64,000 nt of DNA from Terrabacter sp. Root181 (GTDB taxonomy: Bacteria; Actinomycetota; Actinomycetes; Actinomycetales; Dermatophilaceae): positions 186,712-250,711 of the forward strand of contig NZ_LMHU01000006.1 of assembly GCF_001428505.1 (NCBI RefSeq), in the 5' to 3' direction. Below are positions 1-64,000 of this stretch, piece by piece. Below the pieces are notes generated by a model. It worked only from the letters and a program-made list of their open reading frames with translations. It did no database searches and had not been told where the DNA came from. Position 1 is the stretch's first letter. Each line of letters begins with the position of its first letter. Position numbers and translations under genes: made by a program.

Positions 1-568
1 CCGCCTCGGCGACCGACGGCAGGGACTCGACGAGGTCGCCGACGGTGACGGTCCAGGCGGGGTGGTCGCCGCCGAAGAAGGCGCGGCCGTTGCCGCGCGC
101 GATGTCGGCGAAGTCCTCGCGTCGCTCGAACGACAGCAGCCGTCCCCGCTCGCCGATGGCCCGCAGCAGCGACATGGACAGCGCCCCGCTGCCGACACCG
201 GCCTCGACCACGGTCGCGCCCGGGAAGATGTCGGCCATCTGGACGATCTGGCCCGAGTCCTTCGGGTAGACGACGGCCGCGCCACGCGGCATCGACATGA
301 CGTAGTCGCTGAGGAGCGGGCGGAGCGCGAGGTACTCGACGCCCGCGGTGTTCGTGACGACGGAGCCGTCGTGGGAGCCGATGAGGTCGTCGTGCCGCAG
401 GAAGCCACGGTGGGTGTGGAACTCGCGGGCGGGCTCGAGAGTGATCGTGTGCAGACGCCCCTTCGGGTCGGTCAGCTGGATGCGCTCCCCGACCTCGAAG
501 ACACCGCGGCGGTCGTGCGCACCGGGGACGTGGGACTGCTCGGCGTCGGGCTGCTCGGCGTCGGTCAT
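1..568 (-). CDS. trmI: tRNA (adenine-58-N1)-methyltransferase TrmI, C-terminus off the left edge
   Basis: Reading leftward from the ATG at 568 the frame stays open to the edge, so the gene is partial (about 189 residues present). The family is a tetrameric SAM-dependent enzyme that makes m1A58 in the tRNA T-loop. Visible are an N-terminal beta-rich region with GERIQLTDPKGR, then the stretch around DYVMSMPRGAAVVYPKD that is typical of actinobacterial TrmI, then the SAM-binding motif I VVEAGVGSGALS. A TAGACT hexamer lies about 8 nt before the ATG, suggesting a leaderless transcript. A RecB-like gene lies nearby, as in M. tuberculosis (Rv2118c/Rv2119). Confidence 0.9.
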   Translation of the reverse strand, partial: MTDAEQPDAEQSHVPGAHDRRGVFEVGERIQLTDPKGRLHTITLEPAREFHTHRGFLRHDDLIGSHDGSVVTNTAGVEYLALRPLLSDYVMSMPRGAAVVYPKDSGQIVQMADIFPGATVVEAGVGSGALSMSLLRAIGERGRLLSFERREDFADIARGNGRAFFGGDHPAWTVTVGDLVESLPSVAEA

Positions 569-579
569 GGGAGCACAGT

Positions 580-1065
580 CTAGGTGCCGGCGACACCTCC
601 GCCGGACAGCTTCCGGAGCGCCGCCGCCTCGACCTCGTAACGGCTCTGGCGACCGGCGGGCCCACCGAAGAAGCGGCGACGGAGCGCTCCCTCGACCTCG
701 ACGAGCTCGCCGCTGCGCAGTCGCAGCGCGGTCCGGCGAGTCGCGGCCGTCCAGCACACGACATCGATGGTGTCGACCGTCGCCCGCTTGGGTCCGTCGG
801 TGACCGCGCGTCGCCTGCCGGTCGACTGCTCGCGCGGCACGACGACCCGGAGCGTGGCGATGCGGTCACCGCTCGGCAGCTCGCGCTCCTCCGCCTCGGC
901 GCCGAGGCGGCCACTCAGGAGCACCTCGTTGCGGCCCGGCTGCGGTGGGGTCTCGGGCGACGCCCCGGGCTCTGCCCGGTCGCGTGCCCCGCGACCGGGG
1001 CTCGACCTCGGCCGGGGCACCGCTCCACCCGCGCTCGTCGTCGTCCCGCTCCGGCTCGTCCTCAT
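580..1065 (-). CDS. single-stranded DNA-binding (OB-fold) family protein
   Basis: 161 residues. The ATG at 1065 is preceded by a strong ribosome binding site (GGAGGAGG, 6 nt before it), so the longer open frame upstream is not used. The first ~45 residues are low-complexity, rich in Arg, Ser, Gly and Pro. An SSB/OB-fold domain follows at about residues 46-155, with NEVLLSGRLG, then IATLRVVVPRE, then DVVCWTAATRRTALRL and GELVEVEGALRRRFF, the usual beta-strand pattern of SSB. It lacks the acidic C-terminal tip of the housekeeping SSB, so it is probably an accessory ssDNA-binding paralogue. It ends 11 bp before trmI and may be co-transcribed with it. Confidence 0.72.
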   Translation of the reverse strand: MRTSRSGTTTSAGGAVPRPRSSPGRGARDRAEPGASPETPPQPGRNEVLLSGRLGAEAEERELPSGDRIATLRVVVPREQSTGRRRAVTDGPKRATVDTIDVVCWTAATRRTALRLRSGELVEVEGALRRRFFGGPAGRQSRYEVEAAALRKLSGGGVAGT

Positions 1066-1234
1066 GGTGCCTCCTCCGGCCCGCCCGTCGGGCCCTGGGC
1101 CAACGGTGACGGGAGGTCGGCAGCTGCGCAGCTCCGTCGGGCCCGTCTGTGGACGGCGGAGCGAGGGACGGAGGGGGTGTGGACACGGCACGGCGTCGGG
1201 AGCCTGGTGCAGACCGTCACGGGGTTGCGGGGCG

Positions 1235-2380
1235 TCAGCGTCGACCCCGTCGCGCCAGCTCGGCGCCGACCACCGCGTTGATCCGCTCGGCGCTCGCCAG
1301 GCCCCGGATGTCACGGGTCGCCTCGTCGACGACGACGGCGAGCGAGAGCTCACGCTCGCTCATGACGCGGATGAGATCGGTGAGCACGGCGTCGTCGGGC
1401 AGTGCGACGACCCAGGACGCCGGCTGGGCCAGGGTCACGGACGCGATGGCCGTGCGCGCCCGGCTCTCGGTCGGCACCCCGGCCGCGGAGTCGGCGTCGA
1501 CGACGCCGAGGGGCCACCCCGTGGGGTCGGCAGCCGCCACCCAGGCCCCGGCGGTGACCGCGGCCTCGACCTCGGCCAGGGGGGCCGTGCCCGCCACGAG
1601 GGACAGCGGCTCGAGCACGTCGGTCGCACGCTGCGCGGTCGCCTCGTGGATGTGTCCCGCCCGGACGGCGCCCGTCGCGCCCTGCCAGAGGAAGAAGGCG
1701 ATGGCGAACGGCCAGACGAGGTCGAAGATGTCGGGGGCCCGCCCCTCGGCGAGCGGTTTCAGGGCGAACCACGCGACCGTCAGCACCGCGACGACGCGTC
1801 CGAGCCAGCCGGCCGTGACGAGACCGCGACCCTTGCTGCCGGTCGCCCGCCACACGAGGGCGCTGACGATCTGGCCTCCGTCGAGCGGCAGGCCGGGCAG
1901 GAGGTTGAAGACGCCGACGAGGACGTTGGCGAAGGCCACGATGCCGAGGAGCGTCAGGGCCGTCTCGTTGGTCGTCAGCACCCGCAGGCCCCAGACGACC
2001 GCGGCGAGCGCCAGGTTGGAGAGCGGACCGACCACGGCGACGATGGCCGTCGTGCTCGGCGAGGTGCGGTTGGCGTCGTAGACGGTGTGTCCACCCCACA
2101 CGTCGGCGACGATCCGGTTCACCGGGTGGCCCCGCCAGCGGGCCGCGAACGCGTGCGACGCCTCGTGCACCAGCACGGAGACGAGCAGCAGCAACGCGTA
2201 GGCGCCGGCGAGCAGGTAGCCGTAGATGGCTCCGCGGTCGGACCGGGAGAGGTTGGGCCCGAAGACGACGACGATGAGCACGGCGATGATCGGCCAGGAC
2301 CGGCCGAGGTAGACCGGGGTTCCGGCGAGGCTGCCGATCCGCCACCCGTGAGACGCGTCCGGGCGTGCGGGAGTGCTCAT
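1235..2380 (-). CDS. site-2 protease (M50) family zinc metalloprotease with CBS-like C-terminus
   Basis: 381 residues, a polytopic membrane protease likely to cut transmembrane substrates (the actinobacterial Rip3-type group). The zinc motif is HEASH at residues 72-76, within the second hydrophobic segment, and the third ligand motif NLLPGLPLDGG is at about 159-169 (Asp167). At least four hydrophobic segments occupy residues 28-230. The last ~130 residues resemble a pair of CBS domains, which in this family sense nucleotides. A TAGGGT hexamer at 2387-2392 (minus strand) sits 6 nt before the ATG, giving a leaderless start. It is divergent from the RecB-like gene. Confidence 0.88.
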   Translation of the reverse strand: MSTPARPDASHGWRIGSLAGTPVYLGRSWPIIAVLIVVVFGPNLSRSDRGAIYGYLLAGAYALLLLVSVLVHEASHAFAARWRGHPVNRIVADVWGGHTVYDANRTSPSTTAIVAVVGPLSNLALAAVVWGLRVLTTNETALTLLGIVAFANVLVGVFNLLPGLPLDGGQIVSALVWRATGSKGRGLVTAGWLGRVVAVLTVAWFALKPLAEGRAPDIFDLVWPFAIAFFLWQGATGAVRAGHIHEATAQRATDVLEPLSLVAGTAPLAEVEAAVTAGAWVAAADPTGWPLGVVDADSAAGVPTESRARTAIASVTLAQPASWVVALPDDAVLTDLIRVMSERELSLAVVVDEATRDIRGLASAERINAVVGAELARRGRR

Positions 2381-2484
2381 GGGCCGACCCTATGCCCTGT
2401 GCCGCGCCGCTCCCTGTGCCGGTCCCGTGCGCGGGCTGTGGGTACCGGACCGCCGGTGTCGGCCCCGCGGCATACAGTCGCCCC

Positions 2485-3324
2485 ATGGTTGCAGCGCTGT
2501 CCCCGAGTCGGGCCTCCGACTTCATGTCGTGCCCGATGCTCTACCGCTTCCGGGTCATCGACAAGCTCCCGTCGCCGCCGACGCAGGCGACGGCCCGGGG
2601 CACGCTCGTCCATGCCGTCCTCGAGCGGCTCTTCGACCTCCCGGCGAGCGAGCGCACCATCGAGGCTGCCGTCGGGCTCGTCCCCGGGGAGTGGGAGCGC
2701 CTCGCCGAGGAGGAGCCGGCGATGCTCGACCTGCTCGCCGACCACGACGGCCGCACCGACGAGTGGTTCGCAGGCGCCGCGACGCTGCTGCAGACGTGGT
2801 TCGGGCTTGAGGACCCGACGCGGCTCGAGCCGGCCGAGCGCGAGCTCTACGTCGAGACCGAGGTCGACGGGCTCGTCCTGCGCGGCTACGTCGACCGGCT
2901 CGACGTGGCCCCCGGCGGCGAGATGCGCGTCGTCGACTACAAGACGGGTCGATCGCCCTCCGAGCACTTCGAGGCCAAGGCGCTCTTCCAGATGAAGTTC
3001 TACGCGCTCGTGCTGTGGCGCCAGCGAGGCGTCATCCCCAAGCGCCTGCAGCTGGTCTACCTCGGCAACGGCGAGATCGTCGCCTACGAGCCCGACGAGC
3101 AGGACCTCCTGGGCACCGAGCGCAAGGTCAAGGCCCTCTGGCAGGCGATCGAGCGCGCGGCCACCACCGGCGACTGGCGGCCCAGCCCCAGCCGGCTGTG
3201 CGACTGGTGCGACCACCGTGCCCTGTGCCCCGCCTGGGGCGGCACTCCCCCGCCGCTGCCCGACGACGCCGCCCAGCGCGCCGTCGACCCGAGCGTCACC
3301 GGGCTCGTCGAGCTCGACGCCTGA
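2485..3324 (+). CDS. RecB-family / PD-(D/E)XK exonuclease
   Basis: 279 residues. It is a stand-alone nuclease of the RecB/Cas4/AddB-like class; actinobacterial members flank trmI (Rv2119-like). The nuclease core includes EMRVVDYKTGRS, where Asp and Lys belong to the PD-(D/E)XK motif. A cysteine at residue 16 (DFMSCPMLYRF) together with the C-terminal cluster CDWCDHRALCP matches the four-cysteine iron-sulfur arrangement of Cas4/AddB nucleases. There is no CRISPR array or cas gene in the window, so a repair role is more likely than adaptation. The hexamer TACAGT at 2473-2478 lies 6 nt before the ATG and suggests a leaderless mRNA. Confidence 0.87.
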   Translation: MVAALSPSRASDFMSCPMLYRFRVIDKLPSPPTQATARGTLVHAVLERLFDLPASERTIEAAVGLVPGEWERLAEEEPAMLDLLADHDGRTDEWFAGAATLLQTWFGLEDPTRLEPAERELYVETEVDGLVLRGYVDRLDVAPGGEMRVVDYKTGRSPSEHFEAKALFQMKFYALVLWRQRGVIPKRLQLVYLGNGEIVAYEPDEQDLLGTERKVKALWQAIERAATTGDWRPSPSRLCDWCDHRALCPAWGGTPPPLPDDAAQRAVDPSVTGLVELDA

Positions 3325-3337
3325 CGCGGCCCACGAC

Positions 3338-3383
3338 CGAGGGCGTATGCCGCCGGGCCCGGTCCCAGCGGCATACGCCCTCG
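3338..3383. terminator. bidirectional hairpin built from a CGGCATAC inverted pair
   Basis: Perfect 16-bp inverted repeat, arms 3338-3353 and 3368-3383, with a 14-nt loop, between convergent genes (RecB-like and the aminotransferase). Each arm contains one copy of the window-wide motif CGGCATAC. It has no clear T-tract. The position and stability suit a two-way terminator. Confidence 0.75.
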
Positions 3384-3399
3384 CGACGCTCGAGCGCCG

Positions 3400-4818
3400 T
3401 CAGGCGGTGAACTCGTCGGCGACGTCGAGCGCCTGGTCGAGCACCGCCAGCCCCTCCTCGGCCTCCGCCGGGGTCGTCGTGCACGGCGGCACGACGTGCG
3501 TCCGGTTGAAGTGGGTGAACGGCCAGAGCCCACGTTCCTTGCAGGCCGCCGCGAAGGCCGTCATCGGGGCGGCCGCCTCGCCCGCGGCGTTGTAGGGCAC
3601 GAGCGGCTCGCGGGTTTCCTGGTCGCGCACGAGCTCGACCGCCCAGAAGACCCCGAGCCCCCGGACGTCGCCGACGCTCGGGTGCCTCGCGGCGATCTCG
3701 CGCAGGCGCGGGCCGATGACGTCGGTGCCGAGCATCCGGGCGTTGTCGAGGATGCCCTCCTCGCGGAAGGCGTTGATCGACGCCACCGCCGAGGCGCAGG
3801 CGAGCGGGTGGCCCGAGTAGGTCAGCCCGCCGGGGAACGCGCGCTGGTCGAAGCTCGCCCGGATCTCGTCCGAGATGACGACGCCGCCGAGCGGCACGTA
3901 GCCGGAGTTCACGCCCTTGGCGAAGGTGATGAGGTCGGGGCGGACGCCCCAGCGGTCGACGGCGAACCACTCGCCGCACCGGCCGAAGCCGGACATGACC
4001 TCGTCGGCGATGAGGATGATGCCGTGCTCGTCGCAGAGGTCACGGACGCCCTGGAGGTAGCCGTCCGGTGGGACGAGGATGCCGTTGGTTCCGACGACCG
4101 TCTCGAGGATGATGGCCGCGATCGTGTGCGCGCCCTCGACCATGATCGTGTCGCGCAGGTGTTGGAGGGCACGGTCGCGTTCCTGCTCCTCGGTCTCGGA
4201 GTGGAAGGCCGACCGGTAGGTGTACGGGCCCCAGAAGTGCACGATGCCCGCGAGGCCGGGCTCGGACGGCCAGCGCCTCGGGTCTCCGGTCAGGGTGATC
4301 GAGCCGCCTGTCGCGCCGTGGTAGCTGCGGTAGGTCGCGAGCACCTTGTGGCGCCCGGTGTGCAGCCGGGCCATGCGGATCGCGTTCTCGTTGGCCTCGG
4401 CCCCGCCGTTGGTGAAGAAGACGGCGGACAGTCCCTCGGGCGCGACCTCGGTGATGAGCCGCGCAGCCTCGCTGCGGGCATCGTTGGCGAACGACGGTGC
4501 GATCGTCGCGAGCCGGGCGGCCTGCTCCTGGATGGCGGCGACGACCTTCGGGTGGTTGTAGCCGATGTTCACGTTGACGAGCTGGCTGCTGAAGTCGAGG
4601 TAGCGCTTGTCCTGGTAGTCCCAGAAGTAGGAGCCCTCGGCCCGTGCGATGGGCAGCGGGTCGATGAGTCCCTGGGCGGACCACGAGTGGAACACGTGCT
4701 CGCGGTCGAGGGTGCGCACCTGCGCCTCGGTCATCTCGTCGAGGAGGTCGGCGACCACGGGGCGCCGGTCGAGCTCGGTCACGCCGATCGGGTTGCTCAG
4801 GTCGCTCAGGTCGGTCAC
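3400..4818 (-). CDS. class III aminotransferase (omega-amino acid/beta-alanine:pyruvate type)
   Basis: 472 residues, full length for the family. It is a PLP enzyme that moves the amino group of an omega-amino acid (beta-alanine, taurine or similar) to a keto acid. Visible are FFTNGGAEANENA (cofactor phosphate pocket, ~135-147), the PLP-pairing aspartate in ADEVMSGFGR (Asp272) and the Schiff-base lysine in FAKGVNSGY (Lys301). It starts at a GTG with AGAGGA upstream, 12 bp after the mmsA stop, so both form one operon. The dehydrogenase partner suggests beta-alanine to malonate semialdehyde to acetyl-CoA. The exact amine is inferred from context only. Confidence 0.85.
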   Translation of the reverse strand: MTDLSDLSNPIGVTELDRRPVVADLLDEMTEAQVRTLDREHVFHSWSAQGLIDPLPIARAEGSYFWDYQDKRYLDFSSQLVNVNIGYNHPKVVAAIQEQAARLATIAPSFANDARSEAARLITEVAPEGLSAVFFTNGGAEANENAIRMARLHTGRHKVLATYRSYHGATGGSITLTGDPRRWPSEPGLAGIVHFWGPYTYRSAFHSETEEQERDRALQHLRDTIMVEGAHTIAAIILETVVGTNGILVPPDGYLQGVRDLCDEHGIILIADEVMSGFGRCGEWFAVDRWGVRPDLITFAKGVNSGYVPLGGVVISDEIRASFDQRAFPGGLTYSGHPLACASAVASINAFREEGILDNARMLGTDVIGPRLREIAARHPSVGDVRGLGVFWAVELVRDQETREPLVPYNAAGEAAAPMTAFAAACKERGLWPFTHFNRTHVVPPCTTTPAEAEEGLAVLDQALDVADEFTA

Positions 4819-4830
4819 GGGTGGGTCCTC

Positions 4831-6333
4831 TCAGCGGGTGCGCGGGAAGCCGAGGTCGACGCTCGAGGTGGCCGGGTCGGGCCACCGCTGCGTCACGACC
4901 TTGCCGCGCGTGTAGAAGTTGATGCCCTCGGGGCCGTACATGTGCGTGTCGCCGAAGAGCGAGTCCTTCCAGCCGCCGAAGGAGTAGTACGCGACAGGGA
5001 CGGGGATGGGCACGTTGATCCCCACCATGCCGACCTCGACCTCGTTCTGGAAGCGGCGCGCGGCCCCTCCGTCACGGGTGAAGATCGCGGTGCCGTTGGC
5101 ATACGGGTTGCGGTTGATGAGGGCCAGGCCCTCGTCGTAGGTCGCGACGCGGACGACCGACAGGACGGGCCCGAAGATCTCGTCGCGGTAGACGGTCATG
5201 TCGGGCGTCACGTCGTCGAGCAGCGTCATCCCGAGGAAGAAGCCGTCCTGGGGAACGTCCTGCTCGCGTCCGTCGACGACGACCGTGGCACCGGCCTCGG
5301 CGCCGGCAGCGACGTAGCCGGCCACCTTGTCCCGGTGCTCACGCGTGATGAGGGGACCCATGTCGGTGCCCTCCGCAGCGCCGGGTCCGACGGTGAGCTT
5401 CGGCAGCCGGGTGGAGATCGCCGAGACGAGGTCGTCGCCGACGTCGCCCACGGCGACCGCGACGGACAGGGCCATGCAGCGCTCCCCCGCCGCCCCGTAG
5501 GCCGCCGAGACGATGGCGTCCGCAGCCATCTCGATGTCGGCGTCGGGGAGCACGAGCGCGTGGTTCTTGGCACCGCCGAGGGCCTGGACGCGCTTGCCGT
5601 TGGCGGTACCGCGCTCGTAGATGTACTTCGCGATGGGGGTCGACCCGACGAAGCTGACGGCCGCGATGTCCTCGTGGTCGAGGAGCGCGTCGACGGCCTC
5701 CTTGTCGCCCTGCACGACCGTGAAGACGCCGTCGGGCAGCCCGGCGTCCTTCCACATCTGCGCGAGGAAGAGTGCGGCCGACGGGTCCTTCTCGCTCGGC
5801 TTGAGGACGAAGCTGTTGCCGCAGGCGATCGCGTTGGCACACATCCACAGCGGCACCATGACGGGGAAGTTGAAGGGCGTGATGCCGGCGACGACACCGA
5901 GCGGCTGGCGGATGCTGTAGACGTCGACGCCGCTCGCGGCCTGCTCGGAGAAGCCGCCCTTGAGCAGTTGAGGGACACCGGTCGCGAACTCGACGTTCTC
6001 GAGGCCGCGGGCGATCTCGCCGACGGCGTCCGAGAGGACCTTGCCGTGCTCGGCGGTGACGATGGCAGCCAGCTCGTCGGTGCGCGTGTGGAGCAGCTCG
6101 CGGAAGGCGAAGAGGACGGCGGCCCGCTTCGACAGCGAGCTCGTGCGCCAGTCGCGTCCGGCCGCGACCGCGGTCTTGACGGCGTCGTCCACCTCGGCGG
6201 CGGAGGCGAGCGGCACCTCGCCGGTCTGGCGGCCGGTCGCCGGGTCGTGCACCGGGGCGGTGCGTCCCGAGGTGCCGGGCACGCGGGCGCCGGAGATCCA
6301 GTGGTCGATGGTCGTCACGGTGGAGGTCGTCAT
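4831..6333 (-). CDS. mmsA: CoA-acylating (methyl)malonate-semialdehyde dehydrogenase MmsA
   Basis: 500 residues, usual length. It oxidises malonate or methylmalonate semialdehyde with NAD+ and CoA, giving acetyl- or propionyl-CoA plus CO2. The aldehyde dehydrogenase fold is clear: ITPFNFPVMVPLWM (~151-164) is characteristic of MmsA, the NAD region contains SFVGSTPIA, and the nucleophile is Cys286 in GAAGERCMALS. The ATG at 6333 is chosen over an extension reaching 6678, because the extension would overlap the divergent regulator, and a TAGCGT hexamer (minus strand, 6341-6346) lies 7 nt upstream, giving a leaderless start. The gene heads the operon with the aminotransferase. Confidence 0.93.
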   Translation of the reverse strand: MTTSTVTTIDHWISGARVPGTSGRTAPVHDPATGRQTGEVPLASAAEVDDAVKTAVAAGRDWRTSSLSKRAAVLFAFRELLHTRTDELAAIVTAEHGKVLSDAVGEIARGLENVEFATGVPQLLKGGFSEQAASGVDVYSIRQPLGVVAGITPFNFPVMVPLWMCANAIACGNSFVLKPSEKDPSAALFLAQMWKDAGLPDGVFTVVQGDKEAVDALLDHEDIAAVSFVGSTPIAKYIYERGTANGKRVQALGGAKNHALVLPDADIEMAADAIVSAAYGAAGERCMALSVAVAVGDVGDDLVSAISTRLPKLTVGPGAAEGTDMGPLITREHRDKVAGYVAAGAEAGATVVVDGREQDVPQDGFFLGMTLLDDVTPDMTVYRDEIFGPVLSVVRVATYDEGLALINRNPYANGTAIFTRDGGAARRFQNEVEVGMVGINVPIPVPVAYYSFGGWKDSLFGDTHMYGPEGINFYTRGKVVTQRWPDPATSSVDLGFPRTR

Positions 6334-6393
6334 GCGGTCCACGCTACGTGCCACCTCTACCCCACACAAAGACCTCATTGCTATGTTACGAAC
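6334..6393. promoter_or_regulatory. divergent promoter region of mmsA and the MocR-type regulator
   Basis: The 60-bp gap holds two facing -10-like hexamers. On the minus strand TAGCGT (6341-6346) is 7 nt before mmsA; on the plus strand TATGTT (6382-6387) is 6 nt before the regulator. It is AT-richer than its surroundings. MocR regulators usually bind repeats in such gaps; I do not see a clear repeat here. Confidence 0.6.
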
Positions 6394-7746
6394 ATGCGCG
6401 CCGTCATCTCCTCCATCGAGGAGCGCCTCGACGCCCCGACTGCCAAGGGGCTCGCCCAAGCCGTGTCGAGGGCCATCCGCGACGCCACCCTGCTGCCGGG
6501 CGACCAGCTGCCCCCGATCCGTCGGGTGGCCGAGGAGCTGATGATGTCGCCGACGACCGTCAGCGCCGCCTGGCAGCTCCTCGCGCGCTCGGGCACGATC
6601 CGGTCCGCCGGGCGTCGGGGCACGACCGTCGCACCGACCGCACGAGGCGGCGAGCGCTACACCCGGGCCCTGCGTCACGAGTCACCGGTGAGCCTCGACC
6701 TGTCGACCGGCATCCCCGACAGCACGCTGCTGCCCCCGCTCGTCCCGGTGCTGTCGGCGCTGACCGACCCGACCACGCCCAGCAGCTACCTCGACGACCC
6801 GGTGCTCGACGAGCTGCGCGCCGAGCTGACCCGCGACTGGCCGTATGCCGCTGACGACCTCCTGGTCGTCGACGGCGCGATGGACGCGCTGGACCTCGTC
6901 ACCCGGGCCCTGCTGCGCCCGGGTGACCTCGTCCTCGTCGAGCACCCGGGCTTCCCTCCCCTGCTCGACCTGCTCGAGGACCGGGGCGTCGAGGTCGTCG
7001 GGGTGCCGCTCGACGAGACCGGGCTCGACCTGGACCGGGTCGAGGCGCTCCTGCCTCGACGGCCGGCAGCGGTCGTCATCCAGCCGCGGGGTCAGAACCC
7101 GACCGGAGTCTCGATGTCGCCCACCCGGGCGCGCCGGCTCGCCGCGCTGCTGAAGGGTCATGACTGCGTCGTCGTCGAGGACGACTCCAGCGGTCCCATC
7201 TCGACGTCGGCGGTGATCAGCCTCGGCACGTGGATCCCTGACCAGGTGCTGCACATCCGCAGCTTCAGCAAGTCGCACGGACCGGACCTGCGGATCGCCG
7301 CCCTGAGCGGCCCGGACTCGCTGCTCGCCCCGGTGCGCCACGCGCGCGCCATCGGGCAGGGCTGGACGAGCAGGCTGCTCCAACGGGTCCTGGCCGGACT
7401 GCTGCGCGACGAGGGCTGCGCCCGTGGCATCGCCTCGGCCGGGGCGGAGTACGCCCGTCGCCGAGAGCTCGTGGTCGCCCGCCTCGCCGAGCACGGCATC
7501 GACGTGCCGGGCACCGACGGGCTCAACATCTGGGTGCCCGTGCGGGACGAGGCCGCGGCGGTGCTCCGGCTCGCGAGCCAGGGCATCGCGGTCACCCCCG
7601 GGTCACCGTTCTCCGTGGAGCACGTCGCCGGGCCCGAGGGGCACGTGCGCGTGACCACCGGACTGGTGCGCGAGAACCACGCCGAGGTCGCCGACCTCAT
7701 CGCCGAAGCCGCGAGCGCCGGCGCCTGGACCGCGCAGCACCGCTGA
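6394..7746 (+). CDS. MocR/PdxR-type regulator: GntR winged helix fused to a class I aminotransferase domain
   Basis: 450 residues. The N-terminal winged helix (~1-75) has GDQLPPIRRVAEELMMSPTTV, the GntR recognition-helix pattern. The remainder is an aminotransferase-like effector domain with QPRGQNPTGVSMS and a PLP-lysine region HIRSFSKSHGPD. In this family the domain binds PLP, often with an amino acid, and controls transcription without catalysis. Being divergent from mmsA and the aminotransferase, it probably regulates that omega-amino-acid pathway (inference). The open frame extends far upstream, but the extension is antisense to mmsA; the ATG at 6394 fits the leaderless -10 at 6382. Confidence 0.87.
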   Translation: MRAVISSIEERLDAPTAKGLAQAVSRAIRDATLLPGDQLPPIRRVAEELMMSPTTVSAAWQLLARSGTIRSAGRRGTTVAPTARGGERYTRALRHESPVSLDLSTGIPDSTLLPPLVPVLSALTDPTTPSSYLDDPVLDELRAELTRDWPYAADDLLVVDGAMDALDLVTRALLRPGDLVLVEHPGFPPLLDLLEDRGVEVVGVPLDETGLDLDRVEALLPRRPAAVVIQPRGQNPTGVSMSPTRARRLAALLKGHDCVVVEDDSSGPISTSAVISLGTWIPDQVLHIRSFSKSHGPDLRIAALSGPDSLLAPVRHARAIGQGWTSRLLQRVLAGLLRDEGCARGIASAGAEYARRRELVVARLAEHGIDVPGTDGLNIWVPVRDEAAAVLRLASQGIAVTPGSPFSVEHVAGPEGHVRVTTGLVRENHAEVADLIAEAASAGAWTAQHR

Positions 7747-7871
7747 GCTCGTCCAGAGGGGCCGGGCCCCTGAGGTGGTCCGGGACGCGCTGTCCGATCG
7801 GGGTCGGGGTATTCGTGGTAGGGGTGAGAGGCGGCCCGCGAGGGGCGGCCCGAGTCAGAGGAGACGATCCA

Positions 7872-8195
7872 ATGCAGTACCTCGTATCCGTCATCGACGA
7901 CGGCACCGGTCCGGACACGCCCACCGAGGAGGCCGCCATCGACGCCTTCAACGAGCGGCTGAGGTCCGACGGCTACTGGGTCTTCGCCGGTGGCCTCGGC
8001 TCCCCGGACCCGGCGACGGTCATCGACAACCGCGGGGACGAGCCGGTCTTCAGCGACGGGCCCTTCCTCGAGTCGAAGGAGTACCTCGCCGGCTTCTGGA
8101 TCCTCGAGGCCCCGGACCTGGACGTGGCGCTCGAGCTCGGCGCCGAGGGGTCGAGGGCCTGCAACCGGAAGATCGAGGTGCGTCCGTTCCTGTGA
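7872..8195 (+). CDS. YciI / DGPF-domain protein
   Basis: 107 residues, the full length of the YciI-like fold. The signature FSDGPFLESKEYLAGFWILE is the DGPF motif. These small proteins are genetically linked to ECF42 sigma factors and may act as sensors or redox enzymes; the role is not established. The ATG at 7872 follows AGAGGAGA at good distance. The stop overlaps the start of the sigma factor gene by one base (TGATG), so the pair is translationally coupled. Confidence 0.87.
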   Translation: MQYLVSVIDDGTGPDTPTEEAAIDAFNERLRSDGYWVFAGGLGSPDPATVIDNRGDEPVFSDGPFLESKEYLAGFWILEAPDLDVALELGAEGSRACNRKIEVRPFL

Positions 8196-9424
8196 TGCCG
8201 CTCGAGGTCCGCGCAGAGATCACCCGGGCCCACCACGAGGAGTGGGCCAGAGTGGTCGCCTCCCTGGCGCGGCGATTCGGTGACCTCGACCTCGCCGAGG
8301 ACGCTGCGGCCGAGGCGTTCGCGACCGCCGTCGAGCGGTGGCCCACCGAGGGCACACCCCCCAACCCCGGCGCGTGGCTGACCACCACCGCCAACCGCAA
8401 GGCGATCGACCGCATCCGACGCGAGAGCAAGCGCGACCACAAGCACCGGGAGGCTGCGATGGCGCACGACGACAGTCGACCAGAACCGCTGGGCGCCATC
8501 GACGACGACCGTCTCCGACTCGTGTTCACCTGCTGCCACCCGGCCCTCGCGATGGAGGCCCGCGTCGCGCTGACGCTGCGGATGGTGGGCGGCCTGACGG
8601 TGCCCGAGATCGCCCGCGCCTTCCTGGTCCAGGAGTCGGCGATGGCTCGCCGCCTCACCCGGGCCAAGGCCAAGATCGCGGTGGCGCGCATCCCGTACCG
8701 CGTGCCGGCCGCGGCGGACCTCCCCGCACGGGTCTCCGGGGTGCTCGGCGTCCTCTTCCTCGTCTTCAACGAGGGCTACCTCGCGACCGGCCCCGACACC
8801 GACCCCGTCCGCCACGACCTGACCGCCGAGGCGATCCGGCTCACCCGGATGGTCCGTGACCTGCTGCCGGAGGACGGCGAGGTGGCCGGACTCCTGGCGC
8901 TGATGCTGCTCACGGAGGCCCGTCGGACCGCCCGGGTCTCGGCGACGGGAGAGCTGGTGCCGCTCGACGAGCAGGACCGGGGCGCCTGGGACGTGGCGCT
9001 CGTCGCCGAGGGTCACCGACTCGTGCGCGAGCGGCTCGACTCAGGGGTGGCGCCGGGTCGCTACCAGGTCATGGCTGCGATCAGCGCCGTGCACACCTCC
9101 GCCCGCGACATGCGCGACACGGACTGGTCGCAGGTCGTCGCCCTCCACGACCAGCTGGTCCGCCTCGACCCGTCCCCGATCATCGCCCTGAACCGCGCCA
9201 TCGCGCTCGCCGAGCTCGACGGTCCGGACGTGGCGCTCGCCACCGTCGACCGCCTCCGGGAGGTGTTGGGCGGCTACCACGCCTACCACGCGACCCGCGC
9301 CGACCTGCTGCGTCGTCTCGGTCGGAGCGAGGAGTCGCGGTCGGCGTATGAGCAGGCGATCGAGCTGGCGGGCAACACGGCAGAGACGGCCTACCTGAAG
9401 CGTCGCCGCGACCAGCTGGCCTAG
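8195..9424 (+). CDS. ECF sigma factor of the ECF42 type with C-terminal TPR-like extension
   Basis: 409 residues, much longer than a classical ECF factor (~190). Sigma2 (~10-80) includes DLDLAEDAAAEAFATAVERW and the -10 recognition part NRKAIDRIRRES. Sigma4 (~110-170) includes LRMVGGLTVPEIARAFLV. After residue ~180 comes the conserved ECF42 extension with GVLFLVFNEGYLAT and TPR-like helices ending near ALNRAIALAELDGPDVALA. Known ECF42 factors lack an anti-sigma factor, use this extension for control, and are encoded beside DGPF proteins, exactly as here. The gene overlaps the convergent DUF1905 gene by 4 bp. Confidence 0.9.
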   Translation: MPLEVRAEITRAHHEEWARVVASLARRFGDLDLAEDAAAEAFATAVERWPTEGTPPNPGAWLTTTANRKAIDRIRRESKRDHKHREAAMAHDDSRPEPLGAIDDDRLRLVFTCCHPALAMEARVALTLRMVGGLTVPEIARAFLVQESAMARRLTRAKAKIAVARIPYRVPAAADLPARVSGVLGVLFLVFNEGYLATGPDTDPVRHDLTAEAIRLTRMVRDLLPEDGEVAGLLALMLLTEARRTARVSATGELVPLDEQDRGAWDVALVAEGHRLVRERLDSGVAPGRYQVMAAISAVHTSARDMRDTDWSQVVALHDQLVRLDPSPIIALNRAIALAELDGPDVALATVDRLREVLGGYHAYHATRADLLRRLGRSEESRSAYEQAIELAGNTAETAYLKRRRDQLA

Positions 9425-9891
9425 CCTCGGGCGCCGGCCTCGCGCAACGCCTCGACCACCAGCGCCAGACGCCGCTCCCGGGTGGGCTCGGTCCTGGCCG
9501 ACGACACCGAGAGGACGTGCGCCTTCTGCTTGCTGCTGGACAGCGACGTCCAGGCGGTCCGGACCGCGGGGTCGGCGTCGAGGGCCGCCCGGAGCGACTC
9601 GGGCACGTCGACCTCACGCGGACCGTCGTCGAGCTCGAGCCGCACCTCGATGTCGTCGCCGGCACCGCGTCCCGTGGCGGCCCGTGTCGCAGCGTTGAAG
9701 GACACGAGGAACCGGCCACCCATGGAGGCGATCGAGGTCGCATACGTGTACGTGCCGTCCACCGTCACGGAGACGGGCACCCGCTTGCCTCGGCCGAATG
9801 CCGCGACGACCTCGTCGGGCACCACGATGCCGACGTTGTTCCCGCCCGTCGCCTCGAGGACGGTGCGGAAGGTCTGGACGGTCTCACCCAC
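9421..9891 (-). CDS. DUF1905 / YdeI-type protein
   Basis: 156 residues. The first ~95 match the DUF1905 beta-barrel (FRTVLEATGGNNVGIVVPDEV, then ASMGGRFLVSFNAATRAATG, then GDDIEVRLELD). The C-terminal ~55 residues carry the YdeI/OmdA helical module (RAALDADPAVRTAWTSLS, then REAG). Function is unknown; the old label bacteriocin-protection is weakly supported. GTG start, 6 bp after the DUF5997 gene and likely co-transcribed. The 3' end overlaps the sigma factor gene by 4 bp. Confidence 0.8.
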   Translation of the reverse strand: MGETVQTFRTVLEATGGNNVGIVVPDEVVAAFGRGKRVPVSVTVDGTYTYATSIASMGGRFLVSFNAATRAATGRGAGDDIEVRLELDDGPREVDVPESLRAALDADPAVRTAWTSLSSSKQKAHVLSVSSARTEPTRERRLALVVEALREAGARG

Positions 9892-9897
9892 GGGGCG

Positions 9898-10275
9898 TCA
9901 CGCACGCTCGGCGTCGCGCGCCTTGAGGCGTGCGTCCTCGGCCCGGACCTGGGCGAAGATGTCGCGCTCGGAGACGAGCCAGTCGGGCATCTCCTCGAGG
10001 ACGGCCTTGATCTCGTCGGTGGTCAGGTGCTCTCCGACGCCGCCCCGGGCGAGGCCGGAGTTGGAGATGCCGAGACGGCGTGCCGTCTCCTGCCGTGTGT
10101 GCGGGCCGTTCCGGCGCAAGGTCGAGAGCCACTCCGGCGGATCGGCCTGCAGCGCGTTGAGTTCGGTGCGGCTGACGACGCCGTCCTGGAACTCGGCCGG
10201 GGTCTCGGACAGCAGGACGCCGAGCTTCTTCGCGGCCGTCTGGGGCTTCATGGTCTGCGGCTTCGGCGTGGGCAT
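9898..10275 (-). CDS. DUF5997 family protein
   Basis: 125 residues. It matches an actinobacterial family of small proteins by the N-terminal KPQTAAKKLGVLLSETPAEFQ and by PPEWLSTLRRNGPHTRQETA with the helix-turn-helix-like ARRLGISNSGLAR (~66-78). It may be nucleic-acid binding, but that is a guess. Start at 10275 rather than the internal Met at 10251, because a TAGGCT hexamer sits 6 nt upstream on the minus strand (leaderless). It leads a two-gene unit with the DUF1905 gene. Confidence 0.7.
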   Translation of the reverse strand: MPTPKPQTMKPQTAAKKLGVLLSETPAEFQDGVVSRTELNALQADPPEWLSTLRRNGPHTRQETARRLGISNSGLARGGVGEHLTTDEIKAVLEEMPDWLVSERDIFAQVRAEDARLKARDAERA

Positions 10276-10386
10276 GGGACCAGCCTAGGGCGCCTCGGCG
10301 CGCGTCGCTGCCGACCCCGGTCCTTGCAGAGGACGGTGAGCAGGTCTACCGTCCGGAGCGCATCCGTCACAGGGGAAGGGCACCAG

Positions 10387-11409
10387 ATGTTGAGTCGACG
10401 TCTCGTTCGGGTACTGACGGCAGCGGCGATGGCCGTGGGAGGAGCCCTTGTCGCTCCGGTGCACCATGCCGATGCCGCCGCTTCGGTGCCTGCCGTGTCG
10501 AACCTGCGACCCTACGCGCGCTACGACCACACCCTGCGTGCCCAGTGGGACGTCCCGGCCGCGGCGTACGCGCCCGGGGCGAGGGTCGTCGTCCGGTACA
10601 CCCGCGGTCTCACCGCTGCTGCGACACCCGATGCGGGCTACGCCGCGACGTGGGTCCAGTACGCCCGTGTCGCTGAGGCTCGGCCGCTGCTGGCATCCAC
10701 CAGCTACACCTTCGCCGTCTGGGTCCGCGATGCCGCCGGGCACCTGTCGCAGCGGCGCACGCTGTCGCTCGTGACCCTCGCCGACACGACGGCTCCACGC
10801 GTCGTCTCGTCGCCCTCGGCCCAGCCCGGTCTCCGGTCGGGCACGCTCGTCCCGAAGGTCGACGTGCGGTGGAGCCCCAGTGGCGACGCCGACATCGCGA
10901 GCTACCGGGTCCTGCGCACGAGCAGCGACTGGGCCCACGCCACGGTGCTGGAGGCCGCCTGGCCCACGACGCGGTATGCCGACACCGCGGTGTCGCTGCG
11001 CCGTGACGTCACGTACAGCTACTACGTCGCCGCGCGCGACACCCGCGGACTGCTCGGTGCCTACACGAAGGTAGGGGTCACGACGAACGCTCGCCGCATC
11101 GGTGGCGCCGCGTCATCGGGGACGGCATGGTTCCTCTACGTCACCGACACCGCGGGGACGCAGATGGACGTGGACGTGGACCTCGATGCCGTCACGTGGA
11201 CGGCCGTCGTCGTCCCCGGCCGCTACACGGTGTGCGAGCACGTCCTCCAGGACCCGGGCGAGCACTTCCAGATCATCCCGGGCTGCTGGACCCCGACCGG
11301 CACCGTGGACGACACGGGCAGCGAGCCTCCTGCCGCCGCGCGTGACGCCCTGCTCGTCGGGGCCGACGACCGCCCGACCGGGATCGACATCTCCCTCCAC
11401 TACCAGTGA
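10387..11409 (+). CDS. secreted fibronectin type III-like protein
   Basis: 340 residues. A Sec signal peptide is clear at 1-31: basic MLSRRLVR, a hydrophobic stretch, then a cut probably after HADA. Two FnIII-like beta-sandwich domains follow, at ~35-130 (SNLRPYARYDHTLRAQWDVP to SYTFAVWVRDAAGHLSQR) and ~140-235 (VDVRWSPSGDADIASYRVLR to TYSYYVAARDTRGLLGAY). The last ~100 residues contain three cysteines and are not recognised. It is probably exported or surface-attached; no catalytic motif is visible. The ATG is preceded by GGGGAAGGG. No neighbour suggests a partner. Confidence 0.7.
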   Translation: MLSRRLVRVLTAAAMAVGGALVAPVHHADAAASVPAVSNLRPYARYDHTLRAQWDVPAAAYAPGARVVVRYTRGLTAAATPDAGYAATWVQYARVAEARPLLASTSYTFAVWVRDAAGHLSQRRTLSLVTLADTTAPRVVSSPSAQPGLRSGTLVPKVDVRWSPSGDADIASYRVLRTSSDWAHATVLEAAWPTTRYADTAVSLRRDVTYSYYVAARDTRGLLGAYTKVGVTTNARRIGGAASSGTAWFLYVTDTAGTQMDVDVDLDAVTWTAVVVPGRYTVCEHVLQDPGEHFQIIPGCWTPTGTVDDTGSEPPAAARDALLVGADDRPTGIDISLHYQ

Positions 11410-11447
11410 GGGTCGGACACCCTGGGCTCGTCCTCTAGGCTCGGACG

Positions 11448-12278
11448 GTGACGGACGGCACTGAGGGAGACGGTGGGACGCGCCCCGCCGATCCCTTCCG
11501 AGTCGAGTTCGTGCCGGGCGTGACGCCCGACAAGTGGCTGCGCGTCTGGGGTCAGCGCCTGCCTGACTCGCCTCTCGAGGCGGCGCCCGTCGATGACGCC
11601 GAGGCCCTGACCCACGTGCGCGACGGGACATCGTCCATGGTGCTCCTGAGGCTGCCGGTCGACCGCGACGGTCTGCACGTCATCCCCCTCTACGAGGAGG
11701 TCCCGGTCGTCGTCGTGGCCAAGGAGCACGTCGTCGCGGCGTTCGACGAGGTCGACGTCACCGATCTCGGCGAGGAGGTCCTCATGCAGGATCCCGCGCT
11801 CGTCCCCGAGTGGGCGGCTGTCGCCACGTCCGAGGCTCGCGACCGGAGCGCTGCCATGCCGCCGATGACGACGAAGCAGGCGGTGTCCGTCGTGGCCACG
11901 GGCTCCGGCATCGTGGTCGTGCCGATGTCGGTCGCTCGCCTGCACCACCGCAAGGACGTCGTCCACCGTCCGGTGACCGGCGTCGCGCCGTCGCGGGTCG
12001 GCCTGGCGTGGCGGGTCGATGACGACGACCCGCGGATCGAGGACTTCATCGGCATCGTCCGTGGTCGGACCGAACGCAGCACCCGTGGCGGTACGTCCGA
12101 GCCGGCCTCATCGCAGGTCGCGGACGAGACGGCCAGGCAGCCGGGCCGGGCCAAGAGCTCCACGACGCCTGCCCGGTCGGGCGACCGCTCCCGGGGCGCC
12201 GCCGGTCGGCGGGCCCAGCAGCCCGGGCGCAAGGGCGCGGCCCGCGGAGGTGGCCCGCGACGCAAGGGCCGCCGGTGA
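11448..12278 (+). CDS. LysR substrate-binding-domain-only protein with basic tail
   Basis: 276 residues. Residues ~18-205 resemble the effector-binding domain of LysR regulators (PFRVEFVPGVTPDKWLRVW, LRLPVDRDGLHVIPLYEEVP, VATGSGIVVVPMSVARLHH), but the N-terminal winged helix is absent. The last ~65 residues are low-complexity and rich in Arg, Gly, Lys, Ser and Pro. Similar stand-alone proteins exist in actinobacteria with unknown role. The GTG start is supported by TAGGCT at 11436-11441, 6 nt upstream (leaderless). It overlaps the next gene by 4 bp (GTGA), so the two are coupled. Confidence 0.75.
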   Translation: MTDGTEGDGGTRPADPFRVEFVPGVTPDKWLRVWGQRLPDSPLEAAPVDDAEALTHVRDGTSSMVLLRLPVDRDGLHVIPLYEEVPVVVVAKEHVVAAFDEVDVTDLGEEVLMQDPALVPEWAAVATSEARDRSAAMPPMTTKQAVSVVATGSGIVVVPMSVARLHHRKDVVHRPVTGVAPSRVGLAWRVDDDDPRIEDFIGIVRGRTERSTRGGTSEPASSQVADETARQPGRAKSSTTPARSGDRSRGAAGRRAQQPGRKGAARGGGPRRKGRR

Positions 12279-12856
12279 GAGGCCCGGTCGGCACCCCTCG
12301 GGCACCGAGCGGCGAGCTCCCTTGGCGGTGGGGCGAGTTCGGCACATCGGGGCTTCCTGACCGCCTGGCACGCCACTCCGGTCCGGTCGTCAGCCGTGCG
12401 GTGACGGTCCGTGCCGAGCCCGCGGTCGTCTTCCGCTGGCTCTGCCAGCTACGCGTCGCGCCGTACAGCTACGACATCGTCGACAACCGCGGTCGCCGGA
12501 GCCCACGCACGCTGACACCCGGCCTGGAGTCCCTCGCGGTCGGACAGCGGTTCGCGTCCATCTTCACCCTCGTCGACTGGGTGCCCGACGAGCTGGTCGC
12601 CCTCGAGATCACCGAGCCGGCCGGCATACGCCTCTTCGGACGGCTGCCGCTCGTCTACCAGACGGTCCCGCTCCCAGGCGGCCCGGAGGCAGGCACGACG
12701 CTGCGCGGCGACATCGCACTCCCCCGACCGGGTTCGGCCCTGGCCCGCGCCCGGTCCGTGGCACTCGCGTGGGGTGACCTCGTGATGATGCGGCGTCAGC
12801 TCCTGACACTGGCGCACCTCAGCGAGGAGACCGCACGCTCGACACGATCGTCGTGA
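12275..12856 (+). CDS. SRPBCC-like (START/polyketide-cyclase fold) protein
   Basis: 193 residues. The pattern of an early strand plus AEPAVVFRWLCQLRVAPYSYD, then VGQRFASIFTLVDWVPDELVALEIT, then a long C-terminal helix DLVMMRRQLLTLAHLSEETA fits the SRPBCC ligand-binding fold. No catalytic residue can be assigned. The GTG overlaps the stop of the preceding LysR-domain gene, so the two are probably made together. Its 3' end overlaps the convergent HAD gene by 38 bp. Confidence 0.6.
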   Translation: MRGPVGTPRAPSGELPWRWGEFGTSGLPDRLARHSGPVVSRAVTVRAEPAVVFRWLCQLRVAPYSYDIVDNRGRRSPRTLTPGLESLAVGQRFASIFTLVDWVPDELVALEITEPAGIRLFGRLPLVYQTVPLPGGPEAGTTLRGDIALPRPGSALARARSVALAWGDLVMMRRQLLTLAHLSEETARSTRSS

Positions 12857-13526
12857 GGTCGGCCGCACCGACCCCAGCGAGGGTGTCGATGTGCACGGCG
12901 CCGTCGACGTGGGGCACCGGGACCACGTGCGGGATCGCGATGGTGGGCACCCCTGCGGCCGTCGCGGAGCGCACCCCGGCCGGGGAGTCCTCGATGGCGA
13001 TGCAGTCGGCCGGGTCGGCGCCGACGAGACGGGCGGCGGCCAGGTAGGGCTCGGGGTGCGGCTTGCCGTGGCTCACCTCGTCACCCGTGACCAGGTGGTC
13101 GAAGGCGCCGTCGGGCAGGCGCCCCACGACCGTGTCGGCGAGCGAGCGCCACGACATGGTCACGAGCAGCGACGGGACCCCGAGCTCGCCGAGCTCGAGC
13201 AGCAGCTCCCGGGCTCCCGGTCGCCACGGCACGCGCTGCTCGACCTGGGTGATGACCCGCTCGAGGAGGGCGTCGATGATCTCGGGCACCGACAGGGCGA
13301 TCCCCGACTGGTCGATGATCAGCTGCGCCGAGACCTCGAGGGCGTTGCCGACGAGCTGGTGGGCGAACTCGTCGTTCCAGACGCCCCCGTGAGCGGCGAC
13401 GAGCTCGTGCTCGGCCTCGATCCAGTAGGGCTCGGTGTCGACCAGCGTGCCGTCCATGTCCCACAGGACGGCGGCCGGCAGTGCCGGCACCGTGCGATCG
13501 GCGTCGGCGGTGTGCGAGAGGGTCAC
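12819..13526 (-). CDS. HAD-superfamily phosphatase, beta-phosphoglucomutase-like
   Basis: 235 residues. Motif I is WDMDGTLVD with the nucleophile Asp; motif II is LVTMSWRS; motif III Lys is in SHGKPHPEPYLAAA; motif IV is CIAIEDSPAG. The helical cap between motifs I and II is the small type seen in beta-PGM/phosphoglycolate phosphatases. The substrate cannot be told. The GTG at 13526 lies 4 bp after the metH stop, so it is probably the last gene of the metH transcript. A longer reading to 13697 would run into metH. Confidence 0.85.
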   Translation of the reverse strand: MTLSHTADADRTVPALPAAVLWDMDGTLVDTEPYWIEAEHELVAAHGGVWNDEFAHQLVGNALEVSAQLIIDQSGIALSVPEIIDALLERVITQVEQRVPWRPGARELLLELGELGVPSLLVTMSWRSLADTVVGRLPDGAFDHLVTGDEVSHGKPHPEPYLAAARLVGADPADCIAIEDSPAGVRSATAAGVPTIAIPHVVPVPHVDGAVHIDTLAGVGAADLTTIVSSVRSPR

Positions 13527-13530
13527 CGGG

Positions 13531-17313
<3,783 letters not shown>

Positions 17314-17329
17314 CGTGGCTCCTCTCGAC

Positions 17330-17346
17330 GGCACGAGTTTCGTGCC
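17330..17346 (-). promoter_or_regulatory. small hairpin in the metH leader
   Basis: Perfect 7-bp stem with a 3-nt loop (GGCACGA, GTT, TCGTGCC on the plus strand), ending about 9 nt before the metH ribosome binding site. A TAGAAT hexamer (minus strand, 17366-17371) could be the -10, giving a short leader of about 45 nt that holds this hairpin. Its effect on translation is unknown. Confidence 0.4.
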
Positions 17347-17436
17347 GAGTGACGGGACCGGCCCGATTCTACGGACCTGCCGTGCCTCGCGCGTCGCCGC
17401 CCGCACTGCGGTCACGCGGCGCCACCACACGGCATA

Positions 17437-17506
17437 CCCCGTCGGCGTCGCCGGTGGGCCCGGGGACGGCACCCCGTCGGCGTCGCCGGTGGGCCCGGGG
17501 ACGGCA
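17437..17506. repeat. perfect tandem duplication of a 35-bp unit
   Basis: Copies 17437-17471 and 17472-17506 are identical. They lie in the divergent gap between metH and the PAC2 gene, just downstream of a CGGCATAC motif at 17430-17437. Both copies contain GGTGGGCCCGGGGAC, itself partly self-complementary. A duplication this exact is young; it could be a regulatory duplication or slippage. Confidence 0.85.
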
Positions 17507-17604
17507 CCTCGACGGGGGCGCGCCCGTCCGGGAGTCCGGCCCATCGACGGCGGCAGGTCCTAGGCTGGTGGTGTGGGCGCGACCGCGCCCACGGTGAAGG
17601 AGAC

Positions 17605-18462
17605 ATGGTGCTGGAGTTCGAGGACGTGCCGGAGCTGACCGACCCGGTGCTCATCGCGGCCTTCGAGGGATGGAACGACGCCGGCGAGGCCGCCACGAGC
17701 GCGGTCCGCCACCTCGCGGAGGTCTGGGACGCGGAGGTCGTCGCGGCCTTCGACCCCGAGGACTACTACGACTTCCAGGTCAACCGCCCCCGCGTGTCGC
17801 TCGAGGAGGGCCGGCGCATGCTGGCCTGGCCCACGACGCGCATCCTCGTCGCGACCGAGACCGGCTTCGACCGGGACGTCGTGCTCGTGCAGGGCATCGA
17901 GCCGTCGATGCGCTGGCGGGCCTTCTCCATCGAGCTGCTCGAGCTCGCCGACCAGCTCGGCGTCACGACGATCGTCACGGTCGGGGCCCTGCTCGCCGAC
18001 GTCCCGCACACGCGCCCGATCCCGGTCACCGCGACCGCGGAGGACGAGGCGGCCATCCACCGCTTCGACGTCGAGGCCTCGCGCTACGAGGGCCCCACCG
18101 GCATCGTCGGAGTGCTCAGCCACGCCGCCTCCGACGCCGGCATCCCGACGGTCTCGGCGTGGGCCGCGGTGCCGCACTACGCCGGTGGCGCTCCGTCACC
18201 CAAGGCGAGCCTCAGCCTGCTGCGCCGCATCGAGTCGCTCCTCGGCATCACCGTGCCGCACGGCGAGCTCGAGGAGAACGCCCGCGCCTGGGAGCGCGGC
18301 GTCGACGAGCTGGCCCAGTCAGACGAGGAGGTCGCCGAGTACGTCCAGTCCCTCGAGGAGGCACAGGACACGGCCGAGCTGCCCGAGGCGAGCGGCGACG
18401 CGATCGCGCGCGAGTTCGAGCGCTACCTGCGCGGCCGCGACGACGACCAGACCGGCCGCTGA
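17605..18462 (+). CDS. PAC2 family protein
   Basis: 285 residues. The PAC2 (proteasome assembly chaperone-like) domain spans ~1-210, with LIAAFEGWNDAGEAATSAVRH, VATETGFDRDVVLVQGIEPS, TIVTVGALLADVPHTRPIPV and SAWAAVPHYAGGAPSP. The acidic helical C-terminus (~215-285) may be coiled coil. In M. tuberculosis the equivalent gene (Rv2125) also sits by metH and mshC. The function in bacteria is not settled; a chaperone-like role linked to the nearby proteasome locus is inferred only from the fold name. A GAAGGAGA site precedes the ATG. Confidence 0.9.
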   Translation: MVLEFEDVPELTDPVLIAAFEGWNDAGEAATSAVRHLAEVWDAEVVAAFDPEDYYDFQVNRPRVSLEEGRRMLAWPTTRILVATETGFDRDVVLVQGIEPSMRWRAFSIELLELADQLGVTTIVTVGALLADVPHTRPIPVTATAEDEAAIHRFDVEASRYEGPTGIVGVLSHAASDAGIPTVSAWAAVPHYAGGAPSPKASLSLLRRIESLLGITVPHGELEENARAWERGVDELAQSDEEVAEYVQSLEEAQDTAELPEASGDAIAREFERYLRGRDDDQTGR

Positions 18463-18481
18463 CCCGCTGACCCACGCGCCT

Positions 18482-18514
18482 TTTCGCCACCGAACGCAGC
18501 GTTCGGTGGCGAAA
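18482..18514. terminator. very stable hairpin between PAC2 and mshC
   Basis: A perfect 16-bp inverted repeat, arms 18482-18497 and 18499-18514 around one unpaired A, lies between convergent genes. One flank is TTTT and the other AAA, as in a two-way intrinsic terminator. Part of the right arm (GTTCGGTGG) recurs at 18552-18560 within a smaller imperfect hairpin. Confidence 0.8.
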
Positions 18515-18617
18515 GCCGTGTTGGAACAGTGAGTTCGTGATCGAACGCCGTGTTCGGTGGGTCGTCTCGGTCGGCAGGGACGGGCTGGAGCTGGCCGTCC
18601 GAGGCGAGGACGGCTCG

Positions 18618-19874
18618 TCAGAGACGGACGCCGAGGAGGGCGTCGAGCGCCCGACCGAGTACGCCGGGGGCGCCCGGGTCGTCGCCACCGCGGGTCAGCG
18701 CCTGGCTGGCCCACCGGTCGACGGCCTCCAGGGCCCGTGGGCTGTCGAGGTCGTCGGCGAGGGCCGCCCGGATGTCGTCGACGGTCTGGTCGGCCACCGG
18801 GCCGCCGTTGCCCGAGAGCGCCTCGCGCCAGGTGGCGAGCCGCTGCTGGGCCTCGGCGAGCTGGTCGTCGGTCCACATCCAGTCGTGGGCGTGGTGGCGG
18901 GCCAGCAGCGCGAGACGGATCGCCATCGGGTCGACGCCGTCGCGTCGCAGCTGCGAGACGAGGACGAGGTTGCCCTTGCTCTTGCTCATCTTCTCGCCGT
19001 CCAGGCCGACCATGCCCTGGTGTACGAAGGACCCGGCGAACGTCTCGGAGCCGCTGAGCGCGCGGCCGTGCGCCGAGCTCATCTCGTGGTGGGGGAAGAC
19101 GAGGTCGGTGCCGCCGCCCTGGACGTCGACCGGGATGCCGAGGTGGTCGAGCGCGATGCACGCGCACTCGATGTGCCAGCCGGGCCGGCCCGAGCCGAGG
19201 CTTCCGCCATCCCACTCGGGCTCGCCCTCGCGGTGCGCGCGCCACAGCAGGGCGTCGAGACGGTTGCGCTTGCCCTCGCGGTCGGGGTCGCCGCCCCGCT
19301 CGGCGAAGACCTCCATCATGCCGGCCTCGTCGAGGTGGCTGACCGAGCCGAAGCGCGGGTCCCGGGCAACGTCGAAGTAGTGGTCCTGCGCACCCTCGCG
19401 TGACGCGTCCGGCGCCGGCACGGCATACGCCCAGCCGTCGGCGACGAGCTTCTCGATGGGCCCGACGAAGGTCGGGATGCTCTCGACGGCGCCGAGGTAC
19501 TCGTCCGGCGGGATCACGGCGAGCGCGGTCATGTCCTCGCGGAAGAGCGCGATCTCGCGCGTCGCGAGGTCACGCCAGTCGACGCCGTCGCGCTCGGCAC
19601 GCTCGAGCAGCGGGTCGTCGATGTCGGTGATGTTCTGGACGTAGCGCACCGCGTGCCCGCTGTCGCGCAGGGCGCGACCGAGCAGGTCGAACGTCACGTA
19701 CGTCGCGGCGTGCCCCATGTGGGTCGCGTCGTACGGCGTGATCCCGCAGACGTAGAGGGTGACGACGTCGCCGCGCGCGGCGGGGACGAGCTCTCCGGAT
19801 GCCGTGTCGCGGACTCGCACCTCGGGTGCACTGCCGGGAACCTTGGGGATGAACGGCATCGGCCAACTTCTCAC
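18618..19874 (-). CDS. mshC: mycothiol cysteine ligase MshC
   Basis: 418 residues. It joins cysteine to GlcN-inositol using ATP, the penultimate step of mycothiol synthesis, and is a class I cysteinyl-tRNA synthetase relative without the tRNA-binding domain. Visible are [19 protein letters not shown] (zinc Cys and the HIGH-like motif), the C-terminal zinc ligands in [14 protein letters not shown] and HHEMSSAHG, and the [10 protein letters not shown] loop. The N-terminus [10 protein letters not shown] resembles other MshC, and TAGAGT lies 6 nt before the GTG at 19874 (leaderless). The next genes upstream on this strand form the usual mshC companion cluster. Confidence 0.95.
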
Positions 19875-19950
19875 GCGCAGACTCTATCCCGGCGCCCGGA
19901 CCCCGTCGGGACCGGTCGGACCGGGGCGTCTGCGGCGTCGCCTCCTCCGC

Positions 19951-20760
19951 TCACAGCGGAGGCCACGGCACCGACGGCCAGTCGGGGCTGGGAAAGGGGT
20001 GCACGCCGCGGTCGAGGAGCCGCCGGATCCGCTGGGCCAGGGCGTCCACGTCGTCCTCGGGGAGCAGCGCGAGGAGTCGCTCCCGCGGCCCGTCGTCGGC
20101 GAGCGCGTCGCGCAGGCGCTTCAGACGCAGGAGGTCGTCCTCGGCGATCGGCTCGCCCGCCCAGCCCCACAGCACCGTGCGCAGCTTGGGGGTCGGCGAG
20201 AACGTCACGCCGTGGTCGATGGCCCAGAGGCGACCGTCCCGGTCACGCAGGCAGTGCGATCCCTTGCGGTCGGAGTTGTTGAGGACCGCGTCGAGCACGG
20301 CGAGGGACCGCACGTCGTCGGCGCCCGAGTGCACGACCGTGACGGCAGAGCCCCCGGGCGTCTCGCCGTCGAAGACCGCGTGCCAGCCGTCGGGGATGTG
20401 CCCCTCGGGCACGAGGTCCACGACGACGTCGTCGGCGACGGGCTCGAACGGGTCACCGATCCACAGCTGCACCGAACCGGGGCCGAGGGGTCCGTCGCGC
20501 AGGACGGTCGGAGGGACGACGTGCCAGCCGCCCAGCTCCGAGACCACCTGCGCCGCGACCTCACGTCCGGCCAGCGTGCCCTCCGGGAAGTCCCAGAGGG
20601 GCCGCTCGCCCCGGACCGGCTTGTAGATGACGTGGCCGCCGGGCACGCTGGAGATGCGTGCGACGACCGCGAGGTTCGAGGACTCCGTGATGCGCCCGAG
20701 GACCTCGAGCTCGCCGCTCAGGTCGACCGGCGGCAGGGTCGCGTCAGCGCTTGTAGCCAT
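19951..20760 (-). CDS. SCO1664 family protein (PI3/4-kinase-like fold)
   Basis: 269 residues. It matches the actinobacterial SCO1664 family found between DUF3090 and mshC. Kinase-like features are HVIYKPVRGERPLWDFPEGTL (candidate ATP-lysine), VLDAVLNNSDRKGSHCL with a catalytic-loop-like NNSDRKG, and LWAIDHGVTFS resembling a metal-binding DHG/DFG. The substrate is unknown. It overlaps the DUF3090 gene by 17 bp and is certainly co-transcribed with it. A link to mycothiol or proteasome biology is inference from conserved order. Confidence 0.82.
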   Translation of the reverse strand: MATSADATLPPVDLSGELEVLGRITESSNLAVVARISSVPGGHVIYKPVRGERPLWDFPEGTLAGREVAAQVVSELGGWHVVPPTVLRDGPLGPGSVQLWIGDPFEPVADDVVVDLVPEGHIPDGWHAVFDGETPGGSAVTVVHSGADDVRSLAVLDAVLNNSDRKGSHCLRDRDGRLWAIDHGVTFSPTPKLRTVLWGWAGEPIAEDDLLRLKRLRDALADDGPRERLLALLPEDDVDALAQRIRRLLDRGVHPFPSPDWPSVPWPPL

Positions 20761-21289
20761 TGGCCCGCGGGCAGATGTGGCCCGTGGGGTCGAGCGGGCT
20801 GCCGCAGAAGGGGCACGGTGGACGGCCTGCGGCGACGAGCGCGTTGCTGCGTCGCGCGAAGGCGCGGGCCTCGGCCGGCGTCAGCGCGACCCGGATCGAG
20901 TTGCGTTCGAGCGGACCCACCTCGTCGTCCGCTTCCTCGTCGACCTCGTCGGGGTCGTGGTCGTGGCACTCGATGACGACCTTCTGCGCCTCCTCGTCCC
21001 ACGCGAGGGAGAGGGTCTGCACGTGCCAGTCCTCGTCGAACGGCGTCTGCAGCGGGTCGGTGTCCTCGGGCGCTCCGCCGGGCTCTCCCGGCTCGACGGC
21101 CGCGGCCGGGGCGAGCTGGTCGAGCACGTCGTTGATGCGGTCGGCAAGGATCGAGACCTGCTGCTTCTCGACCCCGACGGTGACGACGAGGGGGCCGGTG
21201 CTCGCCTGGAGGTAGAAGGCCCGCTGGCCGGCGGGGCCGACCGTCCCGGCGACGAACCGGTCAGCGGGATCGAAGTCCTGGACCGTCAT
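20744..21289 (-). CDS. DUF3090 family protein with C-terminal zinc-ribbon-like motif
   Basis: 181 residues. The family core is DRFVAGTVGPAGQRAFYLQA, then VSILADRINDVLDQL, then RVALTPAEARAFARRSN. The C-terminus holds CPFCGSPLDPTGHICPRANG, which could bind zinc through three cysteines and a histidine. The middle is rich in Asp and Glu. Function is unknown. The ATG at 21289 is favoured over the upstream Met at 21310 because TAGGGT lies 7 nt before it (leaderless). It overlaps the SCO1664-type gene downstream by 17 bp. Confidence 0.88.
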   Translation of the reverse strand: MTVQDFDPADRFVAGTVGPAGQRAFYLQASTGPLVVTVGVEKQQVSILADRINDVLDQLAPAAAVEPGEPGGAPEDTDPLQTPFDEDWHVQTLSLAWDEEAQKVVIECHDHDPDEVDEEADDEVGPLERNSIRVALTPAEARAFARRSNALVAAGRPPCPFCGSPLDPTGHICPRANGYKR

Positions 21290-21299
21290 GCGCTCGACC

Positions 21300-22031
21300 C
21301 TATCCGACACCTCCGGGTGCCCCGGCGCCCCCGCCCACGACGGCGTCGCCCTCCTCGGCGGCCGGCTTCTCGGGCGGTCGCAGCCCCGTCAGGTCTCCCC
21401 CGACGTCGTTGAGCCGCAACACGAACGGCTTGCGGCTCGTGTAGCGCACGACGCTCACCGAGGCCGGGTCGACGTTGATCCGCTGGAAGTCGTCGAGGTG
21501 GGCGCCGGTGGCGTGCGACAGGATCGACTTGATGACGTCACCGTGCGACACCGCGACCCAGACCGCGTCCTTGCCGTGCGTCTCGAGGATGCGCGCGTCG
21601 GTCTCGCGGACGGCGCGCAGGGCGCGCTCCTGCATCTCCACCATCGACTCGGCGGGGTATGCCGCCGAGTCAGGGAAGCGCGCCTCGCTGGGTCGGTCCT
21701 GGACGACCTTCCACAGCTCCTCCTTCGCGAGCTCCGCGATGGGCCGCCCGGTCCACGCGCCGTAGCGGCACTCCCCCAGACCGTCGTGGATGCTGCGGGC
21801 CACGTGCGCCGGCAGCCCAGCAGCCAGCAGGTCGGCGGTCTGCACGCAGCGGTCGAGCGGTGAGCTGACGACCTCGACGACGGGCAGCACTGCGGCGGCG
21901 AGCCGCTGGCCGACGGCGGCGGCCTGCGCCTCGCCCGTCTCGTCGAGGAAGACCCCGGGCATCCAGCCGGCGAGGGTGCCGGCGGTGTTGGAGGTGGAGC
22001 GCCCGTGGCGCACGAAGATGACGGTGGGCAC
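21300..22031 (-). CDS. MSMEG_4193-type histidine phosphatase (putative phosphomutase)
   Basis: 243 residues. A histidine phosphatase core is plain: IFVRHGRSTSNTAG (phospho-accepting His), SSPLDRCVQTADLL, then VAVSHGDVIKSIL with the second catalytic His. A conserved C-terminal extension (SRKPFVLRLNDVGGDL) is typical of the group encoded beside DUF3090 and mshC. The substrate is not known. The GTG at 22031 is chosen because TAGGGT lies 7 nt upstream (minus strand, 22039-22044). Ten bases separate it from DUF3090, so a three-gene unit is likely. Confidence 0.87.
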   Translation of the reverse strand: MPTVIFVRHGRSTSNTAGTLAGWMPGVFLDETGEAQAAAVGQRLAAAVLPVVEVVSSPLDRCVQTADLLAAGLPAHVARSIHDGLGECRYGAWTGRPIAELAKEELWKVVQDRPSEARFPDSAAYPAESMVEMQERALRAVRETDARILETHGKDAVWVAVSHGDVIKSILSHATGAHLDDFQRINVDPASVSVVRYTSRKPFVLRLNDVGGDLTGLRPPEKPAAEEGDAVVGGGAGAPGGVG

Positions 22032-22122
22032 GATCGCCACCCTAGCCCGCCCCTGCACCGTCGCCCGGCGGCCTACGCCAGCCTGCGAGACGTCGGGGAG
22101 CGGACGTGGTGAAGTAGGAGAT

Positions 22123-23124
22123 GTGATCGTGGACAAGGCCATCTACCGCAACGGCCGGCGGCAAGGGTGCGGCGACCTCAGCGACGAGCTCGACGTGCTG
22201 CGCCTCACCCAGGACGGCTTCCTCTGGATCGGCCTCAAGGACCCGACCGACCAGGAGTTCGACCTCGTCAACGAGGAGCTTCACCTGCACCCGCTCGCCG
22301 TGGAGGACGCGGTCAACGGCCACCAGCGGGCCAAGATCGAGAAGTACGAGTCGTCGGTGTTCGTCGTGCTCAAGACGCTGCGCTACATCGAGGCGACGAG
22401 CGACATCGAGACCGGCGAGGTCATGCTCTTCATCGGCGACCGGTTCGTCGTGACCGTCCGGCACGGTGAGGGCAACCCGTTGGCCGGCGTGCGCCAGCGT
22501 CTCGAGACCGAGCCCGAGCGCCTCGGCCACGGCGCCATGACCGTGCTCCACGCCGTCATGGACTCCGTCGTGGACAACTACCTCGTCGTCGACCGGGAGG
22601 TGCGCAGGGACCTCGAGCAGATCGAGGAGCAGGTGTTCGCCTCCCACCTCGGCGGCGACGCCAACACGATCTACCGCCTCAAGCGCGAGGTGCTCGAGTT
22701 CCGCCGGGCCAGCCAGCCGCTGGCCGACACCCTGACGCAGTTCATGGAGCGGGCGCGGGGCCGCGGCCTCACGGAGGAGATGCTGCCCTTCTTCCGTGAC
22801 GTCGCCGACCACCTGCGACTCGTCAACGACCACGTCGAGTCCTACGACCGCCTCCTGACCGACGTGCTGTCGGCCCATCTCGCGAGCGTCTCGGTCAAGC
22901 AGAACGAGGACATGCGCCGGATCTCCGCATGGGTCGCGATCGCGGCAGTGCCCACGATGATCGCCGGCATCTACGGCATGAACTTCGAGCACATGCCCGA
23001 GCTGACCGCGAGCGTCCACCTCGGCCGCGGGGAGTTCCAGTACGGCTACTTCCTCGTGCTCGGGGTCATGGCGGCCGCGTGCATCGGCCTCTACCGCGCG
23101 TTCAAGCGCTCGGGCTGGCTCTAG
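22123..23124 (+). CDS. corA: CorA-type magnesium/cobalt channel
   Basis: 333 residues. The N-terminal cytoplasmic domain is followed by a long helix (~200-275) and two C-terminal membrane segments (~275-295 and ~308-328). The selectivity signature YGMNFEHMPEL lies between them. A basic C-terminus RAFKRSGW fits the inside. The GTG at 22123 gives the family-like opening VIVDKAIYRNGRR; the GTG at 22129 has better spacing to TAGGAG and cannot be excluded. It is divergent from the phosphomutase gene. Confidence 0.93.
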   Translation: MIVDKAIYRNGRRQGCGDLSDELDVLRLTQDGFLWIGLKDPTDQEFDLVNEELHLHPLAVEDAVNGHQRAKIEKYESSVFVVLKTLRYIEATSDIETGEVMLFIGDRFVVTVRHGEGNPLAGVRQRLETEPERLGHGAMTVLHAVMDSVVDNYLVVDREVRRDLEQIEEQVFASHLGGDANTIYRLKREVLEFRRASQPLADTLTQFMERARGRGLTEEMLPFFRDVADHLRLVNDHVESYDRLLTDVLSAHLASVSVKQNEDMRRISAWVAIAAVPTMIAGIYGMNFEHMPELTASVHLGRGEFQYGYFLVLGVMAAACIGLYRAFKRSGWL

Positions 23125-23134
23125 CGACGGCGAA

Positions 23135-23164
23135 CGGCCGGCTCCCACGGATGGGAGCCGGCCG
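23135..23164. terminator. bidirectional terminator between corA and uppP
   Basis: Perfect 13-bp inverted repeat (23135-23147 and 23152-23164) with a 4-nt CGGA loop between two convergent genes. No T-tract, as is common in GC-rich actinobacteria. Confidence 0.82.
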
Positions 23165-23185
23165 CCCGGGGTGTCGGGTCGGGCC

Positions 23186-24046
23186 TCAGGTCGCGGTGAT
23201 GACGCCACCCGCGAGGACCCCGGCCAGCAGCACGCCGAGCACGACTCGGTACCAGACGAAGGGCATCAGGGTGTTGCTCGCGACGAAGCGCAGCAGCCAG
23301 GCGATCGACGCGTAGGCCACGACGAAGGCCACGACGAGGCCGACGAGCACCGGGCCGATGCCCAGGGCCGACAGACCGTCCTTCTCCTCGACGGACTGGA
23401 AGAGACCGGCGGCGGTGAGGGCCGGGATCGCGAGGAAGAAGCTGAGCCGCGTGGCCGTGACGCGGTCGATGCCGCGGGCGATGCCGGCGGAGATCGTCGC
23501 GCCCGAGCGCGACACACCGGGGATGAGCGAGAAGCACTGGATGAGCCCGATGACGACGCCGTCGACCGGGCGCACGGAGTGCTCGCCACGCAGCTGTCCT
23601 CGAGCCTCGTAGCCGGCGTAGATGCGCTCGGCGAGGACCATGACGACGCTCCAGAGGAGCAGCGCCGCCGCCACCACCCAGAGGCTGCGCAGCCCGCCCG
23701 AGATGAGGTCGCGCCCGAGGAAGCCGACGATCCCGACCGGGATCGAGCCGATCACGACAGCCCACGCGAGGTTGTAGTCGGGGTCCTTGCGGCCCTCCGC
23801 CGTGGCGAGACCGCGAACCCACGCGAGCGCGAAGCGCACGATGTCGCGGAAGAAGAAGAGGAGCGTCGCCGCGATCGCGCCGAGCTGGATGACAGCGGTG
23901 TAGGCCGTCACGGCCGGGTCGCTCACCTCGAGGCCGAGCAGCTTCTCGGTGATGGTCAGGTGGCCGGTCGAGGACACCGGAAGGTACTCGGTGAGGCCTT
24001 CGACGACACCGAGGATGACGGCGTCGAGGTAGCTGAGGTCAGCCAT
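23186..24046 (-). CDS. uppP: undecaprenyl-diphosphate phosphatase UppP/BacA
   Basis: 286 residues, about eight membrane segments. It recycles the lipid carrier of cell wall synthesis by removing one phosphate from undecaprenyl diphosphate. The two catalytic signatures are VVEGLTEYLPVSSTGHL (~14-30) and IPGVSRSGATISAG (~174-187). The final step of the synteny with M. tuberculosis (Rv2136c) is kept. A run of about 170 bp upstream, to the next gene, holds nothing I recognise. Confidence 0.95.
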   Translation of the reverse strand: MADLSYLDAVILGVVEGLTEYLPVSSTGHLTITEKLLGLEVSDPAVTAYTAVIQLGAIAATLLFFFRDIVRFALAWVRGLATAEGRKDPDYNLAWAVVIGSIPVGIVGFLGRDLISGGLRSLWVVAAALLLWSVVMVLAERIYAGYEARGQLRGEHSVRPVDGVVIGLIQCFSLIPGVSRSGATISAGIARGIDRVTATRLSFFLAIPALTAAGLFQSVEEKDGLSALGIGPVLVGLVVAFVVAYASIAWLLRFVASNTLMPFVWYRVVLGVLLAGVLAGGVITAT

Positions 24047-24216
24047 GGGTCAGGGTGGGCCTTCTGCGCAGGAGGGAATGGACGGGCCGCGGGTCCCGAC
24101 GGGGAGCGGCCGCTGGGCACAATGTCGCACCCTATCCACAACGTGGACTGGGAAAGCTCAGGGGCGAGCGGCGCGGAGGCGAAGTCCTCGGGAACGTCCG
24201 GCGGCGCGTGCCACGT

Positions 24217-25284
24217 CTACCGGGTCGGGGTGAGACCGGTGGTCGCGGCCACGACCTCCAGCGTCGCCAGCGCCTGGTCGCGCGTCATGCCGCCGCCGAC
24301 GGCCACCGCCAGCGTGGTGACGCCGGCCGCCTCGTAGCGACCGAGCCGCTGGGCGATCCGCCGTGGTGAGCCGAGCAGGGCCGTCTCGTCGATGAACTCG
24401 AGAGGCACGGCCGCCGCGGCCTCGCGGTGACGGCCGGCGAGGTAGAGGTCCTGGATGCGCGCCGCGTCCTCCTCGAAGCCCATCCGGCACGCGAGCTGGT
24501 TGTAGAAGTTCTGCTCGCGTGAGCCCATGCCACCGATGTAGAGCGCGCAGTAGTCGCGCACGTGGTCCGCCGCCTCCGCGACGTCGTCGACGAGGACGAC
24601 GGGCGTCGTCGCCACGACGTCGAAGCCGGTCATCGGTGCCTCTGCAGGGCCTCGCCCACCCCGGCGCCGCCCCGTCTCGAGGGTGGCGAGCAGGTCGGCG
24701 GCGTGCTCGGGGCTGAAGAAGATCGCGAGCCAGCCGTCGGCGATCTCGCCGGTCAGCTCGAGGTTCTTGGGCCCGACCGCCGCGAGGTAGACCGGGAGGT
24801 CAGGACGGACCGGGCGCGCCGAGAGCTTGAGCGGCTTGCCGGGGCCGTCCGGCAGCGGGAGCGGGTAGTGCGGTCCCGCGTGCGTGACCGTGTCGCGGCG
24901 CAGCGCGGCCCGCACGATCTCGACGTAGTCGCGCGTGCGGCCGAGGGGGCTGCGGAACGGCACACCGTGCCAGCCCTCGCTGACCTGGGGACCCGACACC
25001 CCGAGCCCGAGCCGGAACCGGCCGCCGGACATCGTGTCGATCGTCGCGGCCGTCATCGCCGTCATCGCCGGGGTGCGCCCCGGGATCTGCATGACGGCAG
25101 ACCCGAGGCCGACGTGCTCGGTCAGGGCCCCGATCCAGGCGAGCATCGACGGGCTGTCGGAGCCGTAGGCCTCGGCCACCCACACGCTGTCGAAGCCGAG
25201 CCGGTCCGCGGCCTGCGCGACCGCCACTTGGTCCGGGCCTGTCGTGCCGCGTCCCCAGTAGCCGAGATTCACACCGATCCTCAT
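24217..25284 (-). CDS. F420-dependent LLM-class oxidoreductase
   Basis: 355 residues, a luciferase-like TIM barrel. The opening MRIGVNLGYWGRG, the strand DSVWVAEAYGSD, and TMSGGRFRLGLGVSGPQVSEGWHG match the F420-binding actinobacterial group (TIGR03559-like). It probably reduces or oxidises a small molecule with F420; the substrate is unknown. The ATG at 25284 is supported by TAGCCT 7 nt upstream (minus strand, 25292-25297). It is divergent from the aldo/keto reductase, with facing leaderless promoters in 75 bp. Confidence 0.86.
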   Translation of the reverse strand: MRIGVNLGYWGRGTTGPDQVAVAQAADRLGFDSVWVAEAYGSDSPSMLAWIGALTEHVGLGSAVMQIPGRTPAMTAMTAATIDTMSGGRFRLGLGVSGPQVSEGWHGVPFRSPLGRTRDYVEIVRAALRRDTVTHAGPHYPLPLPDGPGKPLKLSARPVRPDLPVYLAAVGPKNLELTGEIADGWLAIFFSPEHAADLLATLETGRRRGGRGPAEAPMTGFDVVATTPVVLVDDVAEAADHVRDYCALYIGGMGSREQNFYNQLACRMGFEEDAARIQDLYLAGRHREAAAAVPLEFIDETALLGSPRRIAQRLGRYEAAGVTTLAVAVGGGMTRDQALATLEVVAATTGLTPTR

Positions 25285-25359
25285 GGAACGCAGGCTATCG
25301 GCGCACCCGCCGACGTGGCGGACGGTCGAGGTGCGGCGTCGCCCACTACCGTTCGAGGC
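25285..25359. promoter_or_regulatory. back-to-back leaderless promoters
   Basis: Two -10-like hexamers face away from each other: TAGCCT (minus strand, 25292-25297, 7 nt before the LLM start) and TACCGT (plus strand, 25347-25352, 7 nt before the aldo/keto reductase start). No ribosome binding site is visible for either gene. No operator-like repeat is seen. Confidence 0.6.
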
Positions 25360-26295
25360 ATGCGCAGGCGTCTCGGCTCGTCCGGTCTCACGGTCACCCC
25401 GCTCGCCCTCGGGACCATGCTCTGGGGCAACGCCGTCGACCGCCACGAGGCCGGCGACCACCTGCGCGCCTTCGTCGAGGCGGGCGGCAACCTCGTCGAC
25501 ACGGCGTTCGGCTACGGCGGCGGCGACGCGGAGACCATCCTCGGCGGCCTGCTGGACGGCGAGGTCCCGCGTGACGACCTCGTCATCTGCACCAAGGCCG
25601 GGATCTCGCGGGCGGGCGGTGAGCGCCGGGTCGATGTGTCGCGGCGCGGCCTGATGTCCCAGCTGGAGACGTCGTTGCGCCGACTCGGCACCGACCACGT
25701 CGACCTCTGGCTAGTGCACACGTGGTCCGACGACGTGCCCCTGTCCGAGACGCTCTCCGCGCTCGAGTGGGCCGCGACGTCGGGGAGGGCCCGCTACGTC
25801 GGCGTCTCGAACTACTCCGGCTGGCAGTCCGCCCGCGCCTACAGCCTGCTCGAGTCGGCGCGAATCCCCTTGGTGGCCAACGAGATCGAATACTCCTTGG
25901 TATGCCGTACGCCGGAGCACGAGGTCGCGTCGGCTGCCACGTCGCTCGGCTTCGGCCTGCTTCCCTGGTCGCCACTGGGACGCGGCGTGCTGACCGGGAA
26001 GTACCGCAACGGCATACCGTCGGGCTCGCGCGCCGCGTCGAACGACTTCCCGGGCTTCGCCGAACGCTTCCTCGACGAGCAGACCACACGTGTCGCGCAC
26101 GCGGTGGCGATGGCCGCCCGGGGGCTCGGCGCCAAGCCCGGCGAGGTGGCGCTCTCGTGGGTGCGCGACCGACCCGGTGTCGCCGCGCCGATCGTCGGGG
26201 TGCGCACGACGGCGCAGCTGCGATCGGCGCTCGCGAGCCTCGAGCTGTCACTGCCGTCGGAGATCGTGGCGGCTCTGGACGACGTCTCGGCCTAG
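25360..26295 (+). CDS. aldo/keto reductase
   Basis: 311 residues, a TIM barrel NADPH-dependent carbonyl reductase. The catalytic tetrad is visible: Asp and Tyr in NLVDTAFGYGGGDAE, Lys in VICTKAGIS, and His in DLWLVHTWSDD. The NADPH phosphate site is near IVGVRTTAQLRSAL. The group with SRRGLMSQLETSLRRL is common in actinobacteria and acts on unidentified aldehydes. Start ATG by leaderless -10 TACCGT. Confidence 0.88.
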   Translation: MRRRLGSSGLTVTPLALGTMLWGNAVDRHEAGDHLRAFVEAGGNLVDTAFGYGGGDAETILGGLLDGEVPRDDLVICTKAGISRAGGERRVDVSRRGLMSQLETSLRRLGTDHVDLWLVHTWSDDVPLSETLSALEWAATSGRARYVGVSNYSGWQSARAYSLLESARIPLVANEIEYSLVCRTPEHEVASAATSLGFGLLPWSPLGRGVLTGKYRNGIPSGSRAASNDFPGFAERFLDEQTTRVAHAVAMAARGLGAKPGEVALSWVRDRPGVAAPIVGVRTTAQLRSALASLELSLPSEIVAALDDVSA

Positions 26296-26316
26296 CCCGG
26301 GACGAGCCGCCCGGCG

Positions 26317-26721
26317 TCAGGCCCGGGCGTCGGACTCCTCGGTCACGCCGTCGTCGTCGAGGTCATCCTCGTCGTCGTCCTCATAGTCGTCGTCATCGTC
26401 ATCGTCGTCGTCGTCGTCATCATCGTCGTCATCGTCGTCGTCTTCGTCGTAGTCGTCCGAGTCGAGCCCGGCGTAGACGCGGCCCTCGGTGCCGTCCTCG
26501 TCCTCGTGCCCGTCGAAGTCGTCGCCGTAGATCGCCAGGGGCGTCGCGACCTCGGTCGCCTCGTAGAGCGCCTCGTCGTAGTCGTCGAAGGCCTCGGCCA
26601 GGTCCTGCGCCGCGGCCATCACCATGGGGTGGTCGGGGTCTCGGCTCGCGTTCGCGGCCTCGAGGTGGCGTTCGAGGGCGGCGATCAGCTGCTCGAGAGC
26701 AGCGCGGGGGTCCACGGTCAT
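26317..26721 (-). CDS. small hypothetical protein with a poly-aspartate tail
   Basis: 134 residues. The first ~65 form amphipathic helices (PRAALEQLIAALERHLEAAN, then AAAQDLAEAFDDYDEALYE). From ~70 the chain is almost purely acidic, with an uninterrupted run of about 17 Asp. The run is encoded by GAC/GAT repeats at about 26395-26450, which are prone to slippage. Homologous actinobacterial genes are sometimes labelled primosomal protein without evidence. TACGGT, 6 nt before the ATG, suggests a leaderless mRNA. The tail may bind cations or basic proteins. Confidence 0.7.
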   Translation of the reverse strand: MTVDPRAALEQLIAALERHLEAANASRDPDHPMVMAAAQDLAEAFDDYDEALYEATEVATPLAIYGDDFDGHEDEDGTEGRVYAGLDSDDYDEDDDDDDDDDDDDDDDDDDDYEDDDEDDLDDDGVTEESDARA

Positions 26722-26791
26722 GCTTCGACCGTAGTCGACCCGCCCGAGCCAGAGAACCGATTACGGGCCCGGAAACGCCCGGGAACGCAGC

Positions 26792-26824
26792 GGTCCCGCA
26801 GCGAGTCGTGCTCGCTGCGGGACC
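26792..26824. terminator. hairpin terminator downstream of the lipoprotein gene
   Basis: Perfect 14-bp inverted repeat (26792-26805 and 26811-26824) with a 5-nt loop, 48 bp after the stop of the minus-strand lipoprotein gene. Confidence 0.75.
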
Positions 26825-26871
26825 GTTCACGCGTGGTTGGCGGGCCGTTCACCCGCCGCCCTCGCGGCGTG

Positions 26872-27666
26872 TCACATGGGGGCCTTGACGGTGTCGGCGG
26901 CCGGCGGCGCCGTGATGTCGACCGGCTCGCCGTACTTGCTCATCGTCATGTCCGCCTTGACGCCGGACAGGTCGAAGGTGACCTTGCGCAGCTGGTTCTT
27001 GTCGTCGAGCCACGCGGTGTACGTGATGGTGGCGGGCAGCTTCGTCTTCTGGTCGGCCGGCAGCTGGGCCTGCATCGCCGTCGTGTCCAGCGTCAGGTCG
27101 TACTTCCACGTCTTCTCGCCGTCGACGGTGTCCTCGCCGACGTACTTCACGTCCTGCACGGCTGCGCCGAACTGGTCGTACATCTTGGTCGGGTCGGCCT
27201 GGTCGAGCGACTGCGAGAGCTGCTTGCCCAGCGTCGAGCTGCTGTCGATGACGGCCCACTTCCCCGCAGCGAGGCCCGGGAAGCCCTTCATGTAGACCTT
27301 GTCGTCGACGAGGATCATGTCGACCTTCATCGAGGGGCCCATGTCCATCGTCATCTTCATGGCCGGGTTGCTCGCGTCGACCTTCGTGTCGCCGGTGATC
27401 GCGATCTTCTGGCCGGCGGCGTCCATCGCCATCGTCACGTGGGCCGTGGTGGCGTTCTTGCCGGCGGCCTTCATGGCTGCGACGAACGACGCCTTGTCCT
27501 TGAAGGGCTGGCCCGCTGCGGGTGCGTTGCTCGTCGCGGCGGCCGAGCCGGCCTGGGTCTGGCCGGTCGTGGGGGCCGGGCTCTCGCTCTTGCCGCAGGC
27601 GGCGACGCCGAGGACGGCCGGCAGGACGATGACTGCTGCCGCGATGCGGCGGGTGTTCCAATTCAT
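26872..27666 (-). CDS. LppX/LprAFG-type lipoprotein
   Basis: 264 residues. The signal peptide ends in the lipobox VAAC (LPAVLGVAACGKSES, Cys24), so the protein is lipid-anchored on the outer face of the membrane. A Ser/Ala/Gly-rich linker follows, then one beta-rich domain (~55-264) of the LolA/LppX kind, with FKDKASFVAAMKAAGKN, MKVDMILVDDKVYMKGF and WKYDLTLDTT. Relatives carry lipids or lipoglycans across the cell envelope; the cargo here is unknown. The ATG has a very strong site, AGGAGGT, 10 nt upstream, and the gene stands alone. Confidence 0.85.
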   Translation of the reverse strand: MNWNTRRIAAAVIVLPAVLGVAACGKSESPAPTTGQTQAGSAAATSNAPAAGQPFKDKASFVAAMKAAGKNATTAHVTMAMDAAGQKIAITGDTKVDASNPAMKMTMDMGPSMKVDMILVDDKVYMKGFPGLAAGKWAVIDSSSTLGKQLSQSLDQADPTKMYDQFGAAVQDVKYVGEDTVDGEKTWKYDLTLDTTAMQAQLPADQKTKLPATITYTAWLDDKNQLRKVTFDLSGVKADMTMSKYGEPVDITAPPAADTVKAPM

Positions 27667-27849
27667 GTGTGGTGACCTCCTGGGCCCTTGACGCCGGGCT
27701 GTGCCAGGCGGTTCCCCCGTTCGCCGCGCGGGACCTCGCACGGTCCCGGTCTCGCGACAGGATGACCCATCGACGGTACCGCGACCACCTGGCGCCACAC
27801 CGCGCATACGGTCTCGGTGGTGTGACGGTTGGTGTCAGAATGGACGGCG

Positions 27850-28035
27850 ATGACGGAGTACGAGTACCGGGTCCTCACGTTCGACCGCCACACGTCGAAG
27901 GCCCAGGCCAGACAGGCGGTGCGCGAGCACGCCGAGTACGGCCGTTGGGAGCTCTCGCGCACGGTGATCTACGAGGGCGGCGTGCGGCGGATGTGGCTGC
28001 GGCGCAGGATCATGCGCGTCGAGCGCACCGCCTGA
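27850..28035 (+). CDS. DUF5703 family small protein
   Basis: 61 residues, the full length of the family. MTEYEYRVLTFDR, HAEYGRWELSRT and EGGVRRMWLRRRI are the conserved blocks. The C-terminus is strongly basic. Function unknown. Start at 27850 rather than the upstream GTG, because the family begins with MTEYEYRVLT; CAGAAT lies 8 nt before it as a possible -10. Confidence 0.8.
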   Translation: MTEYEYRVLTFDRHTSKAQARQAVREHAEYGRWELSRTVIYEGGVRRMWLRRRIMRVERTA

Positions 28036-28056
28036 CCCGACGTGGCCGCGCCCGGC

Positions 28057-29415
28057 TCAGCAGGTGCGCAGGAAGTCGCCGAGGACCCGCGCCCCGAAGC
28101 GCAGCGACGACGTGGGCACCCGCTCGTCGATGCCGTGGAACATCGGCGCGAAGTCGAGGTCGGCCGGCAGCCGCAGCGGCGCGAAACCGTAACCGCTGAT
28201 CCCGAGCCGGCCCAGGGCCTTGTTGTCGGTGCCCCCGGAGAGGCAGTAGGGCAGCACAGCGGCCTCGGGGTCCTCACGGAGCAGCGCCTGCTTCATCGAC
28301 TCGACGAGGTCGCCGGAGAAGGGCGCCTCGATGGCGACGTCCCGGTGCACGACCTCGACCTCGACGTGCTCGCCGGCCAGCTCGCGGATCGTGGCCATGA
28401 GCGCGTCCTCGTGCCCGGGGAGGAAGCGGCAGTCGACGGCAGCCGTGGCGGTCTGCGGGATGACGTTGTGCTTGTAGCCCGACTCGAGCATCGTGACGTT
28501 GGCCGTGTCACGGAGCGTGCCGCGCACGAACCCCTGGGCCCCGCCGAGCGTGGCGAGCAGCGGCTCGAGGTCGGCCTCGGCGGACGAGAGTCCGGTCATG
28601 GTGCTCAGCGTGTCGAGCAGCTCGCGGACCGAGGCGATGTACTCGCGCGGCCACTCGTGGGCAGCGATGCGGCCGACGGCGGCGGCGAGGCGCACGATGG
28701 CGTTCTCGTCGTTGGGCACCGACCCGTGGCCGGCGCGGCCGTGCGCCCGCAGTCGCAGCCACGCGATGCCCTTCTCCGCGGTCTGGAGCAGGTAGGCCCG
28801 CTGCTGTCCGTGCGGCGTGGGCACCGTGATGCTGTAGCCGCCGACCTCGCTGATCGCCTCGGAGACGCCCTCGAACCACTGCGGGTGGTGGTCGACGAGC
28901 CAGTGGCTGCCGTAGGTGCCGCCGGCCTCCTCGTCGGCGAAGAAGACGAACGTCGTGTCACGCGCGGGCTTGGTGCCGGTGCGGGCGAAGTGCCGGATGT
29001 TCGCGAGGATCATCGCGTCCATGTCCTTCATGTCGACCGCGCCGCGCCCCCAGATGCAGCCGTCGCGCTCCTCTGCCGCGAACGGGTCGACCTGCCAGTC
29101 GGCGGCGTCGGCCGGCACGACGTCGAGATGGCCGTGCACCGCGAGTCCGGGGCGTGAGGAGTCCGCGCCCTCGAGTCGCACGACCACCGTCGCGCGTCCC
29201 GGCTCGCTCTCGAGGAGCGTGCCCTCGAGACCGACCTCGGCGAGCTCTCCCATGACGTACTCCGCGGCCTTGCGCTCCCCCGGGCCCGAGCCGTCGCCGT
29301 AGTTGGAGGAGTCGATGCGGATGAGCTCGGCGCAGATCCGCGCGACCTCCTCCTCGGGCGTCACGGCAGTCGTTCCCGTGGTCGTCACGGTGCGGTCGGC
29401 GTCGTCGTGGCTCAT
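28057..29415 (-). CDS. M20-family zinc peptidase/deacylase
   Basis: 452 residues. Metal-site motifs are LAVHGHLDVVPADAADW and VFFADEEAGGTYGSHW (catalytic Glu-Glu), with IWGRGAVDMKDM between them. The dimerisation lobe spans ~200-320. It resembles the dipeptidase/ArgE/DapE-related peptidases of actinobacteria (M20/M25/M40); a cytosolic dipeptidase or acyl-amino-acid hydrolase role is likely but not specific. The ATG at 29415 follows neither a strong ribosome site nor a clear -10. A CGGCATAC motif lies in its upstream region at 29426-29433. Confidence 0.86.
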   Translation of the reverse strand: MSHDDADRTVTTTGTTAVTPEEEVARICAELIRIDSSNYGDGSGPGERKAAEYVMGELAEVGLEGTLLESEPGRATVVVRLEGADSSRPGLAVHGHLDVVPADAADWQVDPFAAEERDGCIWGRGAVDMKDMDAMILANIRHFARTGTKPARDTTFVFFADEEAGGTYGSHWLVDHHPQWFEGVSEAISEVGGYSITVPTPHGQQRAYLLQTAEKGIAWLRLRAHGRAGHGSVPNDENAIVRLAAAVGRIAAHEWPREYIASVRELLDTLSTMTGLSSAEADLEPLLATLGGAQGFVRGTLRDTANVTMLESGYKHNVIPQTATAAVDCRFLPGHEDALMATIRELAGEHVEVEVVHRDVAIEAPFSGDLVESMKQALLREDPEAAVLPYCLSGGTDNKALGRLGISGYGFAPLRLPADLDFAPMFHGIDERVPTSSLRFGARVLGDFLRTC

Positions 29416-29536
29416 GCGGATCAGGGTATGCCGCGACCTCCTGCCGCTCGCAGCCGCCCGTTTGGTCTTTTGGTCGGGCCCCGTGTAACGTTTCGCCTCG
29501 CCGCAAGGGAATCCCACGAGCCCCTTGCAACACCTT

Positions 29537-29623
29537 GTCGGGGTGGCGGAATGGCAGACGCGCTAGCTTGAGGTGCTAGTGCCCTTAACGGGCGTGGGGG
29601 TTCAAGTCCCCCCCTCGACACCA
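29537..29623 (+). tRNA. tRNA-Leu (anticodon GAG), CCA encoded
   Basis: 87 nt including CCA. The acceptor stem GTCGGGG pairs with CCTCGAC (one G-T pair). The anticodon arm CTAGC-TTGAGGT-GCTAG has a 7-nt loop with anticodon GAG (reads CTC/CTT). A long variable arm (GTGCCCTTAACGGGCGT) marks a class II tRNA. The T arm contains GTTCAAGTC. No integrase or duplicated 3' end is seen nearby, so it does not look used as an attachment site. Confidence 0.97.
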
Positions 29624-29626
29624 TGA

Positions 29627-29662
29627 GACCCCCGGGTTCCTGCAGGTCAGGACCCGGGGGTC
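29627..29662 (+). terminator. terminator of the tRNA-Leu gene
   Basis: 11-bp stem (29627-29637 and 29652-29662) with a 14-nt loop, beginning 3 nt after the CCA end and followed by a T-rich stretch (TTCTCGTGT). Confidence 0.8.
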
Positions 29663-29754
29663 TTCTCGTGTCCTGTGGCCCACTTCCACGCACGTCGGGT
29701 CGACCGGACTCGTTCCCTCTGGTCACCCCTCTGCGACAGACGTAATCTTCGATC

Positions 29755-30330
29755 GTGAGCGACGAGAACGTGGCTGGGCTGGCGGACGACCTCTACGACG
29801 TGATCGGCCTGCTGCGGCGGCGGTCGCGGCGACTCGTGGGCGCTCCCCTTCCCGAGCTGGCCCTGTCGGGTGCGCAGCTCGAGCTCATGCGCGTCGTGCG
29901 CCGCAACCCCGGCATCACCGTCGCCGAGTCGGCGCGGGTCCTCGGGCTGGCCGCCAACACCGTGTCGACCCTCGTGGGCCAGCTGCTGGCCCTCGAGGTG
30001 CTCCTCCGGGAACGCGACGCGAGCGACCGACGGGTGGCACGCCTCGACCTCACGCCCTCGGCCCGTGCCGGGCTCGAGCAGTGGCGCGACCGGCGCGCCC
30101 AGGCGACGGCCGTGGCGCTCGAGGGGCTCCCGGCCGACGAGCGCGCCCGGCTGGCCGCAGCGCTGCCGACCATCGCGCGCATCGCCGCGGACCTGCCGGT
30201 CACGCCCGCAGTCGCCACGACGGGGCCCTCGGACCCGGCACTCGCTCCGGTCGGCCTCCACCACGACGAGCACGCGGCCCCGCACGTCGACCAGCACGCG
30301 GACGATCCGGCCGGAGGCGACCGTCCATGA
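29755..30330 (+). CDS. MarR-family regulator with His-rich C-terminus
   Basis: 191 residues. The winged helix at ~35-110 has LSGAQLELMRVVRRNPGITV, AESARVLGLAANTVSTLVGQ (recognition helix) and LLRERDASDRRVARLDLT (wing). After ~150 the chain is an unusual tail with about seven His and many Asp (HHDEHAAPHVDQHADD), which could bind a metal. GTG start, with TAATCT 6 nt upstream (leaderless). The stop overlaps the ABC ATPase start (ATGA), so the regulator leads its target operon and probably represses it. Confidence 0.88.
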   Translation: MSDENVAGLADDLYDVIGLLRRRSRRLVGAPLPELALSGAQLELMRVVRRNPGITVAESARVLGLAANTVSTLVGQLLALEVLLRERDASDRRVARLDLTPSARAGLEQWRDRRAQATAVALEGLPADERARLAAALPTIARIAADLPVTPAVATTGPSDPALAPVGLHHDEHAAPHVDQHADDPAGGDRP

Positions 30331-31136
30331 CGGCGGCCATCGACATCCGGGGGCTGGGCTACAGCTTCGGGACGCACCGGGCCGTCGACGACCTGACGCT
30401 CGCCGTCGAGCCGGGCGAGTGCTTCGGCCTGATCGGGCCCAACGGGGCCGGCAAGACGACGACGATCCGGCTGCTCAACACCCTGCTGCCGCTGCAGGCC
30501 GGGGAGGTCGAGATCTTCGGCCGCTCGGTCCGCACCGAGGCGATGGCCGTACGGCGGCTGCTCGGCTACGTGCCCCAGCAGCTGTCGATCGAGGGCGATC
30601 TCACGGGCCGCGAGAACGTCGAGTGGTTCGCCCGCCTCTTCGACGTCCCCCGGCGTGAGCGCAGGACCCGGGTCGACGAGGTCCTCGACATGGTCGACCT
30701 GCGCGGTGACGAGTCACGCCTCGCCTCGACCTACTCCGGCGGGATGGTGCGCCGTCTCGAGCTCGCACAGGCCCTCGTCAACCGCCCCGCCCTGCTCGTC
30801 CTGGACGAGCCGACCGTGGGCCTCGACCCCGTCGCCCGCGACAGCGTGTGGCAGCGTGTCGCACAGATGCAGCGAGACCACGGCATGACCGTGCTCCTCA
30901 CGACCCACTACATGGAGGAGGCGGACGCATTGTGCGACCGGGTCGCCCTCATGCACCGTGGCGCCCTGCGCGCCCTCGGCTCCCCCGATGAGCTCAAGGC
31001 CGCCGCCGGGGACGGTGCCAGCCTCGAGGACGTCTTCCGTCACCACACGGGCGAGGCGCTCGACGAGGTCGAGGGCGAGAAGGGAGGGCTGCGCGGTGTC
31101 CGAGCAACTCGTCGAACCGCCCGCCGTCTGGGCTGA
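30327..31136 (+). CDS. ABC exporter ATPase, DrrA-like
   Basis: 269 residues. Walker A is GPNGAGKTT (~39-47), the signature is STYSGGMVRRLELAQAL, Walker B is LLVLDEPTVGLD, and the switch His is in LLTTHYMEEAD. The C-terminal part with LEDVFRHHTGE is typical of DrrA-type drug export ATPases. It overlaps the MarR gene by 4 bp and the permease gene by 41 bp. The likely role is export of a hydrophobic compound sensed by the MarR protein. Confidence 0.92.
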   Translation: MTAAIDIRGLGYSFGTHRAVDDLTLAVEPGECFGLIGPNGAGKTTTIRLLNTLLPLQAGEVEIFGRSVRTEAMAVRRLLGYVPQQLSIEGDLTGRENVEWFARLFDVPRRERRTRVDEVLDMVDLRGDESRLASTYSGGMVRRLELAQALVNRPALLVLDEPTVGLDPVARDSVWQRVAQMQRDHGMTVLLTTHYMEEADALCDRVALMHRGALRALGSPDELKAAAGDGASLEDVFRHHTGEALDEVEGEKGGLRGVRATRRTARRLG

Positions 31137-31917
31137 CCGGCGCAGCCGCACCGGGGTGCGGCTCCTCGTGTCGCGCATCGCGACGTTCTGCGTCGTCGAG
31201 CTCCAGAAGCTGCGTCACGACCGCAGCGAGCTCGTCACGCGCGCGATCCAGCCCATCCTCTGGCTCGTCATCTTCGGTACGACGTTCAGCCAGATCCGGG
31301 CCATTCCCACCGGGGGCCTCGACTACCTCGACTTCCTCGCGCCGGGCGTCATCGCGCAGTCGGCCCTCTTCGTCTCGATCTTCTACGGCATCCAGATCAT
31401 CTGGGAGCGCGACGCCGGCGTGCTCACCAAGCTCCTCGTGACGCCGACGCCGCGAACCGCGCTCGTGGCCGGCAAGGCGTTCGCCGCAGGCGTGCGGTCG
31501 GTCGCGCAGGCGGTCATCGTCGTCGTCGTCGCGGCGCTCATGGGCGTGGCGATGACGTGGAACCCGGTGCGCCTGCTCGGGGTGGTCGTCGTCGTCATGC
31601 TCGGCGCTGCCTTCTTCTCGTGCCTCTCGCTCGGCATCGCCGGGGTCGCCCTCAAGCGCGACCGCCTCATGGGCATCGGCCAGGCCATCACGATGCCGCT
31701 CTTCTTCGCCTCCAACGCGCTCTACCCGATCGAGATGATGCCGGGCTGGCTCCAGGTCATCAGCCACGTCAACCCCCTGACCTACGAGGTGTCGGCCCTG
31801 CGTGGCCTGCTCCTCGGCACGCCGACGAGCTACTGGGTCGACTTCGGTGTCCTCGCGGGCAGCGCGGTCGCCGGCATCGTCTGCGCCGCCGCCCTCATCG
31901 GGCGACTCGCGCGCTGA
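31096..31917 (+). CDS. ABC-2 type permease, DrrB-like
   Basis: 273 residues with six predicted membrane segments between ~45 and 270. Hallmarks are FVVELQK-like ATFCVVELQKLRHDRSELVT, IFYGIQIIWERDAGVLTKLL (coupling region) and FFASNALYPIEMMPGWLQVI, the ABC-2 signature near the last segments. The GTG at 31096 is favoured by GGGAGGG upstream; it lies inside the ATPase gene, so translation is coupled. It forms the membrane half of the exporter. Confidence 0.9.
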   Translation: MSEQLVEPPAVWADRRSRTGVRLLVSRIATFCVVELQKLRHDRSELVTRAIQPILWLVIFGTTFSQIRAIPTGGLDYLDFLAPGVIAQSALFVSIFYGIQIIWERDAGVLTKLLVTPTPRTALVAGKAFAAGVRSVAQAVIVVVVAALMGVAMTWNPVRLLGVVVVVMLGAAFFSCLSLGIAGVALKRDRLMGIGQAITMPLFFASNALYPIEMMPGWLQVISHVNPLTYEVSALRGLLLGTPTSYWVDFGVLAGSAVAGIVCAAALIGRLAR

Positions 31918-31965
31918 CCCCGTCCCGACACCGGCCGTCGCAGCGGTGACCGTACGCTGTGCCGC

Positions 31966-33234
31966 GTGACCTTCCTGCGCGCCCTGTTCACCCTGCTCCG
32001 GGGGCGCGGGTTCCGTCGGCTCTTCGTCAGCCGGGTCACGTCGTCGTTCAGCGACGGCATCTTCCAGGTCGCCCTGGCCAGCCACATCCTCTTCAACCCC
32101 GAGAAGGCCGCCGACGCGCGCGGGATCGCCATCGCCTTCGCGATCGTGCTGCTGCCCTACACGGCCCTCGGGCCGTTCGTCGGGGTGCTGCTCGACCGGT
32201 GGCCGCGCAAGCGCGTCATCGTCGTGAGCCAGGTCATCCGGGCCGCGGCGATCCTCGGCGTCTCCGTACTCGTCACCGGAGCCGAGACCGGCCCGGCGTT
32301 CTTCGGCCTCGTGCTCCTCGTCTTCTCGGTCAACCGCTTCATCCTCGCGGGGCTCTCCTCGGCCATGCCGCACGTGGTGCCGCGCGAGGACCTCGTGAGC
32401 GCGAACTCCGTCGCTCCCACGTGCGGCTCCCTCGCGTACCTCCTCGGTGGCGCGGTCGGCACCGGGATCCGGGCCCTCGGTGGCAGCGACGTCGTCGACG
32501 TGCTCCTCGCCGCCGCCGGGGTCCTCGTGGCCGCCTGGGCGGCGACCCGTCTGCCGTTCATCGGCCCCGACGACACGAGCGGTGCGCCCTCGGTCGGGCA
32601 GATCACCAGGTCCGTCGTGACGGGCCTCGTCGAGGCCGTGCACACCCTGCCGCGCCGCGCCCGCCTCCTGCTCGCCCTCGTCTTCCTCACCCGGCTCCCG
32701 TTCGGCTTCCTCCTGCTGCAGACCCTGCTCCTCTTCCGCGGCCCGTTCGAGTCCGGTCACGGCGCGCAGGGCTTCGGCATCGCCGCCGGCGCGTCCGCGT
32801 TGGGGTTCGCCTCCGCCGCCTTCGTCACGCCGTGGCTGGCCCCCCGCCTGACCGCCGTGCCGTATGCCGCCCGGATGCTCGCGCTCGGAGCGATCGTGTG
32901 CGCCCTGCTGGGCCCGTTCCTCACGCCGTGGAGCATCGTCGTGGTGGGCTTCGTCGTCTCCTTCACCTCGCAGTGCGTCAAGATCACCGTCGACTCGCTG
33001 CTGCAGGCCCACGTCGACGACCACCTGCTCGGCCGCGCCTTCTCCGCCTACGACGTCGTCTACAACGCCGGCATGGTCGCGGCGGCGGCCCTCGGCGCGC
33101 TCGTCCTCCCGGAGAGCGGGCTCGCGTGGTGGCCGCTCGTGGCGTTCGCGTGCCTCTACGGGGCGAGCGCGATGCTGCTCGGCCGGTTGTGGACGCGGGC
33201 CACGGTGCTCGACCACGAGCGGCCACTAGGCTGA
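31966..33234 (+). CDS. MFS transporter
   Basis: 422 residues, about 12 membrane segments. The loop after segment 2 reads GVLLDRWPRKRVIVVSQVIR, the MFS motif A variant. It belongs to the family near multidrug exporters with FVSRVTSSFSDGIFQVAL at the N-terminus. The substrate is unknown. GTG start with TACGCT (31953-31958) 7 nt upstream, suggesting its own leaderless promoter rather than continuation of the ABC operon. Confidence 0.87.
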   Translation: MTFLRALFTLLRGRGFRRLFVSRVTSSFSDGIFQVALASHILFNPEKAADARGIAIAFAIVLLPYTALGPFVGVLLDRWPRKRVIVVSQVIRAAAILGVSVLVTGAETGPAFFGLVLLVFSVNRFILAGLSSAMPHVVPREDLVSANSVAPTCGSLAYLLGGAVGTGIRALGGSDVVDVLLAAAGVLVAAWAATRLPFIGPDDTSGAPSVGQITRSVVTGLVEAVHTLPRRARLLLALVFLTRLPFGFLLLQTLLLFRGPFESGHGAQGFGIAAGASALGFASAAFVTPWLAPRLTAVPYAARMLALGAIVCALLGPFLTPWSIVVVGFVVSFTSQCVKITVDSLLQAHVDDHLLGRAFSAYDVVYNAGMVAAAALGALVLPESGLAWWPLVAFACLYGASAMLLGRLWTRATVLDHERPLG

Positions 33235-33238
33235 CGGC

Positions 33239-34009
33239 GTGCTTCCCGAGCTGACCGCCACCCGCTACGTGACGCCGCTCAAGGAGGGTGGGTCGTTGCC
33301 CGGCATCGTGGAGGCCGACGACGACGGGACGTACGTCCTGAAGTTCCGCGGCGCGGGCCAGGGGCTCAAGGTCCTCGTGGCCGAGGTGCTCGTCGCCGGG
33401 ATCGCGCGCCTGCTCGAGGTGCCGGTGCCCGACCTCGCCGTGATCCGCCTCGACCCGCGCATCGCGAAGTACGAGGCCGACGAGGAGGTCCAGGACCTGC
33501 TCACCGCTTCCGTCGGCACCAACCTCGGCGTCGACTTCCTGCCGGGATCGCTCGGCTACGACGGCTCGAGGCCTCCCGACGCCGACCTGGCCGAGCGGAT
33601 CATCTGGCTCGACGCGCTGACGGCCAACGTCGACCGCACGTGGTCGAACCCCAACCTGCTCGTCTGGCACGGCCGCACGTGGGCCATCGACCACGGCGCC
33701 GCGCTGTACTTCCACCACTCGTGGCCGAGCAGGGCACCCGCGCCCGAGCGCTTCGCCGCTCAGCCCTTCGACGCGAGCCGCCACGTCCTGCGCGACGTCG
33801 CGGGCGACGTGGCCCGACGGCACGACGAGCTCGCCGGGCGCCTCACGCCCGAGGCGCTCGACGCCGTCGTCGCCGAGGTCCCCGACGAGTGGATCGAGCC
33901 CACCCCTGACCTCGCCGACGCGCCCGCGGTGCGGACGGCATACGCCCAGATGCTGCGCGCCCGCCTCGACGGGCCGCTGACGTGGGTGCCGACGGGCGTC
34001 GCCGCGTGA
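33239..34009 (+). CDS. HipA-like kinase domain protein
   Basis: 256 residues, roughly half the size of HipA. It contains TYVLKFRGAGQGLKVLVAEV (ATP-lysine strand), ERIIWLDALTANVDRTWSNPN (catalytic Asp-x4-Asn) and WAIDHGAALYFHH (metal Asp). The N-terminal HipA lobe is missing. The partner is DUF3037, not the HipB antitoxin, so a classic toxin pair is unlikely; small-kinase functions in such pairs are unknown. GTG start; TAGGCT at 33227-33232 spans the end of the MFS gene, 6 nt upstream. The stop overlaps the DUF3037 start by 4 bp. Confidence 0.83.
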   Translation: MLPELTATRYVTPLKEGGSLPGIVEADDDGTYVLKFRGAGQGLKVLVAEVLVAGIARLLEVPVPDLAVIRLDPRIAKYEADEEVQDLLTASVGTNLGVDFLPGSLGYDGSRPPDADLAERIIWLDALTANVDRTWSNPNLLVWHGRTWAIDHGAALYFHHSWPSRAPAPERFAAQPFDASRHVLRDVAGDVARRHDELAGRLTPEALDAVVAEVPDEWIEPTPDLADAPAVRTAYAQMLRARLDGPLTWVPTGVAA

Positions 34010-34383
34010 ACGCCTACCAGTACGTCCTGCTCCGCCTCGTCCCGCGCGTCGACCGCGAGGAGTTCATCAACGTCGGCGTCGTGCTCTACTCGCAGGACGC
34101 CGGGTTCCTCGACGCCGCCTGGGAGCTCGACGAGGGCCGCGCGAGCGCGCTGTGCCCGACGTGCGACCTCGAGGGGGTGCGGTCGACGCTCGACCGCGTC
34201 CGCGCCGTGTGCCGCGGCGAGACCGGACGCGGCCTGCCGACCCTCGACAAGCCGGGGCAGCGGTTCGGCTGGATCATCGCGCCGCGCTCGACCGTCGTGC
34301 AGCCGGGCCCCGTGCACGGCGGACTGTGCGACGACCCCGGCGTCGAGCTCGAGCGGCTCCTCGACCGCCTCGTCCGGGCCTGA
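34006..34383 (+). CDS. DUF3037 family protein
   Basis: 125 residues. YQYVLLRLVPRVDREEFINVGVVLYS is the conserved opening of DUF3037 (read here in two parts around Val). It also has ALCPTCDLEGVRS and RFGWIIAPRSTVVQPGPVHGG. The GTG overlaps the kinase stop (GTGA), the standard order of this pair in bacteria. Function unknown; possibly a substrate or regulator of the kinase (inference). Confidence 0.86.
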   Translation: MNAYQYVLLRLVPRVDREEFINVGVVLYSQDAGFLDAAWELDEGRASALCPTCDLEGVRSTLDRVRAVCRGETGRGLPTLDKPGQRFGWIIAPRSTVVQPGPVHGGLCDDPGVELERLLDRLVRA

Positions 34384-34392
34384 GCCGCTCGG

Positions 34393-35211
34393 TCAGGCCC
34401 GCGCGGGTGGGCGCAGCGCCCACATGGCGACGGCACTCGCGGCGGCCACGTTGAGCGAGTCCACACCACCGGCCATCGGGATGCGCAGGGTGAGGTCGGC
34501 GTCGGCGACCGTCCGGTGCGACAGTCCGTCGCCCTCGGTGCCCACGACGAGGGCAAGCCGCTCGGGTGGAGCGCTCTCGAGGTCGTCGAGCGAGACCGAG
34601 TCGTCGGAGAGCGCCATCGCCGCCACCGTCAGCCCGGCGTCGTGCAGCAGTCCGATGCCCTGCGGCCAGGGGTCGATCCGGGTCCACCGCACCTGGAACA
34701 CCGTCCCCATCGACACCCGGATGGAGCGTCGGTAGAGCGGGTCGGCGCACCGGGGCGTGATGAGGACGGCATCGACGCCGAGAGCAGCCGCAGAACGGAA
34801 GATCGCCCCGACGTTCGTGTGGTCGACGACGTCCTCGAGGACGATGACCCGCCGGGCGTCGGCGATGAGCGACTCGACCGTCGGCAACGCCGGACGCTGC
34901 ATCGCGGCGAGGGCGCCTCGGTGCAGGTGGAATCCGGTCAGCTGCTCGATGACGTCGTGGTCGCCGAAGTAGACCGGGATGCCGTCGGCCTCGGCGTCCG
35001 CGACGATGTCGGAGAGGTCGTCGAGCCACCGGCGCGCCATGAGGTAGGACCGCGGCCGGTGACCGGCCCGGAGCGCCCGCCGGATGACCTTCTGGCTCTC
35101 GGCGATGTAGAGGCCACGCTCGGGCTCGTGCCGCCTGCGCAGCACGACGTCGGTCAGCGAGACGTAGTCGGTCAGTCGCGGGTCGCTGGGGTCGGAGATC
35201 TCGATCGGCAC
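34393..35211 (-). CDS. SPOUT (TrmH/SpoU-family) 2'-O-ribose RNA methyltransferase
   Basis: 272 residues. The N-terminal substrate-binding region (~15-110) is followed by the knotted SPOUT domain with its three motifs: DHTNVGAIFRSAAALGVDAV, ALVVGTEGDGLS and IPMAGGVDSLNVAAASAV. It methylates rRNA or tRNA ribose; the target nucleotide cannot be said. The GTG at 35211 is preferred over the ATG at 35250 because TAGCCT lies 7 nt upstream (minus strand, 35219-35224) and the family starts near PIEISDPSDPRL. It ends 9 bp from the DUF3037 stop. Confidence 0.9.
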   Translation of the reverse strand: MPIEISDPSDPRLTDYVSLTDVVLRRRHEPERGLYIAESQKVIRRALRAGHRPRSYLMARRWLDDLSDIVADAEADGIPVYFGDHDVIEQLTGFHLHRGALAAMQRPALPTVESLIADARRVIVLEDVVDHTNVGAIFRSAAALGVDAVLITPRCADPLYRRSIRVSMGTVFQVRWTRIDPWPQGIGLLHDAGLTVAAMALSDDSVSLDDLESAPPERLALVVGTEGDGLSHRTVADADLTLRIPMAGGVDSLNVAAASAVAMWALRPPARA

Positions 35212-35273
35212 GCCCGACAGGCTAGTGGTGGTCGCGTGCCCGCCCGGCATCGTGGGCGTGGGTCCGGTCCAGG

Positions 35274-36044
35274 TCAGGGAAACCGGACGAGCTTGACGAC
35301 GGCCACGAGTCCGATCGCGATGATGAGACCGCGCAGCACGTTCGGCGGGATGCGCCGGCCCACGCGCGCCCCGATGATGCCGCCGACGAAGGCGCCGACA
35401 CCGATGAGCGCGACGATGAGCCAGTCGATGTGCTCGCGGGCGAACAGGACGAACACCGTTGCGGCGACGAAGTTCACGACGAGCGAGAGGACGTTCTTGT
35501 AGGCGTTGAGCCGCTGCAGGGGCTCGAGGCTCAGGGCGCTGAGCAGCCCCATGAGCAGGACGCCCTGGGCAGCACCGAAGTAGCCGCCGTAGACGCCGGC
35601 GGCGAAGACCCCGGCCGCCATCGCCGGCGCGTGCCAGCGCGGCACGGGCCCGTCGTCACCCTCCGGGTGGGCGCGGGCCTGGATGCGCGGGCCGGCGACG
35701 ACGAGCACCAGTGCGATGAGGATGAGCACGGGGACGATCGCCCGGAATGCCGCGGCCGGCAGGACGAGGAGCAGCCCCGCCCCCACGACCGAGCCGAGGA
35801 ACGACATGGGCATGAGGCGCCGCAGGGTGCGCGCCTGGCCGTCCAGCTCCTCGCGGTAGCCCCACGCCCCGGTCACGCCTCCGGCGACGAGGCCGATGTT
35901 GTTCGAGACGTTGGCGACGAGCGGGTTGACCCCGAAGAACAGCAGGGTCGGGAAGGTGATGAGGGTGCCCGAGCCGACGATCGTGTTGATGATGCCGGCT
36001 CCGGTCCCGGCCAGCGCGACGGCGACGGCGGACCAGAACGACAC
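35274..36044 (-). CDS. TauE/SafE-family sulfite/anion exporter
   Basis: 256 residues with about eight membrane segments in two pseudo-repeats (GTGAGIINTIVGSGTLITFP near the N-terminus and VYGGYFGAAQGVLLMGLLSA in the second half). The family moves sulfite, sulfoacetate or related anions, or acts as a permease of unknown substrate. GTG start. TAGGGT lies in the loop of a large hairpin just upstream, and the hairpin stem covers the start codon. Confidence 0.87.
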   Translation of the reverse strand: MSFWSAVAVALAGTGAGIINTIVGSGTLITFPTLLFFGVNPLVANVSNNIGLVAGGVTGAWGYREELDGQARTLRRLMPMSFLGSVVGAGLLLVLPAAAFRAIVPVLILIALVLVVAGPRIQARAHPEGDDGPVPRWHAPAMAAGVFAAGVYGGYFGAAQGVLLMGLLSALSLEPLQRLNAYKNVLSLVVNFVAATVFVLFAREHIDWLIVALIGVGAFVGGIIGARVGRRIPPNVLRGLIIAIGLVAVVKLVRFP

Positions 36045-36076
36045 CCGGTCACCCTACAGAGGGTGACCGGGTGTCG
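36039..36076. terminator. 17-bp hairpin spanning the TauE/SafE start codon
   Basis: Perfect inverted repeat, arms 36039-36055 and 36060-36076, loop ACAG. It begins inside the first codons of the TauE/SafE gene and ends 15 bp before the SPFH stop. It can act as terminator for the SPFH transcript, and the same sequence holds the TauE/SafE start and a candidate -10, TAGGGT. Confidence 0.75.
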
Positions 36077-36090
36077 TCGGGTGGTGTCCG

Positions 36091-37284
36091 TCAGCGCTGT
36101 GCCGGAGGCTCCGGCGGCGCGTCGGGCAGGTCCGCCGGAGCGGCCGGCGGGGCGATCGCGGGTGACGCCTGCGGCGGGACCGGCGGAGCGGCCGCGGGCG
36201 GCGGGGGCAGCTCAGGGTCGGCCGGGTGGACCGACGCCCTCTGGCGCCAGATGGGACCCGTGTGCTCGGTGGACTCGGCGCTCGCGGCCGCGGCCTCGCC
36301 ACGGGCCTCGGCGAGAGCCTTGGCGGAGTCCTCGAGGATCGTCTCGGCGAAAGCGTCCTCCTCGGCATCCGTCGTCTGCACCCACGGCTCGTCCTCCTCG
36401 GCACCCGACTGCGGGTCGTTGCCGCCGAGCGCGTTGCCGATGCCCTTGAGCGCGTCGGTCAGCTCCGACGGGATGATCCACATCTTGTTGGAGTCGCCGC
36501 GCGCGATCTGCGGCAGCACCTGGAGGTACTGGTAGGCGAGCAGCTTCTGCGTCGGCTTGCCGCGGTGGATCGCGGAGAAGACCTGCTGGATGGCGCGCGC
36601 CTGGCCCTGGGCCTCGAGGATGCGGGCCTGGGCCGAACCCTCCGCGCGCAGGATCTGGCTCTGCTTCTCACCCTCGGCCGTGAGGATGGCGGACTGCTTG
36701 ACGCCCTCGGCCGTGAGGATGGCCGCGCGACGGTCACGCTCGGCACGCATCTGCTTCTCCATCGAGTCCTGCACCGAGTGGGGCGGGTCGATGGCCTTGA
36801 GCTCGACGCGGTTGACGCGGATGCCCCACTTGCCGGTGGCCTCGTCGAGGACACCGCGGAGCTGGCCGTTGATCTGGTCGCGGCTCGTCAGGGTCTGCTC
36901 GAGGTCGAGCGACCCGATGACGTTGCGGAGCGTGGTGACCGTCAGCTGCTCGATGCCCTGGATGAAGTTGGCGATCTCGTAGACCGCGGCCTTGGCGTCG
37001 ATGACGGAGTAGTAGATGACGGTGTCGATGCTCACGACGAGGTTGTCGGAGGTGATGACGGGCTGCGGCGGGAACGACACGACCTGCTCGCGCAGGTCGA
37101 TGTTGGCCCGGACCTTGTCGACGAACGGCACGAGGAAGTGGATGCCGGCCGTCAGCGTCTTGTTGTAGCCGCCGAGCCGCTCCACGATCTGTGCCGTCTG
37201 CTGCGGCACGATGCGCACCGTGCGCAGCACGAGCACGAACGCCACGATGACGATGAGTATCGGAATGATGAGTACCGGGTCCAC
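36091..37284 (-). CDS. SPFH-domain (stomatin/QmcA-like) membrane protein
   Basis: 397 residues. One membrane anchor (~4-22) is followed by the SPFH/band-7 domain (~25-200, with LTAGIHFLVPFVDKV and LEQTLTSRDQINGQLRGVL), a coiled-coil region rich in Ala and Glu (~195-245, ILTAEGVKQSAILTAEGEK), and a disordered Pro/Ala-rich tail (~340-397). It probably forms oligomeric rings at the membrane (functional microdomains). The NfeD gene lies upstream on the same strand, the standard partner; the gap is 122 bp. Confidence 0.9.
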   Translation of the reverse strand: MDPVLIIPILIVIVAFVLVLRTVRIVPQQTAQIVERLGGYNKTLTAGIHFLVPFVDKVRANIDLREQVVSFPPQPVITSDNLVVSIDTVIYYSVIDAKAAVYEIANFIQGIEQLTVTTLRNVIGSLDLEQTLTSRDQINGQLRGVLDEATGKWGIRVNRVELKAIDPPHSVQDSMEKQMRAERDRRAAILTAEGVKQSAILTAEGEKQSQILRAEGSAQARILEAQGQARAIQQVFSAIHRGKPTQKLLAYQYLQVLPQIARGDSNKMWIIPSELTDALKGIGNALGGNDPQSGAEEDEPWVQTTDAEEDAFAETILEDSAKALAEARGEAAAASAESTEHTGPIWRQRASVHPADPELPPPPAAAPPVPPQASPAIAPPAAPADLPDAPPEPPAQR

Positions 37285-37406
37285 GACCTTCTCGACCTTC
37301 TCCTGTACGGTCCGGGCTCCCCGAGGAAGCGCGGTTGGTGCGGGCGGATCGGTCGATCCGCTCGGTGGTTCGGTGGCGTCGGCGAGGCGCGTTGCCGGTG
37401 TCCGGC

Positions 37407-37856
37407 TCAGCTCCCCACGACGTGGGCGCGGCTCACGATGGCGGTCGCGCCGTCGATGGAGTCGACGACGACCTCCTCACCGGGCTCGATGTCGTCGCCG
37501 AGAGTGCGCGCCGACCAGGTCTCGCCCGCGAGCTTGACGCGTCCCCCGGCCGGGTTGACCCGCTCGATGGCCACAGCTGATCGACCGACGTGGGCGGCGG
37601 CCCCCATGAGCTCGTGCGGCAAGGTGGCCTGGAAGCGCTTCTTGAGCCACGGGCGCCCGATCGCGAGCAGGGCGACGGCCACGAGCGCGGCGACGATCGC
37701 CTGCACCACCGGGGACGCCCCCAAGGCCGCAGCGACCGAACCTCCCACGGCGCCGCCCGCGAGCATGAGGAAGGTGAAGTCGACCGTGACCGCCTCGATG
37801 GCGACCAGCACGAGGGCCACCGCGAGCCAGACCATCCAAGCGTGTCCTTCGCCCAC
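37407..37856 (-). CDS. NfeD-family membrane protein
   Basis: 149 residues. The N-terminal three membrane segments (~8-70) precede a C-terminal OB-fold (~85-148) with GRSAVAIERVNPAGGRVKLA, WSARTLGDDIEPGEEVVV and ATAIVSRAHVVG. NfeD proteins work with SPFH partners in membrane microdomains. GTG start. It is co-directional with the SPFH gene. The upstream 131 bp, to the ABC ATPase stop, hold no clear feature. Confidence 0.88.
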   Translation of the reverse strand: MGEGHAWMVWLAVALVLVAIEAVTVDFTFLMLAGGAVGGSVAAALGASPVVQAIVAALVAVALLAIGRPWLKKRFQATLPHELMGAAAHVGRSAVAIERVNPAGGRVKLAGETWSARTLGDDIEPGEEVVVDSIDGATAIVSRAHVVGS

Positions 37857-37987
37857 GTGCCCCCACCCTGCTTTCGTCCGTGCCGGCGACGGGCCCCGAG
37901 GTCCCGTGCGTCACTCCTGTGACGTTCTCGATTCTGCCTCAGTTCCCTCTCGGGACCTACGGATCGGGAGGTCGGGACCGGTTGCGA

Positions 37988-38773
37988 TCAGGACTCGGCC
38001 CGCGCCGACCAGCGCTCGCCGTGCTGCTCGATCACGAGAGGCAGCCCGAACGTCGCACTGAGGTTCTCGGCCGTCAGCGTCAGCGGGATGGGTCCGGCAG
38101 CGACGACCTTGCCGTCGCGGATCATCAGCACGTCGGTGAACGACGGCGGGATCTCCTCGACGTGGTGCGTCACGAGCACCATCGCCGGCGCCTCGGTGTC
38201 GGCGGCGAGGTCGGCCAGGCGGCGCACGAGGTCCTCGCGGCCGCCGAGGTCGAGTCCGGCGGCCGGCTCGTCGAGGAGCATCAGCTCGGGGTCGGTCATC
38301 AGGGCCCGCGCGATCTGGACGCGCTTGCGCTCGCCCTCGCTCAACGTGCCGTAGGCACGGTCGGCGAGGTGGTCGGCGCCGAGGGTCCGCAGCAGCTCCA
38401 TGGCGCGCACGTAGTCAACGTGGTCGTACGTCTCGCGCCAGCGGCCGATGATCCCGTAGGAGGCCGTGACGACGACGTTGCCGACGAGCTCGCCGCCCGG
38501 GATGCGCTCGGCCATCGACGAGCTCGCAAGCCCGATGCGGGGCCGCAGCTCGAAGACGTCGACCGCACCGAGCACCTCGCCGAGGACGCCGGCGACACCC
38601 GACGTGGGGTGCAGGCGCGCCGCGGCGATCTGGAGCAGGGTCGTCTTGCCGGCACCGTTGGCGCCCAGCACGACCCAGCGCTCGCCCTCCTCCACCTCCC
38701 ACGTGACGTCGTCGAGGAGCGTCGAGGCACCGCGACGAACGGTGACTCCGGCGAAGGCGAGGACGTCGCTCAT
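37988..38773 (-). CDS. ABC transporter ATP-binding protein, stand-alone
   Basis: 261 residues. Walker A is GANGAGKTT, the signature TLSEGERKRVQIARAL, Walker B LMLLDEPAAGLD, and the switch His is in VLVTHHVEEI. It resembles the YlmA/ModF-like ATPases that lack an adjacent permease; none is present here. TAGGGT, 6 nt before the ATG, suggests a leaderless start. The partner membrane protein must be elsewhere, or the protein has a non-transport role. Confidence 0.88.
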   Translation of the reverse strand: MSDVLAFAGVTVRRGASTLLDDVTWEVEEGERWVVLGANGAGKTTLLQIAAARLHPTSGVAGVLGEVLGAVDVFELRPRIGLASSSMAERIPGGELVGNVVVTASYGIIGRWRETYDHVDYVRAMELLRTLGADHLADRAYGTLSEGERKRVQIARALMTDPELMLLDEPAAGLDLGGREDLVRRLADLAADTEAPAMVLVTHHVEEIPPSFTDVLMIRDGKVVAAGPIPLTLTAENLSATFGLPLVIEQHGERWSARAES

Positions 38774-38833
38774 GGCTCGACCCTATGACAAGGCCATCGA
38801 GGTCGACGCGGCGGCGCACCCTACGATGACGGG

Positions 38834-39598
38834 GTGTCCGAGCTGCCCGCGTCCGTGCGCCTCGCGCTGTGGGTGACCGCCTCGTGGCGCGGCGACCTCG
38901 CGACGACGGAGGCCCTGGCGCGGGCGTTTCCCGACCTCGACCACGTCGCCGGCGACCTCGCCCGGCTCGACGTGTGGCGCGACCTCGGGGAGCGCGCCCT
39001 GTTCGTGGCGCTCCCCCGTCCCGGCGACATCAGCCGTATGCCGCGTGGGTCCTCCGCGGCCACCGCACACGCCGCCGACGCCGGCGAGTGCGTCTTCGTC
39101 GCGGGCATCGGGGGCGTCCTCGTGCCGACGCTCTCGGAGTTCGGTCCCGAGGGGGACGTGGGCGTCAGGGCCGACTGGACGGCCTATGAGGCGGACCCGC
39201 TCCCCCGTCACCGGATGGAGATGCTCGACCTCCGGGAGATCGAGCGGGACCTCATGAGCCGGCTGCGTGAGCACACGGTGCGGTTCGAGCAGGTGGGCGG
39301 TCACCCCTGGGGACACGAGGCGCGCGCCGAGGCGCAGGCCGACCTCGACACGGCCCTGTGGGGCATCCCGCCCGAGACGTCCGGACGGGCCCTGCGGATC
39401 ATGGCGCTGGCGGCCAGCCTCTCGCGCCTGGCACACCGCAACGCCGACCGGACCTCGTTGGGCTCCGGAGGGCTCGATGCGGGGACCACGGCGAACCGCA
39501 CGCGCCTGCTGCGCGACCTCGCGGCCGACGCCGACGCGGCCCTCGCGGACGCGACGAACGTCGCCGTCATGTCGATCGCGGGATGGCGCCCGGCCTGA
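38834..39598 (+). CDS. conserved actinobacterial hypothetical protein
   Basis: 254 residues, not recognised. It is soluble, with alternating helices. Notable stretches are LPASVRLALWVTASWRGDLA at the N-terminus, DADPLPRHRMEMLDLREIER-like acidic/basic mid-region, and an Ala-rich C-terminus LLRDLAADADAALADATNVA. No metal or nucleotide motif is seen. GTG start by TACGAT at 38822-38827, 6 nt upstream (leaderless). It is divergent from the ABC ATPase gene. Confidence 0.6.
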   Translation: MSELPASVRLALWVTASWRGDLATTEALARAFPDLDHVAGDLARLDVWRDLGERALFVALPRPGDISRMPRGSSAATAHAADAGECVFVAGIGGVLVPTLSEFGPEGDVGVRADWTAYEADPLPRHRMEMLDLREIERDLMSRLREHTVRFEQVGGHPWGHEARAEAQADLDTALWGIPPETSGRALRIMALAASLSRLAHRNADRTSLGSGGLDAGTTANRTRLLRDLAADADAALADATNVAVMSIAGWRPA

Positions 39599-39610
39599 CC
39601 GTCTGTCCGG

Positions 39611-40036
39611 CTACGCCTCGGGAGCCGACGTCCCGAGCTGCACGAGCAGCGCTCGGGCGTAGGCACGTTCGGCGTCGATGTCAGCGTGGCGCTCGACCGC
39701 GCCGTCGCGCCCACGGGCGGACACGGCATACCCACCCTCGAGCTGTTCGAGGGACACGAACGCGTCGCCGAGCAGGTGGCGCAGCTGGTCCTCGCGCGGG
39801 AGCCAGACGGCCTTGTCCTGCTCGACGCTGTCGAGGGCCCACTCGGTGGTGCCGTTGAAGCCGATGACGTCGCCCGTCGTGAAGTGGTGGACGTCGACCG
39901 TGATCTCGCTGATGACGAACACGTCGTCCTCCATGCCGTTGACGGCCACGACGAAGCGGTCCCCGGAGACGGGCTCCCACGTCAGTCCCGCGTCGGAGAG
40001 CCGGCGGGCGAGCTCGATGGTCAGCATGTTCTCCAT
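39611..40036 (-). CDS. conserved hypothetical protein
   Basis: 141 residues. The order IELARRLSDAGLTWEPVSGD, MEDDVFVISEITVDVHHFTTG, FNGTTEWALDSVEQDKAVWL and PREDQLRHLLGDAFVSLEQL matches a widespread Micrococcales protein often mislabelled as a pilus assembly protein. No membrane segment or catalytic motif is visible; it is likely a small cytosolic protein of unknown function. The start ATG at 40036 has GGGGGA 8 nt upstream; the Met at 40027 with a close GGAG is an alternative. Confidence 0.6.
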   Translation of the reverse strand: MENMLTIELARRLSDAGLTWEPVSGDRFVVAVNGMEDDVFVISEITVDVHHFTTGDVIGFNGTTEWALDSVEQDKAVWLPREDQLRHLLGDAFVSLEQLEGGYAVSARGRDGAVERHADIDAERAYARALLVQLGTSAPEA

Positions 40037-40082
40037 CGTCACATCCCCCCGGGACTTCGCCAAGCAACCCTAGATTTGGTCC

Positions 40083-40817
40083 ATGACGGAGCACCCTGAG
40101 CTGAAGTCGCTGGACGAGAGCACCTTCGAGACCGTCCTCTGCGTCGTCGCGCACCCCGACGACCTCGAGTACGGCACGGCCGCCGCGGTGGACAAGTGGG
40201 TCCGGGCGGGCAAGACCGTGACCTACCTGCTGGCCACCCGTGGCGAGGCCGGCATCGACGGCGTGCGGCCCGAGGAGGCCGGGCCGCTGCGCGAACAGGA
40301 GGAGCGCGACGGCGCGGCGAGGGTCGGGGTCGACGTCGTGGAGTTCCTCGACGGTTTCACCGACGGCGTGGTCGAGTACGGCCTCGCGCTGCGTCGCGCC
40401 ATCGCCCGCGAGATGCGGATCCGGCGGCCCGACCTGGTCATCACCATGACGTACGCCGACCGCTTCCCCGGTGGCATCGTCAACCAGGCCGACCACCGGG
40501 CCGTGGGCCTCGCCGTCGTCGACGCCAGGGCTGACGCGGGCAACCGGTGGATCTTCCCCGAGCTCGTCGACGAGGGCCACGAGCCGTGGCAGGTCGCCCG
40601 GCTGCTCGTCGTCGCCGACCCCGAGCCGACGCACTTCGTCGACGTCTCGGACCACTTCGACGCGGCGGTCGCGTCACTGTCGGCCCATGACGCCTACCTC
40701 GCGGGCCTGGGCCCCGACTACCCCCGGCCCACTGAGCTGCTCGGCATGATCCTCGGCGGCCCGGCAGAGGTCGTCGGCGTGCCGTATGCCGTGACGGGTC
40801 GCCTCGTCGGCGGCTGA
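40083..40817 (+). CDS. PIG-L/LmbE-family zinc deacetylase
   Basis: 244 residues. The metal motif VVAHPDDLEYG (~22-32) and the second site NQADHRAVG fit the N-acetylglucosaminyl/mycothiol deacetylase superfamily (MshB, Mca, BshB). The substrate cannot be assigned; an MshB or Mca role is possible because mshC is present, but the sequence is shorter than either. ATG start with TAGATT at 40071-40076, 6 nt upstream (leaderless). It is divergent from the previous hypothetical gene. Confidence 0.87.
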   Translation: MTEHPELKSLDESTFETVLCVVAHPDDLEYGTAAAVDKWVRAGKTVTYLLATRGEAGIDGVRPEEAGPLREQEERDGAARVGVDVVEFLDGFTDGVVEYGLALRRAIAREMRIRRPDLVITMTYADRFPGGIVNQADHRAVGLAVVDARADAGNRWIFPELVDEGHEPWQVARLLVVADPEPTHFVDVSDHFDAAVASLSAHDAYLAGLGPDYPRPTELLGMILGGPAEVVGVPYAVTGRLVGG

Positions 40818-40837
40818 CCTGCTCGCCTGGGCGACGA

Positions 40838-42568
40838 CTAACCCAGCGCTCCGACCGCCGTCCGGACGGCTGCCAGGTCGTCGGCGGTGACGCCCTCCGG
40901 ACGCATCACGGCATTCCAGGCGTCGACGTACTCCGTCGTGTACTTGTGGCCGTGTCCGGCAGGGACCCCGGTCGAGAACGGGAGGTCGGCGGTCACCTGC
41001 CAGAAGGTCACGAACGGCATCCAGAACATGCCCTGGAGCACGTCCTTGCCGGCAGCCTCACCGATCCAGTCGGGCTCGTTGAACACGAGGTGAGGGCTCC
41101 ACCACACGATCGGGTCGGACGGGTGCATGAGGTAGAGGACGCGGGTGCCGTCCCACGGCTGGCCCTCGGGCGGGATCGAGTCCCCCGGGTCGGTCGCGAA
41201 CCGCACCGTCCGCCCGTTCTTGTAGACGGGCTGGATCTCGGGACTGCCGGGGTCGCGCTGGTCGCTGAACTCACGGAACAGCGTGTTGAAGTTCGGTGGC
41301 CCCGCGAAGACCGTGCCCGCGGTCCGGTTGCGCAGGTCGTACTCGCCGCTGAAGGCGGTCTCGCCGCCGAACGTCCCGAGGCTCTCGCCCGACACGAACA
41401 GCTTCGGCCGGGAGTCCTGCGGCAGCTGCGACCACCGGTCGTAGACCGCGTCGAAGAGCGCCCGACCCGCCTCGCGGGCCTTGGACTGGTCGACGAGGAA
41501 CGAGAGCCACGACGGCAGGTACGAGTACTGCATCCCGACCGTGGCCGCGTCGCCGCCGGTCAGGTACTCGAAGGGGGCGACCAGTGCCGGGTCGACCCAC
41601 CCGCTGCCCGTGGTCGTCACGACGAGCAGGTTCAACCGCTTGAAACCACCCGCCCGCTCGAGGTCGTCGACCGCCAGGGCGGCGCGCTGTTCGGCGTCGT
41701 CGGCCGAGTCGAGGCCGGCGTAGGTTCGGATCGGTTCCATCGCGGGGTGGTGGACGACCCCCTCGATGTCGCTGGCGGTCGGACCGCCTGCCGCAAAGGT
41801 GCGGCCCTCGCGACCGAGCGACTCCCAGGGGACCATCGAGCCCGGCCCTCCCGACCGGAGGCCGGTCGTGGGCTTGACGACCCCCTCCTGCGTCACGGTG
41901 TTGCCCACCGAGAAGGCCTCGTCCATGGCACCCACGAGACCGTCGATGAGGATGCCGCTGATGACGAGGTAGGTCATCGTCGTGACGAGGACCCAGCCCG
42001 TCGCGCCCGCGGCCCGCCGCCCGAACTTGCGGCTCAGCAGGTCCGCGACCCAGTGGTAGACGCGTCGGATGCCGCGGCCGATGAGCAGGAACACCGCGAA
42101 GAAGAACACGGCGACGAAGGGCGAGAGGACGACGAGGGCGATGTTGTACTCCGTCACCCCCATGAGGCTCCGGATCTCGTGCTGCCAGTACTGGCCGAGG
42201 CCGAAGAAGACGACCAGGAGCCCGCCGCCGCCGATGAACAGGGCACGCCAGGACCAGGGCTTGGGCGGCCGAGGCTCCCGGTCGGCGAAGGCGCGCCACA
42301 GCCATGCGCCGAGGACTCCGAGGCCGTAGCCGATGGAAGCGGTGATCCCACAGACCAGGCCCTGGATGAAACCACCGCGCGGGAGCAGCGACGGCGTGAA
42401 CGACAGGGCCGCGAAGAGAACCGCGCCCCAGCACCCGGGGAGGGTGAAGTGGAGCCACCTCCGGAGACGTCCGGCGCGCGGCTCCTGCTCCGGGACGCTC
42501 GTCTCGTCGTCCTCCGACCCACGGTGACCACCGGTCAGCGCGTCGTTGCCAGCCACGTCAGTCGCCAT
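40838..42568 (-). CDS. membrane-anchored alpha/beta-hydrolase (PF10081-like)
   Basis: 576 residues. The N-terminal ~210 residues contain about five membrane segments (WGAVLFAALSFTPSLLPRGG, LFIGGGGLLVVFFGLGQYW and others). The C-terminal soluble hydrolase has the nucleophile elbow KLFVSGESLGTFGGE (Ser of GESLG) and HPSDPIVWWSPHLVF. It resembles actinobacterial hydrolases possibly acting on envelope lipids; the substrate is unknown. It is a single gene with no obvious partner and 20 bp from the convergent deacetylase. Confidence 0.82.
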   Translation of the reverse strand: MATDVAGNDALTGGHRGSEDDETSVPEQEPRAGRLRRWLHFTLPGCWGAVLFAALSFTPSLLPRGGFIQGLVCGITASIGYGLGVLGAWLWRAFADREPRPPKPWSWRALFIGGGGLLVVFFGLGQYWQHEIRSLMGVTEYNIALVVLSPFVAVFFFAVFLLIGRGIRRVYHWVADLLSRKFGRRAAGATGWVLVTTMTYLVISGILIDGLVGAMDEAFSVGNTVTQEGVVKPTTGLRSGGPGSMVPWESLGREGRTFAAGGPTASDIEGVVHHPAMEPIRTYAGLDSADDAEQRAALAVDDLERAGGFKRLNLLVVTTTGSGWVDPALVAPFEYLTGGDAATVGMQYSYLPSWLSFLVDQSKAREAGRALFDAVYDRWSQLPQDSRPKLFVSGESLGTFGGETAFSGEYDLRNRTAGTVFAGPPNFNTLFREFSDQRDPGSPEIQPVYKNGRTVRFATDPGDSIPPEGQPWDGTRVLYLMHPSDPIVWWSPHLVFNEPDWIGEAAGKDVLQGMFWMPFVTFWQVTADLPFSTGVPAGHGHKYTTEYVDAWNAVMRPEGVTADDLAAVRTAVGALG

Positions 42569-42679
42569 CTCGAGCTCGATCCGGTCAGTGGGTTCGGGAA
42601 GTGTCAGGCGAACATTCCCACGGCTTCCGGCCCGACACCACCGGAACGCCGGATTCGCGACCCCTTCGGGCCCTGTCAG

Positions 42680-43255
42680 TCAGCCGCGGGCCCGGGCCTG
42701 CTCCTCCTCGCGGAGTCGAGGCTCCGTGCGCCGCTCGGGGTGGATACCGCGCTTGTCGCGGTAGAACGCACGCACCTGGTCCATGTCGGCGACCACGTCT
42801 GCCGTGGCCCTCATGGTCGGACCGAATCCGGCTGTGCGAGAAGGTCCGTCGATGAAGGCCAAGGCGATGGGCAGACTGGCTGCCCGCCCGATGCGCCAGA
42901 AGCCGGACTTCCAGTACCCGCCCTTCGTGCGGGTGCCTTCCGCGGCCAGGACCAGCAGGAACGGCTCCCCGCTGCGGGCCTCCCGGACGAGCCCGCGCAC
43001 CACGTCGCCGGGGTGGTCACGGTCGATCGGGATGCCACCGAGGCGCGGCAGGAGCCATCCGAGCGGGCCCCGGAAGAGCTCCTTCTTGATCAGGACCCGG
43101 GGTGTCACCCCGCCCCGCCACATGACCAGGAGCATCATCACGAAGTCCCAGTTGGACGTGTGCGGGGCACCGACGAGGATGCCGGTGCGGGGCACGTCGC
43201 CCACCGCCGTCCACCCGGTGAGGCGCAGCACGAGGCTGGCCAGTCGACTCCTCAT
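42680..43255 (-). CDS. PlsC-type 1-acyl-glycerol-3-phosphate acyltransferase
   Basis: 191 residues, compact. It moves an acyl chain to a glycerolipid intermediate. The catalytic block is VGAPHTSNWDF (H-x4-D), the glycerol-phosphate motif AAEGTRTKGGYWKSGF, and LLPRLGGIPIDRD lies between them. The ATG at 43255 is used; a longer reading to 43426 has no support. The C-terminal tail is very basic. It is monocistronic as far as I see. Confidence 0.83.
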   Translation of the reverse strand: MRSRLASLVLRLTGWTAVGDVPRTGILVGAPHTSNWDFVMMLLVMWRGGVTPRVLIKKELFRGPLGWLLPRLGGIPIDRDHPGDVVRGLVREARSGEPFLLVLAAEGTRTKGGYWKSGFWRIGRAASLPIALAFIDGPSRTAGFGPTMRATADVVADMDQVRAFYRDKRGIHPERRTEPRLREEEQARARG

Positions 43256-43382
43256 GGCGTTCCTCTCGGGCCTGCGGCGGTGGTCCGCCTCCTCCAACCT
43301 ACGCGCAGTGCACGCCGAAGCAGAGGTGCCGGGTCGGGACGGGACCCACCGGCGCTCCCCCGCGGGCCTACACCGCCACCCG

Positions 43383-44585
43383 TCAGCTGCCGAGGACTGC
43401 CCGGTAGACCTCGAGCGTGCGGTCACCGATGGAGGCCCACGAGAACGAGTCGACGGCGCGTCGGCGACCGGCCCGACCGAAGGCGTGGGCCCGGTCGACG
43501 TCGGAGACCGCGTCGGTGAGTGCCGCCGCGAGGTCGGACACGAAGCGGTCGGGGTCGACCGGCGTGCCGGTGCCGTCCTGGACCTGGTCGATCGGCACCA
43601 GCCACCCGGTGTCGCCGTCGACGACGACCTCGGGGATGCCGCCGGTCGCCGTGGCCACGACGGCCAGCTCGCACGCCATGGCCTCGAGGTTGACGATCCC
43701 GAGCGGCTCGTAGATCGAGGGGCAGGCGAAGACGGTGCCGTGGGTCAACAGGGCCACGACCTCGTTGCGGGGAAGCATGTCAGGGATCCAGATGACACCC
43801 TCGCGTCCGGATCGCAGCTCGTTCACGAGCCCCTCGACCTCCGCGAGGATCTCCGGCGTGTCGGGCGCCCCGGCGCAGAGGACGATCTGGACGTCGGGTG
43901 GCAGCTGCGCGCACGCCCTCAGCAGGTAGGGCAGGCCCTTTTGGCGGGTGATGCGGCCGACGAAGACCACCGACCGCTTGTCGGGGTCGACTCCATGGCG
44001 CCGAACGGTCTCGGTGGCCTCGGCCGAGCGGTCCGCCGACCACAGCTGCGAGTCGATCCCGTTGTGCACCACGTGAACCCGCGCCGGGTCGAGCGACGGG
44101 TAGCTCTTGAGGATGTCCTCGCGCATGCCCGCACTGACTGCCACGACGGCGGCAGCGGACTCGTAGGCGGTGCGCTCGGCCCACGAGGACACGCGGTAGC
44201 CGCCACCGAGCTGCTCGGCCTTCCAGGGCCGCATCGGCTCGAGCGAGTGCGCGGTCACGACGTGCGGCATACCTCCGAGGAGCGAGGCGAGATGTCCGGC
44301 CATGTTGGCGTACCACGTGTGCGAGTGGACGAGGTCGGCGCCGATGCAGTCGCCGGCCATGCTGACGTCGACACCGAGGGTCTGCATCGCGGCGTTGCCC
44401 CCGGCGAGCTCCGGGAGGTCGGGGTACGCCGTCGTCCCGGTCTCGTCACGAGCGGTCCCGAAACAGCGGACCTGCACGTCCATGTCACCCCGCGCCCGCA
44501 ACGCCCGCACGAGCTCTGCCACGTGAACACCCGCACCTCCGTAGATGGCCGGCGGGTACTCCTTGCTGAGGATGTCGACGCGCAC
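43383..44585 (-). CDS. glgA: GlgA/GlgM-type alpha-glucan glycosyltransferase
   Basis: 400 residues, a GT4-type GT-B fold like the actinobacterial GlgA (Rv1212c). It adds glucose to alpha-1,4-glucans or makes maltose-1-phosphate from ADP-glucose; mycobacterial work supports the latter activity. Visible are SKEYPPAIYGGAGVHVAEL (N-lobe loop), VVFVGRITRQKGL and SIYEPLGIVNLEAMACE (donor binding with the EPxGxxxLE pattern). The GTG has TAGGGT 6 nt upstream (minus strand, 44592-44597). It is divergent from glgC, which makes its substrate. Confidence 0.9.
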   Translation of the reverse strand: MRVDILSKEYPPAIYGGAGVHVAELVRALRARGDMDVQVRCFGTARDETGTTAYPDLPELAGGNAAMQTLGVDVSMAGDCIGADLVHSHTWYANMAGHLASLLGGMPHVVTAHSLEPMRPWKAEQLGGGYRVSSWAERTAYESAAAVVAVSAGMREDILKSYPSLDPARVHVVHNGIDSQLWSADRSAEATETVRRHGVDPDKRSVVFVGRITRQKGLPYLLRACAQLPPDVQIVLCAGAPDTPEILAEVEGLVNELRSGREGVIWIPDMLPRNEVVALLTHGTVFACPSIYEPLGIVNLEAMACELAVVATATGGIPEVVVDGDTGWLVPIDQVQDGTGTPVDPDRFVSDLAAALTDAVSDVDRAHAFGRAGRRRAVDSFSWASIGDRTLEVYRAVLGS

Positions 44586-44687
44586 GTTCCGACCCTAGTG
44601 CCGCTTCCATCCCGCGGAGCGGAAAGCTCCGCCGATCTTGCGTGCTGAACCTGTCGACCGACGGACGCCTGCCCTAGGGTGGCGCTC
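44586..44687. promoter_or_regulatory. divergent glgA-glgC promoter region
   Basis: Both genes have a TAGGGT hexamer: minus strand 44592-44597 for glgA (6 nt before GTG) and plus strand 44675-44680 for glgC (7 nt before ATG). The identical -10 elements suggest joint expression. No obvious operator repeat is present. Confidence 0.6.
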
Positions 44688-45947
44688 ATGGCCCGACGAA
44701 GCCCAGCTGCTGGTCCGAAAGTCCTCGCGATCGTGCTCGCTGGCGGTGAGGGCAAGAGACTGATGCCTCTGACCGCCGACCGGGCCAAACCCGCCGTGCC
44801 GTTCGCCGGCATCTACCGGCTGATCGACCTGGCGCTCTCCAACGTCGTCAACTCCGGATACCTCCAGGTCGTCGTGCTGACGCAGTACAAGTCGCACAGC
44901 CTGGACGCGCACGTGACGAAGACGTGGCGCATGTCGACGCTCCTCGGCAACTACGTGACGACGGTCCCGGCGCAGCAGCGTGTCGACAAGAACTGGTACC
45001 TCGGTAGTGCCGACGCGATCTACCAGAGCCTCAACCTCATGCACGACGAGCGGCCCGACATCGTCGTCGTCGTGGGCGCGGACCACGTCTACCGCATGGA
45101 CTTCGGTGCCATGGTCGAGCAGCACCTCGAGACGGGCGCCGCCTGCACGGTCGCGGCCATCCGCCAGCCGATCTCGCTCGCCGACCAGTTCGGCGTCATC
45201 GAGGTGGATGACGCCGACCCGTCGAAGATCGCGGCGTTCCTCGAGAAGCCCAAGGACCCGAAGGGCCTGCCGGACAACCCCGGCGAGGTGCTCGCGTCGA
45301 TGGGCAACTACGTCTTCACGGCCGCAGCGCTCGAGGCGGCCGTCATCGCCGACCACGACAACGAGGCGAGCAGCAACGACATGGGCGGCGACATCGTGCC
45401 CTACTTCGTGAGCCGCGGAGAGGCCGGCGTCTACGACTTCAAGGACAACGAGGTTCCCGGCGCCACGGACCGCGACCGCGGCTACTGGCGCGACGTCGGG
45501 ACCATCGAGTCCTACTACGACGCCCACATGGACCTCATCTCGATCCACCCGGTCTTCAACCTCTACAACTACGACTGGCCGATCTACACCAGCCACAGCC
45601 CCTACCCCCCGGCGAAGTTCGTCCACGGCAGCGGCGACCGCATCGGAGAGGCGCTCAACTCGGCGGTCTCCCCCGGCGTCGTCGTCTCGGGTGCGCACAT
45701 CTACGCCTCGGTGCTCTCGCCGCTCGTCAAGGTGCACTCGTACGCCAGCATCCAGGGTTCGGTCATCCTCGACGGTGTCGAGGTCCATCGCCACGCGCAG
45801 ATCCGCCGCGCGATCATCGACAAGAACGTCGTCATCCCCGAGGGCTGCCAGATCGGCATCGACCACGAGCACGACAAGGCCCGCGGTTTCCACGTCACCG
45901 AGACCGGCATCGTTGTCGTGGGCAAGGGACAGCTCGTCACGCGGTGA
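44688..45947 (+). CDS. glgC: glucose-1-phosphate adenylyltransferase GlgC
   Basis: 419 residues. It makes ADP-glucose, the controlled step of glycogen synthesis. Visible are [20 protein letters not shown] (nucleotide-binding loop), [27 protein letters not shown], and the left-handed beta-helix repeats from ~300 on ([20 protein letters not shown]). The ATG at 44688 is taken over the GTG at 44679 because it sits 7 nt after the TAGGGT hexamer. It is divergent from glgA. Confidence 0.96.
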
Positions 45948-46007
45948 CCGTCGATCGGCGGGCGTCCCTCGTAGGTGTCGGCCGATGACATCTGCAAAGG
46001 TCTGACC

Positions 46008-46883
46008 ATGACTTCGAACGCCACGAATCCCCCAGCCAGCGCGACGGACTCCCGACGGGCGCGCGTCGGGATCCAGATCCCGCCACAGCACGCCACCTGG
46101 GCCCAGATCCGCCGGACCGCGGCGACGCTCGAGGAGATGGGCGTCGACGTCCTGCTCAACTGGGACCACTTCTTCCCGTTGAGCGGTGACAGCCGCGGCC
46201 TGCACTTCGAGTGCTGGACGATGCTCGGCGCCTGGGCGGAGTCGACGGAGTCCGTCGAGATCGGCGCCCTCGTCACGTGCAACAGCTACCGCAACCCGAG
46301 CCTGCTCGCCGACATGGCACGCACCGTCGACCACATGAGCGAGGGCCGTCTGATCCTCGGGATCGGCTCGGGCTGGAAGCAGCTCGACTACGACGAGTAC
46401 GGCTACGAGTTCGGCACGGCCGGCGGACGCCTCGACGACCTGGCGCGCGACCTGCCGATCATCCGCGACCGGTGGACCCGGCTCAACCCCGCTCCGACCC
46501 GTGACATCCCGATCCTCATCGGCGGCGGCGGCGAGAAGAAGACCCTGCGCATCGTCGCCGAGCACGCGAACATCTGGCACGGCTTCGGCGGCCCCGAGGA
46601 GATCGCGCACAAGCACCGGGTTCTCGACGAATGGTGTGCGCGCCGCGACCGCGACCCGCTCGAGATCGAGCGGTCCGCCGGCGTCGCCTTCGTGCCGGGC
46701 CGCAACCCGGACCAGTCGGGCGACTACGCCAACAACGCCCAACAGCTCCACGACATCGGGACGCGCCTGTTCACGGCGAGCGTCGCCGCAGCGGACCCGG
46801 ACCTCGCCCGTGTCCGGGACCTGCTCCAGTGGCGCGACGAGGTCAACGCGGCCCGCGTGCGCCGGGCGAGCGACACGCCGTGA
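46008..46883 (+). CDS. F420-dependent LLM-class oxidoreductase
   Basis: 291 residues, a second luciferase-like monooxygenase-fold protein in the window. It has GIQIPPQHATWAQIRRTAAT, LLNWDHFFPLSGDSRG and TVDHMSEGRLILGIGSGWK, the F420-type group (TIGR03854-like). The substrate is unknown. The ATG at 46008 follows AAAGG; it is 60 bp from glgC but the two need not be co-transcribed. The gene after it starts 2 nt beyond the stop. Confidence 0.84.
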   Translation: MTSNATNPPASATDSRRARVGIQIPPQHATWAQIRRTAATLEEMGVDVLLNWDHFFPLSGDSRGLHFECWTMLGAWAESTESVEIGALVTCNSYRNPSLLADMARTVDHMSEGRLILGIGSGWKQLDYDEYGYEFGTAGGRLDDLARDLPIIRDRWTRLNPAPTRDIPILIGGGGEKKTLRIVAEHANIWHGFGGPEEIAHKHRVLDEWCARRDRDPLEIERSAGVAFVPGRNPDQSGDYANNAQQLHDIGTRLFTASVAAADPDLARVRDLLQWRDEVNAARVRRASDTP

Positions 46884-46884
46884 C

Positions 46885-47616
46885 GTGCTGACCGCGACCT
46901 TCTGGGGACTCGTCGGCGGCGCGGCACTGCTGATCGGCGCCCTCCTCGGCCTCTACGCCCGCGCCTCGTACCGCGTCATCGGTCTCGTCATGGCCTTCGG
47001 TGCGGGCGTGCTCATCAGCGCGGTCGCCTTCGAGCTCACCGAGGAGGCTTTCCGGTCCGCGGGGGCCGCGCCTGTCGTCATCGGCCTCGTCAGTGGGTCG
47101 CTCGTCTTCTTCGTCGGCGACTGGCTCATCGACCGTCGCGGGGGCCACCGCCGCAAGAGCCCGACCGGCGAACCGCAGCAGGGCGCCGGCGCGATGGCCA
47201 TGGTCCTCGGGGCCCTGCTGGACGGCATACCCGAGTCGGCGGCCATCGGTGTCAGCGTGCTGGGCGGCGGGGAGGTCGGCATCGCGATGGTCGCGGCCGT
47301 GTTCCTGTCCAACGTGCCCGAGTCGATGTCGGCCAGCGCCGGCCTCAAGCGGGCAGGCCGCTCGACGGGCCAGATCCTGCGCCTGTGGCTCGTCGTCATG
47401 CTGGCCTCAGGACTGGCCGCGGGCCTCGGCTACGTCCTGCTCGAGGGTGCGTCGCCGTCGGTCGTGGCCGGGATCCAGACCTTCGCCGCAGGCGCCATCA
47501 TCACGATGCTGGCCGACACGATGATGCCCGAGGCCACCGAGCACGCCGGGCGGCTCGTCGGGCTCGTGACGATGCTCGGCTTCGCCCTCGCGTTCCTGCT
47601 GAGCGCGCTGGGCTGA
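46885..47616 (+). CDS. ZIP-family metal transporter
   Basis: 243 residues with about eight membrane segments and no N-terminal soluble domain. The ZIP pattern is present: GALLDGIPESAAIGVSVLGG (metal-binding His-position replaced by Asp-Gly-Ile-Pro-Glu) and FLSNVPESMSASAGL. The Asn/Glu pairs in these helices are the likely ion ligands. It may carry zinc or another divalent ion; direction is not visible. The GTG at 46885 follows the preceding stop by one base. Confidence 0.8.
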   Translation: MLTATFWGLVGGAALLIGALLGLYARASYRVIGLVMAFGAGVLISAVAFELTEEAFRSAGAAPVVIGLVSGSLVFFVGDWLIDRRGGHRRKSPTGEPQQGAGAMAMVLGALLDGIPESAAIGVSVLGGGEVGIAMVAAVFLSNVPESMSASAGLKRAGRSTGQILRLWLVVMLASGLAAGLGYVLLEGASPSVVAGIQTFAAGAIITMLADTMMPEATEHAGRLVGLVTMLGFALAFLLSALG

Positions 47617-47621
47617 CGCGT

Positions 47622-47680
47622 CCGGGAGGCCAGCGGGCGGCATACGCCCTCCCGGCGCCGACGTGACGGGCCGTATGCCG
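47622..47680. terminator. terminator region with two facing CGGCATAC copies
   Basis: An 8-bp stem, CCGGGAGG (47622-47629) with CCTCCCGG (47648-47655), encloses one CGGCATAC copy (47638-47645), and a second copy in opposite direction lies at 47673-47680; the two copies can also pair. It sits between the ZIP transporter stop and serB. Confidence 0.6.
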
Positions 47681-47724
47681 GAAGGTGGCGCGGGCGCGGA
47701 CGCGCGCTCACTACCCTGACCCGG

Positions 47725-48972
47725 GTGACCGAAGCGAACAGCACGGACGGAACGGACATCCAGACCCTGAGCGTGACCGTGACGGGCGACGACCGCCCCG
47801 GTGTCACGGGAACGCTGCTCGGAGCGCTGTCGGGCGTCGACGCGGAGGTCCTCGACATCCAGCAGGTCGTCGTCCACGGGCACCTCACCCTGACCGTCCT
47901 GCTGCGTCCCGGCGCGCACGTCGACCAGCTGCGTGACGCCGCGGCGATCGCCGCCCACCGTCTCGGTCTCGCGCTGACCGTGGTCGAGGGCACCGGCGTC
48001 AACGCGCGCTCGCGCCAGGGGCGCGCGGCCGTCGTCGTCCTCGGCGCACCCCTCAGCGCCGACGCCGTCTCGCTCGTCACGACGTGCATCGCCGACCACG
48101 GCGCCAACATCGACCGCATCCGGCGGCTCTCGCGCTATCCCGTGACGACGGTCGAGTTCGACATCTCGGGTGCCGACCTGGCGTCCTTGCGCACCGAGCT
48201 CGCGCTCGTCGCGACGTCCGAGGGCATCGACATCGCCGTCGCGCCGGGCGGGCTCGCGCGGCGGGGCCGACGGCTGGTCGTCCTCGACGTCGACTCGACG
48301 CTCATCCAGCAGGAGGTCATCGAGCTGCTCGCCGCGCACTCCGGCCGCGAGGCCGAGGTCGCCGAGGTGACCGCGCGCGCGATGGCGGGCGAGCTCGACT
48401 TCGAGGAGTCGCTGCGCGCCCGCGTGGCGACCCTGGCGGGCCTGCCGGAGTCGGTCCTCGACGAGGTGCGCGAGTCGGTGCAGCTGACCCCGGGCGCCCG
48501 GACGCTCGTGCGGACGCTCAAGCGGCTCGGCTTCACGGTCGGGCTCGTCAGCGGCGGCTTCATCGAGATCGTCGGCGAGCTCGCGGACGACCTCGGGATC
48601 GACCACGCGCGGGCCAACCGCCTCGAGATCGAGGACGGCCACCTCACGGGGCGCGTCGTCGGTGAGGTCGTCGACCGGGCCGGCAAGGCCCGGGCACTGC
48701 GCGAGTTCGCGGAGCAGGAGGGCCTGCCCCTCAGCCGCACCGTCGCGATCGGCGACGGCGCCAACGACCTCGACATGCTCGACGTCGCGGGGCTCGGGGT
48801 CGCCTTCAACGCCAAGCCGATCGTGCAGGAGCAGGCCCAGACCGCGGTGAACGTGCCCTACCTCGACTCCGTGCTCTACCTGCTCGGTATCTCCCGCGAG
48901 GAGATCGAGGAGGCCGATCTCGACGACGGCACGCCGACCCAGGCTCCGCCGGTCCCGCACGCCGGTCACTAG
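47725..48972 (+). CDS. serB: phosphoserine phosphatase SerB with N-terminal ACT domains
   Basis: 415 residues. It makes serine from phosphoserine. Two ACT domains (~12-90 and ~100-170) precede the HAD phosphatase core: LVVLDVDSTLIQQEV (nucleophile Asp), GFTVGLVSGGFIEI (motif II Ser) and TVAIGDGANDLDML (metal Asp). The ACT part likely senses serine, as in mycobacterial SerB2. The tail is a short low-complexity segment. GTG start with TACCCT at 47712-47717, 7 nt upstream. Confidence 0.95.
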   Translation: MTEANSTDGTDIQTLSVTVTGDDRPGVTGTLLGALSGVDAEVLDIQQVVVHGHLTLTVLLRPGAHVDQLRDAAAIAAHRLGLALTVVEGTGVNARSRQGRAAVVVLGAPLSADAVSLVTTCIADHGANIDRIRRLSRYPVTTVEFDISGADLASLRTELALVATSEGIDIAVAPGGLARRGRRLVVLDVDSTLIQQEVIELLAAHSGREAEVAEVTARAMAGELDFEESLRARVATLAGLPESVLDEVRESVQLTPGARTLVRTLKRLGFTVGLVSGGFIEIVGELADDLGIDHARANRLEIEDGHLTGRVVGEVVDRAGKARALREFAEQEGLPLSRTVAIGDGANDLDMLDVAGLGVAFNAKPIVQEQAQTAVNVPYLDSVLYLLGISREEIEEADLDDGTPTQAPPVPHAGH

Positions 48973-48981
48973 GCTGGCGCG

Positions 48982-49902
48982 ATGCAGTCCGTGGCCCCCT
49001 CGTCCGTAGCCCCGAACCCGAACGGCGTCCGCCGCACGCTGCTCATCATCGGCGGTGCCGAGGACCGGATCGGGCGGTCGGTGGTGCTCAAGCGCTTCGT
49101 GAAGCTGGCCGGCGGTCGGCGGTCGCACATCGTCGTCATCCCCACGGCGTCCTCGTACGCCGAAGAGGTGTCCGAGGCGTACCGCGACGTCTTCACCCGG
49201 CTGCGCGGTGGTGAGTACTCCGTCGTGCACCCGCAGACGCGTCGCGACTCGAGCGACCCGGCGATGGTCGAGGCGCTCGACGCCGCGACCGGGGTCTTCA
49301 TCACCGGTGGCAGCCAGGTCAAGCTGGCCCAGAACATCGTCGGCACGCCCGTCGGCGACGCCGTGGTGCGCGCCTACGAGCGGGGCGCCGTCGTGGCCGG
49401 CACGTCGGCCGGCGCCTCGATCATGAGCCGCTTCATGATCTCGCTCGGCGAGGAGGGCCTGACGCCGAAGCAGCGCGCCAGCCAGATCTCGGCCGGCCTC
49501 GGCCTCATCGAGGACGTCATCATCGACCAGCACTTCGACCAGCGAGGCCGCTACGGCCGCCTCATGTCGATGGTCGCCGCCTCCCCCAACCTGCTCGGCA
49601 TGGGCATCGACGAGAACACGGCGGCCGAGATCCGCGGCGGCAGGGTCATGTCGGTCATCGGGGCCGGCTCGATCTTCGTCGTCAACGCCCGCAACGCCAT
49701 CACCGACGCCCCCGACGCGCGGCGCGGTGCGCCGCTGCTCGTTTCGGGCGCGGTCGTGCACTCGCTGCCCACGGGCAGTACGTTCGACCTGGACCACGTC
49801 GAGCTGACCGCGTTCGTCGAGCGTCACCCCGACATCGAGGGTGCGGTCGTCCCGGCCAAGGTCCGCGCGGCGCGCTCGTCGACGAGCAGCGCCGCCCACT
49901 GA
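48982..49902 (+). CDS. cphB: cyanophycinase CphB
   Basis: 306 residues, the size of intracellular cyanophycinase. It cuts cyanophycin into beta-Asp-Arg dipeptides (S51 serine peptidase). The nucleophile is Ser142 in the elbow VVAGTSAGASIMS; other conserved stretches are LLIIGGAEDRIG, VVIPTASSYAEEVSE, FITGGSQVKLAQNI and DVIIDQHFDQRGRYGRL. No signal peptide, so cytosolic. TAGGCT at 48970-48975 is 6 nt before the ATG. It sits immediately upstream of cphA, the usual pair. Confidence 0.94.
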   Translation: MQSVAPSSVAPNPNGVRRTLLIIGGAEDRIGRSVVLKRFVKLAGGRRSHIVVIPTASSYAEEVSEAYRDVFTRLRGGEYSVVHPQTRRDSSDPAMVEALDAATGVFITGGSQVKLAQNIVGTPVGDAVVRAYERGAVVAGTSAGASIMSRFMISLGEEGLTPKQRASQISAGLGLIEDVIIDQHFDQRGRYGRLMSMVAASPNLLGMGIDENTAAEIRGGRVMSVIGAGSIFVVNARNAITDAPDARRGAPLLVSGAVVHSLPTGSTFDLDHVELTAFVERHPDIEGAVVPAKVRAARSSTSSAAH

Positions 49903-49997
49903 GTCCCGTTCGCCCAGCCGCACCGCACCGCACCGCACCAACGGTCGACCGGGTATGCCGCACGGCACGTCCCGCACGACCCCGTAGGAGGAGATCC

Positions 49998-52889
49998 ATG
50001 GCCGTCGAGGTACCCACCCCCACAGGCCCGGCCCGACCGGACCTGAAGATCCTCGAGACCCGGATCTACCGCGGACCCAACGTCTGGTCCTACCAGCAGG
50101 CCGTCCACCTCGTCGTCGACCTCGGCAGCCTCGAGGAGTACCCCACCGTCTCGCTGCCGGGCTTCACGGACCAGCTCGTCGAGCTCGTGCCCGGGCTCGA
50201 GCGCCACACGTGCTCGCTCGGGCGCCGCGGCGGCTTCATCGAGCGGCTGCGCGAGGGCACCTGGCTCGGTCACGTCGCCGAGCACGTGGCGCTGCAGCTG
50301 CAGACCCTGGCCGGCCACGACTCGCGCCGTGGCAAGACGCGTGCAGTCAAGGGCAAGCCGGGTCAGTACAACGTCGTCTACAGCTACACCGACGAGACCG
50401 TCGCCGTCGCCGCCGGCAAGCTCGCGGTGCGCCTCATCAACCACCTCGTCGAGCCCCAGGACGGCTTCGACTTCGAGACAGAGTTCAACGCCTTCCTCCG
50501 CCAGGCCGAGCGCGTCGCCTTCGGCCCCTCGACGGCCGCCATCCTCGAGGAGGCGGCCTCCCGCGACATCCCCTACATCCGCCTCAACTCCGCCTCGCTC
50601 GTCCAGCTCGGCCAGGGTGTCCACGCCCAGCGCATCCGCGCCACGATGACGTCGAAGACGGGCGCGCTCGCGGTCGACATCGCGAGCGACAAGGACCTCA
50701 CGACGAAGCTCCTCGGCTCGGCAGGTCTGCCCGTGCCCAAGCAGGAGGCCGTGCGCACCCTGCGGGGTGCCCTCGAGGCGGCTCGCCGCATCGGGTTCCC
50801 CGTCGTCGTCAAGCCGCTCGACGGCAACCACGGCCGCGGCGTGTGCCTCAACCTCATGAGCGACGCGGACGTCGAGAAGGCCTACGACATCGCCAAGTCC
50901 GAGTCGCGGCGCGGCACGATCATCGTCGAGTCCTTCGTGACCGGTCGCGACTACCGCTGCCTCATAGTCGGCGGCCGCATGCAGGCCATCGCCGAGCGCG
51001 TCCCCGCTCACGTCATCGGCGACGGCACCCACACGGTCGCCGAGCTCGTCGACATCACCAACGCCGACCCCCGCCGCGGTGTCGGTCACGAGAAGGTGCT
51101 GACGAAGATCAAGGTCGACGCCAACGCGCTCGAGATCCTCGCCGGCCAGGGGCACACGACCGAGTCCGTGCCGCCCGAGGGCGAGATGGTCAAGCTCGCC
51201 CTGACGGGCAACATGTCGACCGGTGGCATCTCGATCGACCGCACCTTCGACGCACACCCGGACAACGTCGAGATCGCCGAGGAGGCCGCCCGCATGGTCG
51301 GGCTCGACGTCGCCGGCATCGACTTCATCTGCCCCGACATCACCTACCCCGTCCGCGAGACGGGTGGCGCGATCTGCGAGGTGAACGCGGCGCCCGGCTT
51401 CCGGATGCACACGCACCCGACCGTCGGCGAGCCGCAGTTCATCGCCAAGCCGGTCGTCGACCTGCTCTTCCCCCCGGGTGCGCAGTCGCGCGTGCCGATC
51501 GTCGCCGTCACCGGCACCAACGGCAAGACCACGACCTCGCGCATGATCGCCCACATCTTCAAGGGCCTCGGACGCAAGGTCGGCATGACCTCGACCGACG
51601 GCGTCGTCATCGACGAGCGGCTCGTCATCAAGGCCGACGCCTCCGGCCCGCGCTCGGCCCGGATGGTCCTGCAGAACCCCCGCGTCGACTTCGCCGTCAT
51701 GGAGGTCGCCCGGGGCGGCATCCTGCGCGAGGGCCTCGGCTACGACCGCAACGACATCGCCGTCGTCACCAATGTGGCTCCAGATCACTTGGGGCTCAAG
51801 GGAATCGACACCCTGCGTCAGCTGGCCGACGTCAAGGCGGTCATCGTCGAGGCCGTGCCGCGCGACGGCTTCGCGGTGCTCAACGCCGACGACCCGAACG
51901 TGCGCAACATGCGCCGCCGCTGCTCGGGTGGCATCGTCTGGTTCTCGATGGCCGAGCCGGGCAGCGAGACCCGCGAGTTCGTCGACGACTACTGCCGCCG
52001 TGGCGGACGTGCCGTGGTGCTCGAGCCGAGCGAACGCGGCGAGATGATCGTCATCAAGCACGGCCGGCGCAGCATGCAGCTCGCCTGGACCCACCTGCTC
52101 CCGTCGACGTTCGGCGGCGCGGCGCGCTTCAACGTCGCCAACTCGCTCGCGGCGGCGGGCGCGGCGTTCGCCGCAGGGGCCCCGCTCCACGACATCCGTC
52201 AGGGCCTGCGCACCTTCGCGACGACCTACTACCTCTCCCCCGGACGCCTGAACCTCGTGCAGGTCAACAACGCCGACGTGTTCGTCGACTACTGCCACAA
52301 CGCGGCCGGCATGAAGGAGCTCGGCGCCTTCGTCGACCGCTACGCCGACCAGAAGCAGCGCCAGGCCGATCTCGGCAAGACCTCGCGCATCGGCATGATC
52401 GGTGCGGCGGGCGACCGGCGCGACGACGACATGCGCGAGCTCGGGGCGGTGGCCGCGCAGCACTTCGACGTCATCGTCATCCGTGAGGACGAGCGCCTGC
52501 GCGGCCGCAAGCCCGGCGAGACCGCTGAGCTCGTGGCCGAGGGCGCCCGCGCCGCCATGCGCGAAGGCGCCCGCTGCCGGCAGGTGGAGATCGTGCTCGA
52601 CGAGCTCGACGCCGCGCGGCACGTGCTCGCGCGCACCAACCCGGGCGACCTCGTCGTCATGTGCGTCGACCAGCACGCGCTGGTGGTCGCCGAGCTCGAG
52701 GAGCGCACCAAGCACGCCCAGGCCGGCGCCCGCATCGGCACGGCCGCGGCCGCCACGAGCGACCCCGACCTCGACCCGAGCACCCTCACCGAGACCGCCG
52801 AGGCGGAGGGCGACGAGGCGGAGGGCGAGGCCCTCGGCGCCGTCCCGTCCGAGTCGCCGCCGGACCAGGCGGACGACACCGCCATCTGA
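49998..52889 (+). CDS. cphA: cyanophycin synthetase CphA
   Basis: 963 residues, somewhat longer than the ~870-residue norm because of an acidic C-terminal tail (~910-963). It polymerises Asp and Arg with ATP without a ribosome. The N domain (~14-160, ILETRIYRGPNVWSYQQAVH), the ATP-grasp domain (~200-490, PVVVKPLDGNHGRGVCL) and the Mur-ligase domain (~495-900) are all present. The Mur P-loop is GTNGKTTT at 506-513, with NVAPDHLGLKGIDTLRQLAD and VDYCHNAAGM following. The ATG has AGGAGGAG upstream. A CGGCATAC copy sits at 49953-49960 in the upstream gap. Confidence 0.95.
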   Translation: MAVEVPTPTGPARPDLKILETRIYRGPNVWSYQQAVHLVVDLGSLEEYPTVSLPGFTDQLVELVPGLERHTCSLGRRGGFIERLREGTWLGHVAEHVALQLQTLAGHDSRRGKTRAVKGKPGQYNVVYSYTDETVAVAAGKLAVRLINHLVEPQDGFDFETEFNAFLRQAERVAFGPSTAAILEEAASRDIPYIRLNSASLVQLGQGVHAQRIRATMTSKTGALAVDIASDKDLTTKLLGSAGLPVPKQEAVRTLRGALEAARRIGFPVVVKPLDGNHGRGVCLNLMSDADVEKAYDIAKSESRRGTIIVESFVTGRDYRCLIVGGRMQAIAERVPAHVIGDGTHTVAELVDITNADPRRGVGHEKVLTKIKVDANALEILAGQGHTTESVPPEGEMVKLALTGNMSTGGISIDRTFDAHPDNVEIAEEAARMVGLDVAGIDFICPDITYPVRETGGAICEVNAAPGFRMHTHPTVGEPQFIAKPVVDLLFPPGAQSRVPIVAVTGTNGKTTTSRMIAHIFKGLGRKVGMTSTDGVVIDERLVIKADASGPRSARMVLQNPRVDFAVMEVARGGILREGLGYDRNDIAVVTNVAPDHLGLKGIDTLRQLADVKAVIVEAVPRDGFAVLNADDPNVRNMRRRCSGGIVWFSMAEPGSETREFVDDYCRRGGRAVVLEPSERGEMIVIKHGRRSMQLAWTHLLPSTFGGAARFNVANSLAAAGAAFAAGAPLHDIRQGLRTFATTYYLSPGRLNLVQVNNADVFVDYCHNAAGMKELGAFVDRYADQKQRQADLGKTSRIGMIGAAGDRRDDDMRELGAVAAQHFDVIVIREDERLRGRKPGETAELVAEGARAAMREGARCRQVEIVLDELDAARHVLARTNPGDLVVMCVDQHALVVAELEERTKHAQAGARIGTAAAATSDPDLDPSTLTETAEAEGDEAEGEALGAVPSESPPDQADDTAI

Positions 52890-52901
52890 GCAGGCTGCGG
52901 A

Positions 52902-55163
52902 TCAGTCTGCGGCTGTTGCTTTCGCGGGGGCCAGCTCGTCGGCGTAGGCCCGCAGGGCGCGGCGGTAGGCCTGTGTGTCGACGTCGGTCGTCGCTTCGAG
53001 CGTCGCCCGGATGAGGTCGGCGACGGCTTGGCGCTCCTGGCCGAGGTCGGCCTGCACGAGCGCCCTGAGCATGAGCGCCGCGGTGTTGTGCGGCCGTGCC
53101 TCGAGGACGTCGGCGACGAGTCCCTGCGCCTCGGCGGCCCGTCCGACGACGCGCAGGCTCGAGGCGAGCTGCAGCTGGGCCCGGTGCCGGTGCGGCTCGC
53201 GCAGGCCGCCCGCGAGGGCGTCCTCGTAGAGACCGATGGCGCCCTGCTCGTCGCCCATCGCGTCCTTGACGCCGGCCAGCTCGAAGACGAGACGTGGGTC
53301 GCCCGGGTGGCCGTCGACGAGCTCCTGCGCGGCAGCGAGCCTGGTCTGATGGTCGTCGCTCTCCCAGAGGGCCGCGATCTCGGCCTCGAGCTCGTGCTCA
53401 CCGCGCGCGGCCACGACCTTGCGGCGGATCGAACGGGCATCGTCGACCTTGCCGCCGTGGGCGCGGATCCAGCCGTCGACCTCGGTGCGCTCGGCGTGGC
53501 ACATGAGCGCGATGACGTCGCCGTCGAGCGCGTGCGGCACGAGAGCCTCGAAGGACTCGAGCTCGGTGTCGTAGCCGGGCACGTCGAGGACGCCGACCTT
53601 GGCCAGGCCGTCGCGGAAGAGACCGAGCAGGTCCTCGACCTCGCGTCCGCGCAGGTAGTGGCGGGCGACCTTGAGGACGACCTCCTCGGCCCCGCGCCCG
53701 GCGATCTCGCCCATCGCGACGATCGCCTCGTCGGCGCGGTCGCCGGCGCAGCCCAGTCCGAGGCGGACGGCGCCACCCGGTGCGGCGAGCCCGCGTGCGA
53801 CGTCGAGCAAGGCCTCGAGACCGGCCTCGTTGTGGGCCATGTCCATGATGACGGTCGCCTTGCCCCCGCTCGGGAGCGGCAGCGAGTAGGTGTTGAGCCG
53901 GCCCCAGTTGTGCTCGGGGTCGGGGGCGAAGGTCCGAAGTCCGTCGACCACGGCCGAGCGCGGGACGCCGAGTCCCAGGGCGGCGGCGGCACCGGCCAGC
54001 GCGTTGGCGATGTTGTTTCGCGACAGGCCGCTCAGGGTCATGGGGACGTCGACGATCTTGACGAGCCGGTCGGGGTCCCCGTTCGGCGACAGGACGACGA
54101 TCTCGCCGTCGAGCACGGTGATGCCGCGGCCGCCGGAGTTGATCGACTCCCAGAGCGCGGGCGACGCGGGGTCGAGGCTGAATGCCCACGGCTTGGCCTT
54201 GATGCCGAACCGCATGGCCCAGACACGGGGGTCGTCGCCGTTGAGCACGACCCACCCCTGCGGCTTCGTCACGGTCGTGACGATCGCCTTGACCTCGGCC
54301 AGCTGGTCGAGCGTGTCGATGCCCTGCAGGCCGAGGTGGTCGGCGCTGACGTTGGTGACGACGCTGACGTCGTTGGTCGTGACGCCCATGCCCTTGAGGA
54401 GCATGCCGCCGCGGGCGGTCTCGAGGATGCCGATGTCTAGACCGGGCGTCTCGAGCACGCCCCGCGCCCCGGCCGGCCCTGAGAAGTCGCCCTCCTCCTT
54501 CGTCTCCCCCATGACGACGACCCCGTCGGTCGAGCTCCACGCCGTCGTCAGGCCTGCGCTCATGCACATGTGCGCCATGAGCCGGGTCGTCGTCGTCTTG
54601 CCGTTGGTGCCCGTGACGGACGCGACGGGGACGGTCGGCGTGAGGACGCTGGGTCCGGGACCGTCGGGCGCGGCCAGGATGACGGCCGCGGCCTCCTCGA
54701 TGACCTCGTCGGCACGCCTGGAGGGGTCGAGCAGGCCGGCCATGACGGCGCCGAACTGCTCCCCCGCGACGCGGCCCCGCGTGCGGTGCACCCACGGGAA
54801 GGCGAGCACGACGTCCTCGACGGTCTGTCCCGCCCGAACGCGTACGCCCAGACGGCCCGCACCGATCTCGGTGCCCACGCGACGCGTCACGGTGCGGATG
54901 ACCCGCATGACGAAGCGCTGGCGCAGGGCCGTGCCGCGCTTGCCGGGGCGCGCGGAACGCATCCCGAGCCGACGGGCCAGGGCCTCGGCGTCGGTGCGCT
55001 TGAGGTCGAGGTAGCCGGGCACATGCAGGATGACCTTGATCGCGGGCCGGGCGAAGTAGAGGTTGGGCCCGTCGAGCACCCGCACCTCGTCGACACGGAC
55101 CTGCGGCACCGCCTCGGGTTCGGTCGTCGTCAAGGGGCTGGACTCGGTCCCGGCGTGAGGCAT
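52902..55163 (-). CDS. cyanophycin-synthetase-like Mur ligase with C-terminal TPR module, no ATP-grasp
   Basis: 753 residues. An N-terminal part (~20-130) aligns with the start of CphA (VRVLDGPNLYFARPAIKVIL against the CphA RGPN region). The ATP-grasp domain is absent. The Mur-ligase domain (~178-595) is full: P-loop GTNGKTTT (185-192), WSSTDGVVVMGE, LETARGGMLLKGMGV, NVSADHLGLQGIDTLDQLAE, WGRLNTYSLPLPSG, IMDMAHNEAG and GCAGDRADEA, each with a CphA counterpart. The rest (~607-740) forms TPR-type repeats (PRLVFELAGVKDAMGDEQGA). Start ATG by TAGAGT 7 nt upstream. It is convergent with cphA with 12 bp between stops. The reaction is not known; a ligase of amino-acid or dipeptide units is inferred. 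Confidence 0.82.
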   Translation of the reverse strand: MPHAGTESSPLTTTEPEAVPQVRVDEVRVLDGPNLYFARPAIKVILHVPGYLDLKRTDAEALARRLGMRSARPGKRGTALRQRFVMRVIRTVTRRVGTEIGAGRLGVRVRAGQTVEDVVLAFPWVHRTRGRVAGEQFGAVMAGLLDPSRRADEVIEEAAAVILAAPDGPGPSVLTPTVPVASVTGTNGKTTTTRLMAHMCMSAGLTTAWSSTDGVVVMGETKEEGDFSGPAGARGVLETPGLDIGILETARGGMLLKGMGVTTNDVSVVTNVSADHLGLQGIDTLDQLAEVKAIVTTVTKPQGWVVLNGDDPRVWAMRFGIKAKPWAFSLDPASPALWESINSGGRGITVLDGEIVVLSPNGDPDRLVKIVDVPMTLSGLSRNNIANALAGAAAALGLGVPRSAVVDGLRTFAPDPEHNWGRLNTYSLPLPSGGKATVIMDMAHNEAGLEALLDVARGLAAPGGAVRLGLGCAGDRADEAIVAMGEIAGRGAEEVVLKVARHYLRGREVEDLLGLFRDGLAKVGVLDVPGYDTELESFEALVPHALDGDVIALMCHAERTEVDGWIRAHGGKVDDARSIRRKVVAARGEHELEAEIAALWESDDHQTRLAAAQELVDGHPGDPRLVFELAGVKDAMGDEQGAIGLYEDALAGGLREPHRHRAQLQLASSLRVVGRAAEAQGLVADVLEARPHNTAALMLRALVQADLGQERQAVADLIRATLEATTDVDTQAYRRALRAYADELAPAKATAAD

Positions 55164-55202
55164 GGGCAGGACTCTAGCGAGAGCACCGGAGGGCGTGCGC
55201 GG

Positions 55203-55964
55203 TCACTGGCCCATCGCGTGGACGCCGCCGTCGACGTGGATGATCTCGCCCGTCGTGGCGGGGAACCAGTCGCTGAGCAGCGCTGCGCAGGCCTTGGCCG
55301 CCGGCACCGGGTCGTTGACGTCCCAGCCGAGCGGGGCACGGTCGTCCCAGACCTTCTCGAACTGCTCGAAGCCGGGGATCGACTTGGCCGCCGTCGTGCG
55401 GATCGGACCCGCCGCGACGAGGTTGCAGCGCACGTCCTTGGGGCCGAGGTCGCGGGCGAGGTAGCGGTTCGTCGACTCGAAGGCGGCCTTGGCCACGCCC
55501 ATCCAGTCGTAGACCGGCCAGGCGAACTTCGCGTCGAAGGTCAGGCCGACGACGCTGCCGCCCTCCGTCATGAGGGGCAGGGTCGCGACGGCGAGCGACT
55601 TGAGGCTGTAGGCCGAGATCTGGAGCGCCGTCGAGACGTCCTCCCACGTGCCCTCGAGGAAGTTGAAGGCACCCTGCGGCGCGAAGCCGATCGAGTGCAG
55701 CACGCCGTCGAGCCCGTCGACGTGCTCGCGCAGGCGCTCGGCGAGCGTGTCGAGGTGCTCCTGGTCGGCGACGTCGAGCTCGATGACCACCGGGGTCTCA
55801 GGGAGCCGCTTGGCGATGGTCTGGGTGATCTTCATCGTCCGGCCGAACGAGGTGAGCACGACCGTCGCGCCCTCCTGCTGGGCGATCTTGGCCACGTGGA
55901 ACGCGATCGAGCTGTCCATGAGGACGCCGGTGATGAGGAGCTTCTTGCCTTCGAGGATTCCCAT
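55203..55964 (-). CDS. fabI: enoyl-[acyl-carrier-protein] reductase FabI/InhA type
   Basis: 253 residues, NADH-dependent reductase of the last fatty-acid elongation step. It has LEGKKLLITGVLMDSSIAFH (dinucleotide loop of the InhA type), LHSIGFAPQGAF, and the catalytic pair in FAWPVYDWMGVAKAAFES (Tyr and Lys six residues apart). GGSVVGLTFDA precedes the active site. The ATG at 55964 opens with MGILEGKKLLITG as in relatives. It is downstream of fabG on the same strand, 81 bp apart, with a CGGCATAC hairpin between. Confidence 0.94.
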   Translation of the reverse strand: MGILEGKKLLITGVLMDSSIAFHVAKIAQQEGATVVLTSFGRTMKITQTIAKRLPETPVVIELDVADQEHLDTLAERLREHVDGLDGVLHSIGFAPQGAFNFLEGTWEDVSTALQISAYSLKSLAVATLPLMTEGGSVVGLTFDAKFAWPVYDWMGVAKAAFESTNRYLARDLGPKDVRCNLVAAGPIRTTAAKSIPGFEQFEKVWDDRAPLGWDVNDPVPAAKACAALLSDWFPATTGEIIHVDGGVHAMGQ

Positions 55965-56015
55965 GCCTGCGACTTTCTCGAGTGGGTGGGGACGCTTGCT
56001 GCGCAAGGACGTTCG

Positions 56016-56034
56016 CGGCATACGGGAGTATGCC
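56016..56034. repeat. intercistronic CGGCATAC inverted pair
   Basis: Perfect 8-bp inverted repeat: CGGCATAC (56016-56023), GGGA loop, GTATGCCG (56027+1 to 56034). It lies 11 bp after the fabG stop and 52 bp before the fabI start. It may attenuate read-through or only be a tight pair of the window-wide motif. Confidence 0.8.
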
Positions 56035-56045
56035 GTGTGGTGGGC

Positions 56046-56819
<774 letters not shown>

Positions 56820-56827
56820 CTAACGGA

Positions 56828-56841
56828 CTACCGAACGGTAG
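56828..56841. promoter_or_regulatory. palindrome upstream of fabG, TetR-type operator candidate
   Basis: CTACCGAACGGTAG is a perfect 6-bp inverted repeat with an AA centre, 63 bp before the fabG start. Just downstream, on the minus strand, TTAGGTTT gives a possible -10, so the palindrome would overlap the -35 area. TetR regulators of lipid genes often bind such ACCG-CGGT sites. Confidence 0.55.
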
Positions 56842-56884
56842 ACAGCACGGTGCCGTAGGCGTGGGACGGGCTTATGGTTGAAGG

Positions 56885-57175
56885 GTGCCAAGAGCCAAGA
56901 ACGAACCGGTCGTCTACTCCGTCACCTCGGCGTCGACCTCCACGACGGACGACCAGGACCAGCGCGTCCGTCGCTACCTCACGATGATGGGCATCCGCAT
57001 CGTCTGCTTCGGGCTGGTCTTCGTCACTTCGGGCTGGCTGCGCTGGACCGCCATCCTGGCCGCGGTCTTCATCCCCTACGTCGCCGTCGTGCTCGCGAAT
57101 GCCGTGAGTCCCCGCCAGCCGGGCAGCATCCAGTCGGTCGTGCCCCGCGACGACACGCAGCGCCTCGAGCAGTGA
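56885..57175 (+). CDS. DUF3099 family membrane protein
   Basis: 96 residues. The conserved core is RVRRYLTMMGIRIVCFGLVF then GWLRWTAILAAVFIPYVAVV, two membrane segments (~35-53 and ~58-78). Short cytosolic tails on both sides. Function unknown in actinobacteria. GTG start with TATGGT at 56873-56878, 6 nt upstream. It overlaps the next gene by 4 bp (GTGA). Confidence 0.83.
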   Translation: MPRAKNEPVVYSVTSASTSTTDDQDQRVRRYLTMMGIRIVCFGLVFVTSGWLRWTAILAAVFIPYVAVVLANAVSPRQPGSIQSVVPRDDTQRLEQ

Positions 57176-57420
57176 ACGGACCGCTCTCCCTGTCCCCCAC
57201 GGACGGCGCCGTCGACGAGCACGTCTGCAGCGCCAAGGGATGCCGTGCGACGGCCGTCCACGCGGTCGTCTGGAACAACCCGAAGCTGCACACCGCAGGT
57301 CGCCGCAAGGTGTGGCTGGCGTGCGAGGACCACGAGAAGTCGCTCGCCGACTTCGTCGCCCTGAGGGGCTTCCTCATCGAGGTCGTCCCGGTCGGGGCCC
57401 TCACCGACGCCGACGGGTGA
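57172..57420 (+). CDS. small conserved protein with possible zinc site
   Basis: 82 residues. HVCSAKGCRATAVHAVVWNN and RRKVWLACEDHEKSLADFVA carry three Cys and several His that may bind zinc. Relatives occur next to DUF3099 genes in actinobacteria; some databases carry an unsupported acetone-carboxylase name. Cytosolic by composition. The GTG overlaps the DUF3099 stop, so the two are co-translated. Confidence 0.68.
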   Translation: MNGPLSLSPTDGAVDEHVCSAKGCRATAVHAVVWNNPKLHTAGRRKVWLACEDHEKSLADFVALRGFLIEVVPVGALTDADG

Positions 57421-57445
57421 CGGCCGCCGCCTGCCGGGACGCCGG

Positions 57446-58882
57446 TCAGAGCTGCGTGTTGAGGTAGCGCTGGAGCTGCGCGACGGTGCGGCTGTTCCAC
57501 GTCGTGGCGCCGTCGAGCGACATCCCGAGGTAGGTCTGCATCGCCGCCATGGAGCGCGGTCCCCAGACGCCGCCGACGGGCCCGGCGATCCGGGTCTGCA
57601 GCGCGAGGATCGTGGCTCGGTCGAACGTCCCGGTACGGGCGATGCCGAGCCAGCGCTGCAGGGCCGTCGTGGTCAGGGGGCCGAGGTATCCCGTGATCGG
57701 CAGTCGTGGCTCCAGCAGTCCGTACTCCGCCTTGACCGTGAGGACGCGCAGCACGGCGGTCTGGACCTTGGCCCGGAAGGCGCTGTCCGACGCCGCCCGT
57801 GCGCTCACGGCACCGACCATCGCCGGAACCACCGCCGGGTTCACCGTCAGGACGACGTCGCCGCCCGCACCGATGAAGTCCACGGCGCGCGCCGCAGGCG
57901 GCCAGTTGTGCACCTGGTAGGCGTTGCCGAGGTCGTCGCTGACCACGATGCCGGTGAAGTGGAGGTCGCCGCGGATCATCCCGCCGATCACCGTGGGCGA
58001 GAAGACCGCCGGACGTGCTGCGTCGATGAGCCGGTAGTAGGCGGACGAGACCATGAGTATCCGCGCTCCGCTGTTGACCGCTGCTCGGAAGGGTGCGATG
58101 TCTCCGGACGTCCGGGTCGTCACGGTGTCGGTGACGCCCGCAGAGGTGTCGGTGTTGCCCGTGACCCGGCCGAGTCCCGGGAAGTGCTTCGCCGTCATGG
58201 CGAGGCCCGAGGCCCCCATGGCCCTCAGGAACGTCGTGCCCTTGTCGGCGACGACCGACGGGGTGTAGCCGTACTCGCGCTCGTACCTGCCGATGGGCTG
58301 GTTCGAGCTGGCAAAGCTCTTCGCGACGGTGTCCATGACCGGTGCGAGGTCGACGTCGACGCCCGAGCGACGAACCTGACGCCCCCACGACGCCGCAGAC
58401 GCGTACAGCGCCGAGTCGGCCCACGTGCCCTGCGTCAGGGCCGTCGGCATCCGCGAGAACCCGGTCCCCTGCAGGACCTGGACGTAGCCGCCCTCCTGGT
58501 CCGTGGCGATGAGCAGGGGCACGGACGCGGTGGCGGACGCGTTCGCCAGGACGTCGGCATGGCTCGTCAGGGCGCGCACGGGAGGGGCGCCCGACGTCGT
58601 GCGTCCGGTGAGGACGAGATTGCCGACGTGGTAGCGGACGATGGCGCTCTCGGTGGCCGACCCGAGACCCGTCACCGGACCACCGACCGTGAACAGCTGC
58701 CCCACCCGTTGTGCGGACGTCATGCGGTCGTATGCAGCCTTGGCCTGCGCCGCAGGCGTCAGGGTGGATGCGACCGCCGCCCCAGAGCGGGGTGGCACTC
58801 CGACGCCGAGCGCGTCGAGTGCGCTGAGGAGCAGGAGCGTGCTGACTCCTGCTGTCACACGAGTGGTTCGTCGGGCACGCAT
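57446..58882 (-). CDS. secreted GH3-family glycosidase with peptidoglycan-binding-like tail
   Basis: 478 residues. An N-terminal signal peptide (~1-35, MRARRTTRVTAGVSTLLLLS) leads to the GH3 barrel (~45-360) with VPLLIATDQEGGYVQVLQG, then MTAKHFPGLGRVTGNTDTSA and GIVVSDDLGNAYQ (nucleophile Asp region). The KHFPGHG of NagZ-type enzymes is KHFPGLG here and the Asp-x-His dyad loop lacks its His. Two C-terminal repeats of ~45 residues (GPLTTTALQRWLGIARTGTF and GPRSMAAMQTYLGMSLDGAT) resemble peptidoglycan-binding modules. It probably acts on cell-wall or glucan material. Confidence 0.83.
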   Translation of the reverse strand: MRARRTTRVTAGVSTLLLLSALDALGVGVPPRSGAAVASTLTPAAQAKAAYDRMTSAQRVGQLFTVGGPVTGLGSATESAIVRYHVGNLVLTGRTTSGAPPVRALTSHADVLANASATASVPLLIATDQEGGYVQVLQGTGFSRMPTALTQGTWADSALYASAASWGRQVRRSGVDVDLAPVMDTVAKSFASSNQPIGRYEREYGYTPSVVADKGTTFLRAMGASGLAMTAKHFPGLGRVTGNTDTSAGVTDTVTTRTSGDIAPFRAAVNSGARILMVSSAYYRLIDAARPAVFSPTVIGGMIRGDLHFTGIVVSDDLGNAYQVHNWPPAARAVDFIGAGGDVVLTVNPAVVPAMVGAVSARAASDSAFRAKVQTAVLRVLTVKAEYGLLEPRLPITGYLGPLTTTALQRWLGIARTGTFDRATILALQTRIAGPVGGVWGPRSMAAMQTYLGMSLDGATTWNSRTVAQLQRYLNTQL

Positions 58883-58970
58883 GGCACTGCACCTGCCGTT
58901 CCTGGGCCTGCCGCGACGCACGTCCAGTCTAGGCCGCCGAGCCCGCCGTGAGAACGGGCCGAGCGCGCCG

Positions 58971-59993
58971 TCAGCCGCCGATGGCGGACATGGGGCGGTC
59001 GGGCTGGACGAAGCCCGGGTCCCCGATGCCGTGGCCACGGCGCTTGCGCCACATCTCGCCACGCATCAGACCGAGCAGCTCGTCGTCGGTGGCGCCCTCG
59101 CGCAGCGGCCCGCGCAGGTCCGTCTCGGTTGTGGAGAAGAGGCAGTTGCGCACCTGCCCGTCGGCGGTCAGGCGCGTGCGGTCGCAGGCAGCGCAGAACG
59201 GCGCGCTGACACTGGCGATGATGCCGACGGTCTCGGGGCCGCCGTCGATGAGGAACCGCTCGGCCGGGGCACTCCCCCGGTCGGCTGCCGGTAGGGGGGT
59301 CAGCTTCCAGCGCTGCGACAGGCGCTCGCGGATCTCGTCTGCGGAGATCATCTGGGCGCGGTCCCAAGCATGCTGCGCGTCGAGCGGCATCTGCTCGATG
59401 AACCGCAGCTCGTAGCCGCGCTCGAGGCACCACGCGAGCACGTCGGCGACCGACTCGTCGTTGATGCCGCGCATCGCGACGGCGTTGACCTTGACGGGCG
59501 TCAGGCCGGCGTCGGACGCAGCCTTGAGGCCGGCCTCGACGTCGGCGAGGCGGTCGCGACGGGTCAGCTGTGTGAAGGTCTCGGAGTCGATGGTGTCGAG
59601 GCTGACGTTGACCCGGTCGAGGCCGGCCTCCTTCAGCCCGATGGCCACCCGCTCGAGGCCGACCCCGTTCGTCGTCATCGCGATCTTGGGACGCGGCTCG
59701 AGCGCGGCGATGCCGGCGACGAGCTCGACGACCGAGCGACGCAGCAGCGGCTCGCCGCCGGTGAGACGGACCTGGGTGATGCCGTCGCGCACGAAGATGC
59801 CGATGATCCGCAGCATCTCCTCGTCCGTCAGCATCTCCGCCTTCGGCATCCACGGGAGGCCCTCGGCGGGCATGCAGTAGGTGCAGCGCAGGTTGCACCG
59901 GTCGGTGACCGACACGCGGAGGTCGCGGGCCACCCGGCCGAACTGGTCGGCCAGGCCGGCCGGTCGGACGCTCGGGTCGGGAAGGCGGGTCAT
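58971..59993 (-). CDS. moaA: GTP 3',8-cyclase MoaA
   Basis: 340 residues. This radical-SAM enzyme starts molybdenum-cofactor synthesis. The first cluster is in DRCNLRCTYCMPAEGL (C-x3-C-x2-C), the second in APFCAACDRTRLTADGQVRNC, and the C-terminal GG motif ends the protein (MSAIGG). The ATG at 59993 is used; TAGAGT lies 7 nt upstream (minus strand, 60001-60006). Other moa genes are not in the window. Confidence 0.94.
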   Translation of the reverse strand: MTRLPDPSVRPAGLADQFGRVARDLRVSVTDRCNLRCTYCMPAEGLPWMPKAEMLTDEEMLRIIGIFVRDGITQVRLTGGEPLLRRSVVELVAGIAALEPRPKIAMTTNGVGLERVAIGLKEAGLDRVNVSLDTIDSETFTQLTRRDRLADVEAGLKAASDAGLTPVKVNAVAMRGINDESVADVLAWCLERGYELRFIEQMPLDAQHAWDRAQMISADEIRERLSQRWKLTPLPAADRGSAPAERFLIDGGPETVGIIASVSAPFCAACDRTRLTADGQVRNCLFSTTETDLRGPLREGATDDELLGLMRGEMWRKRRGHGIGDPGFVQPDRPMSAIGG

Positions 59994-60369
59994 GAGCTCC
60001 ACTCTAGGCCGGGTATCGCAGCGACCGGTCGTGTCGTGCTGCCGATGTTGCCCCAGGCCATTGAACTGCGGTTGCGTGACGTGTGTCTGGTTGGTCAGGG
60101 CGACCGTGACTGGCCGCCTTCGGACCTCCTGCGAACAATTTTGGATTACGGGTCCGTCAGCCCGGGACCTCAGGCGCCGCTGCCGTCCTTGCGCGGTCGT
60201 CATCGTCCGGGAATACCCAGTTGAGGATGTTGGCCGATGTACTCAGAAGCAGCTGTATCTGACCGGCCAACGACCGGCCTGGGAGAGTCTCGGTCGGGCG
60301 GACGGTAGTCCGAAATGTGCGTCCCGGAAGCTCATCGTCATGCGGAGCCCGACCGGTGCGTGATGGCAT
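59994..60369. other. 376 bp without a supported gene
   Basis: The moaA leaderless -10 occupies the left end. The rest has lower GC in places (around GAACAATTTTGGATTACGG at 60132-60150) and short open frames on both strands whose products match nothing I know. No RNA gene is recognised. It may be residue of a lost gene. Confidence 0.5.
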
Positions 60370-60720
60370 TCAGCCTTTCGGCTTGTGTTTGCGTCCCTGC
60401 TTCCACCAGGTGGTGTCCAGGTGGTTGCCCTGCGCGTCCCATCGTTCCCAGGAGCCGTCCTTCGTGCCGTGGTCGAAGGCGCCCCTCTGGAGGAGCACCC
60501 CGCTGGCGCGGTACCAGGTCCAGACTCCGTGCAGCTCGCCGCGGTCGTATCCACCTTCGGAGCGGAGACGACCATCGCCGGCGACGTGGCACCAGTGCCC
60601 GACCCGATCGCCGTCGAGATACTCCCCGGTCATGGATCCGCCGTGGGGGTCAGGTTCGGACCATCGTCCCGACTTGCGTCCTGCGGCGTCGAAGGAGTTG
60701 GGGCGGTCCTCCGAGCTCAT
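60370..60720 (-). CDS. MORN-repeat (YwqK-like) protein
   Basis: 116 residues. Three MORN-type repeats are visible: KSGRWSEPDPHGGSMTGEYL, GHWCHVAGDGRLRSEGGYDR and GVWTWYRASGVLLQRGAFDH. The very basic C-terminus ends QGRKHKPKG. Similar proteins are sometimes called YwqK antitoxin, but no toxin is adjacent. The ATG overlaps the stop of the VOC gene (ATGA), so it is the last gene of the ArsR operon. Confidence 0.68.
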   Translation of the reverse strand: MSSEDRPNSFDAAGRKSGRWSEPDPHGGSMTGEYLDGDRVGHWCHVAGDGRLRSEGGYDRGELHGVWTWYRASGVLLQRGAFDHGTKDGSWERWDAQGNHLDTTWWKQGRKHKPKG

Positions 60721-61109
60721 GCGGGGCTGATGAGTTGGATCAGGTTGCCGCAGGTGTCGTCCAGGATCGCCGTGACCATGTCGCCCATCGCGGTCGGGGG
60801 TTGTATGAATCGGACGCCGTGCTGTTCGAGCTCACGGTGTGCGGCTGCGACATCGTCCACGGCGAAGGAGGTGTAGGGGATGCCGTCGGTGACCAGCGCA
60901 TCCTTGAAGGACTTCGCGGCCGGGTGCTCGTCCGGCTCGAGAAGCAGCTCGACACCGTGAGTGGCGCCGGGCTCGGCAACCGTCAGCCAGCGATGCTGTC
61001 CGAGGGGCACGTCGGTCTTCGGGATGAAGCCGAGCCGGTTGGTGTAGAAGGCGAGGGCCTTGTCCTGGTCGTCGACCAAGACACTGGTGACATGCAGTCG
61101 TGCGTGCAC
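60717..61109 (-). CDS. VOC/glyoxalase-family protein
   Basis: 130 residues, one VOC module pair. HVTSVLVDDQDKALAFYTNR (N-terminal beta-alpha) and TSFAVDDVAAAHRELEQHGV followed by GDMVTAILDDTCGNLIQLIS are typical. Metal ligands are not certain, so it may be a binding protein or a small dioxygenase/glyoxalase/resistance protein. It follows the ArsR gene by 10 bp and overlaps the MORN gene, forming a three-gene operon. Confidence 0.84.
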   Translation of the reverse strand: MHARLHVTSVLVDDQDKALAFYTNRLGFIPKTDVPLGQHRWLTVAEPGATHGVELLLEPDEHPAAKSFKDALVTDGIPYTSFAVDDVAAAHRELEQHGVRFIQPPTAMGDMVTAILDDTCGNLIQLISPA

Positions 61110-61119
61110 GGTGTCGCTC

Positions 61120-61395
61120 CTATCGCGTTGTCGGCCACCGCCGCGAGATCTCGAGTAGCGGCCGGGTGTTCAGGTGATGGATCTTCGTTCGACCCTCGCG
61201 ATGCGAGCGGATGAGGTCGACGTCCTCGAGGACCGTGAGGTGCTGGGAGATCGCTTGTCGCGTTGATGAGTTTCCGTGCTTCATGGCCAGGCGTGCGCAG
61301 ATGTCGAACAGCGTCAAGCCGTCACGCTCGAACAGCTCATCGAGGATCTGACGCCGCGTGGCATCCGCCAGCGCCCGGTACACATCTCCCACCAC
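61120..61395 (-). CDS. ArsR-family repressor
   Basis: 91 residues, a minimal winged helix. VYRALADATRRQILDELFER and TRQAISQHLTVLEDVDLIRS contain the recognition helix and turn typical of the ArsR/SdpR group. There is no CxC metal site, so it is not a classical metal sensor. GTG start. The palindrome just upstream at 61404-61423 is its likely operator, giving autoregulation of the ArsR-VOC-MORN operon. Confidence 0.86.
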   Translation of the reverse strand: MVGDVYRALADATRRQILDELFERDGLTLFDICARLAMKHGNSSTRQAISQHLTVLEDVDLIRSHREGRTKIHHLNTRPLLEISRRWPTTR

Positions 61396-61403
61396 CCCAA
61401 GAT

Positions 61404-61423
61404 AGGCAAGTGAGTGCTTGCCT
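61404..61423. promoter_or_regulatory. ArsR operator palindrome
   Basis: AGGCAAG-TGAGTG-CTTGCCT, 7-bp arms with a 6-nt spacer, 8 bp before the ArsR start. The GCAAG-n-CTTGC form is known for SdpR/ArsR-type sites controlling VOC or SRPBCC genes. Confidence 0.75.
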
Positions 61424-62119
61424 GTCCAGTGGTGCAGTCAGCAGGCTGGCCTCCCGCCGACACGGTCCCGCATGGGAACCTCATCCGGGAACCCCACAGC
61501 TCAGCAGGCCCACACCCGAACGCGCGTCCGCACGACCAGATCGCGACCGGCACCGTGTTCGAGGTCAGCAGCATCGCCCCAACCGTCAGCGCTCCAACCG
61601 TCAGCGCTCTCCAACCGTCAGCGCTCCAACCGTCAGCGCTCCAACCGTCAGGGCCAGAACCGGTGTGGCCGGACTCGCCGTCCAAGACTCGCTGCCGCGT
61701 CTGGACGTGGCGCCGGCCGCAACCCACGCAAGAGTCGCCGCTGATGTCGTCGGGCCCGGCGGACTGTCATCGGTGCCACCCGATCCTGCACTTGATGCTT
61801 CGCGTCGTACCCATGGCTCAGGATCTGGCCGGCTGACCTCATCTGTCTGTGCCCGTCGTGACACATCTGCGCGGGTCGCGCCCCCCGGGTGGGCGCCTTC
61901 AGCGTGCGACTGGCCTTGGCGACGAATGTGTCGCCGACCCCAGAGACTCTGGCGCTCTGCCCTGCTCAACGAGACGCTCAGGTCCGACGAACACCCCATG
62001 TGCGTCACTTTTCCGCGGGCCGGCCTGTTGGCGTCGGCAGGATCAACAGTCATGACTCAAGTCACCGTGCCACTGCTGCCGGGCGCCAGAAGGGTGCATC
62101 CACGTGGCACCGTTTACAG
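61424..62119. other. 696 bp without a supported gene
   Basis: No open frame here shows family features; those that exist read through the 15-bp repeats or are low-complexity in composition. The only structure is the tandem repeat at 61579-61651. This may be decayed coding sequence or an intergenic accumulation site. Confidence 0.5.
61579..61651. repeat. five tandem copies of a 15-bp unit
   Basis: Unit CCAACCGTCAGCGCT; copies begin at 61579, 61594, 61611, 61626 and 61641. The spacing is 15 bp apart from one 17-bp step carrying two extra bases. The last copy is cut after CCAACCGTCAG. The 2-bp insert breaks the reading frame, arguing against a coding repeat. Confidence 0.88.
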
Positions 62120-62509
62120 ATGACCTTGCCTGTCCTTCGGAGCGTCGATGCGATCACGATCCCAGTGCCTGGGTTGGACGAGGGACTCGCGTTCTACCGT
62201 GACCGGCTCGGCCACAAGTTGCTGTGGCGAAACGACGCAGTCGGGCAGGCAGGGCTGGCTCTTCCCGACAGCCGCGTCGAATTGGTGTTGAGCACGCGAC
62301 AGCAGATGGAACCCAACTGGCTGGTCGAGAGCATTGACACGGCCGTGCATGATCTCGTGGAAGCCGGCGCCAGTGTCGCAGCGGAACCCGCGACGATCCC
62401 TGTCGGCAGAGTGGCGGTCGTCATTGACCCCTTTGGCAATCCGCTCGTCCTCGTCGAGCTCACCGGAGGGTACGAGACCGCGACAGATAGAGGTGCCGAC
62501 GCGGAATGA
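62120..62509 (+). CDS. second VOC/glyoxalase-family protein
   Basis: 129 residues. VDAITIPVPGLDEGLAFYRD, LLWRNDAVGQAGLALPDSRV and VVIDPFGNPLVLVELTGGYE are VOC hallmarks; His and Glu ligands are not conserved enough to name an activity. The ATG at 62120 lies after GTTTACAG; the ribosome binding site is weak. Not an operon member; the ArsR operon is divergent, 724 bp away. Base use is less GC-rich than the surroundings. Confidence 0.75.
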   Translation: MTLPVLRSVDAITIPVPGLDEGLAFYRDRLGHKLLWRNDAVGQAGLALPDSRVELVLSTRQQMEPNWLVESIDTAVHDLVEAGASVAAEPATIPVGRVAVVIDPFGNPLVLVELTGGYETATDRGADAE

Positions 62510-62678
62510 CATACGGTCCGCCCCCCTGGAGCCTTAGCGCCCTTCCGCCGCGGAAGCGCTCCACCTGGATGGGGCGGGGCGAACTTGTTGCTTCCAGCAA
62601 TCGCAGGACTGCACGCTTCGGCGCAGCCTGCCTGACCTCGCGTACCCGCGGCTCGACCTCCTCACCGGGCGAGAAGCT

Positions 62679-62712
62679 GGCCCCCCACCCCGGGCGTCCA
62701 GGGGTGGGGGCC
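62679..62712 (-). terminator. terminator of the dipeptidyl-peptidase gene
   Basis: Stem of 12 base pairs with one bulged C (62679-62691 and 62701-62712), 9-nt loop, about 50 bp after the stop of the minus-strand gene. Confidence 0.7.
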
Positions 62713-62764
62713 GCTCGTACTGGAGGGCGGCGCTAGGGACTAGTGACTCCGCGTGCGCGCCGTA

Positions 62765-64000
62765 TCACCGGGGCCAGAGTGTCTCATCGAGGCTGGGGAG
62801 GGTGCCTCGGTCCAGGTTGTCGGTGTCCTTGGCGGTCAGGTGTCCGGGAGCGAACCCGCTCATCGGGCCGGAGACCGGCAGGTTCAGCCTCGTGGACCGC
62901 AGGTCGAGCGTGTACATCCCGGGGCTGGTGTCGACGGCGATGACGCCGTTACTGGCCCCGCTGACGATCAGCCCGAGCTGGTGTCCGGCCGGGACGACGA
63001 GGTCGTTGGCGGCCAGCTCGACGGTGACGTCGTGTTGGCCCGGGCCGTCGAGGCGTGCCCAGCCACGGGCGAGCACCTGCAGCTGGGTGCTCTGAAGGCG
63101 TCGGGTGACGTCCTTGTAGCAGGCATCGTCCGCAGTGGTGGCCGCGCCCCAGCAGGTCTCCGTTCCGAGGGTGAGGGCGCCGTCACCGGTCGCACTGACC
63201 CGGTCCATCGCGCCGTAGTCGACGAGCATGACCGACACCTGGCCGGCCTGGGCGCCATGGGTCACACCGAGGTCGACCGTCGGCGTGCCGGAGATCCGGA
63301 CGTCCTGGGTAGTCGTGCCGGTGAGGAGCTGCACCCGGTTCGGGTTTGCGCCGAGCGCGACCGCGTTCGCCTCGGTCAGGCGGGAGTTGTTGACGTAGCC
63401 AGCGGTACCGCGTTCCGGAGTTCCGAGCGCCAACGTGCCGTCTGCTCGAGGGCTGAGCGACATGGTGCGCGCGGACTGGGTCGGCCACGTCTTGGAGGTC
63501 TCCCACTGGTTCGGGGCGGTCTCGACGCGGACGGCCGGCTCACGGTCGATGCCGTTGTCGATGCCCATGAGCTCGTGGTCGAACCACCGGTTGAGGGTGG
63601 TGACCCACTCCTGGCGGTCGTGGTCGAACGGGTCGACGTGACCGAGGCGGCTGAGCCACATCTTGCGCGCGACGCCCTGCTTGCCCAGGTCGTCCCACCA
63701 CTTGGAGGCGTTCATCGTCTTGACGTTGTTGTCCTGGAGACCGTGGACGATGAAGACGCTCGCCTTGACCTTGGAGGCGTCGTAGAGGCTGCCGGCGCGG
63801 TAGTCGCGCTCGGCCCAGAAGTCCGTGTAGGCGCCCGTTGCGTCGGCGTCGTTGGCATCCATGTAGTTCAGCCGCGACGAGCAGTCGGTCGGGATGGTGC
63901 GGCGCTGGGCGATGGTGCGTGACAGGCTGCTGGCGTAGTGGCGCGACTTCACCGCGCCCTGCCAGCGGTTGTAGTCGTACCAGGAGCTGATGGCGCTGAT
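62765..64000 (-). CDS. X-Pro dipeptidyl-peptidase (S15), N-terminus off the right edge
   Basis: Partial: 411 residues of the C-terminal part; the frame is open to the edge (AISSWYDYNRWQGAVKSRHY is the first visible stretch). The catalytic Asp is in FIVHGLQDNNVKTMNASKWW and the catalytic His in LSRLGHVDPFD; the C-terminal PepX_C jelly roll spans the last ~230 residues (GTPTVDLGVTHGAQAGQVSV). It removes X-Pro dipeptides or may be a cocaine-esterase-like acylase. Whether it is exported cannot be seen because the start is missing. Confidence 0.88.
   Translation of the reverse strand: MSAISSWYDYNRWQGAVKSRHYASSLSRTIAQRRTIPTDCSSRLNYMDANDADATGAYTDFWAERDYRAGSLYDASKVKASVFIVHGLQDNNVKTMNASKWWDDLGKQGVARKMWLSRLGHVDPFDHDRQEWVTTLNRWFDHELMGIDNGIDREPAVRVETAPNQWETSKTWPTQSARTMSLSPRADGTLALGTPERGTAGYVNNSRLTEANAVALGANPNRVQLLTGTTTQDVRISGTPTVDLGVTHGAQAGQVSVMLVDYGAMDRVSATGDGALTLGTETCWGAATTADDACYKDVTRRLQSTQLQVLARGWARLDGPGQHDVTVELAANDLVVPAGHQLGLIVSGASNGVIAVDTSPGMYTLDLRSTRLNLPVSGPMSGFAPGHLTAKDTDNLDRGTLPSLDETLWPR

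What the first reader, a model, noticed from the sequence alone, without database searches (positions are those of the whole stretch)
52902..55163. N-domain + Mur-ligase + TPR protein facing cphA: a possible extra enzyme of cyanophycin metabolism
Seen: this 753-residue protein shares the CphA-type start (GPN block) and the full CphA-type Mur-ligase domain with intact P-loop and catalytic blocks, lacks the ATP-grasp domain that in CphA adds one of the two amino acids, and ends in TPR repeats. It lies tail-to-tail with cphA (12 bp) and two genes from cphB. Known: CphA needs both the ATP-grasp and Mur domains; CphA2 variants use dipeptides but keep the ATP-grasp part. Inference: the protein could add a single amino acid type to a peptide chain, extend or trim primers, or make another Mur-type peptide, with the TPR part docking on granules or on CphA. 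I know of no described enzyme with this layout.
Basis: partly seen in the sequence, partly recalled or inferred. Interest (0 to 1): 0.85.

Follow-up and report, generated by a model that had tools for sequence, protein, structure and literature searches.

The report
Third enzyme gene beside cyanophycin synthetase
Next to the gene that makes cyanophycin, a bacterial nitrogen-storage polymer, lies a gene for a related but separate ATP-driven joining enzyme, and the same gene accompanies the polymer-making gene in many related bacteria and a few unrelated ones, so the storage pathway there probably has an extra step whose product is unknown.

Summary
Window 52902-55163 (-) encodes 753 residues: a CphA-like N domain, a complete Mur ligase unit and TPR repeats, no ATP-grasp domain, 12 bp tail-to-tail from a full cphA. 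It belongs to a separate family (here "M"), sister to the Mur half of CphA. Of 394 Actinomycetia genomes 30 have M, all 30 with cphA; 7 have cphA alone; none has M alone. In 43 of 43 same-contig pairs M and cphA converge. Four proteobacterial plasmids carry cphB-cphA-M in one direction. Five catalytic residues are intact in 68 of 68 rows classed without motifs. The zinc-peptidase motif of the CphA N domain is absent in 61 of 61. The presumed arginine-selecting loop has a one-residue insertion (Y503) and fewer acids. Most likely M is an active ligase of cyanophycin metabolism that attaches something other than arginine to a chain. The co-substrate is unknown and no activity was tested. The TPR tail is confined to one branch. 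I found no description of this protein in the open-access library searched. Some "second cphA copies" in the literature may be this gene.

The parts
52902..55163 (-). M protein gene (P0001), 753 aa: N domain + Mur ligase + TPR
54669..55100 (-). CphA-like N domain (about residues 22-165) starting with EVRVLDGPNLYF; HxxEH zinc-peptidase motif absent
53454..54641 (-). Mur ligase middle and C-terminal domains (about residues 175-570)
54591..54614 (-). P-loop GTNGKTTT, residues 184-191 with K189
53643..53657 (-). YLRGR signature (residues 503-507) with one-residue insertion relative to CphA; fewer acids before it than in CphA
52929..53396 (-). C-terminal TPR repeats (about residues 590-745)
   Evidence: Pfam TPR_5 at 625-744; model helices and TPR matches
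49998..52889 (+). cphA, complete cyanophycin synthetase with intact Cx19HxxEH (C72, H92, E95, H96)
48982..49902 (+). cphB, cyanophycinase
55203..56021 (-). fabI/inhA-type enoyl-ACP reductase, 39 bp upstream of M, same strand
56046..56780 (-). fabG-type reductase, 24 bp upstream of fabI

Best explanation
M is an active, ATP-dependent Mur-type amide ligase dedicated to cyanophycin metabolism. It phosphorylates a carboxylate of a CphA-like acceptor, most likely the free side-chain carboxylate of an Asp at a chain end, and joins to it an amino compound other than arginine. The result would be a cyanophycin with a different side chain or a capped end, altering chain growth, solubility or attack by cyanophycinase. 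Shown: gene, architecture, separate family, association with cphA, intact catalytic residues, changed amino-acid loop. Inferred: activity, acceptor and non-arginine co-substrate. Guessed: capping as the purpose, and TPR docking in the branch that has it.
For: M sits with cphA: 30 of 30 M genomes among 394 Actinomycetia have a CphA over the family cut-off, 7 have cphA only (Fisher p about 1e-38 without correction for ancestry). In the order 11 of 149 genomes have a match and all 11 have both. 43 of 43 same-contig pairs are convergent, with 64 bp to 9 kb between the aligned stretches. cphB-cphA-M runs in one direction on four proteobacterial plasmids. Catalysis, with rows classed by BLAST score alone: T212, E248, D275, H276 and K292 in 68 of 68 M rows, K189 in 67 of 67 with a letter there. 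By the alignments, K189, T190, T212 and E248 match TeCphA1 K499, T500, T522 and E558 (ATP and Mg, PMC9427784), and D275/H276 match SuCphA1 D585/H586, whose double mutation inactivates the M domain (PMC9262961). Amino-acid side changed: Y503 68 of 68 against 0 of 67, G232 68 of 68 where CphA has S in 67 of 67; R808, D811 and E618 of CphA (66, 64, 63 of 67) are 0, 2 and 0 of 68 in M. Mean acids in the six residues before xRxR are 0.76 in 62 M rows against 2.44 in the 55 of 59 CphA rows where the pattern was found. The loop aligns with DNPR of the genome's MurE, which takes part in selecting the amino acid in MurE (PMC3829189).
Against: No activity, product or ligand is known. No passage I saw describes arginine bound to the CphA M domain, so the loop argument rests on MurE, and PMC3829189 says that the DNPA motif is not the only element of specificity there. 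CphA E618, which equals SuCphA1 E607, a contact of cyanophycin bound at the N-domain site (PMC9262961), is lost, so M may not hold the polymer as CphA does. Only two candidates per genome were scored. Counts are not independent of ancestry or gene linkage.
Confidence: 0.42

Rival explanations
1. M adds arginine like the CphA M domain: it repairs bare Asp side chains or makes starter pieces.
For: Same fold and catalytic set, same gene neighbourhood. R476, in the GDR motif of the C-terminal domain, is kept in 68 of 68. 26 of 62 M rows have E at the column of CphA D831.
Against: CphA R808 and D811 are lost and the loop has fewer acids. The CphA of the window and 45 of 47 CphA rows keep HxxEH, the primer-making motif of PMC9262961, so primers need no second enzyme.
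Confidence: 0.22
2. M recycles beta-Asp-Arg dipeptides by ligating them, as cyanobacterial CphA2 does with a different domain.
For: Known dipeptidases are scarce where M is present: IaaA family in 3 of 30 M genomes, IadA in 0 of 30. On the plasmid stretches read, the four M clusters show no iaaA, while iaaA lies in five clusters without M; a sixth has iaaA beside a Mur-family gene in two frames that I did not classify. MurF as a dipeptide-using Mur ligase is recalled.
Against: IaaA in cphA-only genomes is 3 of 7, a weak contrast (p 0.07). Other dipeptidases such as CphZ were not searched. That CphA2 works through its ATP-grasp half is recalled.
Confidence: 0.15
3. M is a catalytically idle partner that joins CphA assemblies and regulates them.
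For: CphA tetramers form through contacts of Mcore with Gcore (PMC9427784 passage), and M keeps the N and M parts.
Against: Five catalytic residues are kept in 68 of 68 rows, from Actinomycetota to Alphaproteobacteria.
Confidence: 0.1
4. M serves fatty-acid synthesis (fabG-fabI), and its position beside cphA is incidental.
For: The gene next upstream of M on the same strand is of the fabI family in 13 of 23 M loci by my rough gene call.
Against: M never occurred without cphA in the class sample. On the Shinella, Ruegeria and XES5 plasmids it follows cphB-cphA with no fab gene in the stretch shown.
Confidence: 0.04

Closest known systems
Cyanophycin synthetase CphA (CphA1), M and N domains
   Different: No ATP-grasp domain; no HxxEH; Y503 insertion; R808, D811 and E618 of CphA lost; separate branch (99 SH-aLRT).
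CphA2 (cyanobacterial dipeptide-using synthetase)
   Same: A second CphA-like enzyme without the N-domain peptidase motif (per PMC9262961 passage).
   Different: CphA2 keeps the ATP-grasp part (recalled); M keeps Mur instead. No CphA2 sequence was compared here.
MurE (UDP-MurNAc-tripeptide synthetase)
   Different: CphA-type N domain instead of the UDP-MurNAc-binding domain; far below the murE cut-off (79 bits against 257).
Other ATP-grasp-less CphA relatives: Legionella adelaidensis P0005, Deinococcus deserti P0006
   Same: N domain plus Mur without a Pfam ATP-grasp hit.
   Different: They fall on the CphA side of the tree, match the N-domain model PF18921 and lack Y503: separate losses.

Membership tests
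Cyanophycin synthetase (TIGR02068) | Score over the curated cut-off of 850 bits across the full length | tested here: not met
   326.5 bits, residues 177-556 only; the 30 M places score 320-386.
Cyanophycin synthetase (TIGR02068) | ATP-grasp (G) domain adding Asp | tested here: not met
   No ATP-grasp in Pfam (three M relatives); about 185 residues before the P-loop of P0001 against about 500 in CphA.
Cyanophycin synthetase (TIGR02068) | Mur-type M domain with intact ATP and catalytic residues | tested here: met
   T212, E248, D275, H276, K292 in 68 of 68; K189 in 67 of 67.
Cyanophycin synthetase (TIGR02068) | Polymer synthesis from Asp and Arg | not testable with these tools
   Needs an assay.
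Primer-making CphA1 N domain | HxxEH (Cx19HxxEH) zinc-peptidase motif | tested here: not met
   HxxEH in 0 of 61 M rows with a full N part; 45 of 47 CphA rows, Cx19HxxEH in 41 of 47.
MurE | murE family cut-off (257.3 bits) | tested here: not met
   79.3 bits; the genome has its own MurE at 465.5 bits.
CphA2 | Dipeptide polymerisation with an ATP-grasp half (recalled) | tested here: not met
   No ATP-grasp domain; activity not testable.
TPR proteins | TPR helical repeats | tested here: met

The most novel reading that the evidence does not exclude
Actinomycete and some proteobacterial 'cyanophycin' is not plain (Asp-Arg)n: a second, separately encoded Mur ligase decorates or caps it with another building block, so the storage polymer of these bacteria is a different material, and CphA alone does not define it.
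Probability: 0.28. Interest if true: 0.85.

Novelty: new variant of a known kind. Interest (0 to 1): 0.62.

Why it matters
Cyanophycin is described as made by one enzyme. A conserved, cphA-bound ligase family with an altered amino-acid loop says that a whole set of producers carries an unassigned step, which an assay with existing reagents can test. It also warns that 'two cphA copies' in activated-sludge Tetrasphaera (PMC10687191: a longer and a shorter copy, the longer expressed more) may be cphA plus this gene, which would change how expression is counted.

Tried and rejected
Rejected: recent split from the neighbouring cphA. On the tree without outgroup M and the CphA side are two sides of one branch (99 SH-aLRT, quick method, 122 rows). 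With a very distant MurE outgroup, alpha M, actino M and CphA form an unresolved fork and M needs two label changes. Rejected: pseudoenzyme by residue loss. Rejected: primer trimming.

Led nowhere or weak: first model of the full protein, Mur part mostly under pLDDT 50, bettered by adding CphA Mur rows (mean 74). Promoter scan found none. The IaaA contrast is not significant. PMC10206079 (outline, section 4 part 1, section 10 and passages seen) reports iadA and/or iaaA in all 35 Actinomycetota genomes with cphA1; I found IaaA in 6 of 37 and IadA in 0 of 37 with curated models; methods differ and I did not resolve it. A thought that H556 is conserved did not hold (47 of 62).

Weak points mended on checking: the row sets were picked with an exact P-loop pattern, and the M label came from the Y[LF]RxR pattern, so P-loop and Y503 counts there are partly true by construction. 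The P-loop pattern left out at least L018 and L020 (M) and L061 and L070 (CphA). Four M rows (L068, L073, L074, L075) were dropped by hand, and L117, L119, L120 kept out of the CphA count. One search repeated the residue counts with rows classed by BLAST score alone and none of these dropped (68 M, 67 CphA side): Y503 68 of 68; as a pattern Y[LF]RxR was found in 65 of 68, two rows reading YLRGT and YLRGN and one lying outside the stretch read. The CphA rows include genes read in two loci, so they are not independent.

Full report
Gene and layout. The protein at 52902-55163 (-) is real and as described. It stands 12 bp tail-to-tail from a complete cphA and beyond it cphB. Its own strand continues upstream into fabI (39 bp) and fabG (24 bp). 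Relatives found at 72-96% identity are Terrabacter, Terracoccus, Humibacillus, Intrasporangium and unnamed members of that group, so the window is probably from there.

Distribution. In 149 genomes of the order 11 have a match, and all 11 hold both M and a CphA-like place. In 394 genomes of the class 30 have M and 37 have a CphA over the cut-off; all 30 are among the 37. The seven with CphA alone were searched again with every candidate scored and show only CphA-like and one weak Mur match. In 396 genomes of the phylum 24 have a match, all with M or pieces of it; a CphA-like place was seen in 22 of them, not in G785 (only two candidates scored) or G728 (67% complete). The three samples overlap; together 53 genomes have M, 43 have M and CphA on one contig, and in 43 of 43 the two converge, with 64 bp to 9 kb between the aligned stretches. 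Outside the phylum, tblastn of 72,556 plasmids found M in Shinella zoogloeoides, 'Roseateles' XES5 (marked unverified organism) and two Ruegeria, each as cphB-cphA-M in one direction and annotated only as 'Mur ligase family protein'. Sphingobium, D. deserti, Rhizobium and Pelagibacterium plasmids that I opened have cphA-iaaA-cphB and no M in that stretch.

Separate family. A tree of 61 M and 61 CphA-side Mur domains splits them by one branch at 99 (quick method, SH-aLRT only). With rows classed by BLAST score alone (68 M, 67 CphA side): Y503 68 of 68 and 0 of 67; G232 68 of 68 where CphA has S in 67 of 67; N419 68 of 68 and 4 of 67. Kept in CphA and gone in M: R808 (66 of 67, 0 of 68), D811 (64 of 67, 2 of 68), E618 (63 of 67, 0 of 68). 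E618 equals SuCphA1 E607 by the alignment, a polymer contact at the N-domain site (PMC9262961 passages). HxxEH is in 0 of 61 M and 45 of 47 CphA rows.

Why an active ligase. T212, E248, D275, H276 and K292 are invariant in 68 M rows, and K189 in the 67 with a letter there. In CphA the matching residues bind ATP and Mg or are essential (PMC9427784 section 10 and passages; PMC9262961 passages); K292 as the modified lysine of Mur ligases is recalled. The shared motifs around D226-G229 and A250-G253 suggest that the carboxylate substrate is held as in CphA; this is inference. The loop before xRxR aligns with the DNPR motif of the genome's own MurE. In MurE the first Asp binds the amino end of the added amino acid, and the Asn and Arg bind the far carboxylate (PMC3829189 passages). 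M has on average 0.76 acids there and net charge +0.82, CphA 2.44 and -1.15. Against this, 26 of 62 M rows have E at the column of CphA D831. I read the whole as a change of amino-acid partner away from arginine, not as proof of it.

A possible stand-in. Three genomes of one family have no M but two complete CphAs, and in one of the two copies the loop carries no acid (VIPSSLSLRGR, VVPSLVNLRGR, VVPSRISLRGR). That would fit a second ligase of changed specificity by another route; it is three related genomes only.

TPR tail. 21 of 62 M rows have 560 or more residues after the P-loop, in one branch (families f1 and f5); L025 of that branch has 459 and may be broken; 40 rows end at 379-411. L018 and L020, left out of that set, match P0001 through residues 751 and 748. 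The core enzyme is therefore N plus Mur.

Known or not. Of ten paper searches nine were on cyanophycin, and five of these paired it with Mur ligase (0, 1, 1, 0 and 1 papers). None of the listings, which were capped at 10-20 rows, showed a description of this protein; the library lacks most subscription papers. PMC10687191 (passages and sections 11 and 12 read) reports a longer and a shorter 'cphA copy' in series in two Tetrasphaera genomes; that the shorter one is M is my inference, since the supplement could not be read here.

Noticed in passing
L120:4323-6191 (Legionella adelaidensis plasmid): Another CphA relative without ATP-grasp, with an intact HxxEH N domain, followed by cyanophycinase and isoaspartyl peptidase; no cphA in the stretch read.
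   Followed up: partly
L119:5044-7218; L117:4699-7215 (Deinococcus plasmids): CphA-like proteins annotated 'Mur ligase family'; L119 has no ATP-grasp hit, L117 only weak ones. They fall on the CphA side.
   Followed up: partly
L116:4705-7204 (Deinococcus sp. KNUC1210 plasmid): A Mur-family gene annotated as two pieces lies after cphA, iaaA and cphB; not classified.
   Followed up: no
37 actinomycete genomes with cphA: IaaA family in 6 of 37 and IadA in 0 of 37, unlike the 100% reported in PMC10206079; the dipeptidase of most of these bacteria is unassigned.
   Followed up: partly
L101, L102, L103 (G197, G180, G157): Second complete CphA with the acid loop replaced by a PS motif in genomes that lack M.
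   Followed up: partly
L089:10127-10489, L090:8085-8447, L100:8645-9001: A small gene of about 120 aa (looks like a cupin, by eye) lies between cphA and M in three loci.
   Followed up: no
window 52893-52915: Terminator-like hairpins spanning the 12-bp gap and the end of M; the scan found 4 in the region against 1.5 expected.
   Followed up: no
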